A stretch of DNA of 64,000 nt, taken from contig NC_019567.1 of assembly GCF_000317895.1 (NCBI RefSeq), forward strand, positions 992,001-1,056,000, written 5' to 3'. This document shows, one piece after another, positions 1 to 64,000 of this stretch (positions within the stretch are counted from its first letter, which is position 1; every line of letters begins with the position of its first letter). Source of the stretch: Bdellovibrio bacteriovorus str. Tiberius. GTDB lineage: Bacteria; Bdellovibrionota; Bdellovibrionia; Bdellovibrionales; Bdellovibrionaceae. The position numbers were made by a program, and so were the translations under genes. Under the pieces are notes generated by a model. That model saw only the letters and a program-made list of their open reading frames with translations. It ran no database searches and was not told the DNA's origin.

Positions 1-1
1 G

Positions 2-706
2 GCGAACTTGCGTCCAGGCCGTTTCTGGCGTCTGACGAAACAGGTCGGTTACAAGCTGCAGGCGCTGATGCAGCTGCGCACGCGTCTGGGCGAAAATGTG
101 CGCCAGATCTGCTGGGGCGATGACAGTGAAACTGATGCCATCATCTATAATCTTTATTCTGATATTTGTTCACGCCGACTGGGCACCAATGACATTCGCA
201 CGACGCTGGAAAAGCTGAATGTCACCGGTGAACAGGTGAATACAATTTTGGAACTGCAGGCGCAAATTCCTGAAAATGATCCGGTGGCAAAGATCTATAT
301 CAATCTGGCCACCGACACCGATCCGGACTATTACCTGAAATTCGGCCGGCGCACTTTGGCCACTTACAATACTTTCCAGGTCGCGCTGGACATGTATCAG
401 GATGGCCGTTTGAATCAGGATGGCATCTATGCCGTGATTCAGGACATGGTTTACAACTATGGTTTTACTCCGGAAGAGCTGATGAAGAGCTTTGATGAAT
501 TCATTCGCCGCGGGGTTTTGGGTGAACGCGCTTACAATGAAGTCCGTCCGTTCTTCATCGAAAAAGGTCTGCTGCACTCTTCGTATCAGCCAAGTGTGGC
601 ACCACTAAAAGAAAAACTGGTGGATGAAGGGCGCGTGTACGAGATGGAAGGGGTGCATGAACCCTGGATCCCGGACCGCATTGATTACCTGCACGATTAT
701 CGTTAG
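2..706 (+). CDS. HAD/App1-like phosphatase-domain protein, 5' end cut off
   Basis: The reading frame is already open at the window edge, so the N-terminus lies upstream; an in-frame TTG at 8 is unlikely to be the true start. The visible part is about 234 residues with no signal peptide or membrane segment. A GDDSETDAIIY stretch near the beginning resembles the last Asp-containing motif of HAD-fold lipid phosphatases of the App1/DUF2183 type, which would place the catalytic DxD upstream of the window. The rest is a mostly helical, charged C-terminal region that I do not recognise. The family assignment is an inference from that single motif. Confidence 0.55.
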   Translation, partial: ANLRPGRFWRLTKQVGYKLQALMQLRTRLGENVRQICWGDDSETDAIIYNLYSDICSRRLGTNDIRTTLEKLNVTGEQVNTILELQAQIPENDPVAKIYINLATDTDPDYYLKFGRRTLATYNTFQVALDMYQDGRLNQDGIYAVIQDMVYNYGFTPEELMKSFDEFIRRGVLGERAYNEVRPFFIEKGLLHSSYQPSVAPLKEKLVDEGRVYEMEGVHEPWIPDRIDYLHDYR

Positions 707-730
707 GCCTTCAGAACGAAGGCCCTTTCA
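706..730 (+). terminator. Intrinsic terminator
   Basis: A perfect 7-bp stem (706-712 with 718-724, five-base loop) begins on the last base of the stop codon and is followed by a short T-containing tract. It also lies at the 3' end of the convergent minus-strand gene and may serve both. Confidence 0.6.
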
Positions 731-1531
731 TTATTCAAAACGCAGTGGGAAGACGGTGGTGATCGGATCACCGCCAAAGACTTTGAATTCCACGCGGCGG
801 ACAGCTTCCAGAAGACATTTTTTGAATTGAGCATCGCTCAGACTGCTGCTGGCAATGTCGGCCTGGCTGACTTTGCCGGTGCGTTCAATGGTGAAGCTGA
901 TTGACGCTTGCCCCACCACGCCCGGAGTTCTTTGCAGCAGTTGCGTGTAGCATTTAAAGAATGAACTGCGGTGGGTTTTCAGCGTGTCCTGAATGAATTC
1001 TGACGTCAGGCCTTCCACCGGTTTTTGATTCGTCACCGGGGTTTCCGCGGGCGCAAGTTCCGGCAGGGTTTCCGTCGGCGCTTGTTTTTTATAGTTCATT
1101 TCATAGTCAGTCGCTGTCCAGCGCACACCGTCTTTTGAAATATAAACGCTGCCTTCGCGGCCATAGTTTTCAACCTGCAGATCGCCGCGTTTGATGATCA
1201 GAACAATGCGCTCGTTTTCTTCATCCAGGGTGATCAAAGAATTTTCCGGCACACGAATGCGGTAAGAGGAATCAAATTCCATGGTGGCATCGCCATCAAC
1301 ACTGGTTTCAACGGAATCCAGCGCAAACAAAGTTGCCTTGCGGGTCAGGGTTTCTTTGTTGGTCATGTTGTTGCGAAGAACAAAGACTTTACCCAGATTC
1401 AATTCCAGTCGCGCCAAAGGACGGGCACCGGGTTTGGTTTTTTCAGTCTGAGTTGAGATGAAGAGAGAAAGGGCGACGCTTAATACGCCTACGATAATCA
1501 GAGATGGAATCAGCCAGTTGTTCTTCGCCAT
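731..1531 (-). CDS. Membrane-anchored FecR-like / AgmX-PglI C-terminal domain protein
   Basis: The 266-residue protein has one N-terminal membrane helix (about residues 7-27), a FecR-like periplasmic beta domain (about 45-145), a Pro/Thr-rich linker and a C-terminal domain (about 175-266). That last domain has the pattern of the AgmX/PglI C-terminal (TonB-like) family of deltaproteobacteria: GQASISFTIERTGKV followed by a conserved KKCLLEAVRRVEF stretch. In myxobacteria such proteins are linked to gliding and envelope machinery; here the role is unknown. No Shine-Dalgarno sequence is evident before the ATG. secG lies about 40 bp beyond its start in the same direction, so the two could be co-transcribed. 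Confidence 0.65.
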   Translation of the reverse strand: MAKNNWLIPSLIIVGVLSVALSLFISTQTEKTKPGARPLARLELNLGKVFVLRNNMTNKETLTRKATLFALDSVETSVDGDATMEFDSSYRIRVPENSLITLDEENERIVLIIKRGDLQVENYGREGSVYISKDGVRWTATDYEMNYKKQAPTETLPELAPAETPVTNQKPVEGLTSEFIQDTLKTHRSSFFKCYTQLLQRTPGVVGQASISFTIERTGKVSQADIASSSLSDAQFKKCLLEAVRRVEFKVFGGDPITTVFPLRFE

Positions 1532-1572
1532 AGGAGAACTATAGCGAAGAACCTGTCAGGAAGGCACTAAAA

Positions 1573-1986
1573 TTACTTCTGTGCAGGAGCTGCAGTCGCA
1601 GCCGGGGCAGCAGGAGAAGCAGCTGGAGTTGCTGCCGGAGCAGTCTCTGCAGCAGGAACAGCCGCAGCCGCGCCAGCATCTGTCGTACCTTCAGTCGGGA
1701 AGTGCTCTTGTGCCGGAGCTGTTGGCAACGGAAGGCTGTCTACGACGGATTTGGTTTTGGAAGAAGTCAAAGTCGCCAAAGCCAGGCAAGTCACCGCGAA
1801 GATGATTGCTGCCCATACTGTCATTTTACCAGCCAAAGATTGAGCGCCAGTTGCACCCAACAAAGAGTTGGAACCGGAAGATCCACCCATGCCCAGAGCG
1901 CCATCAGATTTGGAATCTTGGATCAAAACCAAGATGATCAAAACAAGGGCTACGATGATATGCAATACGCCGATAAATGTACTCAT
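1573..1986 (-). CDS. secG: Preprotein translocase subunit SecG
   Basis: SecG is the small accessory subunit of the SecYEG protein-export channel in the inner membrane. The ATG at 1986 follows a GGGAGA ribosome site and gives 137 residues. There are two membrane helices (about 3-22 and 52-72), joined by the typical Gly/Ser-rich segment with DGALGMGGSSGSNSLLGATG. The C-terminal 50 residues are an unusually long, low-complexity Ala/Pro tail; typical SecG proteins end soon after helix two or carry a shorter tail. An upstream in-frame start would add 31 residues without family character and was rejected. Confidence 0.9.
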   Translation of the reverse strand: MSTFIGVLHIIVALVLIILVLIQDSKSDGALGMGGSSGSNSLLGATGAQSLAGKMTVWAAIIFAVTCLALATLTSSKTKSVVDSLPLPTAPAQEHFPTEGTTDAGAAAAVPAAETAPAATPAASPAAPAATAAPAQK

Positions 1987-2127
1987 TTTATGTAATCTCC
2001 CAAAGACCCCCAAATATATGGATAATGGCGGTTTTCGTCCACCCCAAAGTGACCCGTTTTGGGCAACATATCGCATCACGTCATGAGTCTGTTGAGTCTT
2101 CAGTCCATATTGATCACCATAGAGGTT

Positions 2128-2598
2128 ATGAAAAACACCCTTCGTCTTTCGCTCTGCCTATTTTTTGTGCTTCTGTCGGCCTGTACTTCTCAGGAAGGAA
2201 AGATCAAAAAGCTCGCATTGGAGCTGGGGGAAAAGAAATTCCAGGAACAGCTGAAGATCGAAGCCGATGATTCCATCAAACAATCCGAATGGCTGAATAA
2301 GTCCTATCAGGAATTCATGCTGAAGAAATCTGAAGTCGAAGTGGTGGAGGTCAAGCTCCTGACCGAAACAAAAGCCACTGCCGTGGTGGTGGTAAATACC
2401 TATCCGCCTTCGCTTAGAATGACCCTCGCCCGCATTGCCGGAGGCATGGATCCCGGTCGCAGCCGCAGTTTCAATTTTGCCGAAGCCGTGAACGGAATCG
2501 GAAAGCAGATCGGCAAATCCCCGGAACCCATCGAACTGCCGTTGATTATGTACAAGTTCAATAAAACCTCCGCAGGAACATGGGTGGTTGAGTTTTAA
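2128..2598 (+). CDS. Predicted lipoprotein, unknown function
   Basis: Starting at the ATG at 2128, the 156-residue product has a lipoprotein signal peptide ending in the lipobox LSAC (Cys19). The mature part begins with a charged helical stretch and continues into alternating beta-like sequence (VEVVEVKLLTETKATAVVVV), suggesting a small alpha/beta periplasmic fold. I do not recognise the family. The longer frame starting at 2059 would bury the signal peptide and was not used. It is divergent from secG. Confidence 0.75.
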   Translation: MKNTLRLSLCLFFVLLSACTSQEGKIKKLALELGEKKFQEQLKIEADDSIKQSEWLNKSYQEFMLKKSEVEVVEVKLLTETKATAVVVVNTYPPSLRMTLARIAGGMDPGRSRSFNFAEAVNGIGKQIGKSPEPIELPLIMYKFNKTSAGTWVVEF

Positions 2599-2644
2599 GG
2601 GGTCCCACGCCTCAGCTCGAACTGGTGGCGGGCTAGGGCCTGCC

Positions 2645-2659
2645 GTCTAAGCCTTAGAC
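2645..2659. repeat. Short perfect inverted repeat in the intergenic region
   Basis: GTCTAAG and CTTAGAC flank a single base. There is no T tract after it, so it is not a convincing terminator; it could be an operator upstream of the secreted protein gene at 2735. Confidence 0.35.
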
Positions 2660-2734
2660 AGCGGAAAATCGAGAAATCATATAGTTAGCATTGCTAAAAG
2701 CCCGGTCCTTGGATTGCATTTTTCACCGCTTAAT

Positions 2735-3898
2735 ATGAAAAACGTAGTTCGCTCCCTTACCTTTGCGGCATTGCTTGTCTCAACTTGGGTCCCAGCCTGG
2801 GCCGAGGATCTTTCGTCGGTTGAGACCGAGATCGTGGAAAGCACGCTTGAAAAAGCGCAGGTCGCCGAGCAGGACAAACTGCGAATCAAAGTCGGCAAGG
2901 GCGAACAAATCTATGAATTTGAAACGACTCCGAATCGCGAAAGCATGAAGGAATCATTGGGTCTGAAGATCCCGGATAAAGTGCGTGAACAGATCATCGC
3001 CCGTGGTGGCTCTGTCGCTGAAACTGATCCTTTGGAGCCGTTTGAAAGCCTGCCGGAAGATCGCCGCAAGAAATTCCATGAAATGCGTCTGATGTTTTTG
3101 ACGAATGCCGCGCGCATTCTGAATTCCACCAAGTTCGTTTACGGGGCGGGCAGCCTGGTGGGCGATGGTCTGAGTTTTGTGAAAATCAAAGTGAAAAAGG
3201 CCTTCGGGAAAGAAACTGTTGTCGAGTCCCAGGCGCAAAGAACCTTCCAAGTGCGCAGCCAGCAGGCTGTACAAAGCATCTTGCGTGGTCTGGATTACAA
3301 ACTGTGGTCTCAGGCCCCGCTTGTGATTGATTCCAATGAATTTGGTTTAAGTGTTTCTGCCGGGATTCTGGCTGAAGCCGGCGTTCTAAGAAAAGGCGGC
3401 GGGGGAGCTGACGAAGTCGGTTTCAGCATTGCCTTTAACAAAACCAAAAAAGCTTTCGTGTTTGAGATCTTCCATAACTCTGAGAAATTCGACAACACCA
3501 AGGCGGCCATCACTGTGATCGGTGTGGTCGGTAAAGCCGGTATTACCATGGGCCGCCGTGATGGTGCAGAGACCCTGAAGGGGTCTTCGTTCTATCCACC
3601 AGCGATCCCGGGTTACAGCACCTCTTCGCCTGAGTTTTTCTCTTCCGGATTGAGCTCCAGTCTTGGATTCCCGCCACCACCGCTGGCGGACCTTTTGACG
3701 TTCACCAACCGCTTTGAACGCCAGGCTTTGATCCGCATAACCGTGTCACCGCTGGTCAAAGGATTCGTCAGAGTCCAAATAGGCGATGTGAAGGGTTCTG
3801 TGCGCCTTGTCGCGATGCGATTTGTTGACGTCTACACCGCAATATCTGACAAAGTCCACTTAGGTGGGCGTCGTGCTTGCGGCCCTGTATTCAACTAA
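2735..3898 (+). CDS. Secreted protein of unknown function
   Basis: The 387-residue product has a clear signal peptide with predicted cleavage after AWA (about residue 24). A TTG at 2714 could extend it, but the ATG at 2735 places the signal sequence correctly. The first 130 residues are charged and helical; the middle contains a Gly-rich turn region (RKGGGGADEVGFSIAF), and the C-terminal part is beta-rich with a Pro-rich loop (FPPPPLADLL). No enzyme motif is recognised. It lies just upstream of tmk with an 18-bp gap, so it may head the tmk-holB-tatD operon. Confidence 0.7.
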   Translation: MKNVVRSLTFAALLVSTWVPAWAEDLSSVETEIVESTLEKAQVAEQDKLRIKVGKGEQIYEFETTPNRESMKESLGLKIPDKVREQIIARGGSVAETDPLEPFESLPEDRRKKFHEMRLMFLTNAARILNSTKFVYGAGSLVGDGLSFVKIKVKKAFGKETVVESQAQRTFQVRSQQAVQSILRGLDYKLWSQAPLVIDSNEFGLSVSAGILAEAGVLRKGGGGADEVGFSIAFNKTKKAFVFEIFHNSEKFDNTKAAITVIGVVGKAGITMGRRDGAETLKGSSFYPPAIPGYSTSSPEFFSSGLSSSLGFPPPPLADLLTFTNRFERQALIRITVSPLVKGFVRVQIGDVKGSVRLVAMRFVDVYTAISDKVHLGGRRACGPVFN

Positions 3899-3916
3899 TC
3901 TATCTTGCGGTGCAAA

Positions 3917-4549
3917 ATGAAATTTATCGTATTTGAGGGGCTGGACGGCTCCGGCAAAAGTTCTTTGATGGCGGCGTTGGAGCGTGAGCTGCAAAACAGA
4001 GCCATCAACTTTTTGCGCACCCGTGAGCCCGGCGGAACCCCGCTGGGTGATGAAATCCGCAACATGATTCTTCGTAAGGAAGGCCCGGCCCCAACCCCGC
4101 GTACAGAATTGCTGCTATATGAAGCCAGCCGTTCCCAGCACGTGGATCAGGTGATTCGTCCGGCTTTGGCTGCGGGCACCTGGGTTCTGTGTGATCGTTT
4201 TGCGGCAAGCTCTGTCGCGTTTCAAAGCGGCGGCCGTGCGATCTCTGAAGCCGATGTGGTCATGCTGAACACTTTTGCCACCGGCGGTTTGAAAGCCGAC
4301 ATCACCGTTCTTTTGGATTTGTCTGTGGAAGAAAGCCGTCGCCGCCGTCAGGGGCGTGGTGCTGTTACCGGTGAAACCGAAGACCGTATTGAATCTGAAG
4401 CCGACACTTTCCATGAAAACGTTCGTCAGTCTTTCCTGAAGCAGTCTCGTGAAGACGCCGCTGCGTGGATCGTGCTGGATGCGCGTGAAACCCAGGAAGT
4501 TTTGTTTAAACAGCTGTTGCAGTCTTTGACTGAACGAAAAGTTCTGTAA
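3917..4549 (+). CDS. tmk: Thymidylate kinase
   Basis: Thymidylate kinase phosphorylates dTMP to dTDP with ATP, an essential cytoplasmic step for DNA synthesis. The 210-residue protein has the P-loop GLDGSGKSS at residues 8-16, the DR(Y/F) substrate motif in LCDRFAASSVAFQ and an Arg-rich LID region (RRRRQGRGAVTGETEDRIE). The ATG at 3917 is preferred over a TTG at 3905 because it places the first beta strand directly before the P-loop, as in the family. It is followed 10 bp later by holB, the common tmk-holB arrangement. Confidence 0.95.
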   Translation: MKFIVFEGLDGSGKSSLMAALERELQNRAINFLRTREPGGTPLGDEIRNMILRKEGPAPTPRTELLLYEASRSQHVDQVIRPALAAGTWVLCDRFAASSVAFQSGGRAISEADVVMLNTFATGGLKADITVLLDLSVEESRRRRQGRGAVTGETEDRIESEADTFHENVRQSFLKQSREDAAAWIVLDARETQEVLFKQLLQSLTERKVL

Positions 4550-4559
4550 GGACGCAACT

Positions 4560-5504
4560 ATGGCCCGCATGCTGGATTTCGTCTTAGGACATCAGGAAAC
4601 AATCAAAAAAATGGTCGAGTCTTTCGAAAACGGAAAGCCCGGTCAGACCTTTTTGTTTGTCGGTCCGGGCGGCATCGGCAAGAAGCTGACCGCGATGGGT
4701 CTGGCACAGGCTCTGCTTTGTCCTTCCAGCCCGCGGGGCTGTGGTAAATGTCCCTCTTGCTTCCGAATTTCTCAAGGGTCTCATGAAGGCCTGAAGGTGA
4801 TTGCACCCAATGGTGCCAACATCAAAATGGAACAGGCCAAAGAGGTTCTTGAATTTCTCAGTCTGCGCAGTCTGACCGGCAATCGTGTGATCGTTATTGA
4901 TCAGGCGCAAACCCTGAATCCACAGGCGGCCAATGCCTTGCTAAAAACTTTGGAAGAACCGCCAGAAGGCACGTTCTTCTTTTTGATTGCTCCAAGTGTG
5001 GCGGGGATTCTGCCCACCATTCGGTCGCGATCCCGCATTGTGCAGTTCCGTCCACTGACGCAGGAAGATCTGGGGAAGCGCGTGAAAGCGCCAGCCTGGG
5101 CTTTGAAGGCGGCGGGGGGCAGCTTTGAAAAGCTGGCTCAGTTGCAGGAAGGTCCTGAACAGGAAGTGCGCGAAAAGGCGGTCGAGCTTCTGACTTTGTT
5201 TATTCAGGATGCCGACTTCCTTCTAAATGAACTGTGGAGAACCGAGTTCAAAGACCGCGCTCAAGGGCAGCGCATGATTTCTTATTGGATTGGCTTCTTA
5301 AAAGATGCCATTTGTCTGCAAGAGGGTGCCAAAACTCAGATTGTGAATCTGGATCAGGCCCCGCTGATTAAGGTCCTGGCAGAGCTTGAGCGTTCACGAA
5401 TTCTGAATTTGATTCAGAAAGCACTCCAAGTGGAGCTGGCCTTTGCCGCCAATCGTGATCCGCAGCTGATCATCGAAGAATTCTACGTAACTTCCAAGGC
5501 GTAA
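4560..5504 (+). CDS. holB: DNA polymerase III delta' subunit
   Basis: The delta' subunit is part of the clamp-loader complex that places the sliding clamp on primed DNA. The 314-residue protein has an AAA+ P-loop GPGGIGKK (about residues 35-42) and a zinc module formed by Cys54, Cys61, Cys64 and Cys67 (GCGKCPSC). The LKTLEEPP motif and the sensor region PTIRSRSRIVQFRPL are also present. In place of the usual SRC sensor it has SRSR. The C-terminal collar domain is present but divergent. Its position between tmk and tatD matches the operon seen in many bacteria. Confidence 0.92.
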   Translation: MARMLDFVLGHQETIKKMVESFENGKPGQTFLFVGPGGIGKKLTAMGLAQALLCPSSPRGCGKCPSCFRISQGSHEGLKVIAPNGANIKMEQAKEVLEFLSLRSLTGNRVIVIDQAQTLNPQAANALLKTLEEPPEGTFFFLIAPSVAGILPTIRSRSRIVQFRPLTQEDLGKRVKAPAWALKAAGGSFEKLAQLQEGPEQEVREKAVELLTLFIQDADFLLNELWRTEFKDRAQGQRMISYWIGFLKDAICLQEGAKTQIVNLDQAPLIKVLAELERSRILNLIQKALQVELAFAANRDPQLIIEEFYVTSKA

Positions 5505-5545
5505 ACCGCATTGTCACAATCCGGTGCGGCTGTTATACTTGCCCT

Positions 5546-6316
5546 ATGGAATGGATCGATATTCACGCACATTTGAATATGCTCGAAGAGGGTGTTGAAG
5601 CCGCTATCAACAATGCGAAGGCCGTGGGCGTGAAGAAGATCATCACCATCGGCACCCAGCCGGAAGATCATCCGATCGTTCTGGATATCGCCCGTAAATA
5701 TTATCCGGAAGTGTACTGCACTTTGGGTGTGCATCCTCATGACGGTGGCGTTTACACGGAAGCTGCCGGTAAATTTATCGAAGACCACGTCAGTGAACCT
5801 TGTGTGGTGGCTGTCGGTGAAATCGGTCTGGATTATTATTATGACAATTCCCCGCGTGAACTTCAGAAGGAAGCCTTCCGCGCGCAGCTTGAAATCGCCC
5901 GCAGAACAAAAATGCCGGTCGAGATTCACACCCGCGATGCGGAAGAAGACACGATCGAGATTTTAAAAGAATTCAAAGGCGAGCTGACAGGGCTGATCCA
6001 TTGCTTCACGGGAACAGAATGGCTGGCCCGCCAGGCGTTGGACGTGGGATTCAATATCTCTATCAGTGGTGTGGTGACTTTCAAAAGTGCCGATTCTTTG
6101 CGTGAAACAGTGAAGATGCTGCCACTGGATCGTATCCATGTGGAAACCGATTCACCCTTTCTGGCGCCGATCCCGATGCGCGGGCGTAAGAACACTCCGG
6201 CTTACGTTGTTCACACGGCGAAGTTCGTGGCTGACCTGAAAGGGATCAGCCTTGAACAACTGTGTGAGCAGACGCGTATCAATGCTCTGAAAATGTTCCC
6301 GAAAATTCAGTGGTAG
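5546..6316 (+). CDS. tatD: TatD-family metal-dependent DNase
   Basis: TatD-type proteins are TIM-barrel metallohydrolases with 3'-5' exonuclease activity, usually cytoplasmic. All family signatures are visible in 256 residues: HAH at residues 7-9, the metal-binding Glu in VGEIGLDYYY, His in EIHTRDAEED, HCFTGT, and the C-terminal Asp in VETDSPFLAP. The length is normal. The 3' end overlaps the convergent protease gene by 38 bp. It completes a tmk-holB-tatD cluster. Confidence 0.93.
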   Translation: MEWIDIHAHLNMLEEGVEAAINNAKAVGVKKIITIGTQPEDHPIVLDIARKYYPEVYCTLGVHPHDGGVYTEAAGKFIEDHVSEPCVVAVGEIGLDYYYDNSPRELQKEAFRAQLEIARRTKMPVEIHTRDAEEDTIEILKEFKGELTGLIHCFTGTEWLARQALDVGFNISISGVVTFKSADSLRETVKMLPLDRIHVETDSPFLAPIPMRGRKNTPAYVVHTAKFVADLKGISLEQLCEQTRINALKMFPKIQW

Positions 6317-7214
6317 TTTGCAGCAACTGGGCGCGCGTGGTTTTGATCCATGGCGCGAACGGGGCCACCTTGGTCGCCTGGGCAATGCCAGCACAGCTGA
6401 CTTGTCCGTTTGGCAGGCGTTTGCCATAGACCGCGGAATTGACTCCGATCACTTTCAGCACACCATTTTCATGTGAAAACTGCGGTCCACCGGAATCCCC
6501 CTGACAGATGAATACCGGCACTTTTGAGTTCAGCCAATAACGGTCATTGTAGCGGTTGAATTGGGAATCGATCCGCATAACTCCACGATGCAGCTGCCCC
6601 AGGTACGCAAAGAGGTCTTCGTTCGGTTTGCCGGTGTAATCCTTAGAGCGTCCAAAGCCATACACATAAACACTTCGGCCGGAATAATCTCTATTGGATT
6701 CGGTGTCGATACTGACCGTGGAATAACCTTCCGGAATGCCGCCATCGAAGGTCGCGATGGCGATGTCATGATCATAAAGTTTGGTGGAATTAAATTTCGG
6801 GTGGTGTTTATACGCCAGTCCCCGGCGGGTGGTTTCACGCACCAGCATCTTGCGGCCGAAGATCTCATAGTTGTTCGTGAACACAATATTGAATCCAGTC
6901 ATGCCTTTGATGCTGTCGTCGAAACAATGCCCGGCTGAAAGCACCGTCTGTGGTGCGATCAGGGTGCCGGTGCAAAATGCCAGAACCTGATTGTGTCTGT
7001 TGATCATTTCAATCAAGACCACGCTGCGGGCGGCTTGGGTACCGCGTTCCCGAATCGGGTCCCCGTTAATAATACCTGTTTGGGACGTGTCGGAAGGCTC
7101 TTCCGCAGCGGGCCCGAATGAACGGGGGCTGCAGGCGGTCAGGGCAAGAAGGGTCGCTGTCAGGGCTGCGACCAGGGTTTTTAAGGCCGGGGAGGGGCTT
7201 TTAAATGCATTCAT
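6279..7214 (-). CDS. Trypsin-fold serine protease lipoprotein (S1 family)
   Basis: This secreted protease is predicted to be lipid-anchored: the signal peptide ends in LLALTAC (Cys28). The mature chain starts its fold at GIINGDPI, the classical S1 activation-site pattern. The triad is His in LSAGHCFD, Asp in YDHDIAIATF and Ser in CQGDSGGPQ; there are several paired cysteines. By simple counting back from the catalytic Ser, the S1-pocket position carries Phe (VFICQGDS), not the Asp of trypsin, so specificity for Arg/Lys is doubtful. The ATG at 7214 has an AGGAGT ribosome site; a longer in-frame start lacks one. Predatory bacteria encode many such proteases to degrade prey protein, which is a plausible role. 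Confidence 0.88.
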   Translation of the reverse strand: MNAFKSPSPALKTLVAALTATLLALTACSPRSFGPAAEEPSDTSQTGIINGDPIRERGTQAARSVVLIEMINRHNQVLAFCTGTLIAPQTVLSAGHCFDDSIKGMTGFNIVFTNNYEIFGRKMLVRETTRRGLAYKHHPKFNSTKLYDHDIAIATFDGGIPEGYSTVSIDTESNRDYSGRSVYVYGFGRSKDYTGKPNEDLFAYLGQLHRGVMRIDSQFNRYNDRYWLNSKVPVFICQGDSGGPQFSHENGVLKVIGVNSAVYGKRLPNGQVSCAGIAQATKVAPFAPWIKTTRAQLLQTTTEFSGTFSEH

Positions 7215-7406
7215 GGGATGACTCCTTGATGTGATCATCAATTGCTATCGCACGCTTTGCGGGGTCACCCGTTTTCTTTCTGAAACCTGCAAAAACACAG
7301 TTACCGTGAGGACTTGGGAACGCGCCGAAAAAGGACCTGCTGTCTAATTCTGAGTCAGTAAAAAATGCCCAGCTCAAAATTAGAGCTTATTTAGGAACCA
7401 TTGTGG

Positions 7407-7423
7407 AGGCACGAACTTTGGAA
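7407..7423 (+). promoter_or_regulatory. GGCAC-N7-TTGG-type promoter-like element, copy 1
   Basis: GGCACGAACTTTGGAA has GG at 7408-7409 and GG at 7420-7421, exactly 12 bp apart as in sigma-54 -24/-12 elements. The second dinucleotide is GG where sigma-54 promoters have GC. The element ends 36 bp before the ATG at 7459. Copies 2 and 3 lie before paralogous genes at 9065 and 12168. Confidence 0.45.
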
Positions 7424-7458
7424 TAATCGCACTGTCTATTAAAAACAGGAGCGTCTTT

Positions 7459-8922
7459 ATGAAGAACACACAATGGGTGGCGGGTTTGCTTGCCGCCGTG
7501 ACTTTGATTCAGGCCTCAGCCCACGCTGAGATTATTTCGGACCTGCCGGGCTTTGACGATGGTGGCTCTCAAGGCCAGACGTTCCGTCCGCCTCCTCCGC
7601 CGATGCCTGATCAGGGCGTGACCCGTCAATATACGGATGTGGCGAACCTGGATCAGATCAGCCGCAAATCCGGTGGTGAAGCCTATCGTTTTAATCTGGT
7701 TCAACCCACTGTTTTGAAATATCTGGAGCTGAAAGTTCAGTCCAGCCGCCTGAAGATCCATGAAGCCACGGTGATGACCGTCAGCGGTCAGCGCTATATG
7801 ATTCGTGAATTCCATAACAGCAACGTGCTTGAATCGGGCACCGTGTTGACCTCTGAAAACCTGAATCTGAATGAAGACATCCGCACGATTGAGCTGCGTA
7901 TGGAGTCCTATTCCAATGCGGCGACGATTTCCCTGAAAGCCGTGGGGGACAGAGCGGTTCCTCGCCTGTCTGTGCAAAGACCTGTGATTGTGGCGCCGCC
8001 GACAACACCTTCACAGCCCAATCGTCCGACGCAGCCGTCGCAACCAAGCCGTCCGGTCGACACGCGTTTGAGTTCCGGTGATGTTGTGGTGTCGGTTTCT
8101 TCTCAGGGCAAATACTATGATGGCCGTGTGGTTGAGGTTTATCAGAACGGCAAGGTTCTGGTTCGCGACAATGACGATGGCAAAACATACGTTCGCGATA
8201 TTTCCACTGTAGGCAAACGTATTTCCTGTGCATCCAATGGTTTGTGCGAAGGTGAAAACGTCATGGCGTACCCTGTGGGGACTCAGTCTAAAAACTACAT
8301 GGGTAAAGTCATGGCTATATATTCCAATAATATGGTGAAAATGCGTGATGAAGATGACGGCAAGGAATACTTCCGCGATATCAAGGTCATCCACCGCAAA
8401 TTGAACTGCCTCGAGTCCCTTTGTGTGAAAGACCGTGTTCTTTCCCGCTCGAATGACGGTTCCAAGTACTACGGCGGTAAAATTGAAGAGATCTATTCCA
8501 ATGGTATGTTCGCTGTTCGTGATGACGATGATAGCAAGGTTTACCTCCGCGTAAGCCAGAACCTCTTTAAATCCGTACAGTGTCACAGTTCAGGTCTTTG
8601 TATTAAAGACCGTGTGATGTCCAAATCCACTGACAAGTACTACTTCGGCACAGTGACAGGGGTTTACTCCAATGGCCTTATTTATGTGCGCGATGACGAC
8701 GACGGTAAATCTTATGCTCGTCAGCAGAACGTAGTGTTTAAAGAAGTCAAATGTGCCAACGGCTTCTGCCGTGGCGACCGTGTTCTGTCCACTCTGAGCA
8801 ATGGCCGTTATTATGCAGGCCGTGTGGAAGGGGCCTATTCCGGCGGCATGATCTCGGTTCGTGATGACGACGACGGCAAGGTGTACGTGCGCCCTCATAC
8901 GGTTTTGTCCCGCGCCAGATAG
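7459..8922 (+). CDS. Secreted shared-domain protein with five acidic DDDDGK repeats
   Basis: The 487-residue product has a signal peptide (cleavage near Ala23), a Pro-rich segment (43-50), and a ~105-residue beta-rich domain (about 60-165). The domain pattern is ISRKSGGE, RLKIHEATV, GQR, IREF and SENLNLNEDI, ending in ES-Y. It is shared with the products at 9065, 10698 and 12168. A Pro/Gln/Ser linker (about 171-200) leads to five tandem repeats of about 55 residues. Each has Y-x-G-x-V, Y-S/Q-N/G-G and a VRDDDDGK-x-Y-x-R strand, and most carry a Cys pair at the junction. The repeats look like small SH3/Tudor-like beta barrels. The shared domain resembles a carbohydrate-binding-type beta sandwich, but no function can be assigned. 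First gene of the four-gene locus. Confidence 0.85.
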   Translation: MKNTQWVAGLLAAVTLIQASAHAEIISDLPGFDDGGSQGQTFRPPPPPMPDQGVTRQYTDVANLDQISRKSGGEAYRFNLVQPTVLKYLELKVQSSRLKIHEATVMTVSGQRYMIREFHNSNVLESGTVLTSENLNLNEDIRTIELRMESYSNAATISLKAVGDRAVPRLSVQRPVIVAPPTTPSQPNRPTQPSQPSRPVDTRLSSGDVVVSVSSQGKYYDGRVVEVYQNGKVLVRDNDDGKTYVRDISTVGKRISCASNGLCEGENVMAYPVGTQSKNYMGKVMAIYSNNMVKMRDEDDGKEYFRDIKVIHRKLNCLESLCVKDRVLSRSNDGSKYYGGKIEEIYSNGMFAVRDDDDSKVYLRVSQNLFKSVQCHSSGLCIKDRVMSKSTDKYYFGTVTGVYSNGLIYVRDDDDGKSYARQQNVVFKEVKCANGFCRGDRVLSTLSNGRYYAGRVEGAYSGGMISVRDDDDGKVYVRPHTVLSRAR

Positions 8923-8927
8923 TCCAA

Positions 8928-8943
8928 GGCGCCCTTGGGCGCC
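8928..8943 (+). terminator. GC-rich hairpin without T tract
   Basis: GGCGCCC and GGGCGCC can pair just after the stop codon, but no run of T follows. It could be a weak or Rho-assisted terminator or an mRNA 3' end stabiliser. Confidence 0.35.
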
Positions 8944-9013
8944 CGCTGTCCAGGAATGAGACAGTTGACCAGCTTTAAAACAAATTTATCTGTGTTTGAG
9001 TCCCTCCGCAGGC

Positions 9014-9029
9014 GGCACGAACCTTGGAT
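9014..9029 (+). promoter_or_regulatory. GGCAC-N7-TTGG-type promoter-like element, copy 2
   Basis: GGCACGAACCTTGGAT (GG at 9014-9015 and 9026-9027) matches copy 1 at 12 of the first 14 positions or better and has the identical 36-bp distance to its start codon at 9065. This supports a functional shared promoter or operator. Confidence 0.45.
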
Positions 9030-9064
9030 TACTGCCTGCGGAACCAAAACAGTATGGAGTCTTT

Positions 9065-10627
9065 ATGAAACGTCGGTTGATTGCCACTGTGCTTGCGACA
9101 CTTGCGATGATGCAAAATGCCCAGGCGGATATTATTTCAGACCTGCCAGGCTTTGATGATGCCGGCACGGGCACGGCGTTCCCGCCACCTCCACCTGAGG
9201 CAGGGTCTGATACTCAAACAGTGCAGCGCCAGTACACGGGCGAAGTTCAGGTGCGCGAGGTGTCCCGCAAAACCGACGGTGAGATCCGTAAGATCACTTT
9301 GGCTGAGGCTTTGACTTTGCAAAATATGGAAATCAAAGCCCGCAACGCCCGCGTGAAAATTCACGAAGTGACTTTGATTCTGGCCAATGGTCAGCGTTCC
9401 GACGTTCGTGAGCTTAGAAACGCGGCTGTTTTGGATATCGGTGGGACCGCGTCCTCCGGCAACTTGAATTTGAATCAGAAAGTGGCGGCGATTGAAATCC
9501 GCGCTGAATCCTATGGTGGTATCAGCGAATTGTCCGTGAGAGCGGTTTCTGATCTGGGTGTGCCGCGCATGACGGCGCAGGCTCCGGCAGTCGCTACACC
9601 GGTAGCTCCAACAGCTCCTCCAGCTCCGGGCCGTGCTGAAGAATCCGCGACTGTTCGTGTGGCTGACAAGGTTCTGTTCAACAACGGCAATAACTATGTC
9701 GGCACGGTGAAAGAGATCTTCATGAACGGTAAAGCCCGTGTCAGCTTCCCGGGTTACAGCCAGGATTCAATTCTGGATGTGAAGGATCTGGCTCGTTCCG
9801 TGAACTGCCAGGGCACTCACTGTGTGGGCGACCGCGTTTTGTTTGATAACGGCAACCAGTATGTGGGCGTGATCAGTCTGGTCTTTAGCAATGGTGTCAG
9901 ACAGGTCAAGTTCCCGGGTTACAGTGAGCCTTCTTATCTGAAAGGTCAAGACCTGCAAAAGTCTGTTCAATGTGTGGGTGCTGTGTGTGCGGGTGAAAGA
10001 ATCATCTACAACAACGGCAGCAACTATTATGCAGGCACTATCCGTGAGGCCTTCGTGAATGGCACAGTTTCCATCAAGTTTGACGGTTACAGCGAGTTGA
10101 GCTTCATCGATCAGAAGAAGCTGATGAAAAATCAGGCTTGCGGTAAAAATATCTGTGTCGATGACCGTGTGATGTACAACAACGGCAGTGGCGTTTTTGG
10201 TGGCCAGGTGAAAGAAATCTACACAGATGGTTCCGCCAAGGTCCGCTTTGATGGATACAGCGAGGTCAGCTATATCCACACATCTCGTCTGGTGAAGGCG
10301 ACGTCTTCTGTGCAAGGCCTCAGCAATGGCACACGTGTTCTTTTCTATAATGGTTCTGGTCACTTCATCGGAACAGTTCGTGAGACTTTTGCTGATGGCA
10401 CCGCTTCTGTCCGCTTTGATGGTTACTCTGATCTGAGCTTCATCGATGTGAAACGTCTGGGGCTTCAGACTGATTGTAAGAAAAATATCTGCACAGGCAA
10501 CCGCGTGATCCTGAATGGTCAGCATCCAGGAACTGTGCGTGCGGTCTATACCAATGGTTATGCGTTGGTGAAGTACGATGGATACAGTGAGATGAGCTTT
10601 ACTGATATATCCAAGCTTTCAAGATAA
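9065..10627 (+). CDS. Secreted shared-domain protein with six FDGYSE-type repeats
   Basis: The 520-residue product has a signal peptide ending near QAD, followed by IISDLPGFDDA, nearly identical to the mature N-terminus of the protein at 7459. It then has the same ~105-residue shared domain and a Pro/Ala linker. Six repeats of about 55 residues follow, with the pattern DRVLFNNG-x-Y-x-G-T-V-x-E-x-F-x-NG-x-x-V-x-F-x-GYSE and Cys pairs at the joints. The repeat has the same rhythm as in the previous gene, but the acidic DDDDGK strand is replaced by a hydrophobic FDGYSE strand. The ATG at 9065 is chosen for the signal peptide; a longer frame from 8996 reads through the promoter region. The gene at 10698 follows after 70 bp with no clear terminator and may be co-transcribed. 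Confidence 0.85.
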   Translation: MKRRLIATVLATLAMMQNAQADIISDLPGFDDAGTGTAFPPPPPEAGSDTQTVQRQYTGEVQVREVSRKTDGEIRKITLAEALTLQNMEIKARNARVKIHEVTLILANGQRSDVRELRNAAVLDIGGTASSGNLNLNQKVAAIEIRAESYGGISELSVRAVSDLGVPRMTAQAPAVATPVAPTAPPAPGRAEESATVRVADKVLFNNGNNYVGTVKEIFMNGKARVSFPGYSQDSILDVKDLARSVNCQGTHCVGDRVLFDNGNQYVGVISLVFSNGVRQVKFPGYSEPSYLKGQDLQKSVQCVGAVCAGERIIYNNGSNYYAGTIREAFVNGTVSIKFDGYSELSFIDQKKLMKNQACGKNICVDDRVMYNNGSGVFGGQVKEIYTDGSAKVRFDGYSEVSYIHTSRLVKATSSVQGLSNGTRVLFYNGSGHFIGTVRETFADGTASVRFDGYSDLSFIDVKRLGLQTDCKKNICTGNRVILNGQHPGTVRAVYTNGYALVKYDGYSEMSFTDISKLSR

Positions 10628-10697
10628 AGCCGAGTGGTAAATAGAGATTAGAAATTAGGGTTTTGAAGTTTAAATACCTGTAAATCTGGAGAATGTT

Positions 10698-12062
10698 ATG
10701 AAAAAGAAACTGGTTCTTGGAATGTTGGCTGCGGCAGCAGTGATGCAGGCGACAAGCCCTGCGATGGCACAATACAATGACAACCGCCCGGGTCGTTACC
10801 CTGAAGCTCCGATGCCACCACCACCTCCGGGTCAGTATCTTCAGGAAGGCACTTTGGAAATCCAGGGTATCAGTCGTAAATCAGGCGGAGAGTACTATCG
10901 CATCAGCCTGCGCCGTGCGGTTTCTTTGGAGCGCATTGAAGTGGCGGCTTTGGCAATGCGTTTGAAAATTCACGATGCCAGCGTGATCACTGAAGACGGC
11001 CAGCGTGTTTCCATCCGTGAATTCCGCAATACAGCGGTGTTTGGTGTGGGTTCCCGCGCGGTTTCTGAAAACCTGAACCTGCGTTCCCGCATCGTCGCTA
11101 TCGACATCCTGGCTGAATCCTATGGTGGTTATGCAGATGTTCGCGTGACGGCGCTGTCTACAGACGAGCGTCCTCAGCTGGTTCTGGGCAATCTGCAGCC
11201 GGAAAGACCTCAGCGCCCGGATCGCCCAAACCGTCCTGAGCGCCCTGATCGTCCAGGCAATGGTGGCGGCCACGGTGGTGGTAACAATGTCTGCGCTCGT
11301 CGTGCTGACGTGACTCAATTGCTGGCACAGCTTGATGCAGACATGGAAACTTACAGCCGCACGAAAAACTCTGCAAGCTACGGCAGTCCGGTTTACAACA
11401 TGGCTGAACGTGAACTGCAAGCCACCGCAGCGAAGATGATCGAAGTTGCCAACAGCCGCGAAGGTAAAGAAACCGCTCTTGAAAAACTGGAGATTTTGGG
11501 TGCTTTGTACTTCAAGAAGATGAATCAGTCTTCTTATGGTTCCACTCAGTACAATGCGTATTCTGCAGTGGGCACGGCAATGTTTAATGCGATGGAAAAA
11601 GGTCTTGAGGTGACAATGGCCTGTGACCTTCGTTCCACTCAAGAGCTGCTGGCGAAAGCTGACGAGATGTCCAGAAAGATGAATCAGCAGTCTTATGGAT
11701 CTGTTGCTTACAACGCCTACATGGGTCTTTCAAAAAAGCTGTACTCTGAAGCGCCGGGTTTCTTTGAGAAAGAAGCTTATCAGAACAGAAGAACGTATGT
11801 TGATATGAATACGGATCTGGAAGCCTTCTTTGCGAAGGGTGTGTCGTATTCTTACGGTTCTGTGGCTTATAATTCTTACCAGGAGCTGGTGCAAAAAGCC
11901 TCTTTGGTTGCACAAGCCAGCTTGAGAGCCTCTTTGCCTGGTATGCGTCCTTTGGAGCGCATTGAACTGGTGAAGCAGTTCGATTCACGTAAGAACCGCT
12001 TCTCTTACGGCAGTGTTATTTACAACCACTACGAAGCTATGCGGGACATCAGCTCAAAATAA
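10698..12062 (+). CDS. Secreted shared-domain protein with YGSxxYN helical repeats
   Basis: The 454-residue product begins with a signal peptide cleaved after MAQ-like AMA, a PMPPPPPGQY segment and the shared domain (EIQGISRKSGGEYYRISL through AESYGGYADVRV). A linker rich in RP dipeptides and glycine follows, then a helical region with five copies of an S-YGS-x-x-YN motif spaced about 50-60 residues apart and preceded by cysteines. The start is an ATG with a GGAG ribosome site. No enzymatic motif is seen. The YGSxxYN repeats may be a scaffold or binding module. No copy of the GGCAC element was found before it, consistent with transcription from the gene at 9065. Confidence 0.83.
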   Translation: MKKKLVLGMLAAAAVMQATSPAMAQYNDNRPGRYPEAPMPPPPPGQYLQEGTLEIQGISRKSGGEYYRISLRRAVSLERIEVAALAMRLKIHDASVITEDGQRVSIREFRNTAVFGVGSRAVSENLNLRSRIVAIDILAESYGGYADVRVTALSTDERPQLVLGNLQPERPQRPDRPNRPERPDRPGNGGGHGGGNNVCARRADVTQLLAQLDADMETYSRTKNSASYGSPVYNMAERELQATAAKMIEVANSREGKETALEKLEILGALYFKKMNQSSYGSTQYNAYSAVGTAMFNAMEKGLEVTMACDLRSTQELLAKADEMSRKMNQQSYGSVAYNAYMGLSKKLYSEAPGFFEKEAYQNRRTYVDMNTDLEAFFAKGVSYSYGSVAYNSYQELVQKASLVAQASLRASLPGMRPLERIELVKQFDSRKNRFSYGSVIYNHYEAMRDISSK

Positions 12063-12071
12063 AGGTGTGTT

Positions 12072-12094
12072 AAGGGAATTTCGGTTCCCTTTTG
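12072..12094 (+). terminator. Intrinsic terminator
   Basis: AAGGGAA pairs with TTCCCTT (12072-12078 with 12085-12091), with a six-base loop and a short T run. It closes the 9065-10698 unit before the promoter element of the next gene. Confidence 0.65.
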
Positions 12095-12108
12095 ACACTG
12101 GTTTTCTT

Positions 12109-12124
12109 GGCACAAAGTTTGGAT
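12109..12124 (+). promoter_or_regulatory. GGCAC-N7-TTGG-type promoter-like element, copy 3
   Basis: GGCACAAAGTTTGGAT has GG at 12109-12110 and 12121-12122, the same 12-bp phase as the other two copies. The distance to the ATG at 12168 is 44 bp rather than 36. Confidence 0.42.
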
Positions 12125-12167
12125 ATAGGGTCAACGGATTCACTAATCAGTCTTTTAAGGAGACTTT

Positions 12168-13142
12168 ATGAAAAAGAACCTCGTTCTAGGATCAGTAATT
12201 GTCGCTTCCCTTGTACAATATACAAGCCCTGCGTTTGCGAACAAAGAAGTTATCGGCGGTATCATTGGTGGTATCATCGGTGGCGGTATCGGTACGCAAA
12301 TTGGTAAAGGGAACGGCAACAAAGCAGCTATCATCATCGGAGCTGTGGCTGGAACATTGATTGGCTCTAAAGTCGGCAAGGACTTGGATGAAGCTGATCG
12401 TCAGGCTCTGGCAGAAGCGCAAAGACGTTCTTTGCAGGACAATATCGGCAGCCGCCGCGACTGGGATGGCCGTTCTTATGGTTCCCGCACCGGTGCTCGC
12501 GGAAGCTTCACTTCCACTCGTGAAGGTTACAACAACCGCACGGGCGAATACTGCCGTGAATACACTTCCATCATCTACATGCGTGACCGCACCGAAGAAA
12601 CCCGTGGATATGCGTGCTCTCGCCGTGATGGTTCCTGGTATGAAGTAAAAGAGACTGAAGTTCGCTTCAACGGCCGTGGCAACGGTGGTGGCGGTGGTCG
12701 TCACAATAACGAACCAATCCGTCCTACTCCGGCTCCGACTCGCCCAACTCCTCCTCCAGCGCCGGGCGGTCAGTATGGTCATGGTTATGAAGGCACAGCT
12801 CAGATCAGCCAGATCACCCGCCGCACTGGTGGTGAGTGGTTCCGTGTGACCCTGCGCTATCCAATCGCTTTGGATCGCATCGAGATCCGTGGCTTGGCTG
12901 CGGGTGTTAAAATCCACGATACGACTGTGTATACTGAATCCAACCGTCGCATCCAGGTTCGTGAGCTGACCAACACGGGTACAGTTTACGCGGGTGATAC
13001 AGCGATTTCCGAGAACCTGAACCTGCGTGAGCGTGTTCAAGTTATCGACATCCGTGCTGAGTCCATGGGTGGCGTTGCCGACGTACTTGTGAAGGCGATT
13101 TCCAGCGAAGACCGTCCTTCCCTGACAGTCAGCCGTTACTAA
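12168..13142 (+). CDS. Glycine-zipper outer-membrane-type protein fused to the shared domain
   Basis: The 324-residue product has a signal peptide, then a glycine-zipper segment (IIGGIIGGGIGTQIGKG and IIIGAVAGTLIGSKVGKDL, about residues 27-70). This is typical of 17-kDa-antigen/glycine-zipper 2TM proteins that insert in or associate with the outer membrane. The next region (about 95-170) with EYCREYTS and ETRGYACSRRDGSWYEV matches the C-terminal part of that surface-antigen family. A Pro-rich linker leads to the shared ~105-residue domain at the C-terminus (QISQITRRTGGEWFRVTL to AESMGGVADVLV). The domain order is therefore reversed relative to the three upstream paralogues. A likely membrane-anchoring member of the set (inference). 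Confidence 0.85.
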   Translation: MKKNLVLGSVIVASLVQYTSPAFANKEVIGGIIGGIIGGGIGTQIGKGNGNKAAIIIGAVAGTLIGSKVGKDLDEADRQALAEAQRRSLQDNIGSRRDWDGRSYGSRTGARGSFTSTREGYNNRTGEYCREYTSIIYMRDRTEETRGYACSRRDGSWYEVKETEVRFNGRGNGGGGGRHNNEPIRPTPAPTRPTPPPAPGGQYGHGYEGTAQISQITRRTGGEWFRVTLRYPIALDRIEIRGLAAGVKIHDTTVYTESNRRIQVRELTNTGTVYAGDTAISENLNLRERVQVIDIRAESMGGVADVLVKAISSEDRPSLTVSRY

Positions 13143-13199
13143 AAAACATCAGTGCCGCCAAAAGCGGTACAGATGCGGAAATTTTAAGTAATTTTCACT

Positions 13200-13240
13200 A
13201 AAAGCCAGTCTATGACTAACAGTGTCTAGACTGGCTTTTT
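13200..13240 (+). terminator. Strong intrinsic terminator before gapA
   Basis: A perfect 13-bp stem (13200-13212 with 13227-13239) with a 14-base loop ends in a T run. It terminates the gene at 12168 and leaves only 48 bp before the gapA start, so the gapA promoter must be inside that stretch, overlap the hairpin, or transcription must read through. Confidence 0.8.
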
Positions 13241-13288
13241 AGTCTCCAAAAGTCGATATTGAGTGGGTTTAAAACAAGGAGCTCACTC

Positions 13289-14296
13289 ATGTCTAAGTTG
13301 CGTGTTGGTATCAACGGTTTTGGTCGTATTGGTCGTGTTCTTTTCCGCGCGGGTTTTGAAAAATTCGATATCGTCGGAATCAATTCTCTGGACAGCATCG
13401 AAGGTGATGCTCACTTGCTGAAATACGACTCTGCCCACGGCGTGTTCAACGCTGATGTTTCCACCGAAGGTCACAACCTGATCGTAAACGGTAAAAAAAT
13501 CGCAGTTTCCAAAACTCGCAATCCAGCCGAAGTTCCTTGGAAGGACCTGGGCGTGGACATCGTTCTTGAGTGCACAGGCGCATTCAAAAAACGCGAAGAT
13601 TTCATGCAGCACATCTCTGCTGGTGCAAAACGCGTTCTGGTTTCCGGCCCTGCTGAAAAAGGCGCTGACATCACTATGGTGTACGGTATCAACCACGAAT
13701 CCTACGATCCATCCAAGCACGTTGTTGTTTCCAACGCGTCCTGCACGACAAACTGTCTGGCGCCTTTGGCGAAGGTTCTGAACGACACATTCGGTATTGA
13801 ACACGGTACCATGATGACAGTTCACTCTTACACGAATGACCAGAAGATCCTGGACGCTCCTCACAGCGATTTGCGCCGTGCCCGTGCAGCGGCTGTCAGC
13901 ATGATCCCGACAACAACGGGTGCTGCGAAAAACGTGGGCCTGGTGCTGCCAGAGTTGAAAGGTCTGATCGACGGTATCTCCGTGCGTGTTCCGACTCCGA
14001 ACGTTTCTTTGGTGGATTTTACATTCACTGCGAAAAAAGACGTGACCCGTGAATCCGTGAACGAAGCTTTGATCAAAGCTTCTGAAGGCGCGATGAAAGG
14101 TGTTCTGGCGGTAGAGCACAAAGAACTGGTCAGCGTTGACTTCAACGGCAACAAACACTCTTCCATCGTCGATCTGGCTACAACCATGGTTGTGGGCCCG
14201 CGCATGGTGAAAGTTCTTTCCTGGTACGACAATGAAACTGGCTTCTCCAACCGCATGGTTGACGTTGCTTTGCACATGCAGAAGAAAGGTCTTTAA
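13289..14296 (+). CDS. gapA: Glyceraldehyde-3-phosphate dehydrogenase
   Basis: The enzyme oxidises glyceraldehyde 3-phosphate to 1,3-bisphosphoglycerate with NAD in glycolysis. The 335-residue chain has the Rossmann start VGINGFGRIGR, the catalytic motif SNASCTTNCLAP with its Cys, and the C-terminal SWYDNETGFSNRMVD. The length is normal. The ATG at 13289 has an AAGGAG ribosome site 8 bp upstream; an upstream in-frame start was rejected. It is the first gene of a gapA-pgk-tpiA operon with 3-bp and 11-bp gaps. Confidence 0.97.
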   Translation: MSKLRVGINGFGRIGRVLFRAGFEKFDIVGINSLDSIEGDAHLLKYDSAHGVFNADVSTEGHNLIVNGKKIAVSKTRNPAEVPWKDLGVDIVLECTGAFKKREDFMQHISAGAKRVLVSGPAEKGADITMVYGINHESYDPSKHVVVSNASCTTNCLAPLAKVLNDTFGIEHGTMMTVHSYTNDQKILDAPHSDLRRARAAAVSMIPTTTGAAKNVGLVLPELKGLIDGISVRVPTPNVSLVDFTFTAKKDVTRESVNEALIKASEGAMKGVLAVEHKELVSVDFNGNKHSSIVDLATTMVVGPRMVKVLSWYDNETGFSNRMVDVALHMQKKGL

Positions 14297-14299
14297 TTC

Positions 14300-15508
14300 A
14301 TGGCTAACGGTCTTAAAGGCATCAAGACAGTTCGTGACTTCGAGTTGGCAGGGAAAGTTGTTTTCCTGCGCTTGGATTTGAACGTTCCAATGGAGAACGG
14401 CAAGATCACGGATGAAAACCGCATCACGGCTTCTTTGCCGACAATCAAGTATTGCATGGAACAAGGTGCGAAGCTGGTTATGGCTTCCCACCTGGGCCGT
14501 CCAAAAACCAAAGACGACACAGAGTTTTCTTTGGAGCCTGTGGCAAAACGCCTGCAGGATCTTTTGAATGCCGAAGTGATTCTGGTGGAAGAACCGGACT
14601 CTGACGCTCCAAAACACCTGTTGCCTTCCCTGAAACCAAATCAGTTGATCCTTCTTGAAAACGTGCGTTTTGAAGAAGGGGAGACGAAGGACTCCATCGA
14701 GTTCGCGCAAAAGATCGCCAACTACAGCGACATTTATATCAATGACGCTTTCGGGGCTTCTCACCGCGCTCACGCGACCATTCATGCTTTGCCTTCAGTG
14801 ATGAAGGACAAAGGCATTGGCTTCCTGATTGAAAAAGAAATCACGATGCTGGATTCCTTGCTGCAAAATCCAAAACGCCCGTACATCGCGGTGATGGGTG
14901 GAGCAAAGGTTTCTGACAAGATCGCGGTTATCGAACGCCTGATGGACGTTGTTGACGGTTTCATCGTGGGTGGCGCGATGGCGTACACTTTCCTGAAAGC
15001 TCAAGGTCTGCCAGTTGGTAAATCTTTGGTTGAAAATGACAAATTGAAATACGCGAAAGAAATGATCGAGCGTATTGAAGCCCGCAATAAAACCATTTTG
15101 TTGCCGGTGGATCATGTGGCAACCAAAGGCATCACGGACACAGCGCACGCGCATGTGACCAATGATGTGGCGATCGCAGAAGACGAACTGGGTGTGGACA
15201 TCGGTCCTAAGACCATCAAGAACTTCTCTGCAGCTTTGCGTGAAGCGGGAACTATTTTCTGGAACGGCCCTATGGGCATCTTTGAAAATCCGGCCTTCGC
15301 TAAAGGCACTTTCGGCGTAGCTGCGGCTATTGCTGAAAGCGATGCAGTTAAAATCGTGGGTGGTGGTGATTCTGCAGCGGCAGCGGAAGCTTCCGGCTTT
15401 GCAGGTAAAATGACCCACATTTCCACAGGTGGTGGCGCGTCCCTGGAATATCTTCAGGGCGATAAGCTTCCAGGTTTGGAAATTCTTAGAACCCGCATCC
15501 GCGCATAA
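14300..15508 (+). CDS. pgk: Phosphoglycerate kinase
   Basis: Transfers phosphate from 1,3-bisphosphoglycerate to ADP. The 402-residue protein shows the substrate-binding segment LRLDLNVPME, SHLGRPK, LLENVRFEEGE, NDAFGASHRAHA, the MGGAKVSDKI motif and the nucleotide loop GGGDSAAAAE. These are all family landmarks in the expected order and spacing. It starts 3 bp after gapA and is followed by tpiA. Confidence 0.97.
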   Translation: MANGLKGIKTVRDFELAGKVVFLRLDLNVPMENGKITDENRITASLPTIKYCMEQGAKLVMASHLGRPKTKDDTEFSLEPVAKRLQDLLNAEVILVEEPDSDAPKHLLPSLKPNQLILLENVRFEEGETKDSIEFAQKIANYSDIYINDAFGASHRAHATIHALPSVMKDKGIGFLIEKEITMLDSLLQNPKRPYIAVMGGAKVSDKIAVIERLMDVVDGFIVGGAMAYTFLKAQGLPVGKSLVENDKLKYAKEMIERIEARNKTILLPVDHVATKGITDTAHAHVTNDVAIAEDELGVDIGPKTIKNFSAALREAGTIFWNGPMGIFENPAFAKGTFGVAAAIAESDAVKIVGGGDSAAAAEASGFAGKMTHISTGGGASLEYLQGDKLPGLEILRTRIRA

Positions 15509-15519
15509 GGATGGACGTT

Positions 15520-16245
15520 ATGAAAAAGATTTTTGCTGCTAACTGGAAGCTTTTTAAATCCCCAAAGGAAACTCGAGAGTTTTTTGGCCAGTTCAAAGAG
15601 CTGGTGGGGAAGGCAACCGGCGAAGTGGTCTTTTTCCCTTCGGCGATTTCTTTGGAAGCTGCCAGTGAATCTTTGAAAGGTTCTGCCATCAAGTTTGGTG
15701 CGCAGAACTGTTATTTCCAGGCACAAGGTGCTTTCACAGGGGAAAACTCTGCTCAGGTCGTTAAAGAACTGGGCGGCAGCTATGTTCTGATCGGCCATAG
15801 CGAACGCCGTGCGATCTTCGGCGAAGGCGACGCCTTGGTGGCAGACAAAGTGGCTTTCGTTCAAGGTTTGGGTCTGACGCCGATGTTGTGCATTGGCGAA
15901 ACCCTGCAAGAGCGTGAGTCTGCAAAGACTTTCCGTGTGCTTGAAACCCAGCTGAATCTGGGGCTGGCAAAAGCCGACAAATCCAAGCCTGTGGTCGTTG
16001 CTTACGAGCCGGTTTGGGCGATCGGGACGGGGAAAGTGGCAACACCGGAACAAGTGGCTGAAACGCACACTGATGTTTTCAATATTCTGAAAGCTCTGGG
16101 TTTTGAAACTGCGCCGATCCTTTATGGTGGCAGCGTGAAACCGGACAATGCCGCTGGGTTGATCAAACAACCGCACGTGAATGGTTTCCTGGTGGGTGGG
16201 GCTTCTTTGGAAGCAAAATCCTTCAGCGAGATTGCTTCCGTTTAG
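15520..16245 (+). CDS. tpiA: Triosephosphate isomerase
   Basis: Interconverts dihydroxyacetone phosphate and glyceraldehyde 3-phosphate. The 241-residue barrel has NWK near the start, the catalytic His in IGHSERR, and the catalytic Glu plus flexible loop in AYEPVWAIGTGK. The phosphate-binding GGSVKPDNA segment is also present. The ATG at 15520 is preferred to one at 15511 because an AAGGA ribosome site lies 8 bp before it and overlaps the earlier ATG. It is slightly shorter than the usual 250 residues. Its end is 3 bp from the convergent gene at 16249. Confidence 0.96.
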   Translation: MKKIFAANWKLFKSPKETREFFGQFKELVGKATGEVVFFPSAISLEAASESLKGSAIKFGAQNCYFQAQGAFTGENSAQVVKELGGSYVLIGHSERRAIFGEGDALVADKVAFVQGLGLTPMLCIGETLQERESAKTFRVLETQLNLGLAKADKSKPVVVAYEPVWAIGTGKVATPEQVAETHTDVFNILKALGFETAPILYGGSVKPDNAAGLIKQPHVNGFLVGGASLEAKSFSEIASV

Positions 16246-16248
16246 GAT

Positions 16249-16683
16249 TTAGCCGTTGCCGTAGCGCTTTTGGCGCGCGGCTGCTTTGACAGCGTCTTCG
16301 ACCAGTTTGGCGTCAGACGGGGAAAGCTTCTTCAGTGATTCGAGGAAGCTTTTTTTATTTTTCTCATACAGTGGCAGGACGATTTCGCCTGCGAACTGAG
16401 TCGGATCTTTTTTCAGCATTTCCACAGTCACACGCAGGATTTCGGCATCCAGTTCCGGCGTGGATTTTTTGACAGCGGATTGCACCGCACCTTCCAGGGC
16501 TTCAAACACTTCATCCTGAGCTTTCATGTCAGCTTCAGTCAGCTTGGTGTCTTCATCCGCTGTTTTGACGGTTTCAAGTTTCAAAGCCTGCAGTTTTGAC
16601 ACATCAGCAGACACCGCATCAGCCGCCAAAGCAGGGGCTGCGCAGAAGGAACAAACGATGGCAATAAGTGCTAATTTTCTCAT
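16249..16683 (-). CDS. Small secreted helical protein, unknown function
   Basis: A 144-residue protein with a signal peptide cleaved after ALA (about residue 20). The mature part is charged, helical and Cys-free, and contains several Lys/Asp-rich amphipathic stretches. No family recognised. It lies 13 bp downstream of the SH3/CHAP-like gene in the same direction, so the two probably form an operon. Confidence 0.72.
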   Translation of the reverse strand: MRKLALIAIVCSFCAAPALAADAVSADVSKLQALKLETVKTADEDTKLTEADMKAQDEVFEALEGAVQSAVKKSTPELDAEILRVTVEMLKKDPTQFAGEIVLPLYEKNKKSFLESLKKLSPSDAKLVEDAVKAAARQKRYGNG

Positions 16684-16696
16684 TGTGCTCTCCTTC

Positions 16697-17839
16697 TTAC
16701 GGTTTGATCATCACGCCGATCATTCTGTACGGTTTTCCCTGTTTCGCGTATCGACGCGCTTTCGGGGAACTTAAGAATGAATTGTTTGAATAGAAATCGC
16801 TGACAAAACCACCGTTGTCACCCCAGTCCGTTTTGATCTGAACGTCACCGGATTCCTTCGTGCCATTATGATAGACGATCACAGCGCCTTTTGGAACATC
16901 CGCAGGACTTTTGATCATGTCGCGGTACTTCGGATTGTCCATCAGATTGATCATGCCCTGGGCTTTCAGATCACGAACCGCATCGCGGGCATGTCCCCCT
17001 GGAGGATAGCGATCAATCATGTCACCACCCATCAGGGCGCGTTTGACATAGCGGTAACAGTAGCTTGTCGAGCGGGAGCGTTTGTTTCTCAATCCATAGC
17101 GGATAGTGTCTTTGACTTCTTTGCCTTCAGAATAGCCCATGATCATCGGATCATTGGACCACTTCCCGGCAGCCGCATTCTTGGGAATTGATGCACTTGA
17201 AGAGCGGCTGACTTCTTTACTGACGTTCTCCAGGTTCTGCAGATTGCGCTGAACAGTTTCGCTGGGCTTGGTTGTCGAGCAGTCTTTACAAGTCGTGATA
17301 AAGCCACCCTCGGTTTGACGAGGATCCTTGTTCTTCGCCAGATTTGGATCGACGTCCGGCATTTGATTGGCTTTGACGCTTTCTTTGGTCGGAAGTGTAG
17401 GGCGGGCCTCGGTTCCTTCCACAGGCAGGCCTTCACCGTCACGGATCGCTCGGGAAGTCAGTGCCACTTCAGGATCTTGTACCTCAGAACCGTCTTTGTC
17501 TTTAAAGGCCAGCCAAGGATCTTTCTGAGAGAAATAAACCCAGACTTCATCACCGGCTTTGGCTTTGGTTTTACCTTCGCCCACTTTCGTGATGCGAACT
17601 TTAACACCATAGGAACCGGTGCGTTTCAATTTGCGGGTTTCAAGGACAGTTCCTTCAGAGTCTTTCGGAACGACAGACACCACGTTTTTGGCTTTGCCGC
17701 GGAAATCAACCGATGAACGAGCATTCAGGTCTCCAGAGAAGACCACGTCCTGCAGTTCTTGGGGAATGTCAGCCAGCGCTGTGCTTCCCACAAGAACAAG
17801 AGCCATTGTGATGCGAATTGCTCGACTCAATAAATTCAA
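16697..17839 (-). CDS. Secreted SH3-like plus CHAP/NlpC-like domain protein
   Basis: The 380-residue protein has a signal peptide (cleavage near ALA, residue 23), then an SH3-like domain (about 33-115) with VWVYFSQKDPWLAF. A long linker follows, containing a CxxC at 184-187. The C-terminal domain (about 250-380) resembles cysteine peptidase/amidase folds acting on peptidoglycan: SYCYRYVKRAL with Cys261, KGAVIVYHNG, and GDVQIKTDWG. In related proteins the strand corresponding to GDVQIKT carries the catalytic His (GHVxI); here that position is Asp332. It may therefore be inactive or use another His, such as His324. A cell-wall-binding or wall-remodelling role is inferred. Confidence 0.65.
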   Translation of the reverse strand: MNLLSRAIRITMALVLVGSTALADIPQELQDVVFSGDLNARSSVDFRGKAKNVVSVVPKDSEGTVLETRKLKRTGSYGVKVRITKVGEGKTKAKAGDEVWVYFSQKDPWLAFKDKDGSEVQDPEVALTSRAIRDGEGLPVEGTEARPTLPTKESVKANQMPDVDPNLAKNKDPRQTEGGFITTCKDCSTTKPSETVQRNLQNLENVSKEVSRSSSASIPKNAAAGKWSNDPMIMGYSEGKEVKDTIRYGLRNKRSRSTSYCYRYVKRALMGGDMIDRYPPGGHARDAVRDLKAQGMINLMDNPKYRDMIKSPADVPKGAVIVYHNGTKESGDVQIKTDWGDNGGFVSDFYSNNSFLSSPKARRYAKQGKPYRMIGVMIKP

Positions 17840-18179
17840 ATTGATACTCCTTAGGGGCTCTTCGGTCTTCTGTCCAAAAGGTGAAGCCTGAACCCGGGAA
17901 ACAAGTCGAAGGTCTGGTCTAAATCACAGATTGTTAATGAAAGTACGTTCTGGGGATGAATTCATGGTGTCTTACTCTGAGATACCTTTCTGATGGTGTA
18001 TGAAGATATTCAGAGCAAAGCTTCAATATTTGTACCGCGTATAAAGTGGGTGTGATGAAGCTGACAGGGGATCCACTGTCAGGGTGGATGAAATCGTACA
18101 GAAGATTTTCAGGGGTGGTTTCCCGATGCGAAACGCGAATAAAAAAAAGGGGGATCAAGTGATCCCCTTTTTGAAGGTG
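17840..18179. other. 340-bp intergenic region
   Basis: It holds the start region of the minus-strand gene ending at 17839 and the asnS terminator at the other end. A 7-bp inverted repeat, CTGACAG at 18061-18067 with CTGTCAG at 18076-18082, is a possible operator or hairpin. I see no convincing coding sequence; a 74-codon minus-strand frame in it has no ribosome site or family character. Confidence 0.5.
18142..18170 (-). terminator. Intrinsic terminator of asnS
   Basis: GGGGATC and GATCCCC (18150-18156 with 18161-18167) form the stem. On the minus strand the hairpin is followed by eight T residues, directly after the asnS stop codon. Confidence 0.8.
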
Positions 18180-19571
18180 CTAGAACAAAGCGTTCTTCGG
18201 TGTGCGCGGGAATGGAATCACGTCGCGGATATTTCCCATTCCAGTCACGTACATCAACATACGTTCGAAGCCCAGGCCGTATCCCGCGTGCGGGAACGTG
18301 CCGTAGCGGCGCAGATCCGTATAGAAGGAATATTCTTCCGGATGCAAGCCGACTTGTTTCATGCGGGATTCCAGCTTTTCGATATTGTCTTCACGCTGGG
18401 ATCCGCCGATGATTTCGCCGATGCCCGGTGCCAGCAAGTCCATTGCACGAACAGTTTTGCCGTCTTCGTTCATCTTCATATAGAAAGCTTTGATGTCTTT
18501 TGGATAGTCGGTCACAAACACCGGCTTTTTGAAGTGCTCTTCAGCCAGGTAACGTTCGTGTTCAGACTGCATGTCGATGCCCCACTGAACCGGGTACTCG
18601 AATTTCTTGCCGCATTTTAGCAGAATGTCGATGGCTTCAGTGTAAGTCACACGTCCGAAGTCGTTATTCAGAACGTTGTTCAGTTTGTCGAACAGACCTT
18701 TTTCGACGAACTGGTTGAAGAATTCCATTTCTTCCGGACATTGTTCCATCACGTAGCGGATGATGTATTTGATCATGTCTTCAGCCAGTTCCATGTTCGC
18801 CGTCAGATCGGCAAAAGCGATCTCGGGCTCGATCATCCAGAACTCTGCCGCGTGGCGGGAGGTGTTGGAGTTTTCCGCACGGAAAGTCGGTCCGAACGTG
18901 TAGATGTTACGGAAAGCCGCACAGAAGGTTTCGCCGTTCAGCTGACCTGATACAGTCAGGTTGGTTTCTTTGCCGAAGAAGTCCTGGCTGGCATCAATGC
19001 TGCCGTCTTCTTTGCGCGGTGGTTTGTCCAGTTTCAGTGTTGTTACGCGGAACATTTCACCCGCACCTTCAGCGTCAGATCCCGTGATGATCGGAGTGTT
19101 CACATAGACAAAGTTTTGTTCGTTGAAGAACTTGTGGATCGCATAAGCCAATACAGAGCGCACGCGGAAGACCGCGCTGAATGTGTTGGTGCGTGGGCGA
19201 AGATGCGCGATCTCACGCAGGAATTCCATGCTGTGACGTTTGTTTTGCAGCGGGTATTCAAGATCCGCTTTTTGCACGATCTCGATTTTGGAAGCCATCA
19301 CTTCAAAGCTTTGGCCTGCACCCTGGGATTTTACAACTTTGCCTATGACCAGTACGGAACTGGAAATGGAAAGAGCGGCAACGTCAGCAAAGTTTGAAAG
19401 ATTATTATCAAAAACCACCTGCACACCTTTGAAGAAGGTGCCGTCATTCAGTTCGATGAAGCCGAAATTCTTTTGGTCGCGGATTTTGCGAACCCATCCG
19501 GAAAGATAGATTTCTTTGTCCAGATGCTTTTCTGTTTCTCTGAATAGCGATTTTACGAGCGTGGTTTTCAT
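18180..19571 (-). CDS. asnS: Asparaginyl-tRNA synthetase
   Basis: Charges tRNA-Asn with asparagine. The 463-residue class II synthetase has an N-terminal OB fold ([23 protein letters not shown]), class II motif 2 in [28 protein letters not shown]-type sequence and motif 3 in [13 protein letters not shown]. The [11 protein letters not shown] signature fits AsnRS rather than AspRS. The ATG at 19571 has an AAAGGG site; 43 extra upstream codons in frame lack family character. It is a single-gene unit with its own terminator. Confidence 0.95.
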
Positions 19572-19801
19572 AGGGACCCTTTCAACAGTCCGATTAAAAT
19601 ATCGTTCTTTCGCATGCTTGTCCAAGATTGATGCGACTACGTGATGTCCGCTCGGGATGCCTGGAACAGGCCTCAAATTGCGCATAACGCGAAAAGTCAT
19701 TAGTCATTTTGTGACGTCATTTCAATAGCTTAAATTGAGACCGCCCCTTGCTGGGGTCTGTGGACGGGCCTAAGATGAATGGAACTTCCAAAGGAGCACG
19801 T

Positions 19802-20053
19802 ATGTCGGACTCTACACACTTTCGTCGCTGCCACCGCTGTGACACTGTCAACTCGGCTGACGGGGAGCTGGTGACGACCTGTGAATGCTGTGGAAAGCAC
19901 CTTGCACCCTTCTATTTTTTCGACGAGAGTAGGGCCATGGGCATGACCGATTCGAACTTTTACTCCAGCCTTGGAGTGCGGGTTTCGTCCGGACTTTTGC
20001 CTCATAAAGAGTATCCTCCGGTGTGGGGATTAACTGTGTATTGGGAGCCCTGA
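19802..20053 (+). CDS. Small zinc-ribbon protein
   Basis: An 83-residue cytoplasmic protein with two Cys pairs, CHRC and CECC, spaced like a rubredoxin-type zinc ribbon (Cys residues around 10-33). An aromatic C-terminal half follows. The ATG at 19802 has an AAAGGAG site. It lies 6 bp before the threonine ammonia-lyase gene and is likely co-transcribed. The function is unknown. Confidence 0.75.
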   Translation: MSDSTHFRRCHRCDTVNSADGELVTTCECCGKHLAPFYFFDESRAMGMTDSNFYSSLGVRVSSGLLPHKEYPPVWGLTVYWEP

Positions 20054-20059
20054 TCCAAA

Positions 20060-21271
20060 ATGAAAGTCAGCTTTGCAGACATCCAAAAAGCCCGTGAACT
20101 TCTGAAAGACATCATCTGTCCAACCGAGATGAGTCATTCCATCAGCGCCAGCAACCTGCTTAAAAGCGAAGTGTACCTGAAGTTCGAAAACACTCAGCGC
20201 ACCGGCAGTTTTAAATTCCGCGGGGCCTATAACAAAATTTCCAACCTGACAGCCGACGAAAAAGCCCGCGGTGTGGTGGCAAGCTCTGCCGGGAATCATG
20301 CTCAAGGGGTGGCGCTTTCAGCAAAACTGGCCGGGGTGAAATCCACCATCGTGATGCCGGAAACAGCCTCTATCAGCAAAGCCTCCGCGACCCGTGATTA
20401 CGGCGCGAACGTGGTGCTGAAAGGCGAGATTTACGACGAGGCTTTCGAACACGCCCAGAAACTTGAAAAAGAACACGGCTATACATTCGTGCATCCTTAT
20501 CAGGATCCACACGTCATTGCAGGTCAGGGGACCATCGGCATCGAGATCCTGGAAAAGGTTCCGGATTTGGACACGGTGATTGTGCCCATCGGTGGTGGTG
20601 GTCTGATCAGTGGTGTCGCGTTGGCGGTGAAAGCCATCAATCCAAAGATCCGCGTGATCGGGGTGCAAAGTGACCGTTCTCCGGGGATGGCGCATCTTTA
20701 TAACAAGCAGCCTTTGTCCCAGATCAAACGTGCCGCTACTATTGCTGACGGTATTGCGATCAAAAATCCGTCTCAGGTGATGCTGGACAGTTTCATTTCC
20801 AAGTATGTCGATCAAGTGGTGACCGTCAGTGATGACGAGATCGCTGAAGCCGTGGTGTTCCTGATGGAAAGAGCCAAAACCGTGGCCGAAGGTTCTGGTG
20901 CCGCGGCGATGGCCGCGGCCATGTCCCGCGGACTGGATCTGGGTAAAAAGACGTGTGTGATTATCAGCGGTGGCAATATTGATTTGAATATCGTTTCCAA
21001 GATTATCGACCGTGGTCAGATTCTGCGCGGACGTCTGTGTGAGTTGTCCGTGATCGTGGATGACCTGCCGGGGAACTTGAGTCGTTTGACTCAGGCGATT
21101 GCTTCACAAAAAGCCAATATCCTGGAAGTGCGTCACGACCGAGTGTCGAAGGGGCTTTCACTGCGTGAAACCCGCATCGACTTCGTTCTAGAGACTACGA
21201 GCATTGAACATGTTGAACGGATTAAGCGGGCTCTTGAGGAAACTGGAGCCAAGGTTGTCCAAAGCACCTAA
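20060..21271 (+). CDS. ilvA: Threonine ammonia-lyase with one ACT domain
   Basis: A PLP enzyme converting threonine to 2-oxobutanoate and ammonia. The 403-residue protein has the PLP Lys in TGSFKFRGAYNK (Lys52), SAGNHAQG, the Gly-rich phosphate loop IGGGGLISG, and SGGNIDLN near the end of the catalytic domain. A single C-terminal ACT domain (about 330-403) starts at LCELSVIVDDLPGNL. This ~400-residue form lies between catabolic TdcB (no ACT) and classical IlvA (two ACT-like repeats), so it could be biosynthetic or degradative. No other branched-chain genes are nearby. Its last 84 bp overlap the convergent gene at 21188. Confidence 0.88.
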   Translation: MKVSFADIQKARELLKDIICPTEMSHSISASNLLKSEVYLKFENTQRTGSFKFRGAYNKISNLTADEKARGVVASSAGNHAQGVALSAKLAGVKSTIVMPETASISKASATRDYGANVVLKGEIYDEAFEHAQKLEKEHGYTFVHPYQDPHVIAGQGTIGIEILEKVPDLDTVIVPIGGGGLISGVALAVKAINPKIRVIGVQSDRSPGMAHLYNKQPLSQIKRAATIADGIAIKNPSQVMLDSFISKYVDQVVTVSDDEIAEAVVFLMERAKTVAEGSGAAAMAAAMSRGLDLGKKTCVIISGGNIDLNIVSKIIDRGQILRGRLCELSVIVDDLPGNLSRLTQAIASQKANILEVRHDRVSKGLSLRETRIDFVLETTSIEHVERIKRALEETGAKVVQST

Positions 21272-22066
21272 AGAAATGCCGGAGGACTGTTCCCAGTCCT
21301 TCAGGTTGTATTTTTGAAGAATCCGCTGCAGCTCTCCGCTGCGGCGAAGTTCCTCCACCCCACGAGTCAGAATTTCTGCGTATTCCTGAGACTTCGGATT
21401 GTTTGGCGAAAAAGAGATGTAAAGCGCCGGATCGTGATTTTCAACCCAGCCACCCACTTTCATATTTTCCATCGTGATCTTTGCTGACACGGACGTGTAC
21501 TGCAGCACCACCGGATTTTCGATAAACCCATCCAGGCGTCCGGCCTGCATCATGCGAATAACCTGCTCCAGCGGGCGGTCCCCGGAAAACGGAATGAACG
21601 AACGATGGCGGGAACGGATCAGATTGTCGACGCTGTCACCATAGGTGTAGCCATTGATCACGCCGATCTTCATGCCCTGCAAAGACGGGCGGCCCTTGTA
21701 AGTCCATGTTGAATTTTTAGGAACGAAGTAGGCATTTTTCATGATGCCCAGGGATTTCTTGGGATAGATAAAGTCCGGCGCATCCACCACACTGCAACCC
21801 ATCAGGCCCTGCACGCGGTTGCTGCGGGTGTCTTTGATGGCGCGCACCCAGTTGGAAAGTTTCACCTGCACTTTGTGGCCGTGTTTTTCAAAGACCGTGC
21901 GGGCGATTTCGACCATATAACCGGGAGTTTCAGAATCAGGATTGCATACGTAAGGGCACCAGAAGTCAGAACGGAAGGAAATCACGTCAGCACGGGCGCG
22001 CGCGGACGCGAAGACAGTTACTGACAGAATCAATGCGACAAGTGCTTGTTGAATTCTCAGGTTCAT
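21188..22066 (-). CDS. Periplasmic amino-acid-type solute-binding protein (SBP family 3)
   Basis: A 292-residue secreted protein with a signal peptide (about 1-27). Family-3 features are VISFRSDFWCPYVCNPDSETPGYMVEIARTVFEKHG at the start and GRLDGFIENPVVLQY in the hinge region. The SGELQRILQKYNL segment comes near the end. No permease or ATPase genes adjoin it, so it may be an orphan sensor or binding protein, or work with a distant transporter. Two Cys in the ligand-cleft strand are unusual. Its 3' end lies inside the ilvA coding region on the opposite strand. Confidence 0.82.
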   Translation of the reverse strand: MNLRIQQALVALILSVTVFASARARADVISFRSDFWCPYVCNPDSETPGYMVEIARTVFEKHGHKVQVKLSNWVRAIKDTRSNRVQGLMGCSVVDAPDFIYPKKSLGIMKNAYFVPKNSTWTYKGRPSLQGMKIGVINGYTYGDSVDNLIRSRHRSFIPFSGDRPLEQVIRMMQAGRLDGFIENPVVLQYTSVSAKITMENMKVGGWVENHDPALYISFSPNNPKSQEYAEILTRGVEELRRSGELQRILQKYNLKDWEQSSGISLGALDNLGSSFLKSPLNPFNMFNARSL

Positions 22067-22155
22067 AAGGCCCCTCTCCTTACTTACTCTTATGCAATAC
22101 TGTGCGGCTTCACAAGTTGCACGGAGAAAAGAAGGACCTTTCTGATATGTAACCT

Positions 22156-22758
22156 TTACTGTTTGAATTCGATTTTACGTTCGAAGTGGCAGGTGTATCC
22201 GCCAGGATTCTTTTGTAAATAATCCTGATGATATTCTTCGGCAGACCAAAAATCGGCAGCTTTGACGATTTGGGTGACCACGGGGCTTTTCCAAGCTCCT
22301 GATTTGTCCACGCGAGCTCTTACAATTTCTGCCTCATCTTTTTGTTTGTCAGAGGTATAGAAAATGGCACTGCGGTACTGGGTCCCGATGTCATTGCCTT
22401 GACGGTTGGTCGTCGTCGGATCGTGAATCTTATAGAAATAAAGCAGCAGATCCTGATAGGTGATCTTTTCAGGATTGAAGGTGATCTTCACAGTTTCGGC
22501 GTGATTGGTGGTGCCGGTTTTTACAAGATTGTAGTTGGCGTTTTTGGTGTCGCCGCCCATGTAACCGACTTCAGTTTGAGTGACACCGGGAAGTTTGCGC
22601 AGCAAATCTTCCATGCCCCAAAAACAGCCGCCGGCCAGATAAGCCACTTCAGACGTGCTCACGGTGGTTCCTTTCTTGGCAGACTTGGTCGCTTTGGCCT
22701 CAGAGTTGAGGCCCACTAATAATCCCAATGCTGCGAAAAACATAAAAAGGTGTTTCAT
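22156..22758 (-). CDS. msrA: Secreted peptide-methionine (S)-S-oxide reductase
   Basis: MsrA reduces methionine S-sulfoxide in proteins. The 200-residue chain begins with a signal peptide (about 1-23), so it should act in the periplasm. The catalytic motif GGCFWGMEDLLRKLPGV is followed by VGYMGG, NYNLVKTGTTNHAETVKI and the AEEYHQDY motif. A further Cys lies near the C-terminus in GYTCHF and could resolve the sulfenic acid. No MsrB partner is adjacent. Repair of oxidised envelope or secreted proteins is the likely role. Confidence 0.93.
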   Translation of the reverse strand: MKHLFMFFAALGLLVGLNSEAKATKSAKKGTTVSTSEVAYLAGGCFWGMEDLLRKLPGVTQTEVGYMGGDTKNANYNLVKTGTTNHAETVKITFNPEKITYQDLLLYFYKIHDPTTTNRQGNDIGTQYRSAIFYTSDKQKDEAEIVRARVDKSGAWKSPVVTQIVKAADFWSAEEYHQDYLQKNPGGYTCHFERKIEFKQ

Positions 22759-22804
22759 GCCTGATATGTTAACACCGACAAAGGACTCTCGCTAGAGTCC
22801 TTTG

Positions 22805-24205
22805 TTATTCCGCACGACCGTAGCCGCCACCTGAACCAGAACACAGGGTCAGGACGTCTTTGACAGCAAACTTTTGCTGTCCCAGAACGGGAAGAGTCTT
22901 TGCAACTTCACCTTGTTCCAGGGTGACTTCGGCTGGATCGCCATGGCTGCAGGTTTTCAGCAGACGGGGACGGTGCAAAGTCAGGTCGGTCATCCAGGTG
23001 GCGGAAAGATCCCCGCACACCTCGATCTTCATGACAACACCACGGCCACCGCTGAATTTGCCTTTGCCACCGTTAGAGTGACGCTGATCCACGCGCAGAA
23101 CCTTGATCGGGAAATCACGTTCAAGTTGTTCCAAAGAAAGTGTGTCCATCTGAGCACTGACGCCATCACGGGACGCTTTCGCGCCTTCACCGCCGGGCAA
23201 AGTCAAAAGCGCATGTTTGCTGCCAGCTTGCAGATCAAACTGCAAGGCACAGTGACTGCCCACAGAGGATTCCTGTTTGTGGTGAATCTGCGCCAGCGCC
23301 AGTTCAATAGCTGTTTGCAAAGCCGCGACCCCACAGGTCATGCCTTTGAAGGTTGGAGCCGGATATTTACCCACCAGCCAGCAGCCGGAAGGTTTGGTGA
23401 TTTGCAAAATAGAGAACGATCCCGAGTTAGCCAGATCCGTGAAGCCGTAATGACGGCTCAAAGCATGGAAGCAGGCGCCATAGGTTGCAGATTCAGTCAT
23501 GGAAACTGTTTTTGCCGCCGTCGTGCCGCTGAAATCCAAAGAGATTTTACCATCCTGGATTTCCATATTCAGACGCAGCAGTTCGCCGCTGTCCAAAACC
23601 ACATCGACGCGCGCTTCGCCCGAAGCGCTTTCAGAAATCTTTTTCGTCGCGGCTTTTTTAGAAATGCGCAGGTAATCTTCGATCAGTTCGCCGGTCACCG
23701 TGAAACCAGTCAGCTCGATGGCGTCGACCAGTTTTTTTGCTCCTGCAGTCAGGTCCGCCACTTGGGCTTTCAGCCAAGGCACAAAATCAGCAGGGCAGGC
23801 CGGGTGTGCCTGCATGGCAGCCAGAATCATTTCATTCAGCTGGTTTTTCTGACGAAGTGGTGTCGGCGGAATGCGCAGGCCTTCTTCTTCGATGGATTTA
23901 ACGATTTTTACCTGCGTGTCCAAAGGACGGCGCGAAACCCACAAAAGGTCTTCTGAAACCGCCATCACAAAAGTCATTTCGGACAACAGGCTGCCGCCAC
24001 TGTAAGGGTCATTCAAAAGGGCGATGTCGCCTTCCTGCAGTTTTAGATATTTCGCGGCAGTGGTGGCCGCCGTTGTCAGCGTGCCATAGGTCACCGGCTG
24101 CTGACCGCGCACACCCAGGACGTCTCCATCCAAAGTCATCAGTGCGGATTCACCCACCAGAAATTGATTCAGCAAGGAATGCAAAAGTTCGATTTGATAG
24201 TTCAT
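22805..24205 (-). CDS. Hydantoinase B/oxoprolinase-family protein
   Basis: The 466-residue protein belongs to the HyuB family, the metal-dependent subunit of N-methylhydantoinase and 5-oxoprolinase enzymes that open cyclic imides with ATP supplied by HyuA. Features: LNDPYSGG near the start, a central FSGTTA strand, and a C-terminal HSNGGKGKFSGGRGVVMKIEV and GSGGGYG. It is shorter than typical HyuB (around 510-570 residues). The ATG at 24205 has an AAGGAG site and overlaps the upstream HyuA-like gene by 4 bp (ATGA), indicating translational coupling. Confidence 0.8.
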   Translation of the reverse strand: MNYQIELLHSLLNQFLVGESALMTLDGDVLGVRGQQPVTYGTLTTAATTAAKYLKLQEGDIALLNDPYSGGSLLSEMTFVMAVSEDLLWVSRRPLDTQVKIVKSIEEEGLRIPPTPLRQKNQLNEMILAAMQAHPACPADFVPWLKAQVADLTAGAKKLVDAIELTGFTVTGELIEDYLRISKKAATKKISESASGEARVDVVLDSGELLRLNMEIQDGKISLDFSGTTAAKTVSMTESATYGACFHALSRHYGFTDLANSGSFSILQITKPSGCWLVGKYPAPTFKGMTCGVAALQTAIELALAQIHHKQESSVGSHCALQFDLQAGSKHALLTLPGGEGAKASRDGVSAQMDTLSLEQLERDFPIKVLRVDQRHSNGGKGKFSGGRGVVMKIEVCGDLSATWMTDLTLHRPRLLKTCSHGDPAEVTLEQGEVAKTLPVLGQQKFAVKDVLTLCSGSGGGYGRAE

Positions 24206-25554
24206 TTGGACTCCTTCAGGGCTTTCATGCCCCACAGGGCCGTGGCGGCGGATTCGCAGAATTCATCAGCGGCAACCGTGGTGTGCGGATCTTTTTTGAA
24301 GATATTGGCAAACAGCGCTGCCAAAGGACCCGTTACCAATAATTTTTGCTGATCACGCTGCAGGAAAGATTCCACCGCAAGTCTTTGCACAGACAGGCTT
24401 TGCAGTTCTTTGGTCAGATGATTGAAGTCGTTGTCTTTGAAGGTGCTGATTTTGGAAAGGGTCAAAAGCGCTGTTTTAAAGCGCTGAATCCCTTGAGCAG
24501 AAACGCGGTCCTCAAGACCTTCCAGTTTGGAAAGTTTTGGATTTTCAGACCACAGATCCAAAAGACTCATTTTTTGCCCACGACCCAGGAACATCGGTCC
24601 TGGCTCCCAGCCTTCTTCCTGAGTCAGGAAGTCAAAGCGTTCAAAGGTGTTCAAGCCGATTCCCAGCGTGGGCTGGACGCCCAGATTTTTTACTTTCAAG
24701 TGGCGCACTTCCACCGGACCCCAGCAGCTGTTCCACTGTTCCGCCCAGCGGGTGGGGGAAATCAAAGTGAAATACTCAAGGCCCAGATACAAAACATCTT
24801 TGCCCGAAGCTTTGTTCCAAAGCCCCAGAGCCGTGGACGCGGCAAACTGACTGCTGATTTCTTTTCCGGTTTCATCCTGGAAAAGTTCACCGCTGGCATC
24901 AAGGAAGTGAATGTCATTTTTATCAAGCGCGGCCTCAAGGCCCGCATAGACGTCTTTTTTCAGGTCAGCGAAAACACCGGAAAGGGTGGCGTTCAAAGCA
25001 TTCTGAGTCCAGCGCGTGACTTCGTGAGGATTGTCGGTGCTTGCCGGAGCAAACACTTCAATGCCTTTTTCGCTGAAGAATTTGGTCGCCGCATTCAAGT
25101 GCGCCGGATTGGTCGCAGAGTGCAGCAGGTTCAGGCAGACTTTCTTGCAGCTCATCAGCTCAAGTTTTGCGGCAATCGCTTCCAGTTCTTCGGTTTGCAG
25201 GGGGGTTTCAACGGTGCCATCGGCGCGCACGCGTTCACGCAGGGCAAATTGCAGATCCTTGCTGGTCAGCGCTGCGGGAGTTCCGCAAAGATCCAGCCAG
25301 TGCTCCAGGCCTTCTGTGCTGACGTGGGCCACAGCGCCGCTTAGTTTATAGTCCAAAAGTTTTTTGGGAACGCGCAGGCTGACAAAGGCCTTCTGGATTT
25401 TTCCATGGGGCGCGATGAACTGGATCAGTGAGGATTTAAGGCTTTCACGAGAGTGAAATACTCTTTTTTGCGCAAGGGGACTGGAGTCTGACAGGAGTGA
25501 GAATTCGGCGAAGGATTCACCGACGCTCACACCGAGCACGAGGCTGTTTTGCAT
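24202..25554 (-). CDS. Degenerate HyuA-like (hydantoinase A/oxoprolinase) protein
   Basis: A 450-residue cytoplasmic protein assigned to the HyuA group mainly from its overlap and coupling with the HyuB-like gene. Weak similarity supports this: an ERVRADGTVETPL segment recalls HyuA sequences, and GLGVQPTLGIGLN-like sequence lies in the C-terminal half. HyuA proteins normally have about 650-700 residues and start with VGVDIGGTFTD, the first phosphate loop of the ASKHA ATPase fold. Here the corresponding N-terminus reads LVLGVSVGESFAEF, losing the key Asp, Gly and Thr residues. ATP hydrolysis is therefore doubtful. It is divergent from hisC. Confidence 0.55.
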   Translation of the reverse strand: MQNSLVLGVSVGESFAEFSLLSDSSPLAQKRVFHSRESLKSSLIQFIAPHGKIQKAFVSLRVPKKLLDYKLSGAVAHVSTEGLEHWLDLCGTPAALTSKDLQFALRERVRADGTVETPLQTEELEAIAAKLELMSCKKVCLNLLHSATNPAHLNAATKFFSEKGIEVFAPASTDNPHEVTRWTQNALNATLSGVFADLKKDVYAGLEAALDKNDIHFLDASGELFQDETGKEISSQFAASTALGLWNKASGKDVLYLGLEYFTLISPTRWAEQWNSCWGPVEVRHLKVKNLGVQPTLGIGLNTFERFDFLTQEEGWEPGPMFLGRGQKMSLLDLWSENPKLSKLEGLEDRVSAQGIQRFKTALLTLSKISTFKDNDFNHLTKELQSLSVQRLAVESFLQRDQQKLLVTGPLAALFANIFKKDPHTTVAADEFCESAATALWGMKALKESK

Positions 25555-25649
25555 TTTCGAACGCTCTCTATTGAATTTGCACTGGAATGTTGTTAAGTCT
25601 TAGTCGGACAGGTATAGCAAAGTATTCTCTCTAAGAAAAGGATTCTAAA

Positions 25650-26768
25650 GTGAAGATTTCTCCCGAAATTTTGAATCTGGTGCCCTACAAACCTGGAAAG
25701 CCGATTTCTGAGACCCAACGTGAGTACGGGCTCACAACGGTCTACAAACTCGCAAGTAACGAGAATCCTTTGGGTCCCAGCCCGAAAGCCATGGCGGCGG
25801 TGAAGCAGGCCTTGGATCATCAGCACCTGTATCCGGATCCATCCCACTATGAGCTTTTGCAGACTTTGTCGAAAGAATGGGGCTTCCCGACAAAACAACT
25901 TGCTATTGGTAATGGCAGCGACGAACTGATTGATCTGTTGTGCCGTATCTATTGTGAGCACCATGATGGCGTTTTGACATCTGCGGCAGCGTTTAATGCC
26001 TATGAAGTCAGCGCTCCGGCAAACCGTGCGGTGATCCACAAAGTTCCGATGGCGGAAGGCTATCGTTTTGATCTGCCTGCCGTTGCAGACTACTTCCTGA
26101 AACACCCGGAAAAAAACATCCGTTTGATTTTTGTCTCTAATCCCAACAATCCAACCGGCACTTACGCCACCAAAGCGGAAGTGGAGGCTTTCCTTCAGAA
26201 AGTCGGTAACCGTGACGATGTGATGATTATTTTTGACGAAGCTTATAACGAATTTGTGCGCGCCAAGGATTATGCATCCGCACAAGGTTATATGGGACAG
26301 TATAAAAACCTGATTGTTCTTCGCACTTTCTCCAAAATCTATGGGCTGGCGGGTTTCCGCCTGGGTGCGATGATCGCGCCGCCAGAGGTTGTGGAAGTCT
26401 TTAACCGTGTGCGCAAACCATTTAATGTCAACGATTTAGCGCAAGTGGCTGCAAATGCGGCTCTGCAAGATAAAGAATTTATTGAGCGATCGCAGCAGAT
26501 TTGCTGGAAAGGGCTTGATTACTTCTACAAGAAGTTAGAAGAATTAGGCCTGCCGTACATTCCATCTCAGGGAAATTTTGTCATGTTTGACACTCTCCGC
26601 GACGCCGCCAAGGTGAACGAAGCCTTGTTACGTCGTGGGATCATCATGAGACCGCTGTTGAACTATGGGTTCAAGACGCATCTGCGTTTGAGTGTAGGGC
26701 GCGATCATGAAAATGAAGCTGCTATGTCAGCTTTGGCGGACGTTTTAAAAGAAATTGCACCGCTGTAG
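25650..26768 (+). CDS. hisC: Histidinol-phosphate-type aminotransferase
   Basis: A fold-type I PLP aminotransferase of 372 residues starting at a GTG with an AAAGGA site. Landmarks are YKLASNENPLGPSP, VSNPNNPTGT, FDEAYNEF and the PLP Lys in RTFSKIYGLAGFRLG. HisC-type enzymes act in histidine synthesis but often also on aromatic amino acids. Position directly before cmk mirrors the hisC-tyrA-aroA-cmk-rpsA order of other proteobacteria, which favours an aromatic aminotransferase role. No other his gene is present in the window. Confidence 0.87.
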   Translation: MKISPEILNLVPYKPGKPISETQREYGLTTVYKLASNENPLGPSPKAMAAVKQALDHQHLYPDPSHYELLQTLSKEWGFPTKQLAIGNGSDELIDLLCRIYCEHHDGVLTSAAAFNAYEVSAPANRAVIHKVPMAEGYRFDLPAVADYFLKHPEKNIRLIFVSNPNNPTGTYATKAEVEAFLQKVGNRDDVMIIFDEAYNEFVRAKDYASAQGYMGQYKNLIVLRTFSKIYGLAGFRLGAMIAPPEVVEVFNRVRKPFNVNDLAQVAANAALQDKEFIERSQQICWKGLDYFYKKLEELGLPYIPSQGNFVMFDTLRDAAKVNEALLRRGIIMRPLLNYGFKTHLRLSVGRDHENEAAMSALADVLKEIAPL

Positions 26769-26780
26769 TTTTGGAGAATT

Positions 26781-27434
26781 ATGGGAATGGTAATTACGAT
26801 TGATGGCCCTGCGGCCTCCGGAAAATCTTCAGTAAGTCGTGAGTTGGCTCGTCGTTTGGGCTGGCAGTGGGTTTCTACGGGTGCATTCTATCGTGGTTTG
26901 GCATTTGCTGCTCTTCAACTGCAAATTGATCTGGATGACGTTTCCACTTTGGCCAATCTGACTCACGATCCGGTATGGAGCGTGAGAATGGATGACGAAC
27001 GCACTCGTGTGTTCTTCAAAGACCAGGATGTGACTGATCAGATCGCTCACGAAGACGTGGGTAATTTCGCCAGCAAAGTCAGTCATTATCCAGAAGTGCG
27101 TAAAGCCCTTTTGGATGCGCAACGCAACTGTTCTTCCGGTCCTCAAGGCTTGGTGGCAGAAGGCCGCGATTGCGGTACTGTGGTGTTCCCAACTGCGGAT
27201 GCCAAGGTTTATTTGACTGCTAACAGTGAACACCGCGCGGCTCGACGTGCAGCAGAGTTGGGTCTGGACCATGAGGACATGGTGAAAGCCCAGCAGCAAC
27301 GTGACCATCAAGATTCCACTCGTAAAGTAGCTCCGATGGCCGTGCCAGAAGATGCTTTGGTTGTGGACACCACTGCACTGAATTTGAACCAAGTCGTAGA
27401 CGCAGTTGTTGAATACGTTAAAAATAAGATCTAA
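26781..27434 (+). CDS. cmk: Cytidylate kinase
   Basis: Phosphorylates CMP and dCMP. The 217-residue protein has the P-loop IDGPAASGKSSVSRELA, followed by VSTGAFYRGLAF, the EGRDCGTVVFPTADAKVYL motif and RRAAEL, all typical. Starts at 26781 and 26787 are both possible; the GGAG site fits the latter slightly better in spacing. It lies 12 bp after hisC. In many bacteria rpsA follows directly, but here three other genes intervene. Confidence 0.94.
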   Translation: MGMVITIDGPAASGKSSVSRELARRLGWQWVSTGAFYRGLAFAALQLQIDLDDVSTLANLTHDPVWSVRMDDERTRVFFKDQDVTDQIAHEDVGNFASKVSHYPEVRKALLDAQRNCSSGPQGLVAEGRDCGTVVFPTADAKVYLTANSEHRAARRAAELGLDHEDMVKAQQQRDHQDSTRKVAPMAVPEDALVVDTTALNLNQVVDAVVEYVKNKI

Positions 27435-27438
27435 GGGT

Positions 27439-27454
27439 GGTCGCCTTGGCGACC
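27439..27454 (+). terminator. Hairpin after cmk
   Basis: GGTCGC and GCGACC form a 6-bp stem with a four-base loop just after the stop codon. The following sequence has few T residues, so termination may be partial. Confidence 0.4.
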
Positions 27455-27542
27455 TTGGTCCTTTAGCTTAATTGTCTCTTGTCAGCCTTTTGAAATTCTC
27501 ACGGTAATGGCTTAATTCTTACTGCTAATCTTTAGGTACTTT

Positions 27543-28403
27543 ATGAAAAGTGCCTGGGGTTTTCTTTTATTCTTTTTTCCATGGTTATTGTGGGCGATTG
27601 AACCGCCGCCGCAGAAGCCGGCTGTGCAGTGGATTGTGAATGATTTTCCGCCGTTTTTGGTGCTTTCGGGCGAGGGCATGACGGTGGATATTTCTCAGGC
27701 TCAGGGGCCCTTTGCCAATATTTATCAGGAAATTGAGCGGGCGTTGCCGGGGTATTCGCATCGTTTTGTGCGGGTGTCTTTCACCCGGGCTGAAAAGCTT
27801 TTCAGTGGGCAGGGCGGCTATTGCACGGTGCTTTTGCAAAAAACCAAAGAGCGGGAAAAGTTTCTGATCTTTGGTGATGAACTGGCGCGGGCTTTTCCGG
27901 TGGGACTGGTGGTGCATGCCAAGGGCACGCCGGGTATTGCTGATGATCAGAAAGATGTGGATTTAAAAGAACTGCTGGCCTCGGGCAAGTTTCGTCTGGG
28001 GGTTATTCAAAGCCGCGCCTACACCCGGCAAATTGATGACATTCTATCTTTAAGCGGGCATGCCACAAAGATTGTCGGCGACAGTGCCATGGGCAATTTA
28101 TTTCTGATGCTGGAAAAAAAGCGGGTCAACGGGGTTTTGGCATACGCCCTGGAAAAAACCGATTATGAACGACACAATATCGCCGTTCCCGCTCTGAAAT
28201 TTCTGAAAGTTAAAAACATGCCCGACTATATTTCGGTGTGGGCATCCTGTGAAAAGTCCCTGCGTGGCGAACAGATTTTAAAGGACCTGACCCGCGCTGT
28301 TCGCGAAAAAAATGTGAAGGGCAAAATCTATAAGTACTTCATGCAGGAACTTCCTCCGGACATGAAAAAAAATTACCGCGACCTTTACGAAAGCCCGCCT
28401 TAA
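27543..28403 (+). CDS. Secreted solute-binding-like protein
   Basis: A 286-residue protein with a signal peptide cleaved near LLWA. The mature part follows the family-3 binding protein plan: WIVNDFPPFLVLSGEG at the start, TRAEKLFSGQGGYC, then SGKFRLGVIQSRAY and a final RAVREKNVKGKIYKYFMQELP. It resembles the TIGR02285-type secreted binding-like proteins known mainly as orphans. No transporter genes adjoin. It overlaps the convergent gene by 4 bp. Confidence 0.72.
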   Translation: MKSAWGFLLFFFPWLLWAIEPPPQKPAVQWIVNDFPPFLVLSGEGMTVDISQAQGPFANIYQEIERALPGYSHRFVRVSFTRAEKLFSGQGGYCTVLLQKTKEREKFLIFGDELARAFPVGLVVHAKGTPGIADDQKDVDLKELLASGKFRLGVIQSRAYTRQIDDILSLSGHATKIVGDSAMGNLFLMLEKKRVNGVLAYALEKTDYERHNIAVPALKFLKVKNMPDYISVWASCEKSLRGEQILKDLTRAVREKNVKGKIYKYFMQELPPDMKKNYRDLYESPP

Positions 28404-29692
28404 TTCCAGCGCAAATCGGCCACCGTCAGGGCTTTCACGGCCAGCGCAGTGGTGTAGCCAGTTGATCTCCACACCACTGGGAATCTTGCCACAAACGTAG
28501 CGGCAAAGAACACCTGCCCGCTCCAGAACAGGCGGCCCGCCGAATCTTTCCGAGACTGCGACATCAGAAAATTCAAACCCCGGCGCACGCGTTCGCGATG
28601 CGTTTCGTTCTGGGGGTCGCCTAAAATTAACAATGTATTCAAGGCCCACGCGGTCGAGTGCGCGTAATCCGGTCTTGCCATAAAGCTGTTACGCCAGGAT
28701 CCATCCCTGTGCTGTAAAGCCAGAATATAATTCAGCAGTTTTTGCCGTGAAGGTTCCAGACACGAGGCCCCGGCATTGATGGTGGCGGCCATTGCATATG
28801 GCAGGGCATAGCGGCTGGGATAATACATTCCGCAGAAATAGAACTGTCTTTTTTCAACGACCCGATTCAGATGGCGGCAGCTGGCTTGATAGCCCGGGCC
28901 TTCGGTTTTTTTCGCATAGGTCAGAAGCTTCAGCACATTGGCGTTCACCACGCAGTCGACGTCATTCATATTAAAAGGGATTCGCGTGCCGCGATGAGGG
29001 GCCGCAAAAATATTCCGTGGCATGTCGGGGTCTTTTTCATCCCACAGCCACGTCATGAAAGCGCCGGTGTTCACGTGCAACTGGGCGGCGTTGTAGGTGT
29101 GCGGCAGGCGCGACAGATCCCGGGCGGAAGACAAGGCATCAATCACCGCCTCAGGCAGTTGCGCGGGTGTTTTGCGCGGGGACTGGCCCGCCTCAAGGCT
29201 TTTTAAAAAATGCAGATAGGTGTGGGTGACCGACGTGGTGTCAGCATCTGGCGGGATGTTGGCGACACCTTTCCACTGCGGGGCCAGATACATGTTGCGC
29301 GGTCCGCGTGTGCGCACGCCCTTGAGGCTTGAAGGCGGATAGAAGTTAAACAGATCCCCCCAGCGATAGGGCGCAAGGCCCTGGGCGGTTTTGCGCACCA
29401 TCGGCGGAATCTTGCTGAAGCGGGGATTGTAGAAATACGTCTCGGCCAGAACGTTGGCGATGGCCGAGGCTGAAAAGGCACTGGGTTCATCATAGGCGAC
29501 ACCGAACTTGCCCACGCCGATCCCGCTGGGGACATAGGACGTCACCCGTGAACGCCATTGTCCCGGCTCGTAGCCTTCGCGGCCAGTCGTCTGATAGTGC
29601 GCCAGAAAATCCAGGGCCGAGTCGATGTGTTTTTCGTAACGGGCCTGTGCGGTTGCACTGATCAGCCCCAGTAAAAACAGCAGGTACTTCAT
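28400..29692 (-). CDS. Secreted alpha/alpha-toroid protein with terpene-cyclase-like motifs
   Basis: A 430-residue secreted protein (signal peptide about 1-17) rich in helices with conserved aromatic and Pro residues. It contains a QW-type motif, QHRDGSW at 327-333, and two Asp-x-Asp motifs in repeated context: DADTTS at 149-154 and DVDCVV at 244-249. These resemble the DxDDTA catalytic motif of squalene-hopene-type (class II) cyclases. The overall pattern suggests the alpha/alpha-toroid fold shared by terpene cyclases, prenyltransferases and some glycan or peptidase-inhibitor families. Secretion makes a terpene cyclase unlikely; a glycan- or protein-binding toroid is an alternative. No close family is recognised. 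Confidence 0.55.
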   Translation of the reverse strand: MKYLLFLLGLISATAQARYEKHIDSALDFLAHYQTTGREGYEPGQWRSRVTSYVPSGIGVGKFGVAYDEPSAFSASAIANVLAETYFYNPRFSKIPPMVRKTAQGLAPYRWGDLFNFYPPSSLKGVRTRGPRNMYLAPQWKGVANIPPDADTTSVTHTYLHFLKSLEAGQSPRKTPAQLPEAVIDALSSARDLSRLPHTYNAAQLHVNTGAFMTWLWDEKDPDMPRNIFAAPHRGTRIPFNMNDVDCVVNANVLKLLTYAKKTEGPGYQASCRHLNRVVEKRQFYFCGMYYPSRYALPYAMAATINAGASCLEPSRQKLLNYILALQHRDGSWRNSFMARPDYAHSTAWALNTLLILGDPQNETHRERVRRGLNFLMSQSRKDSAGRLFWSGQVFFAATFVARFPVVWRSTGYTTALAVKALTVADLRWN

Positions 29693-29812
29693 GGTTATGC
29701 CTCCGAATCAGAACATGAAATCAGGACAGGACCCGGGCTGTCAGCGGGCCTTGTAAAAGTACAAGCTGGTTTTTTTCTGCTGCGGGGTATTCTTAAAAGC
29801 GCGAGGTGAATT

Positions 29813-30325
29813 ATGAAAAAGGTGTGGCTGGCGGGACTGGTGATCGCAGGGCTGGTGGGGTGTTCGTCCAAAGACAAACTGGATACCGAACTTGAAGACG
29901 CGCAGTTGATGGGCCGGGAAACTGTCGGCAAGCGCGATGACAACTATGTGGTGCAGGAAAAAAAGAATCTGATTCACCACCTGCAGGAAGTGCAGACGGA
30001 TGTCTATACGATGGAGGAAAACATCTATGGCAACCGCGATTTGGGTAACAAAGGAAAGTACGGGGTTCTGCGCGACTGCAAAATTGAAGCAGCTCCGCAA
30101 GCCGGTGGCAAAGTCGACATAGTTCCGAAAAACATCCTGACGGAAGAGGAAAACAAGCTGTCCCGCCAGACCGGGGTGGATGAATCCGGCACCCTGGTCA
30201 CCCTGCGTGAAGAGGATCTAAGTCAGCGTCTGAAGCGCTTTGAAGGTTACAAAACTGCTTATGAGAAGCAGGAGGAGTGGTTTGACAGTGAAATTCAAGC
30301 CTGCAGGCAGTCTCAGCGGGAATAG
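29813..30325 (+). CDS. Predicted lipoprotein, helical
   Basis: A 170-residue lipoprotein with the lipobox LVGC (Cys18) and a charged helical mature domain (LEDAQLMGRETVGKRDDNYVVQ, then QEVQTDVYTMEENIYG). Two later Cys residues (in LRDCKIE and QACRQ) could form a disulfide. The ATG has a GAGGTG ribosome site. No family is recognised. It ends at its own terminator before rpsA. Confidence 0.75.
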   Translation: MKKVWLAGLVIAGLVGCSSKDKLDTELEDAQLMGRETVGKRDDNYVVQEKKNLIHHLQEVQTDVYTMEENIYGNRDLGNKGKYGVLRDCKIEAAPQAGGKVDIVPKNILTEEENKLSRQTGVDESGTLVTLREEDLSQRLKRFEGYKTAYEKQEEWFDSEIQACRQSQRE

Positions 30326-30349
30326 CTGTATTGGATTATATGCGATTTG

Positions 30350-30372
30350 AGGCTCTTTCGGGGGCCTTTTTT
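30350..30372 (+). terminator. Intrinsic terminator
   Basis: AGGCTC pairs with GGGCCT allowing one G-T pair, followed by six T residues. It separates the lipoprotein gene from rpsA. Confidence 0.7.
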
Positions 30373-30417
30373 CTGTCCCAAGTTTACCTCAGATAACACA
30401 GGACCACGAAAACCTCG

Positions 30418-30487
30418 CTGGTATGCGTAAAACCTTTGACTTCCGACCCCTTAGGTCGCTAAACCAGTGATTCGCCTTAAGAGCGAA
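30418..30487 (+). promoter_or_regulatory. Structured rpsA leader
   Basis: Two hairpins are readable: CTGGT at 30418-30422 with ACCAG at 30463-30467, enclosing CGACC/GGTCG at 30444-30458, and TTCGC/GCGAA at 30471-30487. In gamma-proteobacteria S1 represses its own mRNA through a structured leader; the same mode here is inferred. The only ribosome site, GGGAGG at 30526-30531, is 15 bp from the ATG, which is unusually far. Confidence 0.45.
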
Positions 30488-30546
30488 GAAAGGTTACGGG
30501 TAGGATCCATGAGGTCTTACTACGTGGGAGGTTTACAAAAAACGAT

Positions 30547-32346
30547 ATGACAAAACAATTGAACAAAGCCGCATTGGAGAAACAGAAAGTTCTTGCTTTC
30601 TTGGATGCTGAAGACGCAAAGGTTCCAGCAAATCCTGGCATTTTGAATGCGAAAGCTGACAAAGCTGGTGACTTCGACTCTCTATTCGAAGCTTCCATGA
30701 AAGAACAAGACTTCAAAGTCGGCGACGTTGTAACAGGTTCTGTAGTTGAAGTTCAGTCTGACTACGTACTTGTTGATATCAACTACAAGTCTGAAGGTTT
30801 GATCGCGATCAACGAATTCCGTATTGTTGACGGCGTTCGCGATGTGAAAGCTGGAGACAAAGTAGAAGTTTTGATCGACCGTATCGAAAACGAAAACGGC
30901 ATGATCGTTCTTTCCAAAGACAAAGCAGATATGCTTCGTGCTTGGACAGACATCTCTAAAGCAGCAGAAAACGAAGAAGTTATCGAAGGTACTGTTGTTG
31001 CTAAAGTTAAAGGCGGCTTGAGCGTTGATATCGGCGTTAAAGCATTCCTTCCAGGTTCTCAAATCGACCTGCGTCCGGTTCGCAACATGGACGTATACCT
31101 GGGCAAGAAGTTCAAATTCAAAGTTATCAAGTTCAACAAGAAACGTGGCAACATCGTTCTTTCCCGCCGCGCGCTTCTTGAAGAAGAACGTGACAGCTTG
31201 CGCTCTCAAACTCTTGACACTATGGCAGAAGGTTCTGTTGTTACTGGTATCGTTAAGAATATCACTGACTACGGCGCGTTCATCGACCTTGGTGGCATGG
31301 ACGGTTTGTTGCACATCACTGATATGTCTTGGGGCCGCGTAAAACATCCATCTGAGATGTTGAACGTTGGTGACGAAATCCAAGTTAAAGTTCTTAAGTA
31401 TGACAAAGAAAAAGAACGCGTATCTTTGGGCATGAAACAGCTTCACGCAGATCCTTGGGAATCCGTAAAAGCTTCTTACCCTCCAGGCACTAAACTGAAA
31501 GGCAAAGTTGTATCTTTGGCTGAGTACGGTGCATTCGTTGAGCTTGGTGAAGGCATTGAAGGTCTGATCCACGTTTCTGAAATGTCCTGGACTAAACGTG
31601 TAAAACACCCTTCTCAGATCGTGACTGTTGATCAAGAAGTTGAAGTAGTGGTTCTTGAAGTAGACACTGAAAACCGCCGCATCAGCTTGGGTATGAAACA
31701 ACTTCAGGCCAACCCATGGGTTGAAATGAAAGAATCATACGCTCCAGGTACAATCATCGAAGGCGAAGTGAAATCCGTAACTGACTTCGGTATCTTCATC
31801 GGCATCGAAGAAGGCATCGACGGTTTGGTTCACATCTCTGACTTCTCTTGGACTAAACGTGTAAATCATCCAAATGAACTTTACGCTAAAGGCCAGAAAG
31901 TTCGCGCGGTTGTATTGGGCGTGGACATCGAGAACGAAAGATTCTCTTTGGGTATCAAACAACTTGAGTCTGACCCTTGGTCAAACATCGAGAACAAATA
32001 CGCTATCGGCACTCAACACGATGTTAAAGTCACTAAAACAGCTGACTTCGGTGCATTCGTTGAACTTGAATCCGATATCGAAGGTTTGATCCACATTTCT
32101 GAACTGACTACTGAAAAAATCAACTCTGTTGAGGAATTCATCAAGCCAGGTCAGTCTGTAAAAGCTGAAGTTATCTCTATCGACAAAGACGCTCGTAAGA
32201 TCGGCTTGTCTGCAAAACTTGTTAAACTTCGCGAATCAAAAGCGGATGTTGACGATTACGTTAAAAAAGCGACTGCAACTTCCAAGTCCACTTTCGGTGA
32301 CTTGTTTGCTGACCAGTTGAAAAACGTAAAAACTGACAAGCAATAG
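30547..32346 (+). CDS. rpsA: 30S ribosomal protein S1
   Basis: S1 binds mRNA on the small ribosomal subunit and helps start translation. The 599-residue protein has six S1 RNA-binding domains (approximate starts at residues 56, 142, 226, 312, 398, 485), recognisable from repeated GxVxxVxxYGAFVxLxxxxxGLIHISE. An acidic N-terminal extension of about 55 residues precedes the first. The linkers between the later domains repeat RISLGMKQLxxxPW. Codon use is markedly biased toward a few codons, as expected for high expression. sppA follows after a terminator. Confidence 0.97.
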   Translation: MTKQLNKAALEKQKVLAFLDAEDAKVPANPGILNAKADKAGDFDSLFEASMKEQDFKVGDVVTGSVVEVQSDYVLVDINYKSEGLIAINEFRIVDGVRDVKAGDKVEVLIDRIENENGMIVLSKDKADMLRAWTDISKAAENEEVIEGTVVAKVKGGLSVDIGVKAFLPGSQIDLRPVRNMDVYLGKKFKFKVIKFNKKRGNIVLSRRALLEEERDSLRSQTLDTMAEGSVVTGIVKNITDYGAFIDLGGMDGLLHITDMSWGRVKHPSEMLNVGDEIQVKVLKYDKEKERVSLGMKQLHADPWESVKASYPPGTKLKGKVVSLAEYGAFVELGEGIEGLIHVSEMSWTKRVKHPSQIVTVDQEVEVVVLEVDTENRRISLGMKQLQANPWVEMKESYAPGTIIEGEVKSVTDFGIFIGIEEGIDGLVHISDFSWTKRVNHPNELYAKGQKVRAVVLGVDIENERFSLGIKQLESDPWSNIENKYAIGTQHDVKVTKTADFGAFVELESDIEGLIHISELTTEKINSVEEFIKPGQSVKAEVISIDKDARKIGLSAKLVKLRESKADVDDYVKKATATSKSTFGDLFADQLKNVKTDKQ

Positions 32347-32426
32347 TTGTGAATAGGAGAAAGGTCGAGTCGTTGTAAAACGACGCGACTGGACCCTGAC
32401 CCGGCATTGACTGACAAGTTTTAAAG

Positions 32427-32453
32427 AGGGACCCTAGTAGGGTCCCTTTTTTT
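32427..32453 (+). terminator. Intrinsic terminator of rpsA
   Basis: AGGGACCC and GGGTCCCT (32427-32434 with 32440-32447) with a five-base loop and seven T residues. Confidence 0.85.
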
Positions 32454-32494
32454 ATTTGAAAAGGGACCTATTTCAACCGTTCGGGAGCGTTGGT

Positions 32495-33463
32495 ATGAAG
32501 GGTAGCTTTTTCAAAAAACTGGTTATTATCTTTTTGGTGTTCGTAGGCCTGGGTGCCTTGTTGAAAATGAGCGGGGACTTCTTCGGAAGCGAAGACAAGC
32601 GTGTCACTGCCAAAAACACCATCCTGCATCTGGAAATGAACGGCGTTATTCTTAACGGCAAGAAGTTCATCAAGAATCTTAAAAAATACCGTGAAGACGA
32701 CAAGGTCAAAGCGATCCTGATCAGCATCAATTCTCCGGGCGGTTCTGTGGGGCCTTCCCAGGAAATGTTCGCAGAGATCAAACGCGTTCGCGACGAAATC
32801 AAAAAGCCGGTTGTCTGTGTCAGCACAGGTGTGATGGCCAGCGGTGCTTATTATGCGGCAGTGGCTTGCGACAAGATCGTTGTGGCACCGGGGGCGCTGG
32901 TGGGTTCCATCGGTGTGATCATGGAATTTGCGAATCTGGAAAAGCTGTATGACTGGGCTAAGATTTCCCGCTATTCCATCACGTCCGGCAAGTTCAAAGA
33001 TTCGGGCGCGGAATACCGTCCGATGCGTGAAGATGAAAGATCCCTGTTCCAAAGCATGATTGACGAAGTCTATGCACAATTCAAAGGAACTGTGGCAGCA
33101 GAACGCAAGCTGAAAGAAGAAGTGGTTGCCGAGTACGCTGACGGCCGCGTGTTCACCGGGGCGACCGCGGTGAAAGTGGGCTTTGCCGATCAGGAAGGTT
33201 ACTATGACGATGCGGTGAAGCTGGCGGCTGAAATCGCAAAGCTGGGTGACAATTACGAAGTCTTTGAAGTTCCAAAAAAGAAAGTCAGCATCTTTGACCT
33301 GGGTGGCGGCGATTCTGAAGACGACCTGAACAGCATGTCTGAATTTGCGGACGTATTGAAAGGCAAGTCCTTCGGTCCGGATATGGAAGGCGCGATGAAA
33401 TACATCCTGCGCGCGAAATATCTGAATCAGCCATTGATGTTGATGCCGGGTTACTGGGAGTAA
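32495..33463 (+). CDS. sppA: Signal peptide peptidase SppA, short form
   Basis: SppA is a membrane-bound serine protease that degrades cleaved signal peptides. The 322-residue short form has an N-terminal membrane helix (about 7-25), the conserved INSPGGSVGPSQE segment, the nucleophile Ser in VMASGAYYAAVACD, and the catalytic Lys in TSGKFKDSGAEYRPM. This Ser/Lys dyad arrangement fits the family. The ATG at 32495 has a GGGAG site; a TTG at 32456 was rejected. The next three genes follow with only short gaps or overlap. Confidence 0.93.
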   Translation: MKGSFFKKLVIIFLVFVGLGALLKMSGDFFGSEDKRVTAKNTILHLEMNGVILNGKKFIKNLKKYREDDKVKAILISINSPGGSVGPSQEMFAEIKRVRDEIKKPVVCVSTGVMASGAYYAAVACDKIVVAPGALVGSIGVIMEFANLEKLYDWAKISRYSITSGKFKDSGAEYRPMREDERSLFQSMIDEVYAQFKGTVAAERKLKEEVVAEYADGRVFTGATAVKVGFADQEGYYDDAVKLAAEIAKLGDNYEVFEVPKKKVSIFDLGGGDSEDDLNSMSEFADVLKGKSFGPDMEGAMKYILRAKYLNQPLMLMPGYWE

Positions 33464-33466
33464 TCC

Positions 33467-33874
33467 GTGAAGAAGATGGCCCTGTTTTTACTGACCGTGC
33501 TTGGCGCTGCGATAGCCGGGGCCAATCCTCAGGATCCGCGTCAGCCGCAAGCCTGGTTTGATGTCCGCTGGAGTGGTATTTATTATCTGACCGCGGATCT
33601 GGAGCCGGCACCGGGTGTGGTGTTTAAAACCGGGCAGAAGTTTGAGTTTGTAGGCATTACCGGTGGCGGTGGTTTTGTTCCTGTCACTGTATTTGAGCTG
33701 AAACCTTTGGTATGCGAGACGCCGCAGCTTGAAACGGAGTTGGTTTTGTTGAATCCTGCGGGTGGAAACAAAACCGAAATCGGCTTTGAGATGCGCAAGA
33801 ACTGTGTGATGGCTTTCTTTGTTGAAAACCGTCTGGTGGGCACCTCCAGCTATTTCACTGACAGCACGGAGTAA
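33467..33874 (+). CDS. Small secreted protein, unknown function
   Basis: A 135-residue protein starting at a GTG 3 bp after sppA, with a signal peptide cleaved after about residue 19 (IAGA-NP). The mature part is beta-rich with aromatic residues (WFDVRWSGIYYLTADL), a Gly-rich turn and two Cys that may pair. No family is recognised. Its tight position suggests co-expression with sppA. Confidence 0.7.
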   Translation: MKKMALFLLTVLGAAIAGANPQDPRQPQAWFDVRWSGIYYLTADLEPAPGVVFKTGQKFEFVGITGGGGFVPVTVFELKPLVCETPQLETELVLLNPAGGNKTEIGFEMRKNCVMAFFVENRLVGTSSYFTDSTE

Positions 33875-33876
33875 GC

Positions 33877-34497
33877 ATGGCAGCAGCCAAAAAGGCGCGC
33901 AAAAAAACATCCGCGAAAAAGACCCCTGTGAAAAGAAAAGCGCCCATCAAGGCTCCGGTGGTCGCTCATGGCAAAATCCAGATCGGCAAGGATGTCTGGC
34001 CGATGGAGCGTGATGTTTTGTTCCGTCCGGATCGCATGAAATACGTGCGCAAACTGATCAAACCCGACGGCTGTGTTTTTTGCCGGGCTTCGGAGGAAAA
34101 AGTCAGCTTTGATACCTTGTGCGTGTTTAAATCCAAACACTCGATGGTGGTTCTGAACAAGTTCCCTTATAACAGCGGGCATCTTTTGGTTTTGCCAAAA
34201 CGCCACTGTGGGGACCTGTTGAAACTTTCTGATGAAGAATACCATGACCTGCAAAATGTCATTCGTCTGACGATGAAGGCATTGAATGACCTTTACCAGC
34301 CAGGCGGCATCAACGTGGGTTTAAACCACGGGGCTGTGGCCGGGGCGGGAATTCCTGAGCACTTGCACTATCACGTGATTCCTCGATGGACAGGGGACCT
34401 TAATTTCTTCCCGTTGATCGCTGAGACAAAGGTCTTGGTTGAAAGTCTTGAGCAGACCTACGAGAAGGTATGGAGTATTTTAAGAAAATATGAATAG
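33877..34497 (+). CDS. HIT-family protein
   Basis: A 206-residue histidine-triad protein. The HIT motif is EHLHYHVIPRW; further family signs are CVFCR, which with His may bind zinc, NKFPYNSGHLLVLPKRH, and GGINVGLNHG. Such proteins are nucleotide hydrolases or AP4A phosphorylase-like enzymes. The N-terminal 35 residues are Lys/Ala-rich and disordered, reminiscent of histone H1-like tails, and could bind nucleic acid (inference). It overlaps the rhomboid gene by 8 bp. Confidence 0.88.
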   Translation: MAAAKKARKKTSAKKTPVKRKAPIKAPVVAHGKIQIGKDVWPMERDVLFRPDRMKYVRKLIKPDGCVFCRASEEKVSFDTLCVFKSKHSMVVLNKFPYNSGHLLVLPKRHCGDLLKLSDEEYHDLQNVIRLTMKALNDLYQPGGINVGLNHGAVAGAGIPEHLHYHVIPRWTGDLNFFPLIAETKVLVESLEQTYEKVWSILRKYE

Positions 34498-35236
34498 AGG
34501 CGTGACTTTCCAAACAGCTCCCATGACCCCTGTGGTGAAGTGGTTGCTGATCATCAATGTGGCTATCTGGTTCGTGTTCCAAGTGATCATGGAAGGCTTC
34601 CTGCGTGTTCCTTTCACGTCCATCTTTGGCCTGTTCCCGGGCAAGGTGCTTTTCGATTTCCATATCTGGCAGCCTTTCACGTACATGTTCCTGCACTCCA
34701 TGCAGGTGACCCATATCCTGTTTAACATGCTGATGCTGTGGTTCTTCGGCGCCGAGCTTGAGCAGCGCTGGGGTTCGAAGTTCTTCCTGATCTACTATTT
34801 GGTAGCAGGTGTGGGCGCGGCGATCCTTTACTGTCTGGGTGTGTGGGTTTATGCCCTGATCACGGGTTCTCAAACCGGTCTGATTGTGCCGGTGGTGGGG
34901 GCGTCCGGGGCGGTCTTCGGTCTTTTGCTGGCGCAAGGGATGATCTTCGGCGAGCGCATTGTTTACTTCTTTATGCTGTTCCCGATGAAGACCAAGTACT
35001 TCGTGGCTTTGATGGGTCTGGTGCAATTGGCCTCCCTTATGACTTCCAGCGTCGCTGGCGGGGAAGTGGCTTATTTGGCCCATCTGGGCGGGATTGTGGC
35101 TGGCTTCATCTGCCTTAAAATGAAGGGCTGGTTTGACCGTAATGAATGGAAGAAGAAGGCCAAGAGCAAGGGCCGAAACCTGAGATTAGTTGTTAATAAC
35201 GAAAAGAACGAAAAACCTCCGAAATACTGGAACTAA
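34490..35236 (+). CDS. Rhomboid-family intramembrane serine protease
   Basis: A 248-residue membrane protein with about six hydrophobic helices. The catalytic Ser lies in VGASGAVFGL and the His in YLAHLGGIVAG, the rhomboid dyad. The LxxxRxG-type region between helices one and two is represented by FMFLHSMQVTHILFNMLMLWFFG. The cytoplasmic C-terminal tail is Lys-rich. Substrates are unknown. It ends at a strong terminator. Confidence 0.92.
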   Translation: MNRGVTFQTAPMTPVVKWLLIINVAIWFVFQVIMEGFLRVPFTSIFGLFPGKVLFDFHIWQPFTYMFLHSMQVTHILFNMLMLWFFGAELEQRWGSKFFLIYYLVAGVGAAILYCLGVWVYALITGSQTGLIVPVVGASGAVFGLLLAQGMIFGERIVYFFMLFPMKTKYFVALMGLVQLASLMTSSVAGGEVAYLAHLGGIVAGFICLKMKGWFDRNEWKKKAKSKGRNLRLVVNNEKNEKPPKYWN

Positions 35237-35241
35237 CAAAC

Positions 35242-35267
35242 GGCCCCCTTTACGGGGCCTTTTTTTT
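35242..35267 (+). terminator. Intrinsic terminator
   Basis: GGCCCC and GGGGCC (35242-35247 with 35254-35259) with eight T residues. It ends the sppA-rhomboid unit. Confidence 0.88.
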
Positions 35268-35305
35268 GGGCTATAAATGGGGGCTCGATTGCGAAAAGGG
35301 GATTT

Positions 35306-35491
35306 ATGTCTTTGGCTCAAGCTAACAAAAATTTGAAGTATGACAAGCGTATGACTGAGAACAAGATCAACGCGGGTGAAATGACTAAAGAAGAATGGCA
35401 AAAGCACCTTGAGCAACTTCCTGATCTTGCCCACAACGTAGAGACGTTCACTATGGACGGCAAAAACACAAAAGACGACGACAACCACTAG
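35306..35491 (+). CDS. Small acidic/basic helical protein, unknown
   Basis: A 61-residue protein starting at an ATG with an AAAAGGGG site and bounded by terminators on both sides. It is highly charged (TKEEWQKHLEQLPD) with no Cys and no signal peptide. It is an independent transcription unit, which supports its being real, but the function is unknown. Confidence 0.68.
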   Translation: MSLAQANKNLKYDKRMTENKINAGEMTKEEWQKHLEQLPDLAHNVETFTMDGKNTKDDDNH

Positions 35492-35516
35492 GTTTTATCG
35501 TTTCAAGTGAAACTCT

Positions 35517-35546
35517 AAAAAGCACAGCCCTGGGGTTGTGCTTTTT
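35517..35546 (+). terminator. Intrinsic terminator
   Basis: A long stem centred on AAGCACA...TGTGCTT with one G-T pair, ending in five T residues. Confidence 0.8.
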
Positions 35547-35632
35547 GCGTTTTACGAGGCTCGTGGAACGTTATCAGTTCCCGGGCGGGTCTTTTGCTTG
35601 CGTCAGTCTGTTTAACGGCTGGTAATGGACTT

Positions 35633-36004
35633 ATGAAATTGTTCGCTGCTTTGTTTGTACTGTTATTGGCTCCAGGGGCACGGGCCGCAGAAAAGAATTT
35701 TCAGTGCCGGGGTGATTTTAAAAACTCCAGTCAGATCTTTCGTTACTCTTTGGCCGTGGATGGAAAAAACACGCGCAGTCGTTTGACCCTGCACAAGGAT
35801 GATCGCCAGACAAAAGACTTTGGCTGGAAAAAGTATGTGTCGACATCAGGAAAGATCATTGTTGATTCCCCGTGGTCGCAGTATCGCGCGTATCTCGTTC
35901 CTGACAGCACTGTCTATGTGCTGGTGCTGGTGAATCCATCCAGCGAAGTACAGATCGATGACGTGCCTTTCAGCCGTTTTTACTGTGTGAAATTTTTGCC
36001 TTAA
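35633..36004 (+). CDS. Small secreted protein, unknown function
   Basis: A 123-residue protein with a signal peptide cleaved after ARA (about residue 18). The mature region is beta-rich with two Cys (FQCRGDF and FYCVKF) at the ends, likely one disulfide closing a small beta barrel. No family is recognised. The ATG at 35633 is chosen for the signal peptide. Confidence 0.7.
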   Translation: MKLFAALFVLLLAPGARAAEKNFQCRGDFKNSSQIFRYSLAVDGKNTRSRLTLHKDDRQTKDFGWKKYVSTSGKIIVDSPWSQYRAYLVPDSTVYVLVLVNPSSEVQIDDVPFSRFYCVKFLP

Positions 36005-36110
36005 AAAGTGCCATTTTCCCTTGGGTTCCCGGGTAGTTAGCCGCCGTAGTTCTGTAAACGAAAACGCATTGAAAGTGTACTGAGATTCTCGCGGAATTTC
36101 CCCGAAAAAT

Positions 36111-36139
36111 TTGACGAAGCAGGTTGCATCCTTTACTAG
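36111..36139 (+). promoter_or_regulatory. Possible sigma-70 promoter of the ferric-binding-type gene
   Basis: TTGACG at 36111-36116 and TACTAG at 36134-36139 with a 17-bp spacer, ending 27 bp before the ATG at 36167. The -10 element is a weak match. Confidence 0.4.
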
Positions 36140-36166
36140 TGTTCCAAATTTTTAAAGGAGCAACTG

Positions 36167-37159
36167 ATGAGAATTTTGAGCGCAATCGTGACTCTGTTGG
36201 CGGCAATGACCGTTCAGGCGAAAACTGACAAGTTGGTGGTTTATTCCTCTTATGATGGCGAAAGACTTGCGCCAATCCTGCAACCATTCACTCAAGCCAC
36301 TGGCATTGAAGTGGAAGTGGTTTTTGCTTCCTCTACTGATCTTTTGAAACAACTTGAAACTGAAGGTTTGAATTCCCGTGCGGATCTTTATCTGGATAAA
36401 GACATCGTTTACATGGGTGAAGCAAACCGCAAAGGCTTCTTGCAGTCTTTCACCACCAATGGTGTGACTCAAAAAGTTCCTTCTCACTTGATCTCTAACG
36501 ACAAGAACTGGTTCTTGTTGTTCTACCGTGCACGCACTGTGATGTACAACACGCAGAAAGTGAATCCGGAAGATTTGAAAACTTATGCGGACCTGGGCGA
36601 TCCTAAATGGAAAGGTCAGTTGTGCGTAAGAACTTCCAAAAACAGCTACAACGAAGCAATGGCTGCTTACTTTATCAAGCACTTTGGTGAAATCCAGGCG
36701 ACAGCGTTGCTTGAATCATGGGTGAAAAACTTTGCAGTAGAGCCTTTGAAAGGTGACCGTGACGTGATCGCAGCTATCGCCAACGGCACTTGCGCGATCG
36801 GTGTTGCCAACACTTACTATCTGGCGCCTATCGTTCGTGACGATGCAACCTTCCCCGTGGGCGTTCGTTTCCTTGAGCAGGACAAAGTCGGCGCGCACAT
36901 CAACGGTGTGGGTATCGGTATCACCAAGTCCTCTAAAAACACAGCGGCAGCCAACGCCTTCCTTGAATTCATGGTTTCCAAACCAGTTCAAGAAGCCGTT
37001 GCTGGTGGTTTCAGCCAGTACCCTGCAAGCAAAGAAGCAGACATGGCGCCAATCTTGAAAGAATTCGGTGGTTTTGCTGAAGACACGACCAACGTAAATG
37101 CAGTTTCTGATCTTGTGCCAGCAGGTATCGAGTTGATGAAAAAAGCGGGTTACAAATAG
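36167..37159 (+). CDS. Ferric-iron-type ABC transporter substrate-binding protein
   Basis: A 330-residue periplasmic binding protein (signal peptide about 1-18) of the FbpA/FutA group. The fold markers are LVVYSSYDGERLAPILQPFTQATGIEVE near the start, SRADLYLDKD, and IGVANTYYLAPI, whose paired Tyr residues in related proteins hold Fe(III). The ending GFSQYPASKEAD is also typical. Transporter membrane and ATPase genes are not adjacent. A Fur box was looked for upstream and not convincingly found. Confidence 0.88.
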   Translation: MRILSAIVTLLAAMTVQAKTDKLVVYSSYDGERLAPILQPFTQATGIEVEVVFASSTDLLKQLETEGLNSRADLYLDKDIVYMGEANRKGFLQSFTTNGVTQKVPSHLISNDKNWFLLFYRARTVMYNTQKVNPEDLKTYADLGDPKWKGQLCVRTSKNSYNEAMAAYFIKHFGEIQATALLESWVKNFAVEPLKGDRDVIAAIANGTCAIGVANTYYLAPIVRDDATFPVGVRFLEQDKVGAHINGVGIGITKSSKNTAAANAFLEFMVSKPVQEAVAGGFSQYPASKEADMAPILKEFGGFAEDTTNVNAVSDLVPAGIELMKKAGYK

Positions 37160-37176
37160 TTCCTGTTTTTAAAAAC

Positions 37177-37208
37177 AAAAAAGCCACCTGATGAAGGTGG
37201 CTTTTTTT
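37177..37208 (+). terminator. Bidirectional intrinsic terminator
   Basis: A perfect stem centred on AAGCCACCT/AGGTGGCTT with A and T tracts on both sides, between the convergent binding-protein and atoE genes. Confidence 0.9.
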
Positions 37209-37216
37209 ATTTGTGC

Positions 37217-38650
37217 TTATGGAATCACCGGCGGAGAATACGTCAGTGTTTCCCCCAGCGCCCACAGCATGAAAATCACCAGCGGTGCATGCACCACCAG
37301 TTGGGTCACCGTGTAGCCGACAATATCGCGGGCCTTCAGACCCAGGACTCCCAACAGAGCCATCATAAAGAACGGATTGATCAGATTCGGCAAAGCTTCG
37401 GCTGCGTTGTAAACCATCACAGTCCAGCCCAGATGCACATGCAGTTCGTTTGCCGCCTGCATCAGGTACGGAGCCTCGATGATCCATTTGCCACCACCTG
37501 ATGGCACAAAGAATCCCAGCACCGCTGAATAAATTCCCATCAATGCCGAGAACGTGTCGCGCGTGGAAATCGACACGAAGAAGTCCGATATATGATGGGA
37601 CAAAGTCACACCATCCGCGCCCGGAGCTTTCGTCAGAATGTAGGCGATACTTCCGTAAAGCGGGAACTGAATCAGAATCCCTGCCGTGGACGGCACGGCC
37701 TTGCTGATCGAGCGCAGGAAGCGTTTCGGTCTCCAGGTTAAAAGCATACCCAGAATCAGGAACAGGAAGTTGTAGGTATTTAAGTTTGAAATCGCCAGAA
37801 TCACATCTTTGTTCTGGAATTCCAGCAACAGCCACCACAGCCCCAGGATCACCACAAAAATAGTCAGGATCGGAGAATACTCCAGCCAGTCACCGGGCTG
37901 CTTGGGTTTATCCACGTTGTCTTCGACGTCGTGGGACACATCAATTTGCAGATCCTGGGCGGTCACCGCGCGATCACGGGTCGGAGCGGACCAGTAGGCA
38001 ATTGCCACAGAAACCACGGTCAGTACTGCCAGCATGATCAGGGACTGGGGCAGGAAGATGGTTTCGCTAAAGGGAATGACACCCGTAATAGGCAACAGTG
38101 ATTTCGGAATGCTGTCGATGTTGGCTTGCAACTGCGCCGCGGAAGAACTCAGTCCCAGGGCCCAGGTTGCGCCCAGCCCCAGATACCCGGCGGCACCAGC
38201 CGCGCGATAGTCCATGCGCAGATCCATTCGGCGGGCCAGGGCTCGCACATACAGGCCACCAAACACCAAACTGAAGGCCCAGTTTAACAGAGATGCCAGA
38301 ATCGTGAAGAAGGCCACATAGGCAACAGCTCCGCGTTCAGTCTTAGGCAGGCGCGCCAGCCAGTTGATGACCTTGCCCGCAGGCGGCGAGGAGGCCACGA
38401 CATAACCCGAGATTGTGACGATCGCCATTTGCATGGTGAAAGGGATCAGACTCCAGTAACCGTCCCCAAAGGATGTGGCGATGGCTTTGGGGGACACGCC
38501 CGCAAGCAGGGCGCCGAGTCCGACCACCACGATGGCCAGGACAGCAAAGATATAAGAATCCGGGAACCAGCGTTCAGCCCAATTGGTGACCGAGGAAGCC
38601 AGGCGTTCCAGACTGCCGGTTTTTTTCTGAGTATCGCTCGATGTATTCAT
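37217..38650 (-). CDS. atoE: AtoE-family short-chain fatty acid transporter
   Basis: A 477-residue inner-membrane protein with about 12 hydrophobic helices and family segments RWFPDSYIFA, FGDGYWSLIPFTMQM, ILASLLNWAFSLVFGG, FVPSGGGKWIIEAPY and YNAAEALPNLINPFFMM. The family transports short-chain fatty acids such as acetoacetate or butyrate. The ato degradation genes are absent here. Uptake of prey-derived organic acids is a plausible role. The leader carries a long inverted repeat covering the ribosome site. Confidence 0.92.
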   Translation of the reverse strand: MNTSSDTQKKTGSLERLASSVTNWAERWFPDSYIFAVLAIVVVGLGALLAGVSPKAIATSFGDGYWSLIPFTMQMAIVTISGYVVASSPPAGKVINWLARLPKTERGAVAYVAFFTILASLLNWAFSLVFGGLYVRALARRMDLRMDYRAAGAAGYLGLGATWALGLSSSAAQLQANIDSIPKSLLPITGVIPFSETIFLPQSLIMLAVLTVVSVAIAYWSAPTRDRAVTAQDLQIDVSHDVEDNVDKPKQPGDWLEYSPILTIFVVILGLWWLLLEFQNKDVILAISNLNTYNFLFLILGMLLTWRPKRFLRSISKAVPSTAGILIQFPLYGSIAYILTKAPGADGVTLSHHISDFFVSISTRDTFSALMGIYSAVLGFFVPSGGGKWIIEAPYLMQAANELHVHLGWTVMVYNAAEALPNLINPFFMMALLGVLGLKARDIVGYTVTQLVVHAPLVIFMLWALGETLTYSPPVIP

Positions 38651-38652
38651 GC

Positions 38653-38760
38653 AAAAGACCTCTGTTTAAGAAATTAGATAGTCCCAGTGTGATACTTAGG
38701 AGGCTAATTTCCCAGCATTAAAATGCAATTAATGCTCATCTTAAACAGACCAGGTCTTTT
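38653..38760 (-). promoter_or_regulatory. atoE: Long inverted repeat over the atoE leader and ribosome site
   Basis: The 19-nt arm at 38653-38671 is fully complementary to 38739-38760 apart from three extra bases (CCA at 38750-38752) in the second arm. The first arm contains, on the minus strand, the AGAGG ribosome site of atoE. A second 8-bp hairpin (38714-38721 with 38729-38736) lies between. It could fold in RNA or bind a dimeric regulator at two sites. Confidence 0.55.
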
Positions 38761-38780
38761 AAATAAGAGTATTTTTGATG

Positions 38781-39779
38781 TTACTGAGTTTTTTGCGAAG
38801 AAGCGGTCATGGAGTTTTCGCGAGCGATCGCGGCCGCCACTTCCTGCTGACTGAACGGAGCCCATTCTTCGCGGATGATTTTATAAGTGTCACCGGATTT
38901 AAGGGCATAGATCGTCTTCACACCATAATCGACGTGTTTGTCGGATTCATAGCGCTGCAAAGTTTTCACCAGTAACTGATCGTTGTGTTGAACGATGTAG
39001 GGTTGGGACAGGTGAACTTTGATGTATTCGTATTTGGATTTCAGATTCTTTTTGTGGCTCATCCAGGATTTGAAATTGAAACCCGGAGCCTTGAACCCTT
39101 CGTCATAGAAGGTTTGGTATTTTTCGATGTCCTGGTTTTCCCAGGCTTGTCTCCAGCTTTCCACGAAGCGGCCCAGATCCAGGCGGCGCTTGTCGTGTTC
39201 AGATTTGGAAACATAGTTCACATGATCAAAAATCAGAATCGGGGTTTCACCCAGTTTGACATAGTCAGCAAGTTTTTTGATCACGTCATTGCGAACCACC
39301 ACGCAGCCACGAGAGCCGCGGGTTAAAGGCACCGAGTCGGGAATCGCATGCAGCCAGATGCCGGAACCGGTTTTGTTTTCGCGTTTGTCGAAAAGATTTG
39401 GGTAGTTCGTTGTGAACGCCAGTCCGCCATAAAGGCTGAACGGAATTTTTGGCTGGCTCAAACGCTCTTGCAGGAAGTAAATGCCTTCCGGAGTTTTGTG
39501 ATCATCACGTTTGGTTTTGTTGCCACCCATTTTACCGATGTCGGCAGGGTATTCGGTGATTTTTTGAATCAGTTCACCATTGCGCTCAAACACGGAAAGT
39601 TTGCGCTGTTCTTTATCCACCAGGAACACATAGCGGGAAAAGGCTTCGGTTTCAGAAATCTGAAGCAGGGAAGCAGGCAGCAGGTCTGTTTCAATTTGAG
39701 ATGACGGCGCGACAGCAGGGCCCGCCAGAACTGGCAGACTCAACGCAAATAAAGCACAGCCCGTGAGCAATAGTCTCAT
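38781..39779 (-). CDS. L,D-transpeptidase (YkuD family) with C-terminal NTF2-like domain
   Basis: A 332-residue secreted protein (signal peptide about 1-19). The catalytic YkuD motif is HAIPDSVPLTRGSRGCVVVRND with the nucleophilic Cys. N-terminal strands (YVFLVDKEQRKLSVFERNG and KTPEGIYFL) match the family. The C-terminal 120 residues (SWRQAWENQDIEKYQTFYDEGF) resemble the NTF2/SnoaL-like domain found in YafK-type proteins. These enzymes make or edit 3-3 crosslinks, or attach proteins, in peptidoglycan. In a predator it might act on its own or on prey wall (inference). Confidence 0.9.
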   Translation of the reverse strand: MRLLLTGCALFALSLPVLAGPAVAPSSQIETDLLPASLLQISETEAFSRYVFLVDKEQRKLSVFERNGELIQKITEYPADIGKMGGNKTKRDDHKTPEGIYFLQERLSQPKIPFSLYGGLAFTTNYPNLFDKRENKTGSGIWLHAIPDSVPLTRGSRGCVVVRNDVIKKLADYVKLGETPILIFDHVNYVSKSEHDKRRLDLGRFVESWRQAWENQDIEKYQTFYDEGFKAPGFNFKSWMSHKKNLKSKYEYIKVHLSQPYIVQHNDQLLVKTLQRYESDKHVDYGVKTIYALKSGDTYKIIREEWAPFSQQEVAAAIARENSMTASSQKTQ

Positions 39780-39891
39780 GAATACTATTATGCACGAATA
39801 GGGCTTAATCTTGTCAAGTGCCTGTCCTCGGGTGTCCAGAGGTTAAACGTTTTCCGTGTAATTAAAATGTAAATAAAGTGGCCTTTGATAT

Positions 39892-39918
39892 TAAGACCTA
39901 AGCCTGTTTCACCGATAG
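39892..39918 (+). promoter_or_regulatory. fliL: Sigma-28 (FliA)-like promoter of fliL
   Basis: TAAG at 39892-39895, a 15-bp spacer and ACCGATAG at 39911-39918 match the TAAA-N15-GCCGATAA consensus at 9 of 12 positions with exact spacing. It is 23 bp before the fliL start. Confidence 0.6.
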
Positions 39919-39941
39919 TTTCAATGAACAGAGGGTTACAA

Positions 39942-40448
39942 ATGGCTGAAGCAAAAGAGACGTCTGCAAAACCAAAGAACACCGCCATGCTATTTCAGAT
40001 CATGTTCGCAGTCCTGAATTTGGCTGTGATGGGTGCTGGTGGTTATATGGTTTATGCCTCGACGATGGGATGGGAAAGTCCCAAAATCACTGAAGAAGAT
40101 GTTGATCGCGAACTGGCCTCTGTTTCTGATGAAGCCGACCTTGCGCCGTTGGTTTATACCATGGACAAGTTCACGGTGAATCTGGGGGGCGAACCCAAGC
40201 GCACCATCCGTCTTGAGATCAATCTGCAGATGCTGGGTAAAGAAGGTTTTGAAGAGGTGATGGAGCCGGAAAACCGCGCCAAAGCCCGCGACCGCATTGT
40301 CCGCCTGCTGAATGAAAAACCGTTTTCGGACCTCGACAGCATTCAAGGCAAGCTGTTCCTGAAAGACAAGATTGCCGGTGAAGTGAATGGCATTCTTCGT
40401 CGTGGCGTCGTGAAGGACGTTTTCTTCTCTGACTTCGTTGTTCAATAG
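39942..40448 (+). CDS. fliL: Flagellar basal body protein FliL
   Basis: FliL sits in the inner membrane near the flagellar stator and supports motor torque. The 168-residue protein has a short cytoplasmic tail, one membrane helix (about 20-42) and a periplasmic domain with KFTVNLGGEPKRTIRLEINLQML and the ending VVKDVFFSDFVVQ, as in the family. The ATG at 39942 has a GAGGG site. No other flagellar gene is in the window, so it is an orphan copy; its FliA-like promoter ties it to the flagellar regulon. Confidence 0.92.
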   Translation: MAEAKETSAKPKNTAMLFQIMFAVLNLAVMGAGGYMVYASTMGWESPKITEEDVDRELASVSDEADLAPLVYTMDKFTVNLGGEPKRTIRLEINLQMLGKEGFEEVMEPENRAKARDRIVRLLNEKPFSDLDSIQGKLFLKDKIAGEVNGILRRGVVKDVFFSDFVVQ

Positions 40449-40502
40449 TCAGGCTCAATAATTCCTCCGGCAGTATCTGCCAAAAGTCTTAAAGTCCTCA
40501 AG

Positions 40503-40559
40503 TTCGTTGTATTCATAGCCCCTCAGTTTCAAACTAGGGGCTATTGCATAACCAACGAA
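40503..40559 (+). promoter_or_regulatory. Nested inverted repeat before the M16 operon
   Basis: TTCGTTG (40503-40509) pairs with CAACGAA (40553-40559), and inside it ATAGCCCCT (40515-40523) pairs with AGGGGCTAT (40536-40544). No T run follows. It ends 10 bp before the ATG, next to a weak ribosome site; it may stop fliL transcription or control translation of the peptidase. Confidence 0.45.
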
Positions 40560-40569
40560 AGAAGCATCT

Positions 40570-41970
40570 ATGAAACGGATTTCAACTTTGCTCTTGGGGC
40601 TGAGCCTGTCCCTGTCTGCTTACGCCGTGGACCCAACACCTGTACCGAAAGCTCCAGAAAAAGATGTCATCGGAACCATTCAAGGATGGGCGCCGAAAAA
40701 CGACATGAAGATTTCCCTGCCAGTGACAAAGTTCACCCTGGACAACGGCTTGACCGTGCTTCTTTTGGAAGACCATGCAGTTCCAATGGTCAGCTATCAC
40801 ACCTGGTACCGTGTGGGTTCCCGTGATGAATCCCCGGGCGTGACGGGGGCTGCGCACATGCTTGAGCACATGATGTTTAAGGGTGCTAAGAAGTATGACG
40901 GTAAGTCGTTTGACCGTATCTTCCATGAAAACGGCATTACCAACAATGCTTTCACCACCAATGATTACACCGGCTTCTATGAAAACCTGCCAAGTTCCAA
41001 ACTTGAGCTGGTCATGGACATGGAAGTGGACCGCATGAGTTCCCTTCTGATCAGCCCGGAAGATCTGAAAAGCGAAAAAGAAGTCGTAAAAGAAGAGCGC
41101 CGCTGGAGAGTCGACAACAACCCAATGGGTCTGTTGCGCGAACTGATGATGGGCACGATCTTCAAAGTGCATCCTTACAAATGGCCGGTGATTGGTTATA
41201 TGAAGGACATCGAGGCTTATGATTCTGAAAAGCTTCGTTACTTCTATAATACTTTCTATGTGCCGAATAATGCGGTGCTGGTTGTTGTCGGGGACTTCAA
41301 CACTTCCAAAGTGAAAAGCCTGATTGAAAAGTACTATGGCAAATTGCCATCCCGTCCTTTGCCGGAAAGAAAATACCCTTCCGAGCCGGCGCAAAAAGTT
41401 CAGCAAAACGCAACTTTGCGCAAAGACGTTCAAAACACTTCTTTCGTAGTTGCCTACAAGAGCCCGAAGCAGGGCCAGCCTGATATGTATGCTCTGGATC
41501 TGGCTGCGAATATTCTGGGTTATGGCACTTCCAGCCGTTTGCATAAACGTCTGGTGTATCAAAAACAATCGGCGACTTCGGCTTATTCCTACAACTATGC
41601 CATGCAGGATGAAGGTATGTTCGCCGTGGGTGTGAACCTGAAGCCGGGTCAAACACCGCAAGAGTCTTTGGATATCGTGTATAACGAAATCTGGAAGCTG
41701 CGTAATCAGAAAGTTTCTGAAGCAGAGTTGGAAAAAGCCAAAACCCAGGTGATGAAGGATCTTGTGGATTCTTTGAAAACCATGGATGGCAAAGCGCGCG
41801 CCCTGGCCGTGAACGAGATTGTGACTGGCAGCTATGAAAGCCTGTTCACAGATCTGGAAAAATACCAGGCCGTGACTGCGGATGACATCAAACGTGTTGC
41901 TGACAAATACACCCAACAAACACAGCGCTCGATCATCACCCTTGAACCCAAAGTGAAAAAGGAACAGTAG
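40570..41970 (+). CDS. M16 zinc metallopeptidase, active subunit
   Basis: A 466-residue secreted peptidase (signal peptide about 1-19) of the mitochondrial-processing-peptidase/PqqL family. The zinc motif HMLEH is at residues 96-100, and the downstream Glu ligand lies in KEVVKEERRWRVDNNP. The C-terminal non-catalytic domain is complete, with SSRLHKRLVYQKQSATSAYSY. M16 enzymes act as active/inactive pairs; the next gene, 2 bp downstream, is the inactive partner. A periplasmic role in breaking down peptides is likely. Confidence 0.93.
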   Translation: MKRISTLLLGLSLSLSAYAVDPTPVPKAPEKDVIGTIQGWAPKNDMKISLPVTKFTLDNGLTVLLLEDHAVPMVSYHTWYRVGSRDESPGVTGAAHMLEHMMFKGAKKYDGKSFDRIFHENGITNNAFTTNDYTGFYENLPSSKLELVMDMEVDRMSSLLISPEDLKSEKEVVKEERRWRVDNNPMGLLRELMMGTIFKVHPYKWPVIGYMKDIEAYDSEKLRYFYNTFYVPNNAVLVVVGDFNTSKVKSLIEKYYGKLPSRPLPERKYPSEPAQKVQQNATLRKDVQNTSFVVAYKSPKQGQPDMYALDLAANILGYGTSSRLHKRLVYQKQSATSAYSYNYAMQDEGMFAVGVNLKPGQTPQESLDIVYNEIWKLRNQKVSEAELEKAKTQVMKDLVDSLKTMDGKARALAVNEIVTGSYESLFTDLEKYQAVTADDIKRVADKYTQQTQRSIITLEPKVKKEQ

Positions 41971-41972
41971 AT

Positions 41973-43394
41973 ATGAGAAATTTAGCCTTAGCTTTGACTT
42001 TGCCTTTGGTGTGCACCGCGGTTGTTTCCTGCTCCAGCTCCGGGAAAAAACCGGTCAGCAAACCACCTTCTGAAGGTTACGTGACCAAGGGGAATGGTTC
42101 TTTCAAACTTCAGCCGTACAAGGAAATCACCCTTTCCAACGGACTGAAGGTGTTCTTTATTCATGACAGTTCTTTGCCACGAGTCAGTCTGACCTTGATG
42201 ATGAAAACCGGCAGCATGCAGGAAGGTTCGGACAAGCCGGGTCTGAATGCCTTGACCGCCTATCTGCTGGAGCAGGGGACACAAAGCCGTGATGCTCTGA
42301 AGCTGGCGGATGAATTCGGTCAGTTGGGTTCTTCCGTGGATGTATCCCCGGGGGCGGATGTGACGACGGTTTATTCCGACTCATTGTCTTCTTCTGCGGA
42401 CACCTTGCTAAGCCTGTTTGCCGATGTGTCCATGAATCCGGCATTCAAGGATGCTGAAATCGGTCGCATGCGTTCTCAAATGCTGGCAGCCCTGCAAAAG
42501 AAGATCGACAGCCCTTCATCTTTTGCGGATGAAAAAATGGATCAATTTGTCTTTGGCAGTCATCCCTATGGCCGCGACATCAATGGGACGGCAGAAGGTC
42601 TGCGCTCCATTAACAAGCAGGACATCATTAAGCACTATTTGACGTTCTATCGTCCGAACAATGCCTCTTTGGCCGTGGTGGGGAACTTTGACCTGTCCTT
42701 TGAAAACAGAATTCAAGAGGTCTTTGGCAAATGGACGAAACGCACGATCCCGGAAGTGGCGGTGGCAGCGCCTCCGGTGAATGATTCCCTGCAGGTGAAG
42801 TTGATCGTTAAAAAAGGTTTGCAGCAAACTCAGATCCGCATGGGTCAGTTGGGTATTGCTCGCAACAATGACGACTTCCTGCGCTTGCGTCTGGCCAATG
42901 AAACAGTGGGTGGCAGCTTCGCCAGCCGCTTGAATCAAAAGGTGCGTGATGACCAGGGTCTGACTTATTCGATCAATTCTTACTTCGATGTGCGTAAAGA
43001 GCGCGGCAGTTACGATGTGACGACGTTCACAAAGAATGAAACAGCCGCAAAGACCATGGAAGAGGCTTTGAAAGTGGTTACTGAATTTGCCGCCAACGGG
43101 GCGACAGAACAGGAAGTGTCGGCCGGCCGCAATCAGCTGATCGGGCAGTTTCCACGCGCGATTGAAACCGCAGACCGACTGGCTTACAACCTGCTGGCGC
43201 TGGATTTCTATGGTATTTCGGTGGATTACCTGACGAACTACAACAAGACCGTCGGGAACATTAAACCGAAGGACGCCAACGCCGCCTTCAAAAAAGCGGT
43301 GGAACCGGCGAAGTTCAAGGTTCTGGTGTACGGGGATGAAAAGATCATCCCTCAGTTTGAAAAATACAAACCAACAATTGAACGAATCAAGTAA
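41973..43394 (+). CDS. M16-family protein, inactive partner, lipoprotein
   Basis: A 473-residue lipoprotein (lipobox AVVSC, Cys about 20) with the full two-domain M16 plan. Its zinc site is lost: the HxxEH position reads YLLEQ within LNALTAYLLEQGT. The C-terminal substrate-anchoring Arg/Tyr motif is kept in FASRLNQKVRDDQGLTYSINSYF. This is the pattern of alpha-type, non-catalytic subunits that pair with the active subunit encoded just upstream. Membrane tethering through its lipid would hold the pair at the envelope. Confidence 0.92.
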   Translation: MRNLALALTLPLVCTAVVSCSSSGKKPVSKPPSEGYVTKGNGSFKLQPYKEITLSNGLKVFFIHDSSLPRVSLTLMMKTGSMQEGSDKPGLNALTAYLLEQGTQSRDALKLADEFGQLGSSVDVSPGADVTTVYSDSLSSSADTLLSLFADVSMNPAFKDAEIGRMRSQMLAALQKKIDSPSSFADEKMDQFVFGSHPYGRDINGTAEGLRSINKQDIIKHYLTFYRPNNASLAVVGNFDLSFENRIQEVFGKWTKRTIPEVAVAAPPVNDSLQVKLIVKKGLQQTQIRMGQLGIARNNDDFLRLRLANETVGGSFASRLNQKVRDDQGLTYSINSYFDVRKERGSYDVTTFTKNETAAKTMEEALKVVTEFAANGATEQEVSAGRNQLIGQFPRAIETADRLAYNLLALDFYGISVDYLTNYNKTVGNIKPKDANAAFKKAVEPAKFKVLVYGDEKIIPQFEKYKPTIERIK

Positions 43395-43415
43395 GACAGA
43401 TTAAACAGCACAAAT

Positions 43416-43449
43416 AAAAAACCCGCTCTGAAGACAGAGCGGGTTTTTT
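43416..43449. terminator. Bidirectional intrinsic terminator
   Basis: A perfect 15-bp stem around CCCGCTCTG/CAGAGCGGG with a four-base loop and A/T tracts on both sides, between convergent genes. Confidence 0.92.
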
Positions 43450-43473
43450 GTTTTTAAGTCTTTAAGTTGTCTC

Positions 43474-44193
43474 TTAGCGTTTTCTTTTGCGGGCTTTCAG
43501 GAAGATGTATGCTCCCAGGGCCGCCAGCAGAACCGCTCCGCCCAGCAGCAGGGCTTTGTTGTTGCCTTTGCCGCCTTCTTCTTCACCCTGAAGCATGTCC
43601 GCGGGCATCGCAGAACTGATCGGAGCGCCCAGTGTTTCAGACCCTGGACGGATCGGACCCAGTTCCGGTTTTGCCAGAAGGTTCTTGGAAGCGATCACAC
43701 GCAAGCTCATCACGGCCTTGAAGAAGTCCTGGCTGTATTTGGTATAGTATTGTTTGTGCGCACTGAAGGTGATCAGGATGGCGATTTTATCCTTGATCGT
43801 TGCCAGATAGCGGGTGAAGTAGTTCGGAACTTCGGAGCCCAAGTGAAGGGAGTCAATCCAGGTCTGGTCATTGATCTGAACAGATTTGGATTTGTAGACG
43901 ATTTTGGATTCGGCAGCGCCGCCGCCTTTAAGGGCCACAGAAATCGGGGCGTTCAGGTGCGACTCATACAGCGCAAAGGTGTCTGTAGGGCCCACTTCCT
44001 TGGCGGTCAGGATGATGATCGCCTCTTTGGCTTCTTTGTTTTGTTCGCTTCGGCAGACCCACTCGGTTTGCTCCAGGTTGCACTTCCAGGTCTCGGGCAT
44101 TTCGAAAGCTATATAAGCATTACGAAAGACTTTTGCATGGGCGCTAAAACTGAGTAGAATAACGGCGAGTGATGCGAACAAACGTAACTTCAT
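43474..44193 (-). CDS. Exported protein with C-terminal membrane anchor, unknown
   Basis: A 239-residue protein with a signal peptide (about 1-19, AHA cleavage). The periplasmic domain (VFRNAYIAFEMPETWKCNLEQTEWVCRSE) may hold one disulfide. A Glu/Gly-rich spacer leads to a C-terminal membrane helix (about 211-231) followed by KARKRKR. Signal plus helix plus basic tail resembles sorting signals of the CTERM type, but no known tripeptide motif is evident. It is divergent from a LysR regulator gene 113 bp away, which may control it. Confidence 0.72.
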   Translation of the reverse strand: MKLRLFASLAVILLSFSAHAKVFRNAYIAFEMPETWKCNLEQTEWVCRSEQNKEAKEAIIILTAKEVGPTDTFALYESHLNAPISVALKGGGAAESKIVYKSKSVQINDQTWIDSLHLGSEVPNYFTRYLATIKDKIAILITFSAHKQYYTKYSQDFFKAVMSLRVIASKNLLAKPELGPIRPGSETLGAPISSAMPADMLQGEEEGGKGNNKALLLGGAVLLAALGAYIFLKARKRKR

Positions 44194-44306
44194 GCAGACC
44201 TCGGCTGGTTGACCATTAGTATTCCGGCTGTTCCGGAATAGGCGTTTGAAGTTCAAGTATAATAACAATTTCCTCTCGGATCAAAGAGCAAAAGGGAGAT
44301 TTTCTT

Positions 44307-45212
44307 GTGAAGAACCTTTATCAGCTGACCACCTTTGTGACTGTCATCAGCGAAGGGAGCATGACTGCTGCGGCAGATAAGCTCTATCTGACTCAACCTG
44401 CGGTGTCTCAGCAGATTCGCAATCTGGAGGAAGATCTAGGCGTGGAGCTCCTGGTAAGGGGCGTACGCTCAATCAAAGCCACTCCTCAAGGGGAGGTGCT
44501 TTATGAGTACGCCAAGAAGATCATTCATCTGACCCAACAGGCTGAAATCGCCATTAAATCCATCGGTAATCAAATGAAGGGGCAGTTGCGAATTGGGACA
44601 CTGAACTCTTTGGGTTTGCACGTGATGAGTCCCATTGTGGGACGCCTGATGCGCCACAATCCCGAGCTGACCCTGAAGATTGAATACGATCGCGGGGATG
44701 AGCTGATCAAGGGATACAAAAAAGGCCAGTACGATGTGCTGATCCTTCCGGATGTGCAGACGGAGTTTGCTTCCGAGCTTGATAGCAGCGAACAGAAATT
44801 CCTTTTGAAGGAAGAAATGTGGCTGGTGGGTTCAAGTAAAGATGAAAAAATGCCCCAACAGATCATGGTTAAGGACATGGGATCGTTCCCCCTGGTGGAT
44901 TTTACCGAAGAATTCCCGGCCTTCTACAGCGAACTGCATGGCAAGATCCAGACCCAAGGGGCGAAGGTCAATTCGATCTTTGAATCCTCTAATGTCGGTA
45001 CTTTGAAGCGCGTGATCGAAGCGGGACTGGGCTGGGGCTTCCTGCCAGCGCACTCGATCAAGAAACAAGTCCGTTCGGGCCGTTTGAATCGTGTGTACGT
45101 CAAAGACATGCACTACGAAATTGATCTGATGTTCTATTATAAAAAGAACTCTGACAGCCGTGCTTTGGTCGAGGTGTTCTATCAGACCTTGGCCCAGCAG
45201 GAAAAAGGCTGA
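44307..45212 (+). CDS. LysR-family transcriptional regulator
   Basis: A 301-residue regulator with an N-terminal winged helix ([48 protein letters not shown]) and a periplasmic-binding-like effector domain (about 90-295). It starts at a GTG with a GGGAG site. LysR proteins usually control a divergent neighbour, here the anchored exported protein ending at 44193. The effector is unknown. Confidence 0.92.
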
Positions 45213-45286
45213 TCTTAGGTCTCATTAATATTGACTCCCTTTCTGCCGAAAAGATTCTCGGATCTTTTTCGTCGGAAGGGACGTCT

Positions 45287-47200
45287 ATGAAGAAAAGCTA
45301 TTCTATTCAGGTGAAACTGGCAGTGCCGATCATTCTCATCGCATTGTTGGTATTGGGAACAATGACTTTCCTTATGGCTAATAACAGCCATGAAAATGCA
45401 GAAAAAGCAGCGACTGATAAAACCGTGGCCATGGGGCAGGCTTACGCCACCGAAATGCGCCTGGAGGTTGAACGCGGACTGGATATTTCCCGCAACGTCG
45501 CGCACATTCTTGAATCCTTCAAAAAACACGGTAACACAAGCCGTTCGCAGGTAGCGGATGCTTTGCGTGAACTTCTGGAAAAGAACAAGTTCGTTATCGG
45601 TACATGGACGGGCTGGGAGCCGAATGCCTGGGATGGCAAGGACTCTGAATTTGTGTCCGTGCAAGGTCATGATGAAACCGGTCGTTTCGTGCCTTATTTG
45701 AACTGGGAAAAAGGCAAGTCATCTTTGACTCCGTTGGTGGGTTACGCCAAGCAGGGTGACGGTGACTATTATCTGGTTCCAAAACAGCGTTTGAAAGAAA
45801 CCATGGTTGAACCTTACCTGTACCCAATTGATGGTGTGCAGGTGCTGATGACTTCCGCCGTGGTGCCTATTGTGATTGATGGCAAGTTTGTGGGCGTGGC
45901 AGGTGTCGATCTGCCGTTGAAAGATCTTCAGAAAAAAGCGGGGGGTATCAAGCCGTTTGAAACGTCTCAGGCTTTCCTGGTGACGGCCCATGGTAACTGG
46001 GTGTCCCACCCGGATGAAGGCATGATTACCAAAGCCGCAGAGTACCCGTTCGAAGCGGAAAAATTCAAATCAGCTATCGGCAAAGGCGAGCCACTGGTGA
46101 TCACCGGTGTGGATCCGAAAGACAGTCTTGAGTATCTGTATGTTGTATCCCCGATGAACGTGGGCGCAACGGAAGAACCATGGGCTTTGATTGTCAGAAC
46201 ACCGACGAAAACGGTTTTGGCTGAAGCCAATGCCGCAGTGTGGACTCAAGTGATCATCTCTTTGACTGGCATCTTTGTGTTGCTGGTGGCGGTGATGATG
46301 ATTGCTCGTTATATTTCCAAATCTGTCAGCGGTCTTTCTGAAAAACTTCAGAACTCTGGTGACCTGGTGTCTTCAGCGATTCATCAGTTGTCCATTGCGG
46401 GTCAGTCCCTGTCTGAATCCAGCAGTGCTTCCGCAGCTTCTTTGGAAGAAACCGTGGCGGCCCTGGAGGAAATGACATCCATGGTGAAAATGAACTCGGA
46501 CAACGCGAAGCAGGCGGCGGCACTTTCGGCACAGTCATCTGATACGGCAGTTCAGGGTGAAAAAGAGATGGGCGAATTGCTGTCTTCTATGAACGAGATT
46601 TCAGCGTCTTCCAAACAGATCGAAGAGATCATCAACGTGATTGATGATATCGCCTTCCAGACGAACTTGCTGGCGTTGAATGCCTCTGTCGAAGCGGCGC
46701 GTGCCGGAGAACACGGTAAAGGTTTTGCTGTGGTGGCGGAAGCGGTTCGCACTTTGGCGCAAAGATCTGCCTCTGCGGCGAAAGACATCACGGGTCTGAT
46801 CAAGGAATCCGTTGAAAAAATCGAACGTGGCACGCACAAGTCGGCGAAATCCGGCGAGATGCTGAAGCACATCGTGACCTCGGTGAAGAAGGTTTCAGAT
46901 CTGAACAACGAAATTTCCATGGCCAGCGAAGAGCAGTCCACGGGTATTTCTCAGATTTCAAAAGCCATGAACCAACTGGATCAATCCGTGCAGTCGAATG
47001 CCGCGTCCTCTGAGGAAATCGCGGGCACCGCCCAAGAGATCAATACTCAGGCGGCGATCATGAAGAATGTGGTCGATGAGCTTAATAACGTCGTTTACGG
47101 GAGCGGGCGCCAAGCGCCAGCTCTGACTAATGATGGGGCTCCTGCCAGAGCGACTCGTGCAGATATGGATGCAGAAGAGGGTTGGAAAGCTGCTTCTTAA
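45287..47200 (+). CDS. Methyl-accepting chemotaxis protein with dCache-type sensor
   Basis: A 637-residue chemoreceptor. Membrane helices are near 10-30 and 318-340. Between them lies a large periplasmic double-Cache-type domain with [45 protein letters not shown] and [15 protein letters not shown]. The cytoplasmic part lacks a clear HAMP domain and has the signalling tip IIDVI-like [47 protein letters not shown]. The ligand is unknown; Cache domains bind small organic molecules such as amino or organic acids. The 3' end overlaps the convergent gene by 74 bp. Confidence 0.93.
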
Positions 47201-47642
47201 ACCAGCAAGCCTTATGAAGTAGGGTCGCTTCTTCCCAGGTCTTGGCCGAACGAAGCGCACCCTTCAAGTACCAGTAAACGCGGGCGCGTTCGACTGTGTT
47301 TAATTCGCAAAATCCCGTATCCACATAACAACTGACGTGACTGTGCATGGCTACATCATAGATGTCGTTGCAGCTGGTCTGTCTGTCCAGTTCCAGGGTT
47401 CTTTCCTGCAGACATAAACGCACATCCTGCAACCAGGTTTGTGCTCTGGGCGCGAATTTCTTTTCGTCTTTCAGAAAGCTTTCACAATAGGGTTTGCCGA
47501 AGTTCATCCAATAACCGCGACTGCCGCAGCTTAATTCCTGTTCTTTGCATTGATAGTAATCACAGGAATTATCGCTGGGAACGCAGGTGGCCTGAGCGAT
47601 GATGGGTGTAAACAAAAACAATAAAATCAAGTATCTAAGCAT
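47127..47642 (-). CDS. Cysteine-rich secreted protein, unknown
   Basis: A 171-residue protein with a signal peptide (about 1-18) and ten Cys residues in the mature chain (for example [20 protein letters not shown]), so several disulfides are likely. The C-terminal third is helical with aromatic residues ([28 protein letters not shown]). The ATG at 47642 gives the best signal sequence. The last 74 bp lie inside the chemoreceptor gene on the other strand. No family is recognised. Confidence 0.68.
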
Positions 47643-47828
47643 GGGCCGACCATAAAGAAGCCGGGGGCGGGTGTAAAGCAAATGGGGCCGGGATCGGCAA
47701 AATTACCACAACTGTCAGGATTGTGACGGGGCATTTTGTGGTGTCTGACGGGTTTTTATGTGGTTCAGTGGGTTTTCTCGCATTTCTTAAGGGGGATCAT
47801 TAAGGTCACCTCAACGAAAGGACTCTGT

Positions 47829-48260
47829 ATGAAGGCATTGATGGCTTTGATTATGATCGTATTGGCAGCGGCCGGCGCTCAGGCGGCAGCCGATTCTGTG
47901 GCGGTGTTTCACCGTGCCGAGAAAGTCGGCGTTTTGCTGAATGAGCGAGGCGCTTACGGACGTATCCAGCAGTTCATGGATGCCGTGGGTGCTGAAGGCC
48001 GCTATCGCTGGTTGAGTGCCGATGAAAGCGTAAAGATCGAGTGCGCCCGCGAAGACGTCAGAGCCACCTGCACCATTCGCTTTCTTCCATCGGACATCGT
48101 AAAAATCCAGGGTCGCAGCGTGAAGGCGGTGGTGGCGACGAATGAGTTCCCGCAGTCTTTTGAAATGGTCTTTGAAAGCTCTATGGAAGATAGCTTCAAA
48201 CTGGTTCTGACCCCTGAAGGAATTGAACTGTGGGCCGGAAAGCGTGGCCAGCAGCCCTAG
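47829..48260 (+). CDS. Small secreted protein, unknown
   Basis: A 143-residue protein with a signal peptide cleaved after AQA/AAA (about residue 20) and an AAAGGA ribosome site. The mature part is beta-rich with a Cys pair (KIECAREDVRATCTI). No known family. A terminator hairpin 60 bp downstream overlaps the next gene start. Confidence 0.7.
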   Translation: MKALMALIMIVLAAAGAQAAADSVAVFHRAEKVGVLLNERGAYGRIQQFMDAVGAEGRYRWLSADESVKIECAREDVRATCTIRFLPSDIVKIQGRSVKAVVATNEFPQSFEMVFESSMEDSFKLVLTPEGIELWAGKRGQQP

Positions 48261-48319
48261 CCGTAGTACCAAGGTCTGATTCTGTTTAGGGTCTGCCAAC
48301 AAGCTTGGGAAAAATGACG

Positions 48320-48355
48320 ATGCCATTGGATAATAAAACCAATGGCATTTTTTTT
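48320..48355 (+). terminator. Terminator hairpin containing the next start codon
   Basis: ATGCCATTGG (48320-48329) pairs perfectly with CCAATGGCAT (48339-48348), followed by eight T residues. The ATG of the next gene (48342-48344) lies in the 3' arm, and the T run encodes its third and fourth residues. Confidence 0.85.
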
Positions 48356-49334
48356 GGTCTTCTTATTTTCTTGGAGCGTCTTTGCAGGGGAGCCTGACAA
48401 TTTTTCCGCCCGTCGTGACAAGAATGCGGTGGTGGCCAATGCCGAAATCAATCGCGTGGTGAATTCCATTTTGGCGATGGCGCTTGATAACTATAATTAC
48501 AGCAGCAAATCCTGTGATCGAAAAAGATTTTTAAAATACCTGGAAGACGATCTGGATCGCAATCTTCCGCAAATCACCAAAGCTCTGTATTTCAATGTGC
48601 CGCAGGCCGGTCCCAAACATCACTCCGAAGTTCCTTATGCGGCGGGAAGACCATACACGCAGCTTTATTTCTCGCAAAGTGCGAAAGTGCAGGTGAAAGG
48701 GCAAACCTTCTTTGTGGGGTTTGATAAGATCGACCATTTCTTTTCTCACGGTTCCATGTACTGGGACATGGTCGGTCAGGATGCAAAGCTTCCGGCCGAT
48801 AAAGTAAAAAAGGCCCTTGAAGTTGGCGTCATGCAGGAAAATGCGACGTGGGGGTTGCAGCGCCCGGGCGTGAAATCTTATGCCGATCTGATGGCAAACT
48901 ATAAAGGTCTTTATTTCTGGCGCGATCTGTTTGACGGGGCCCCGCCGTTCATCGTCTGTAAAAACGGAAAGTTTGAAAAGAACCGCGAATTTGATCTGGC
49001 CAATTATTTTGAACCCGTGATGGATGAAACGATCAATTGCAGCAGTTTTGCAGATCAGGAAATTCATGATCGTATCACAGCGGTCACCAAAAAATGGAAC
49101 CTGAACTGTCCGGTGGATGCGAACGCCTGTGCTACGGCCAAAAAAAACCACGGGGATAAATCCGCATTCTTGTTGCATCCGCTGTGTCTGGGGACGGGAA
49201 GTTCCCAGATTGAAAAAGCCTCGCCGATGACCACCAAAGACGTGATCGACACCGCTCAGGCCGCGATGTCCGGTGGCGGAGATTATCTGCTGTTTAAGCT
49301 TTTCGGTGAAAAGAAAAAGAAAGGGGCGCAGTAA
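48342..49334 (+). CDS. Secreted protein with DKxxHFFxH motif, unknown
   Basis: A 330-residue protein. The first 15 residues form a short, highly hydrophobic signal peptide (MAFFLVFLFSWSVFA) without the usual basic residue. The mature chain has GFDKIDHFFSHGSMYWDM, then QENATWGL and YADLMANYKGLYFWRDL. Spaced Asp/His/Glu/Asp/Asn residues recall metal or substrate sites in YfiM-like membrane proteins, but I cannot assign a family. Eight or so Cys lie mainly in the C-terminal half. There is no Shine-Dalgarno site, and the start codon is in a terminator hairpin; no other in-frame start precedes it after the TGA at 48315. Confidence 0.65.
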   Translation: MAFFLVFLFSWSVFAGEPDNFSARRDKNAVVANAEINRVVNSILAMALDNYNYSSKSCDRKRFLKYLEDDLDRNLPQITKALYFNVPQAGPKHHSEVPYAAGRPYTQLYFSQSAKVQVKGQTFFVGFDKIDHFFSHGSMYWDMVGQDAKLPADKVKKALEVGVMQENATWGLQRPGVKSYADLMANYKGLYFWRDLFDGAPPFIVCKNGKFEKNREFDLANYFEPVMDETINCSSFADQEIHDRITAVTKKWNLNCPVDANACATAKKNHGDKSAFLLHPLCLGTGSSQIEKASPMTTKDVIDTAQAAMSGGGDYLLFKLFGEKKKKGAQ

Positions 49335-49723
49335 TGGTTTATCTGTTGATGCTGTCCCTGGCCTGGTCGGCAGGGGAAAAGGTCAGTGTGACGGAAGCCC
49401 GTAAAACCTGGAAGGCCTTCCGTGCTTGCGAAAACCAAAAGGCTAAAGAGGCGGATCTTTTACGCTGTGCCAATGCCGAACTGTCAGAAAAGCTTATTCC
49501 GGCGGTGAAGGCTCAGATGATTCAGTTTCTGGATCAGGGTATTTCTTTTTCAGATGTGCGAGAGTGCGAAGAAAATGCGCCGATCCAGCCCATGAAACCT
49601 GTCGCGGGTGAAACGGCTTTCTGCATGCAGCTGACCGGACTAAAAAAACAATCCCACGGCTATGTCGTTTTTGTAAAAGAAAACGGAGCCGCCAAAATTC
49701 AAACTATTAAGTTCAAATTTTAA
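49334..49723 (+). CDS. Small secreted protein, unknown
   Basis: A 129-residue protein whose ATG overlaps the previous stop codon by one base (TAATG), so the two are translationally coupled. A short signal-like N-terminus (MVYLLMLSLAWSA) is followed by a helical region with Cys residues (FRACENQKAKEADLLRCANAEL, then VRECEENAP and AFCMQL), probably two disulfides. It likely works with the product of the gene at 48342. Confidence 0.68.
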   Translation: MVYLLMLSLAWSAGEKVSVTEARKTWKAFRACENQKAKEADLLRCANAELSEKLIPAVKAQMIQFLDQGISFSDVRECEENAPIQPMKPVAGETAFCMQLTGLKKQSHGYVVFVKENGAAKIQTIKFKF

Positions 49724-49739
49724 AGGCTCCGCAAAGGTT

Positions 49740-50585
49740 CTAGAAGATAACGCTGTCAGGAAGACCCAGGCGAGCGGCGATGATACGCACGATTTCGCTG
49801 GCGGTTTCTTCCAGGGCGCGTTCGGTGACGTTAAACACGGGCCAGCGGCGGTTCACTTTAAAGATCTTTTCAGCGTATTCGATTTCTTTGGCGATGTGAG
49901 ACATCGAGGCATAGGATCCGCCCGGATCCTGGCCGAATTTTTCCAAACGGCTTTTGCGGATACGCTGCAGGGAATCCATATCGATGATCAAACCCACAAT
50001 GCGACGCTGATCGATCTTGAACAATTCTTCTGGCAGGGGAGTGTCCAGTACCAGCGGCACGTTGGCAACCTTCCAGCCCTTATGGGACAGGAAGATGGAA
50101 AGCGGAGTTTTACTGGTGCGGGAAATCCCGACCAGGACGATGTCGGCTTTGTCCAGTTCGGCAAAGGTTTTGCCGTCGTCGTGTTTTACGGTGTATTCGA
50201 TGGCTTCAATGCGTTTGAAGTATCTTTCATCCACGGCACGCAATGCGCCCACGGTGTCTTCGGAATGCTGACCAAAGAAAGTGTCCAAAGTTGAAAGCAG
50301 CGGACCCAGAAGGTCAAAATAGGGAATGCCTTTGCCTGAAGCCATTTCGCGGATCTTGGCGCGCAGACCCTGGCTGGCAACGGTGTAGGCCAGCATCCCA
50401 CGGCGTTCGAAGCATTCTTCGATAACGGCTTCAGCCTGGGTGTCGGTGCGCACGTTTTTACAGCGGATGATATTAACGTCTTTGGTGGTGTATTGAACCA
50501 AAGCCGCGCGAATCATGGTTGCCGCGGTTTCACCGGTACTGTCGGAAAGAATATAGATGGTGTAGGTTTTGTTATCGCTGTCCAT
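49740..50585 (-). CDS. ppsR: Pyruvate,phosphate dikinase / PEP synthase regulatory protein
   Basis: A 281-residue DUF299 protein. This family is a bifunctional ADP-dependent kinase and Pi-dependent phosphorylase that switches pyruvate,phosphate dikinase or PEP synthase off and on. Motifs seen: IYILSDSTGETAATMIRAALVQ at the start, the P-loop-like GISRTSKTPLSIFLSHKGWKVANVPLV, and GSYASMSHIAKEIEYAEKIF. The target enzyme gene is not in the window. The gene overlaps its upstream neighbour by one base. Confidence 0.93.
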   Translation of the reverse strand: MDSDNKTYTIYILSDSTGETAATMIRAALVQYTTKDVNIIRCKNVRTDTQAEAVIEECFERRGMLAYTVASQGLRAKIREMASGKGIPYFDLLGPLLSTLDTFFGQHSEDTVGALRAVDERYFKRIEAIEYTVKHDDGKTFAELDKADIVLVGISRTSKTPLSIFLSHKGWKVANVPLVLDTPLPEELFKIDQRRIVGLIIDMDSLQRIRKSRLEKFGQDPGGSYASMSHIAKEIEYAEKIFKVNRRWPVFNVTERALEETASEIVRIIAARLGLPDSVIF

Positions 50586-51139
50586 CAGTCAGCAAGTCCG
50601 TTGATCAGCGCACGGCGCACATTTTCGACATGTTCTTTCAGCCACAGATCCGCCATGCCCGAGAAAAGAATAAAGGCAAAGTCAGGGCTTGCTTTGATCA
50701 AAAGGCAGGAGGTTTTGTTTTCCGGATCCAGATGTTGCAGTTGCAGCTTTTCCAGCATCGGCTGGGATGCGGTGGACAGCACAGACAAAAGATTCATCGG
50801 CGGGATTTTAACAAAGGATTTGGAATTGTTTTTCAAAAGGTGAGTCGCACCTTTTTGGAAGTAAGCTTGCGCTTTCCACTGACCATCGTGATTTTCCAGC
50901 ATAACGCCGGCATCAAACAACAATGCCAGACGCGAGAACACCACAATCGCACGATCAATGTGATCTTCCGGCAGACCCAAAGAAAGGCCGCGCACCAAAG
51001 ACAGATCGCGGGATGGCTCGAAGTGAGCGTGACGTTCAGAGGCTTCCACCTTGGCTTCAAAATCATTGTCCAGAACAGACTCTAGTCGTTTCTGAAGGTT
51101 TGTGATTGTTGACACCAAAGACTGCGAAAATTTCTCCAT
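50585..51139 (-). CDS. Conserved-looking cytoplasmic protein, unknown
   Basis: A 184-residue protein starting at an ATG with a GGGAG site, ending in TGATG overlap with ppsR. It has no signal peptide. The N-terminus is helical (MEKFSQSLVSTITNLQKRLESVL), followed by an alpha/beta region with VVFSRLALLFDAGVMLENHDGQWKAQAYFQKG, which recalls GAF/roadblock-type sensor folds. That resemblance is weak. Coupling to ppsR suggests a related regulatory job. Confidence 0.65.
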   Translation of the reverse strand: MEKFSQSLVSTITNLQKRLESVLDNDFEAKVEASERHAHFEPSRDLSLVRGLSLGLPEDHIDRAIVVFSRLALLFDAGVMLENHDGQWKAQAYFQKGATHLLKNNSKSFVKIPPMNLLSVLSTASQPMLEKLQLQHLDPENKTSCLLIKASPDFAFILFSGMADLWLKEHVENVRRALINGLAD

Positions 51140-51218
51140 GAACGCTCCCACTAAGATGCTCCGCCAAATGATGATGTTGGTGATGGCGGTTTATTTAATT
51201 GTGGGGAGAAACGTTTGT

Positions 51219-51671
51219 TTAATCAAGGACGACTGTGAATTCCTGAACCGGGTGGTGGGACTGCCACGCAATCTGCAGGTTCCCGGTACTTTGTCCAGGT
51301 GGCATGAAGATGCGCAAAGTGGGCTCGTTCAGATTCTTCCAGATGCGGAAAATCTCGGCGGTCCACTGGGTAAGGTCTTCGTTCCAGGGAAGGATCACGA
51401 CCCATTTGTTTGGCAAAAGTTTGTCAGAGGCGATCATCAGCGGCTGAACAGACATCGCAGGCACGGCGGGCTTGTTCAGTTCGGTCTGTTCCAGAACAAG
51501 ACCTAAAAATTCGGGCAGAGCCGGAGTTTGATGGCGCGAAGACTTGCACACCTGAAAATTCAGGTACCAATCCAGCTTCGCGGTCCACGGCGACTTTTCC
51601 AGATCAGGCACAATCCACAGGTCGGAACCCGGGTTCAGAGCGCTGGCCTGGGAAAGTACGCTAAGAGCCAT
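51219..51671 (-). CDS. Protein of unknown function downstream of nusB
   Basis: A 150-residue protein whose ATG overlaps the nusB stop codon by one base (TAATG). The first 12 residues could be a short export signal, but this is uncertain. The mature part has many Trp and Pro residues (SDLWIVPDLEKSPWTAKLDWYLNF and KWVVILPWNEDLTQWTAEIFRIWKNL), suggesting a beta-sandwich domain. No family is recognised. Confidence 0.62.
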   Translation of the reverse strand: MALSVLSQASALNPGSDLWIVPDLEKSPWTAKLDWYLNFQVCKSSRHQTPALPEFLGLVLEQTELNKPAVPAMSVQPLMIASDKLLPNKWVVILPWNEDLTQWTAEIFRIWKNLNEPTLRIFMPPGQSTGNLQIAWQSHHPVQEFTVVLD

Positions 51672-52078
51672 TAGTGAGCCTTGCCGACTTGATCAAGAAG
51701 TCCGTTAACGAAGCCGCCAGAATCGGAAGTTCCGTATTTTTTGGCGATTTCCACCGCTTCATTGATGGCGATGTTTTCTTTGATCGGGTCTGCGGCAAAA
51801 CGCATTTCGTAAACGGCAATGCGCAGGATGTTGCGGTCGATGGTCGCCATGCGTTCCACTTTCCAGTGGGCGCTGGAGGCTTGAATCTTGGAATCAATCG
51901 CTTCTTTATTGGATTTCACACCGGTCACGAGAAGATCAGCATAAGTGATCACTTCGGGGTCAAGACTTTGCTCAAACACTTCCAGGAAGGTTTGGTAGCT
52001 GATCTGCGGAGCAAACTCAGTTTGAAAGAGGACCTGGAGGGCGAGTTCGCGGGCTTGGCGTCTTGCTGTCAGTTTCAT
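51671..52078 (-). CDS. nusB: Transcription antitermination factor NusB
   Basis: NusB binds boxA RNA with S10 and supports antitermination on rRNA operons. The 135-residue helical protein has TARRQARELALQVLFQTEF at the start, and ERMATIDRNILRIAVYEM and NIAINEAVEIAKKYGTSDSGGFVNGLLDQV later, as in the family. The ATG at 52078 fits the usual N-terminus; one at 52105 would add nine residues. The coding region overlaps the 3' end of nrdR in another frame by 62 bp. Confidence 0.95.
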   Translation of the reverse strand: MKLTARRQARELALQVLFQTEFAPQISYQTFLEVFEQSLDPEVITYADLLVTGVKSNKEAIDSKIQASSAHWKVERMATIDRNILRIAVYEMRFAADPIKENIAINEAVEIAKKYGTSDSGGFVNGLLDQVGKAH

Positions 52079-52601
52079 GGTTCGTACTTTTCTCGCTTTC
52101 AACAAATGTCATAGCGGTGAGGCTTAATTGTGGATTACTTGCGTCGACAAAATCAAGAAGTTCAGCGTCTTCCAGAGTCTCCACAAATTCCTGAACGTCT
52201 TTGAAGGTTCTGTATACACTTGCAAAGCGAATATAGGCAACGTCATCCAGTTGTTTTAGTTCTGCCATGACCTTTTTCCCGATCAGACGGGAAGAGATCT
52301 CGGATTCGCCACGGTTGATCACCCAGGCAGAGATCTTTTCAACCACCGCATCGATCTGCGCCAGACTGACCGGACGCTTCTGACAGGAGGCTTGAAGACC
52401 CTTAAGGATTTTTTCTTTGCTGAACGGTTCGCGGCGGCCGTCTTTTTTGATGATGAACGGGAACGCGAGCATGATCGTTTCTACAGTCGAGAAACGGGCT
52501 TTGCACTCGAGGCACTCACGACGGCGGCGGATGCTTCCGTCCTTCTGCACTCGGGTATCCAAAACTCTGTCATCAGCATGTCCGCAAAAAGGGCATTTCA
52601 T
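52017..52601 (-). CDS. nrdR: Transcriptional repressor NrdR with C-terminal extension
   Basis: NrdR represses ribonucleotide reductase genes. The 194-residue protein has the zinc ribbon CPFCG...CLECKARFST (Cys3, 6, 31, 34) and an ATP-cone domain (about 48-140) with RREPFSKEKILKGLQASCQKRPVS. The ATG at 52601 starts directly before the ribbon, as normal. The usual length is about 150-160 residues; here roughly 40 extra residues, rich in Ser, Thr and Pro, run into the nusB coding region. Confidence 0.93.
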   Translation of the reverse strand: MKCPFCGHADDRVLDTRVQKDGSIRRRRECLECKARFSTVETIMLAFPFIIKKDGRREPFSKEKILKGLQASCQKRPVSLAQIDAVVEKISAWVINRGESEISSRLIGKKVMAELKQLDDVAYIRFASVYRTFKDVQEFVETLEDAELLDFVDASNPQLSLTAMTFVESEKSTNHETDSKTPSPRTRPPGPLSN

Positions 52602-52748
52602 AGTCTTTAGTCCCGTCCAAAAAGCTAGCCGGAGATTAGGGAGGCGCCTGCTTTCAGTCAATGGGTCTAGTGTTGATGGCTTGGCGTGTCAACGACTTCC
52701 TCGCCAGAGGGAAAACTGAATAGAATAGAAGCCAGAATTGAGGTGCGT

Positions 52749-53381
52749 GTGAAGACTTTTCTATCGTTGATTTTGCCCTTGTTTTTGAGCTCCATTGCCA
52801 CAGCCCAAGACTCCCAGCCCGTGGTGGGCCGTGATGCTGCCGCCAAGTACTTCCAGCCGCGTGATACGGCGTCATCGTCTTCGTTCAATACCGGCGGCGG
52901 TCCGTCGGATCATTACCTGGCTTTGCACTTTGGCCGTTACATGGCGTCGCAATCCTATGACTGGGGCAAGAACGGTCAGGAAGACGATGTGGGTAAAAAC
53001 CAGTTCGGCGTCACTTACCGGGTGGGCGAGTGGTACAACTCCATGGACATGCTGCTAAGAATTGATTATTCCGAGTACGACCTGGGGGGCGAAACTCCGA
53101 ATAAACTGGCGTTTGTTCCGATGATCATGTTCCCGGATGCGACCTCGCGTTTCCCGCTGTATTTCGGTGCGGGTGCCGGTTTGGGAGTGTTCTTTAAACA
53201 GGCCTCTGGAAAATCTGCACTGTCCCTGGATTATCAGGTTGTTGCGGGGGCACGATTCTTCAATATCTTTGAAAACACTGGATTCTTCATTGAAGCTGGT
53301 TTAAAAAACCACCTTCTTATTCTGTCCTCCGGGCAGTTCAACGGAACCTTTTTGGCCACTGGCCTGGTGTTTACATTTTGA
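52749..53381 (+). CDS. Outer-membrane beta-barrel-like protein
   Basis: A 210-residue protein starting at a GTG after a GAGG site, with a signal peptide cleaved near TAQ (about residue 20). The rest alternates hydrophobic and polar residues with Gly and aromatic belts (YLALHFGRYMASQSYDWG, LYFGAGAGLGVFF) and ends in LATGLVFTF, a typical terminal Phe of barrel strands. The size suggests eight strands. It overlaps the following methyltransferase gene by 4 bp. Confidence 0.75.
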   Translation: MKTFLSLILPLFLSSIATAQDSQPVVGRDAAAKYFQPRDTASSSSFNTGGGPSDHYLALHFGRYMASQSYDWGKNGQEDDVGKNQFGVTYRVGEWYNSMDMLLRIDYSEYDLGGETPNKLAFVPMIMFPDATSRFPLYFGAGAGLGVFFKQASGKSALSLDYQVVAGARFFNIFENTGFFIEAGLKNHLLILSSGQFNGTFLATGLVFTF

Positions 53382-54565
53382 AAATTCACAAGCATCTCGT
53401 ATCTGAAATCGTCACCGCTCTGGATGAAATCTTTGAACAGGGTTTCTATGCCGACAAAGTCATCCAGCGCCACCTGAAGGCCAACACCCGCTGGGGTTCC
53501 CGCGACCGCCGTTTCTTTGCTGAATCTGTTTACGAAATCGTGCGCTGGGAGCGTCTGCTTTCCCACCTTGCTGACGACAACGATCTTTGGAAAGTCTGGG
53601 GCGCGTACTGGGTGCGCGGCGGGAACGAACTGCCTGACTGGGAAGAGCTTGACGGTCTTGATCCGAAAGAAGTCATCGCCCGTGACAAGAACGTATCTTC
53701 ATTCGCCATCGCTCAGTCAATTCCGGACTGGATGCACGAACGGGGCACCCTGGAACTGGGCGAAGAGTGGAAGGATGCGATGCGCGCGCTGAACAAGCCC
53801 GCGGAAGTGTTCCTGCGCACCAACACTTTGAAAACCACTCCGGATGAGCTGATCAAAACTTTGGAAAAAGACGGCATCAATGCCACAAAAGTTTCCCCGG
53901 ATCTGCCGAACGCTCTTCGTTTGGTGGAACGTAAAAACGTCTTCATCACCGAATCCTTCAAGCTGGGTCTGTTCGAAGTTCAGGATGCCGCTTCCCAAAT
54001 GGTGGCGCCTTTGTTGGGCATCGAACCGGGTCACCGCGTGATCGACGCTTGTGCTGGTGCTGGCGGCAAGAGCTTGCACATGGCTTCCATGATGAAAAAC
54101 AAGGGCAAGATCATTTCTTTGGACATTCACGAGTGGAAATTGAAAGAGCTGAAAGTTCGTGCCCGCCGTGATGGTGTGGACGTGATCGAAACCCGTTTGA
54201 TTGATTCCAACAAAGTGATCAAACGCTTGTACGACACTGCGGACCGCGTGCTTTTGGATGTGCCTTGTTCGGGAATGGGCGTTTTGCGCCGCAATCCTGA
54301 CACCAAATGGAAATTGAGCAACGAAGAGATCGACCGTCTGCATGGTCTGCAGTACGAGATCTTGAGCACCTATTGCAACATGACCAAAAAAGGCGGGCAG
54401 ATGGTCTATGCGACCTGCAGCCTTTTGCCGAGTGAAAACGAAAAGCAGATTGAAAAGTTCATGGCCGAACACGGGAAGGACTGGACTTTGCTCAAGCAAA
54501 TTCATGTTCGTCCGGATAAAGAAGGCTATGACGGCTTCTATGCGGCTCTGTTGAAACGAAATTAA
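53378..54565 (+). CDS. RsmB-type 16S/RNA m5C methyltransferase
   Basis: A 395-residue SAM-dependent RNA methyltransferase of the NOL1/NOP2/Sun family. The SAM loop is DACAGAGGKSLHMASMM, and the two catalytic Cys lie in DVPCSGMGVLRRNPDTKW and YATCSLLPSENEKQ. The N-terminal region (about 1-75) is an RsmB-like helical RNA-binding domain. It starts at a TTG that overlaps the previous stop codon (TTGA). The modified site, probably C967 of 16S rRNA if it is RsmB, cannot be fixed from sequence alone. Confidence 0.9.
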   Translation: MKIHKHLVSEIVTALDEIFEQGFYADKVIQRHLKANTRWGSRDRRFFAESVYEIVRWERLLSHLADDNDLWKVWGAYWVRGGNELPDWEELDGLDPKEVIARDKNVSSFAIAQSIPDWMHERGTLELGEEWKDAMRALNKPAEVFLRTNTLKTTPDELIKTLEKDGINATKVSPDLPNALRLVERKNVFITESFKLGLFEVQDAASQMVAPLLGIEPGHRVIDACAGAGGKSLHMASMMKNKGKIISLDIHEWKLKELKVRARRDGVDVIETRLIDSNKVIKRLYDTADRVLLDVPCSGMGVLRRNPDTKWKLSNEEIDRLHGLQYEILSTYCNMTKKGGQMVYATCSLLPSENEKQIEKFMAEHGKDWTLLKQIHVRPDKEGYDGFYAALLKRN

Positions 54566-54627
54566 GACTTTGCAACTGGACCTCGGCTGGCCTCGGGGTC
54601 CTAAGTAAACCCACCGATAAAGATTCT

Positions 54628-55176
54628 GTGAAGAAACTATTGGTGGTCCTCTTAGTGTTGTTTTCTGTGAATGCCCACGCCGGCTTTTTGCTGGAGCTGG
54701 GTGGCACCTATATGTCAGACAATCTGACCACCGACGAAACCCGAACCTCCGCTAAATACTTCTACAATATCGGCCTGCTGTTCAGTCTGAAAAAGCACAT
54801 CTGGGGCGGGTGGAATTATTCTGGAATCTCACACACTGACAAAGACGAAGTGACGATCGACTTTGCCTCGACCGACACGGGGCCTTACGTGAAGTGGCAG
54901 TTCGGGCGCAATGAACTTTACAGTGTCAGCATGGCTTACAATATTCTAAGCACCGGGACTTTCACCAACGACGGTGAAAGCGAAAAATGGACGGGGACCA
55001 GCATGTGGTTTCAGTTCGGGGTCATGCCCGAGTTCAAAGAGGGCTTCCATATCGGGGCGTCTTTGAACTATTACCTGGCAAATTATACAAAGAAGACCGT
55101 CGACGGCACCGAAACCAGCTCCTCAGACTCGAAATCCTGGATTTTCCCGATGCTTACGCTCACCAAAGAGTGGTAA
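54628..55176 (+). CDS. Outer-membrane beta-barrel-like protein
   Basis: A 182-residue protein starting at a GTG with a signal peptide cleaved after AHA (about residue 18). The mature chain begins with GFLLELGGTYMSDNL and has alternating strands with aromatic girdles. It resembles a small eight-stranded barrel. It ends in LTLTKEW, with Trp instead of the common Phe. No known family. Confidence 0.72.
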   Translation: MKKLLVVLLVLFSVNAHAGFLLELGGTYMSDNLTTDETRTSAKYFYNIGLLFSLKKHIWGGWNYSGISHTDKDEVTIDFASTDTGPYVKWQFGRNELYSVSMAYNILSTGTFTNDGESEKWTGTSMWFQFGVMPEFKEGFHIGASLNYYLANYTKKTVDGTETSSSDSKSWIFPMLTLTKEW

Positions 55177-55275
55177 CGCCTTGCGAAAGGTTAAATAGTC
55201 AGCATCGGGGCTTTTTCATTTGAAAGCTCGTATTTGCCTTGATATGACCCCTGCCAACGAAACAAGGGGGTCCAA

Positions 55276-56016
55276 ATGATTCGTTCTATTATCGCAGCTG
55301 CGTTGACACTGGGTATGGCGTCATCCGCATTCGCTACAGACAAAGCTTACTTCGAAATCAAGAGAGTTATCGTTCGTGACGTAACTGCTCAATATCCACA
55401 GATGGAAACGTATGCCAAAGGTGCAAACGGTCTTTCTCAGGATTGCAACTCTCAGCGCCCATTGCGCGTGAAATTCACTGGCGAGTCCGCTATCGCTAAC
55501 GACGTGAATCCTTTGAACGCGATCGAATTGATCGTGGATCAAATCATCAACATCGGTAAAAAAATCTTCGCAGTTATCAACGCAGGTAAATCTGTTGTTA
55601 ACGTGAAATTGGACACTGCAAATGCTCTTCCTGCTGGTTTGACTTGCTGGTCTGACCTTGCTGGCTGGAACATTCCTCAGTCCAAAGTTTACAACGTAAC
55701 TTATGAAAACGGCTTCGGTATGTCTGTTGTCGATTTCTCTTACCGCGTAACTTACACTGCAGGTGGTTCTGCTGATGGCGTTGGTAAATACATCACTAAC
55801 GCGACCTTCATGCCAGCGAACCTGTCTGTTGCATGGGGCTTCAACTTCGACGCTAACGCGATCATCCCGTCTGTATTCAACACAGGCTCCAAGCGTGATC
55901 CTGTAGCTGGTATGCAAATGAACATGGAGTGGAAAGTGACTTCTCCAATGGCTCACGAGCAAGCGACAGAGTCTTACTTCGTAAGCGGCGAAAACAAACT
56001 AATCGAGTTGGAATAG
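55276..56016 (+). CDS. Abundant-looking secreted protein, unknown
   Basis: A 246-residue protein with a signal peptide cleaved after AFA (about residue 20). The mature part is beta-rich, with two Cys (QDCNSQ and LTCWSDL) likely paired, and no recognised motif. Codon choice is biased in the same direction as rpsA, suggesting strong expression. The gene has its own leader and terminator. A surface or periplasmic structural role is possible. Confidence 0.72.
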   Translation: MIRSIIAAALTLGMASSAFATDKAYFEIKRVIVRDVTAQYPQMETYAKGANGLSQDCNSQRPLRVKFTGESAIANDVNPLNAIELIVDQIINIGKKIFAVINAGKSVVNVKLDTANALPAGLTCWSDLAGWNIPQSKVYNVTYENGFGMSVVDFSYRVTYTAGGSADGVGKYITNATFMPANLSVAWGFNFDANAIIPSVFNTGSKRDPVAGMQMNMEWKVTSPMAHEQATESYFVSGENKLIELE

Positions 56017-56029
56017 TTTAAGTTTTAAA

Positions 56030-56056
56030 AAAAGGCCCGGCAAAACCGGGCCTTTT
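56030..56056. terminator. Bidirectional intrinsic terminator
   Basis: An 11-bp perfect stem around AAGGCCCGG/CCGGGCCTT with a five-base loop and A/T tracts on both sides. Confidence 0.9.
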
Positions 56057-56063
56057 GTCTTCT

Positions 56064-56819
56064 TTAGAAGAAGATCTTAAGTCCTGACCTGATCCCTGTG
56101 CGATCGGTGACTGTGTCATCGGTAGCAGCAGGGATTTTTGTTTTCTGGCTCTCCTTGTACCAGTTTCCGAAGATCCGCACGGCTTTAAAGTCTATAAAAA
56201 GCCCGGCTTCGGTGCGATTGCCTTCGACATCTCCCAATTCATCCGTGGAGGTGGGAAGGAAATAGCGATATTTCCCGTCAATTCCAAAATACTTGGTCAA
56301 ATAAACCTGCAGCGACACCTGGCCGAACTGCTGCGAAAGCCTTTGATCGGCCTCGCGCGTGCGCATCCCGTAGTGCAGGGTTAGCGAGGTGTTCTGGATC
56401 GAATTTCCCAGAACGCGGATGTTCAGCATACCGGTCAGGTCGTTGAGCTCCTCATCGCTGTTGTTTTCATATTCTGCGGTCAGACCGACGAACTGCGCAT
56501 AGGCCGACAGCTCGCCCATGAAAGACACATGAGAATCGCTCACGGCCGTGTTGTCGGGGTCCTCGGTTTTGAATGAATTGTACGAAGCCCCAAGTGAAAA
56601 CTCGTATGGTGACGGCGAATTCACCGACAGCCACATATCCATCATGCGGTTGCGGTTCTTCATTTCGAGCCATTCCGACAAGGACCAGCGGCTGCCTTCG
56701 CGGGCCGTCGCTCGTTTGGTGAAATCAATACCGCTGCCCCAGCGACTGCCGGATTGAGCCTGAGACAGACTCGCGGTCAAAATAATGCACAGTAGAAGTA
56801 GAGACGAAAATCTGGACAT
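56064..56819 (-). CDS. Outer-membrane beta-barrel-like protein
   Basis: A 251-residue protein with a signal peptide cleaved near SQA (about residue 20). The mature chain shows alternating beta strands with SYNSFKTEDPD and LTAEYENNSDEELNDLTGMLNI loops, and ends in SGLKIFF, the usual terminal Phe of outer-membrane barrels. About twelve strands would fit. A start at 56846 is also possible. It is divergent from lgt. Confidence 0.72.
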   Translation of the reverse strand: MSRFSSLLLLCIILTASLSQAQSGSRWGSGIDFTKRATAREGSRWSLSEWLEMKNRNRMMDMWLSVNSPSPYEFSLGASYNSFKTEDPDNTAVSDSHVSFMGELSAYAQFVGLTAEYENNSDEELNDLTGMLNIRVLGNSIQNTSLTLHYGMRTREADQRLSQQFGQVSLQVYLTKYFGIDGKYRYFLPTSTDELGDVEGNRTEAGLFIDFKAVRIFGNWYKESQKTKIPAATDDTVTDRTGIRSGLKIFF

Positions 56820-56902
56820 ACCCCCATTTTCTCGCTTTATTACCATAAGGTCCAAAAATTCTCTTATCGAGACCCTTGTATGTCTCAAAGAAGGATACGT
56901 CT

Positions 56903-57961
56903 GTGGTTCATGATTTCGATCCATTTGCTTTAAGAATTTCCGGTGATTTCGGAGTCCGTTGGTACGGCCTCTCTTACATGATGGGCTTTATCTGCGCCTA
57001 CATCCTGATCACTTGGCTGGCAAAAAGACAACGTGCGGGTTTGTCTGTCCAAATGGTCGGCGATTTTATCACATATGCGGCGATCGGTACTTTGGTGGGC
57101 GGTCGTCTGGGCTACGTGCTTTTCTACGGCCCGGATCTGTTCATGAAGTTCAAGTCTGAATTCCCGTTCTGGGGTGTCCTTGCGGTCAACGAAGGCGGCA
57201 TGGCCAGCCACGGTGGGATCATCGGGATCGTGATTGCGTGCTTGCTGTATGCGCGCAAGTATTCTGTGAACTCTTTGTACCTGCTGGATCTGGTTGCGGT
57301 GACGGGCCCGATCGGGGTGTTCTTTGGTCGTATTGCGAACTTCATCAACGGTGAACTTGTCGGCCGTCCCTGTGATCCGACTTATCCGCTGGCAGTGAAA
57401 TTCCCGCAAGACATCGTTTCCTGGCCAGGTCAGGAAGCTGCGAAGCTTTCTGAGCTTGTTCCTGTGGTTGAAAAAATTGGTGTCAGCCGTGAACAGTGGC
57501 TGGAACTTGTGGATAAGTTCCGCTTCGACATTCCCGCGCGTGAGCAGTTGTATGCAACTTTGAATAAAGTGGTCGAATCCATCCAGGACGGCAATATCGC
57601 AGCCAAAGAGGCGATTGCGCCTTTGTTGACTCCGCGCTATCCGTCCCAGTTGTTCGCCGCTTTCGGTGAAGGTCTGCTGATCTTTATGTTCTTGTTCTTC
57701 CTATGGAGAAAACCACGCAAACCGGGCTTTATCGCGGCTTGCTTCGTCCTGATCTATGCGGTGGTTCGTGTTGTTGATGAACACTTCCGTATGCCAGATG
57801 CACACATCGGTTTCCAGGCTTTGGGTCTGACTCGCGGTCAGTGGCTGAGTCTTGCTATGTTTGTTGTCGGCCTGATTTTGATGGTCGTATGGACTCGTGC
57901 TGCCTCCTTGAAAATTCCGGGTTGGCAGAGAGGGCACTCCATTAAGTTGAACCGTAAATAG
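56903..57961 (+). CDS. lgt: Prolipoprotein diacylglyceryl transferase with insertion
   Basis: Lgt adds diacylglycerol from phosphatidylglycerol to the Cys of prolipoproteins in the inner membrane. The 352-residue protein has GVRWYGLSYMMGF, GGRLGYVLFY, the essential GGMASHGGIIG and GRIANFINGELVGR. The GTG at 56903 has an AAGGA site 8 bp before it. E. coli Lgt has about 290 residues; here some 70 extra residues (about 170-240) lie between the NGE region and the RYPSQL segment, forming a charged periplasmic loop. The large number of lipoproteins in the window fits its role. Confidence 0.93.
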   Translation: MVHDFDPFALRISGDFGVRWYGLSYMMGFICAYILITWLAKRQRAGLSVQMVGDFITYAAIGTLVGGRLGYVLFYGPDLFMKFKSEFPFWGVLAVNEGGMASHGGIIGIVIACLLYARKYSVNSLYLLDLVAVTGPIGVFFGRIANFINGELVGRPCDPTYPLAVKFPQDIVSWPGQEAAKLSELVPVVEKIGVSREQWLELVDKFRFDIPAREQLYATLNKVVESIQDGNIAAKEAIAPLLTPRYPSQLFAAFGEGLLIFMFLFFLWRKPRKPGFIAACFVLIYAVVRVVDEHFRMPDAHIGFQALGLTRGQWLSLAMFVVGLILMVVWTRAASLKIPGWQRGHSIKLNRK

Positions 57962-57977
57962 ATCGCGCCGTCGCGGC

Positions 57978-58151
57978 GGGGTTTAGAGGTGGGGCCTTGG
58001 GTACCCCAAACGCTCAGACAGTCCTCGCGCTATGTTTGCTTTGTGAAGGCCACCTTATGGGTGGCTTTTTTGTTTTCTGATTGCTGCTGCCGATCTTTCT
58101 TGGCGCTGCGGAACTCGGTTTGGGGCACCCAAGCCCCCACCTCTAAACCCC
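57978..58151. repeat. 34-bp inverted repeat pair, 106 bp apart
   Basis: The arms 57978-58011 and 58118-58151 are reverse complements at 32 of 34 positions. The space between holds the lgt terminator and no gene. Terminal inverted repeats around a short non-coding core are typical of MITE-like elements, but no target duplication was recognised. It could also act as a structured RNA or a protein-binding site. Confidence 0.7.
58049..58071 (+). terminator. Intrinsic terminator of lgt
   Basis: GCCACC (58049-58054) pairs with GGTGGC (58060-58065), followed by six T residues; it lies inside the inverted-repeat pair. Confidence 0.82.
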
Positions 58152-58167
58152 ACGTGACGCCTTACCT

Positions 58168-58230
58168 AAAAGGTACCTGCTTACTTTTGCAGAAGCTCTG
58201 CGTTAGCGGAAAAGGTACCTGCTTACTTTT
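58168..58230. repeat. Two 21-bp direct repeats, 42-bp period, each followed by a small hairpin
   Basis: Identical 21-bp units at 58168-58188 and 58210-58230 contain GGTACCTGCTTAC. After the first comes GCAGA-AGC-TCTGC, and after the second CCG-AAG-CGG, different sequences with similar folding. They lie between the inverted repeat and the end of a LysR gene. Confidence 0.7.
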
Positions 58231-58245
58231 TCCGAAGCGGTGCGT

Positions 58246-59103
58246 TTATTTGCAGTGGTGCAGGAAGGTTTGCATGTTCAGGCTGGGGACGGCGGTTTGG
58301 CGTTGGACTAGTTTCAAGTCGAATTGCAGGTTTTCTGCTGGAAGCAGGTCGGTCAGGGTGCCGGATTTTAGGTCTTGTTCGATCAGGAAATCGGGTAGTA
58401 CTGCGCAGCCCAGGCCTTTGAGGACCATGGTTCGGTGGGCGGTCAGGTTGTTGCTTGAGATTTTGATGCTGGCTTTGGGGTGAAGCTTTTTTAGTTTCTC
58501 CAGTGTCGGGAAAGCTCTGGTTGTGGTGTCGTCGATTTCCCGGGAGCCTATGAAGGACTCTAGGGCCGCTGCCTTTTTTCTCAGGTCTTTTCTGATGACA
58601 AGGTGGAAGCGGATCTTTTTTAGGACTTTCATTTTCAATGTTGGTGGCAGGCTTGGGATGTGAAAGAACAGGCCAAATTCCAGTTCGCCGCTGCTGATTT
58701 TTTCAAATAACATCGATGCCGAGCCTGAATACACGACCGGATAAAGCTGTGGGGCTTCGGCCAGCAAGGTTCCCAAGACATCAGGCACGAAGTGGCTGGC
58801 GATGGGTTCAGAGGCTCCAAAGTTTAATGGCCCTTGGGCGGTGGCTGACAGATGTCCTACGGCGGATTGCAGGCTGTCGACCTCTTCGAAGATGCGTTGG
58901 CTGCGTTCGAAAACTTCTTTGCCTTGGGCGGTCAATTGAACTCTACGGCCGACTCGTTCAAACAATGCAAACCCCAGGGAATCTTCCAGTTGTTTCACCA
59001 TGCGGCTGATGGCGGGTTGCTGGATTCTTAAGGTCTTGGAGGCATTGGTAAAGCCGCCTTCCTTGGCGACCACATAAAAGTATTGCAAGTGCAGTAAGTT
59101 CAT
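58246..59103 (-). CDS. LysR-family transcriptional regulator
   Basis: A 285-residue regulator with winged helix FYVVAKEGGFTNASKTLRIQQPAISRMVKQLEDSLGFALFERVGR and an effector-binding domain (about 88-280). The 3' end adjoins the direct repeats. The divergent gene at 59195 is a candidate target. The effector is unknown. Confidence 0.92.
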   Translation of the reverse strand: MNLLHLQYFYVVAKEGGFTNASKTLRIQQPAISRMVKQLEDSLGFALFERVGRRVQLTAQGKEVFERSQRIFEEVDSLQSAVGHLSATAQGPLNFGASEPIASHFVPDVLGTLLAEAPQLYPVVYSGSASMLFEKISSGELEFGLFFHIPSLPPTLKMKVLKKIRFHLVIRKDLRKKAAALESFIGSREIDDTTTRAFPTLEKLKKLHPKASIKISSNNLTAHRTMVLKGLGCAVLPDFLIEQDLKSGTLTDLLPAENLQFDLKLVQRQTAVPSLNMQTFLHHCK

Positions 59104-59194
59104 CTATGCCTTTTTAGCATGAATTTAATTGAAATTATATATTTTTGTATGTTCTTGAGTTTTGCTAGTTTGCGGGCATCCATAAGGAGGATGT

Positions 59195-59662
59195 ATGAAA
59201 AAGTTCGTTCTTGTTGTTCTGATGGGTCTTGCTTCTATGATGCCAAATCTGGCGGCCGCTTCTGGCTGCGGAGGGCCTGAGTATTATCGCGAAAGTACGA
59301 AGGTCCTTTCAACATCTCTGTTTAAGGATGCTGTTGAAAATCACACTATTTATCTGACAACCACAATTGCGGGGCCGCTCGAGCTTCAGGTGTCGGTTTA
59401 CGCTGAGCTGATGCCTCAGCCGGATTATCCATCTTTTTACTGGCATAAACTTTATGCTCAATCCATCCCCCAAGGCTTCGATATTCAGCAGCTGGAGGCT
59501 TTGCTGAATGCCGCTGACACGCGCATTGAAATGGTTGAAGACTTCTACAGCATCAACTGTGGCAATCCTTCTGAAGGAACCAGTAAGAATCTGCGTATGA
59601 TCGTGAATTATAATGGCGAACTTGTGGAATTCCGTTCAGGCTATCTTCCGGATTCTTACTAG
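59195..59662 (+). CDS. Small secreted protein, unknown
   Basis: A 155-residue protein with a signal peptide cleaved after AAA (about residue 22) and a GGAGG ribosome site. The mature chain starts SGCGGPEYYRES and has another Cys in SINCGNPSEG, so a disulfide is likely. It has no family match that I recognise. Divergent from a LysR gene, by which it may be controlled. Confidence 0.7.
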   Translation: MKKFVLVVLMGLASMMPNLAAASGCGGPEYYRESTKVLSTSLFKDAVENHTIYLTTTIAGPLELQVSVYAELMPQPDYPSFYWHKLYAQSIPQGFDIQQLEALLNAADTRIEMVEDFYSINCGNPSEGTSKNLRMIVNYNGELVEFRSGYLPDSY

Positions 59663-59726
59663 CAGCTTAAAGGACTTTTAAACCCCCGGGTTTCGCGGTA
59701 GCCTTTTTCCAACAGGAGAAATCACC

Positions 59727-60344
59727 ATGATCATCAGACTTGCTCTGTCCGTGTTGTTGTTGGGTTGTCTTTCGTTGGGATCGGCTACGGCGTGGGCTTT
59801 GGATTTTGACAAAGATACCGGGATGTCCCGAGAGGTTCTGGTCGAGTCTTTGAAAAAGAACACGCGCCTGAATCAAGAACAGATCGATCAGTTGGTTGTG
59901 ACTTTGCAAAACCAGTTCAATGTGCAGCCCGGGGATAAGATTCCGATCAAAGGTTATCTGTATGCTCATGGCATGAACGTCGGTCTGTTCGTCGATCACG
60001 ATGTGTGGGCCTTTGATGCTGCTTTCCTGGTGCCGGGCACGGATGAAGTCGTGCGCATTCCGGGAATGTATCTTTGTGATTTCAAAAATGGCGGTTTGAA
60101 GTTTGAGGTCGCCTACAAGTGGATGTTCAGCTTTATCCCAAGCGGAGTTTCCTTGAGCGAGCTGAATGGCGCGGTCTATGGCCGTGGCGTTGGGGTGGTG
60201 GCCGAAGCTTTCCTGGGGCTTGAAGGTTCTTGGTTGCCGGCGCAGAACCGCGTGAATGATCTGTTTCACGTTGCGGTGAAGCTGGGCTTTGGCGGCGGAA
60301 TTGTCTTCCCGAAAATGGAATTCAAACTGCGCAATATCCAATAG
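59727..60344 (+). CDS. Secreted protein, unknown
   Basis: A 205-residue protein with a signal peptide (about 1-25, cleavage near AWA) and an AGGAG site. The mature region starts with a helix (SREVLVESLKKNTRLNQEQIDQLVVTLQNQF) and continues as a beta-rich domain rich in Gly and Phe. No enzyme motif. A strong terminator follows. Confidence 0.7.
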   Translation: MIIRLALSVLLLGCLSLGSATAWALDFDKDTGMSREVLVESLKKNTRLNQEQIDQLVVTLQNQFNVQPGDKIPIKGYLYAHGMNVGLFVDHDVWAFDAAFLVPGTDEVVRIPGMYLCDFKNGGLKFEVAYKWMFSFIPSGVSLSELNGAVYGRGVGVVAEAFLGLEGSWLPAQNRVNDLFHVAVKLGFGGGIVFPKMEFKLRNIQ

Positions 60345-60374
60345 ACATTGTGACGGCAAGGCCCCTCTGAAAAT

Positions 60375-60404
60375 AAAAAACCCGCTTCAAAGAGCGGGTT
60401 TTTT
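60375..60404. terminator. Bidirectional intrinsic terminator
   Basis: A 12-bp stem around AACCCGCT/AGCGGGTT with a six-base loop and A/T tracts on both sides, between convergent genes. Confidence 0.9.
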
Positions 60405-60426
60405 ATTTTTAAGTTTATCCTGAAAT

Positions 60427-61677
60427 CTAGATCGAAAACGGGTAGGTTTGAAGTTCGGCGCGGGTGATTTCTTTTTGCTCGCCCGTTGTGAAGTTCTTCA
60501 CTGTGACCGTTTTGTTGGTCACTTCATTGCCGCCCAAAATCAAGGCATAGTGAGCGCCCAGCTTGTTGGCTTTTTGCATTTTCTTGCCCATTTTGCCGGA
60601 CAGGAAGTTTTCAGTCTTAAAGCCGCGCACGCGCATTTCATGAGCGACCTTCACGCTTTCATCCTCGCCCTGTTCGTCAGCCCCAACAACGGCAATGATG
60701 ACCTCTTGTTTGGTCGCAAGTTCCTTCGGAGTCAGGTCAGCCAAGCGGTCAATGCCGGCAGCCCAGCCCACGCCCGGAGTTTTTGGTCCACCCATGGTTT
60801 CAATCAAACCGTCATAGCGACCGCCCGCAAGCACGGTTCCCTGCGCGCCCAGTTTGGTCGTCGTGAATTCAAAGACAGTGTGGCAATAATAATCAAGTCC
60901 ACGAACTAGATGATCATTAATCTTGTAAGGGATGCCCAGTTTTTCGATGCCCGCGATGACCTTTTTGAAGAAATCCTGGGATGTTTGATTCAAGGATTGT
61001 TCAAGTTTGGGTGCATTGGCATTTAGTTTCTTGTCGCCTTCGTCTTTGGAATCCAGAATGCGCAGTGGGTTTTTCTCAAGACGCATTTTGCTGTCTTCAG
61101 AAAGCTGATCCTTATGGGCTGTAAAGTAATTCACCAAAGTATCGCGGTAAGCCGCACGGCTTTCAGCATCGCCCAGTGTGTTGATTTCCAAAGTGCAGTC
61201 AGCAGAAATGCCGATTTTTTTCAGCAGATCCCACGCCAAAGAGATCGTTTCCACGTCGGCCAAAGGGGACTCATAACCTAAACACTCTGCGCCCAATTGG
61301 TAAAATTGGCGATATCGTCCTTTTTGTGGTCGCTCATAACGGAACATCGGGCCGGAATAATAGAACTTCAATGGAAGACTCTGCATCATGCCTTCTGAAA
61401 TAAAAGCACGAGCCACACCTGCAGTACCCTCGGGTCTAAGCGTCAGACTTTCGCCGCCACGATCTGTAAAATCGTAAGTCTCTTTATTCACAACGTCGGA
61501 AGTTTCGCCCAAAGTGCGGTGAAAAACGTCAGAAAACTCGAAAATAGGGGTTTCGATCTCTCCGTATCCGTACAAAAGTGCCTTTTCATAGGCTGATTCT
61601 TCGACAAAACGGAAAAGAATGCTGTCTTCAGGAAGCAGGTCTCGAGTGCCGCGGACGCGTTGAATTTTGTTGCTCAT
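60427..61677 (-). CDS. hisS: Histidyl-tRNA synthetase
   Basis: Charges tRNA-His. The 416-residue class II synthetase has the start [12 protein letters not shown], motif 2 [23 protein letters not shown], the HisA-type segment [14 protein letters not shown], and [15 protein letters not shown]. The C-terminal anticodon-binding domain has [13 protein letters not shown]. The ATG at 61677 has an AAGGG site; 53 upstream codons in frame were rejected. It has an independent unit with a bidirectional terminator. Confidence 0.96.
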
Positions 61678-61777
61678 GGAATTGGCCCTTTTTTGACTAC
61701 AAAACATCGTTATATCAGAGGCACGGGCGGTGCGCAAAGCTATTGCTTTTAAAGGGGGGAGCGTCTTTAATGGAATT

Positions 61778-62227
61778 ATGAAGAAGTGGGTATTAGCAGG
61801 AGCGTTCATACTGGTGGCTGTTTTGGCTGCCGTCATTTATCAGTTTGCCGGATCCGGTGGCGCCGCATTGAATGGTGTCGAGGTCGACTGGCGTCTGCTG
61901 GGTGAGATGGACTATGTCACTGGCAATTCCTCTTCCGAGCTGAAGGCGCTGGACGGGAAGACTGTCAAGATCCCGGGCTTCATGGTGCCTCTTGAAGACA
62001 ATCAGCGCGAAGTGGTGGAGTTCCTTTTGGTGCCAAGCCCTCAGGCTTGCATCCACGTTCCGCCACCACCGCCGAATCAAATGGTGTACGTTAAAATGAA
62101 ACGCGGATCCGAAGCGGCTGTTGGGCCGATCTGGGTCCACGGAACTTTGAATCTAGTGACTAAGAAGTCTATGTACGGGGACGCCTCGTTCGAACTCATC
62201 GGTGAGGCGATCGAACCCTACAAATAA
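61778..62227 (+). CDS. DUF3299 exported protein
   Basis: A 149-residue protein with an N-terminal hydrophobic helix (about 3-22, signal anchor or signal peptide) and the DUF3299 pattern: [54 protein letters not shown] and [11 protein letters not shown]. The function of the family is unknown; it is often near metal-related ABC transporters. It heads the four-gene operon to 64000 with a gap of only 17 bp to the next gene. Confidence 0.85.
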
Positions 62228-62244
62228 CTTTCAAGGAGGTCTTT

Positions 62245-62742
62245 ATGTTGAAAGTTCTTCTGTTTTCCCTGATGGCCATGGCGCATTCCGATCACGCGGC
62301 CCACACACAGGCGGCACACGTTCACGGCGCGGGCAAAGTCAGTCTGGCCTTTGATGGCAAAAAAGGAAAATTGGAGTTCCATGCTCCGGCGGAATCCATC
62401 TATGGATTCGAACACGCTGCCAAATCCAAAAAGGACAAGCAGAAAAAAGACGAGGCCCTGGCAAAGCTGGGTGAAAAGATGGCCGAGATGGTTGTTTTGG
62501 ATCCGTCTTTGAAGTGTGAAATCAAGCTGGAGATGTACGAGGTCATTGAAAAGAAAAACCATTCCGACGTGGAAGGGGAGTTCAATATCTCCTGTGAAGC
62601 GCCGGTGGCAGGCAGTACCATCACGTTCAATTTCCAGAAAGTCTTCTCGCGCCTGAAAAAGGTGCAGGTCGAAGTGCTGGCCGATCAGGTGCAAAAATCC
62701 CTGGAGGTTGGCAAGAACGGAGAAACTCTTGAGCTCAAATGA
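62245..62742 (+). CDS. DUF2796 (ZrgA-like) histidine-rich periplasmic protein
   Basis: A 165-residue secreted protein with a His-rich N-terminus (MAHSDHAAHTQAAHVHGAG), followed by LEFHAPAESIYGFEHAAKS. The GFEH motif and beta-rich end match DUF2796. In Vibrio, ZrgA of this family binds zinc and works with an ABC transporter; this is from memory. The gene overlaps the ATPase gene, consistent with a zinc-handling operon. Confidence 0.85.
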   Translation: MLKVLLFSLMAMAHSDHAAHTQAAHVHGAGKVSLAFDGKKGKLEFHAPAESIYGFEHAAKSKKDKQKKDEALAKLGEKMAEMVVLDPSLKCEIKLEMYEVIEKKNHSDVEGEFNISCEAPVAGSTITFNFQKVFSRLKKVQVEVLADQVQKSLEVGKNGETLELK

Positions 62743-63418
62743 TCTGATCACCATCAGGGATTTGTCTTACACCTATGAAGGTCAGAAAAATCCCACGCTG
62801 CACGTTCCTGAATTTACGGTGAAAAAGGGCGAAGAGCTGTTTCTTTATGGTCCCAGTGGCACAGGTAAAACGACGTTGCTTGAAATTCTGGCGGGCGTGC
62901 TTCGTCCGACCAGCGGGACTGTGCAGATTCTGGGGCGTGATTTTCTTAAGATGTCCGATTCCGAGCGTGATTCCTTCCGCGCCGAACACATGGGCTATGT
63001 ATTCCAAAGCTTCAATCTGATTCCTTATCTTTCAGTTCGTGAAAACATTGAGCTTCCATTGCATCTCAGCCCGGCCCGCAAAGCCCGCCTGGGCAGTGTG
63101 GACACCGAAATGGTGATCCGTGCTTTGTGTGGCAATCTGGGTATTTCCGAACTGCTTGAAAAAGCTGTCACCGAACTGAGCGTCGGACAGCAGCAGCGTG
63201 TGGCCGTGGCCCGTGCTCTTCTGGGAAAACCGGATCTGCTTTTGGCGGACGAGCCGACCTCGGCGCTGGATGCTGACCATCGTGAAAAGTTCCTGAAGCT
63301 TTTGTTTGAGCTGGCCGAACTTTACGGCACGACCGTGGTGTTTGTTTCCCATGACCGCAGCATTGAAAAACTCTTTACGCGTTCAATCTCCTTAGAATCC
63401 ATTAACAAGGTTGTGTGA
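62729..63418 (+). CDS. ABC transporter ATP-binding protein (MacB/LolD type)
   Basis: A 229-residue ATPase starting at a TTG with GGAG 6 bp before it; it overlaps the DUF2796 gene by 14 bp. Walker A is GPSGTGKTTLLE, the signature LSVGQQQRVAVARALLG and Walker B DLLLADEPTSALD, with the switch His in VFVSHDRS. LolD/MacB-type ATPases energise FtsX-fold permeases, like the one encoded next. A TTG at 62708 is an alternative start. Confidence 0.9.
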   Translation: MSSNDLITIRDLSYTYEGQKNPTLHVPEFTVKKGEELFLYGPSGTGKTTLLEILAGVLRPTSGTVQILGRDFLKMSDSERDSFRAEHMGYVFQSFNLIPYLSVRENIELPLHLSPARKARLGSVDTEMVIRALCGNLGISELLEKAVTELSVGQQQRVAVARALLGKPDLLLADEPTSALDADHREKFLKLLFELAELYGTTVVFVSHDRSIEKLFTRSISLESINKVV

Positions 63419-64000
63419 TGGTCTTTTTGAAGTTGGCAATCAAATCCCTGAAGAATCGGGCGTTCGCGACAACGCTGACGGTGATCTCCATTGCATTGAG
63501 TGTGGCTTTGCTTCTGACTGTCGAGCGTGCCAAACGTGCCGCCGAAGAAGGCTTCACGCAAACCATCAGCAAGACGGATCTTATCGTGGGCGCGCGCAGC
63601 GGTCCGCTGCAACTGATTCTGTATACAGTTTTCAACATGGGAAATGCGACTCACAACATTTCCTATGAAACGTATGAAAAAGTAAAAGCCCACCCGGCGA
63701 TTGAATGGACCATCCCGTATTCTTTGGGTGATGGGCACCGCGGTTTCCGCGTGGTGGGAACGACGGCGGATTTCTTTAAGCACTATCACTATCGTGGTGA
63801 TCAGCAGGTGAAATTTGCCCAAGGCAAAGAATTTGCTGACATCTGGGATGTGGTTGTCGGTGCTGATGTGGCCCGCAAACTGAAATACAATTTGGGCGAC
63901 CGCATTGTTGTTGCCCATGGTGTGACCAAGGGCGAAGGCATTTTGCAACATGATGACCGCCCGTTTGTGATTTCCGGTATCCTTGAACCAACAGGAACTC
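63418..64000 (+). CDS. FtsX/MacB-type ABC permease, 3' end cut off
   Basis: The ATG overlaps the ATPase stop codon by one base (TGATG). About 194 residues are visible before the window ends. There is an N-terminal membrane helix (about 15-35) after LKLAIKSLKNRAF, then a large periplasmic MacB-type domain (TISKTDLIVGARSGPLQL, VVGTTADFFKHYHYRG, VVVGADVARKLKYNLGDRIVV). This fits the fourth gene of a zinc-linked ABC operon with DUF3299 and DUF2796. Confidence 0.88.
   Translation, partial: MVFLKLAIKSLKNRAFATTLTVISIALSVALLLTVERAKRAAEEGFTQTISKTDLIVGARSGPLQLILYTVFNMGNATHNISYETYEKVKAHPAIEWTIPYSLGDGHRGFRVVGTTADFFKHYHYRGDQQVKFAQGKEFADIWDVVVGADVARKLKYNLGDRIVVAHGVTKGEGILQHDDRPFVISGILEPTGT

What the first reader, a model, noticed from the sequence alone, without database searches (positions are those of the whole stretch)
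7407..13142. Four adjacent secreted proteins share one domain with four different partner modules
Seen: genes at 7459, 9065, 10698 and 12168 each encode a signal peptide, Pro-rich linker and a ~105-residue domain with ISR(K/R)(S/T)GGE, LKIH(E/D), VRE(F/L), ENLNL and (A/M)ES(Y/M) landmarks. Partners differ: five acidic beta repeats, six FDGYSE repeats, YGSxxYN helical repeats, and a glycine-zipper outer-membrane module. Inference: a modular envelope or extracellular binding system, perhaps a common ligand-binding beta sandwich anchored by the fourth protein. No such set is known to me.
Basis: partly seen in the sequence, partly recalled or inferred. Interest (0 to 1): 0.8.

Follow-up and report, generated by a model that had tools for sequence, protein, structure and literature searches.

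The report
Bdellovibrio prey-entry jelly-roll protein cluster
Four neighbouring genes of a predatory bacterium make exported proteins that share one sugar-binding-like domain joined to different tails; they belong to a named but functionless Bdellovibrio family, and they appear to be switched on together with proteins the predator uses to invade other bacteria.

Summary
Four adjacent genes (7459-13142) encode exported proteins sharing a ~115-residue domain. That domain is a catalogued family, Pfam PF18820 "Bdellovibrio beta-sandwich" (E 1e-30 to 1e-58), so it is not unknown, but no function is assigned. A 2025 proteome paper names two adjacent HD100 members (Bd1044/Bd1045, which must lie in this cluster) on a list of proteins found in killed, uninvaded prey. 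AlphaFold2 models give a jelly roll whose closest solved folds include carbohydrate-binding modules. The partners reduce from four kinds to three: Tudor/KOW-like barrels (genes 1 and 2), a helical solenoid (gene 3), and a glycine-zipper membrane module (gene 4). One glycine-zipper member sits just upstream of gapA in 22 of 24 genus genomes. The two epibiotic (non-invading) relatives have an empty site and no copy of the domain. New here: genes 1, 2 and 4 share an upstream element, GGCAC-N4-Y-TTGGA, with sigma-54 spacing. It also precedes the invasion adhesin Bd0875, an L,D-transpeptidase, a subtilase and lipoproteins. Best reading: co-regulated prey-entry proteins, each using the jelly roll to bind a glycan or other surface ligand. 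Ligand, sigma factor and delivery into prey remain untested.

The parts
7408..7422 (+). shared upstream element GGCACGAACTTTGGA, 51 bp before the gene 1 start codon
   Evidence: one of only 3 such sites in the 64-kb window (0 of 100 shuffles reach 3)
7459..8922 (+). gene 1: exported protein, 487 aa, PF18820 domain + 5 Tudor/KOW-like repeats
7630..7974 (+). gene 1 BD_b_sandwich domain (aa 58-172)
   Evidence: PF18820 E 1.7e-34; own HMM
8065..8919 (+). gene 1: five acidic (DDDDGK) beta repeats with C-x4/5-C linkers
   Evidence: (DUF4537, 33.5 bits over the 27 cut-off)
9014..9028 (+). shared upstream element GGCACGAACCTTGGA, 51 bp before the gene 2 start codon
9065..10627 (+). gene 2: exported protein, 520 aa, PF18820 domain + 6 Tudor/KOW-like repeats (GYSE type)
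9233..9577 (+). gene 2 BD_b_sandwich domain (aa 57-171)
   Evidence: PF18820 E 7e-58; modelled, block pLDDT mostly above 90
9647..10624 (+). gene 2: six beta-barrel repeats
   Evidence: AF2 model; VIA matches Spt5 KOW2-KOW3 Z 8.7 and UHRF1 tandem Tudor Z 8.6
10698..12062 (+). gene 3: exported protein, 454 aa, PF18820 domain + helical solenoid (YGSxxYN)
   Evidence: no GGCAC element of its own, 71 bp after gene 2
10842..11186 (+). gene 3 BD_b_sandwich domain (aa 49-163)
   Evidence: PF18820 E 2.8e-31; AF2 model
11292..12059 (+). gene 3 helical repeat module with two Cys
   Evidence: AF2: helices over residues 206-453, block pLDDT mostly above 90; homologous to L002/L003 tails
12109..12123 (+). 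shared upstream element GGCACAAAGTTTGGA, 59 bp before the gene 4 start codon
   Evidence: same type of element before 17 of 22 genus orthologues
12168..13142 (+). gene 4: exported protein, 324 aa, glycine zipper + 17-kDa-antigen-like region + C-terminal PF18820 domain
   Evidence: orthologue 117-221 bp upstream of gapA in 22 genus genomes
12252..12377 (+). gene 4 glycine zipper 2TM (aa 29-70)
   Evidence: PF05433, 29.1 bits over the 24.2 cut-off
12483..12641 (+). gene 4 17-kDa surface antigen-like stretch (aa 106-158)
   Evidence: PF16998, 25.7 bits, just under the 26.6 cut-off; the fusion protein P0010 passes with 29.2
12786..13130 (+). gene 4 BD_b_sandwich domain (aa 207-321)
   Evidence: PF18820 E 8.2e-30
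13200..13240 (+). intrinsic terminator between gene 4 and gapA, marking the end of the cluster
   Evidence: located; -22.3 kcal/mol, z -7.4, followed by a T run

Best explanation
The four genes are a locally duplicated set of a Bdellovibrio-genus family of exported proteins built on one jelly-roll ligand-binding-like domain (PF18820) joined to exchangeable modules. Shown by computation: homology, fold class, modularity, conserved position next to gapA, empty site in the two non-invading relatives, and a shared upstream element also found before the invasion adhesin Bd0875 and wall- or protein-cutting enzymes. Inferred: at prey contact a sigma-54-type promoter turns these genes on. The proteins are exported across the predator's inner membrane by Sec and, for at least the soluble ones, released at or into the prey. 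There the jelly roll binds a glycan or other polymer of the prey or bdelloplast envelope, and its partner supplies a second function: Tudor/KOW barrels as a multivalent binder, the solenoid as a protein-protein scaffold, the glycine-zipper protein as the membrane-linked member. In short: an adhesin and scaffold kit for prey entry rather than an enzyme set.
For: Export signal in all four. Jelly roll in two separately run models (different target proteins, overlapping alignments), with VIA Z 8.0-9.6 to PAPP-A modules, CBM32 (2v72 8.6, 4a3z 8.1), the AlgX C-terminal domain (4knc 8.5) and weaker to CBM29 (7.6). Published (PMC12546842): Bd1044/Bd1045 are named in connection with the 31 proteins that Tyson et al. 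(PMC11003981) found in empty bdelloplasts and up-regulated at 30 min of predation; in the genome whose length matches HD100 the only adjacent PF18820 genes are this cluster. Element GGCACN4YTTGGA: in the window only before genes 1, 2 and 4; 192 hits against 81 control in 24 genomes; 23 of 60 non-family sites precede exported-protein genes against 1 of 60 on the opposite strand and 49 of 1200 random positions. Targets include Bd0875, identified by D66, E213, Y349 and C22, a YkuD L,D-transpeptidase and an S8 protease. rpoN is present. Empty tatD-gapA site and no PF18820 in P. exovorus JSS and Ca. B. qaytius.
Against: No ligand or binding site was tested; jelly rolls also occur in capsids and structural proteins, and the VIA output warns that Z near 8 can be a common arrangement. 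Intraperiplasmic Bacteriovoracaceae mostly lack the family (3 weak members in family f12), so it is not needed for invasion as such. The element departs from sigma-54 at the -12 GC (GG instead), and gene 3, L004 and the helical paralogues lack it. Which two of the four genes are Bd1044/Bd1045 was not settled. The empty-bdelloplast list also holds proteins from burst predators (PMC11003981), and the 2025 paper says 12 of the 31 were not raised at entry. Bd2715, another member, is reported as up-regulated during growth in prey, not at entry. In two MAGs the gene at this locus has the barrel repeats but no PF18820 domain.
Confidence: 0.45

Rival explanations
1. The proteins are structural or protective components of the predator's own envelope (periplasm, outer membrane or cell surface), linking its wall or outer membrane, and are not delivered to prey.
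For: Glycine-zipper/17-kDa-antigen modules are typical of a bacterium's own envelope proteins. The gene 4 type is the only copy in four genus genomes (G134, G140, G143, G149) and sits next to gapA in 22, which looks like a core envelope function. Peptide detection in empty bdelloplasts can come from lysed predators (PMC11003981).
Against: Shared upstream element with prey-entry genes; complete absence of PF18820 in the two epibiotic relatives of the same family.
Confidence: 0.3
2. Secreted prey-damaging effectors: the variable modules act on prey macromolecules (toxin- or enzyme-like) and the jelly roll is the targeting part.
For: Bd1044/Bd1045 are named among candidate prey-targeting proteins (PMC12546842); the same upstream element precedes a subtilase and an L,D-transpeptidase.
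Against: No catalytic Pfam family passes its cut-off in any of the four proteins; the tails are repeats of binding or scaffold type.
Confidence: 0.12
3. Prey-recognition adhesins displayed on attack-phase cells before entry, rather than proteins made on contact for the entry step.
For: Jelly-roll matches include sugar-binding modules; the family is specific to Bdellovibrio and relatives.
Against: The published attack-phase promoters are dominated by a FliA motif (TTAAG-N16-CCGATA; PMC3627812), whereas these genes carry a different element shared with a gene induced on prey contact (PMC11003981).
Confidence: 0.1

Closest known systems
Pfam PF18820 BD_b_sandwich (Bdellovibrio Beta-sandwich), including HD100 Bd1044, Bd1045 and Bd2715
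   Same: All four window proteins are members well over the cut-off (26.1 bits; they score 104-195).
   Different: The Pfam label carries no function; the modular architectures, genus-wide gapA-linked locus, fold class and shared promoter element described here were not found in the papers searched.
CBM32 / F5-8C-type carbohydrate-binding jelly rolls (e.g. C. perfringens NanJ CBM32, 2v72)
   Same: Predicted fold: VIA Z 8.6, 103 residues, 2.8 A.
   Different: No PF00754 match by sequence; sugar-binding residues untested; 5-17% identity among the CBM matches.
Tudor / KOW / SH3-like tandem barrels (Spt5 KOW, UHRF1 tandem Tudor, DUF4537)
   Same: Fold of the gene 2 repeats; gene 1 passes the DUF4537 cut-off.
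   Different: Exported, probably disulphide-linked (two Cys per linker), tandem 5-7 times; eukaryotic Tudor members act on methylated residues inside cells.
Rickettsia 17-kDa antigen / glycine-zipper outer-membrane proteins (PF05433, PF16998)
   Same: Glycine zipper and Cys-containing 17-kDa stretch in gene 4.
   Different: No lipobox Cys; extended by a Pro-rich linker and a jelly roll.
Sigma-54 (RpoN) promoters, consensus TGGCACN5-7TTGCT (PMC12316311)
   Same: Same -24 half and same spacing; the genome has one rpoN, the HD100 gene being bd0843 (PMC3464611).
   Different: The -12 half is TTGGA, not TTGCT; canonical TTGC sites also exist in this genome, and at least 8 of 15 precede plausible ORFs, most with export signals.

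Membership tests
PF18820 BD_b_sandwich | profile match over the curated cut-off | tested here: met
   119, 194.7, 108.7 and 103.9 bits against 26.1
PF18820 BD_b_sandwich | beta-sandwich fold | tested here: met
   two AF2 models, all-strand domain with block pLDDT mostly above 90
CBM32 / F5-8C carbohydrate-binding modules | jelly-roll fold | tested here: met
   VIA Z 8.0-8.6 to several CBM32 chains
CBM32 / F5-8C carbohydrate-binding modules | sequence profile match (PF00754 family) | tested here: not met
   not among Pfam hits at E<=1 for the four proteins; one of 23 relatives matched PF22633 at only E 0.015
CBM32 / F5-8C carbohydrate-binding modules | binds a sugar | not testable with these tools
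   needs a binding assay
Tudor/KOW repeats | SH3-like barrel fold | tested here: met
   Spt5 KOW2-3 Z 8.7; UHRF1 Z 8.6, 57 residues, 1.6 A
Tudor/KOW repeats | Pfam Tudor model over its cut-off | tested here: not met
   Tudor_2 19.8 bits against 31.4; DUF4537 passes for gene 1 only
17-kDa antigen lipoproteins | glycine zipper 2TM | tested here: met
   PF05433 29.1 bits against 24.2
17-kDa antigen lipoproteins | lipoprotein signal peptide with lipobox Cys | tested here: not met
   no Cys in the first 120 residues of gene 4
sigma-54 promoters | -24 GG half and correct spacing to the -12 half | tested here: met
   GGCAC-N5-TTG in genes 1, 2 and 4
sigma-54 promoters | -12 GC dinucleotide | tested here: not met
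   GG in all three sites; the pattern searched was fixed on TTGGA
sigma-54 promoters | RpoN dependence | not testable with these tools
   rpoN present but no expression data

The most novel reading that the evidence does not exclude
Bdellovibrio has a small prey-entry regulon driven by a sigma-54-type promoter with an altered -12 half (GGCAC-N4-Y-TTGGA), and its largest protein family is a genus-specific kit of jelly-roll proteins with swappable barrel, solenoid and membrane modules that is absent from non-invading relatives.
Probability: 0.4. Interest if true: 0.75.

Novelty: new variant of a known kind. Interest (0 to 1): 0.58.

Why it matters
How Bdellovibrio times and carries out entry into prey is largely unexplained: published promoter work covers attack phase (FliA), and most proteins found in killed prey have no role. 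A shared element tying this family to the invasion adhesin Bd0875, an L,D-transpeptidase and a protease gives a testable candidate for the entry switch, and the modular family gives defined proteins whose ligand and location can be measured.

Tried and rejected
Function by solved-structure sequence search: nothing for genes 1-3 or for the domain profile. NCBIfam: no curated match over cut-off. The DGLDMT repeats of G141/G153/G164 were tested as relatives of gene 3's helical module and not supported (hhalign probability 6%). Helical solenoid against known folds: barely tested, because the beta domain filled the list. A genus-level alignment was too divergent for the search for related loci; a closer one gave six loci. 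Rfam: nothing in 6000-14500. Sigma-70-type promoter scan: 5 found against 4.8 expected, uninformative. Exact assignment of Bd1044/Bd1045 among the four genes by gene counting from Bd1029 was ambiguous. The heuristic start choice mis-set some genes, gene 1 among them; its site was found directly. Full careful tree not finished; the quick tree was used and many forks are weak.

Full report
WHAT IS THERE. The window is G000:C1:992001-1056000 of a 3,988,594-bp chromosome. Its length matches B. bacteriovorus Tiberius (3.989 Mb) in Table 1 of PMC11656739; the same table gives G133 = HD100, G136 = SSB218315, G139 = kdesi (also named in the title of L103), G140 = LBG001, G142 = SKB1291214, G144 = NC01, G145 = ZAP7, G147 = KM01, G134 = W, G173 = P. 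exovorus JSS and G174 = Ca. B. qaytius. These identities rest on chromosome length. The four reported genes are real, intact and exported.

THE DOMAIN. All four match Pfam PF18820 'Bdellovibrio Beta-sandwich', and their mutual similarity is far above shuffles. The genome holds eight copies: the four here, two with helical tails (L002, L003), one with seven barrel repeats beside sucD (L004) and one with an Arg/Asp-rich N-terminus (L008). In 369 genomes of the phylum 28 have it, 23 of them in the genus; none of 14 control genomes does. I collected 108 full proteins. In a 23-member alignment R12, G16, I87 and E92 are invariant.

FOLD. Two AlphaFold2 models (pLDDT 84.6 and 87.3) give an all-beta domain with high local confidence. 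Foldseek E-values are weak (best rows 4.5e-4 and above). VIA places the domain at Z 8.0-9.6 with PAPP-A modules, CBM32 chains, the AlgX C-terminal domain and a Thermococcus protease domain. The VIA output warns that Z near 8 may be a common arrangement, so I read this as 'jelly-roll, CBM-like fold', not as membership or as proof of sugar binding.

PARTNER MODULES. Genes 1 and 2 carry the same kind of module: tandem SH3-like barrels (KOW/Tudor matches) with two Cys between most units. Gene 3's module is a helical solenoid whose YGSxxYN motifs fall at the helix hairpins; it is homologous to the tails of L002 and L003. Gene 4 has a glycine zipper and a 17-kDa-antigen-like stretch. Other genomes add further tails, and natural fusions join Gly-zipper + domain + YNS repeats (G150) or DGLDMT repeats (G141, G153). 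Domain phylogeny follows partner type (12 changes against 59 in shuffles), so swapping is occasional, not free. In two MAGs the protein at the gene 1/2 position has barrels without the domain.

LOCUS. The gene 4 type lies 117-221 bp upstream of gapA in 22 of 24 genus genomes; in G137 the orthologue has lost its zipper, and G154 has an unrelated 817-aa gene there. In the two epibiotic relatives tatD and gapA are only about 22-28 bp apart and PF18820 is absent even at E<=5. A strong terminator closes the cluster before gapA.

UPSTREAM ELEMENT. Genes 1, 2 and 4 carry GGCAC-N4-Y-TTGGA 51-59 bp before the start codon; these are the only three GGCACN5TTGGA sites in the window (mean 0.25 in shuffles). 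Genome-wide there are 14 such sites against 6 control; the eight with Y before TTGGA all precede exported-protein genes, and the other six do not look like promoters. The Y was noticed after looking at these sites, so I tested the refined pattern on other genomes: 192 hits against 81 control in 24 genomes (G000 itself and the family's own genes are included). Among 60 sites outside the family in other genomes, 23 precede an exported-protein ORF, against 1 of 60 on the opposite strand and 4.1% of random positions. The 60 sites were chosen by me from the listed hits and include orthologues of one another, so they are not independent; the computed p value of 6e-17 is therefore too small, though the contrast with the opposite strand stands. 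The signal-peptide call is a crude script.

TARGETS. One recurring target is the MIDAS adhesin Bd0875: reading its start as VSMKTL puts C22, D66, E213 and Y349 exactly where PMC11003981 has them. Others are a YkuD L,D-transpeptidase, an S8 subtilase, a ~194-aa lipoprotein and a 156-aa exported protein. bd0875 is reported as about 3-fold up-regulated on mixing with prey. The element has sigma-54 spacing but GG for GC at -12. The genome has one rpoN, and canonical TTGC sites occur too. I found no report of the TTGGA form in the Bdellovibrio papers I searched, which is not proof that none exists.

LINK TO PREDATION. [quoted passage not shown] The only adjacent PF18820 genes in HD100 are this cluster, so these are two neighbours among the four; which two is open. 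Supplementary tables were not available to me.

VERDICT. A known but functionless family, here given a fold class, a modular map, a conserved locus and a shared element with invasion genes. Prey-entry adhesin or scaffold function is my best reading (0.45); an own-envelope role is the main rival (0.3).

Noticed in passing
window 6279-7241 (-): Divergent gene next to the cluster encodes a trypsin-like S1 protease lipoprotein (GDSGGP, SAGHC motifs); a similar gene flanks the locus in kdesi (L103) and in MAG L104.
   Followed up: no
L238-L252 (own genome): Canonical sigma-54 sites TGGCACN5TTGC: 15 against 6 control; at least 8 precede plausible ORFs, most of which look exported, suggesting RpoN in Bdellovibrio drives envelope/exported genes.
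   Followed up: partly
L101:3260-4492, L102:5134-6300: Barrel-repeat proteins with the same signal region and I-x-DLP motif after it but no PF18820 domain, at the gene 1/2 position of the locus.
   Followed up: partly
L132:1647-4100 (G154, reverse-complemented): In the one genus genome without PF18820 an unrelated 817-aa probably exported protein occupies the tatD-gapA interval.
   Followed up: no
window, N-termini of genes 1 and 2; L004; many relatives: Short motif I-x-DLP directly after the signal peptide in most barrel-type proteins, possibly a sorting signal.
   Followed up: no
G074, G128, G120 (L033-L035): Distant PF18820 proteins in another family of the phylum carry their own Cys-rich repeats (FYCNSEDLYQGR, CTAACKGLNG).
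   Followed up: no
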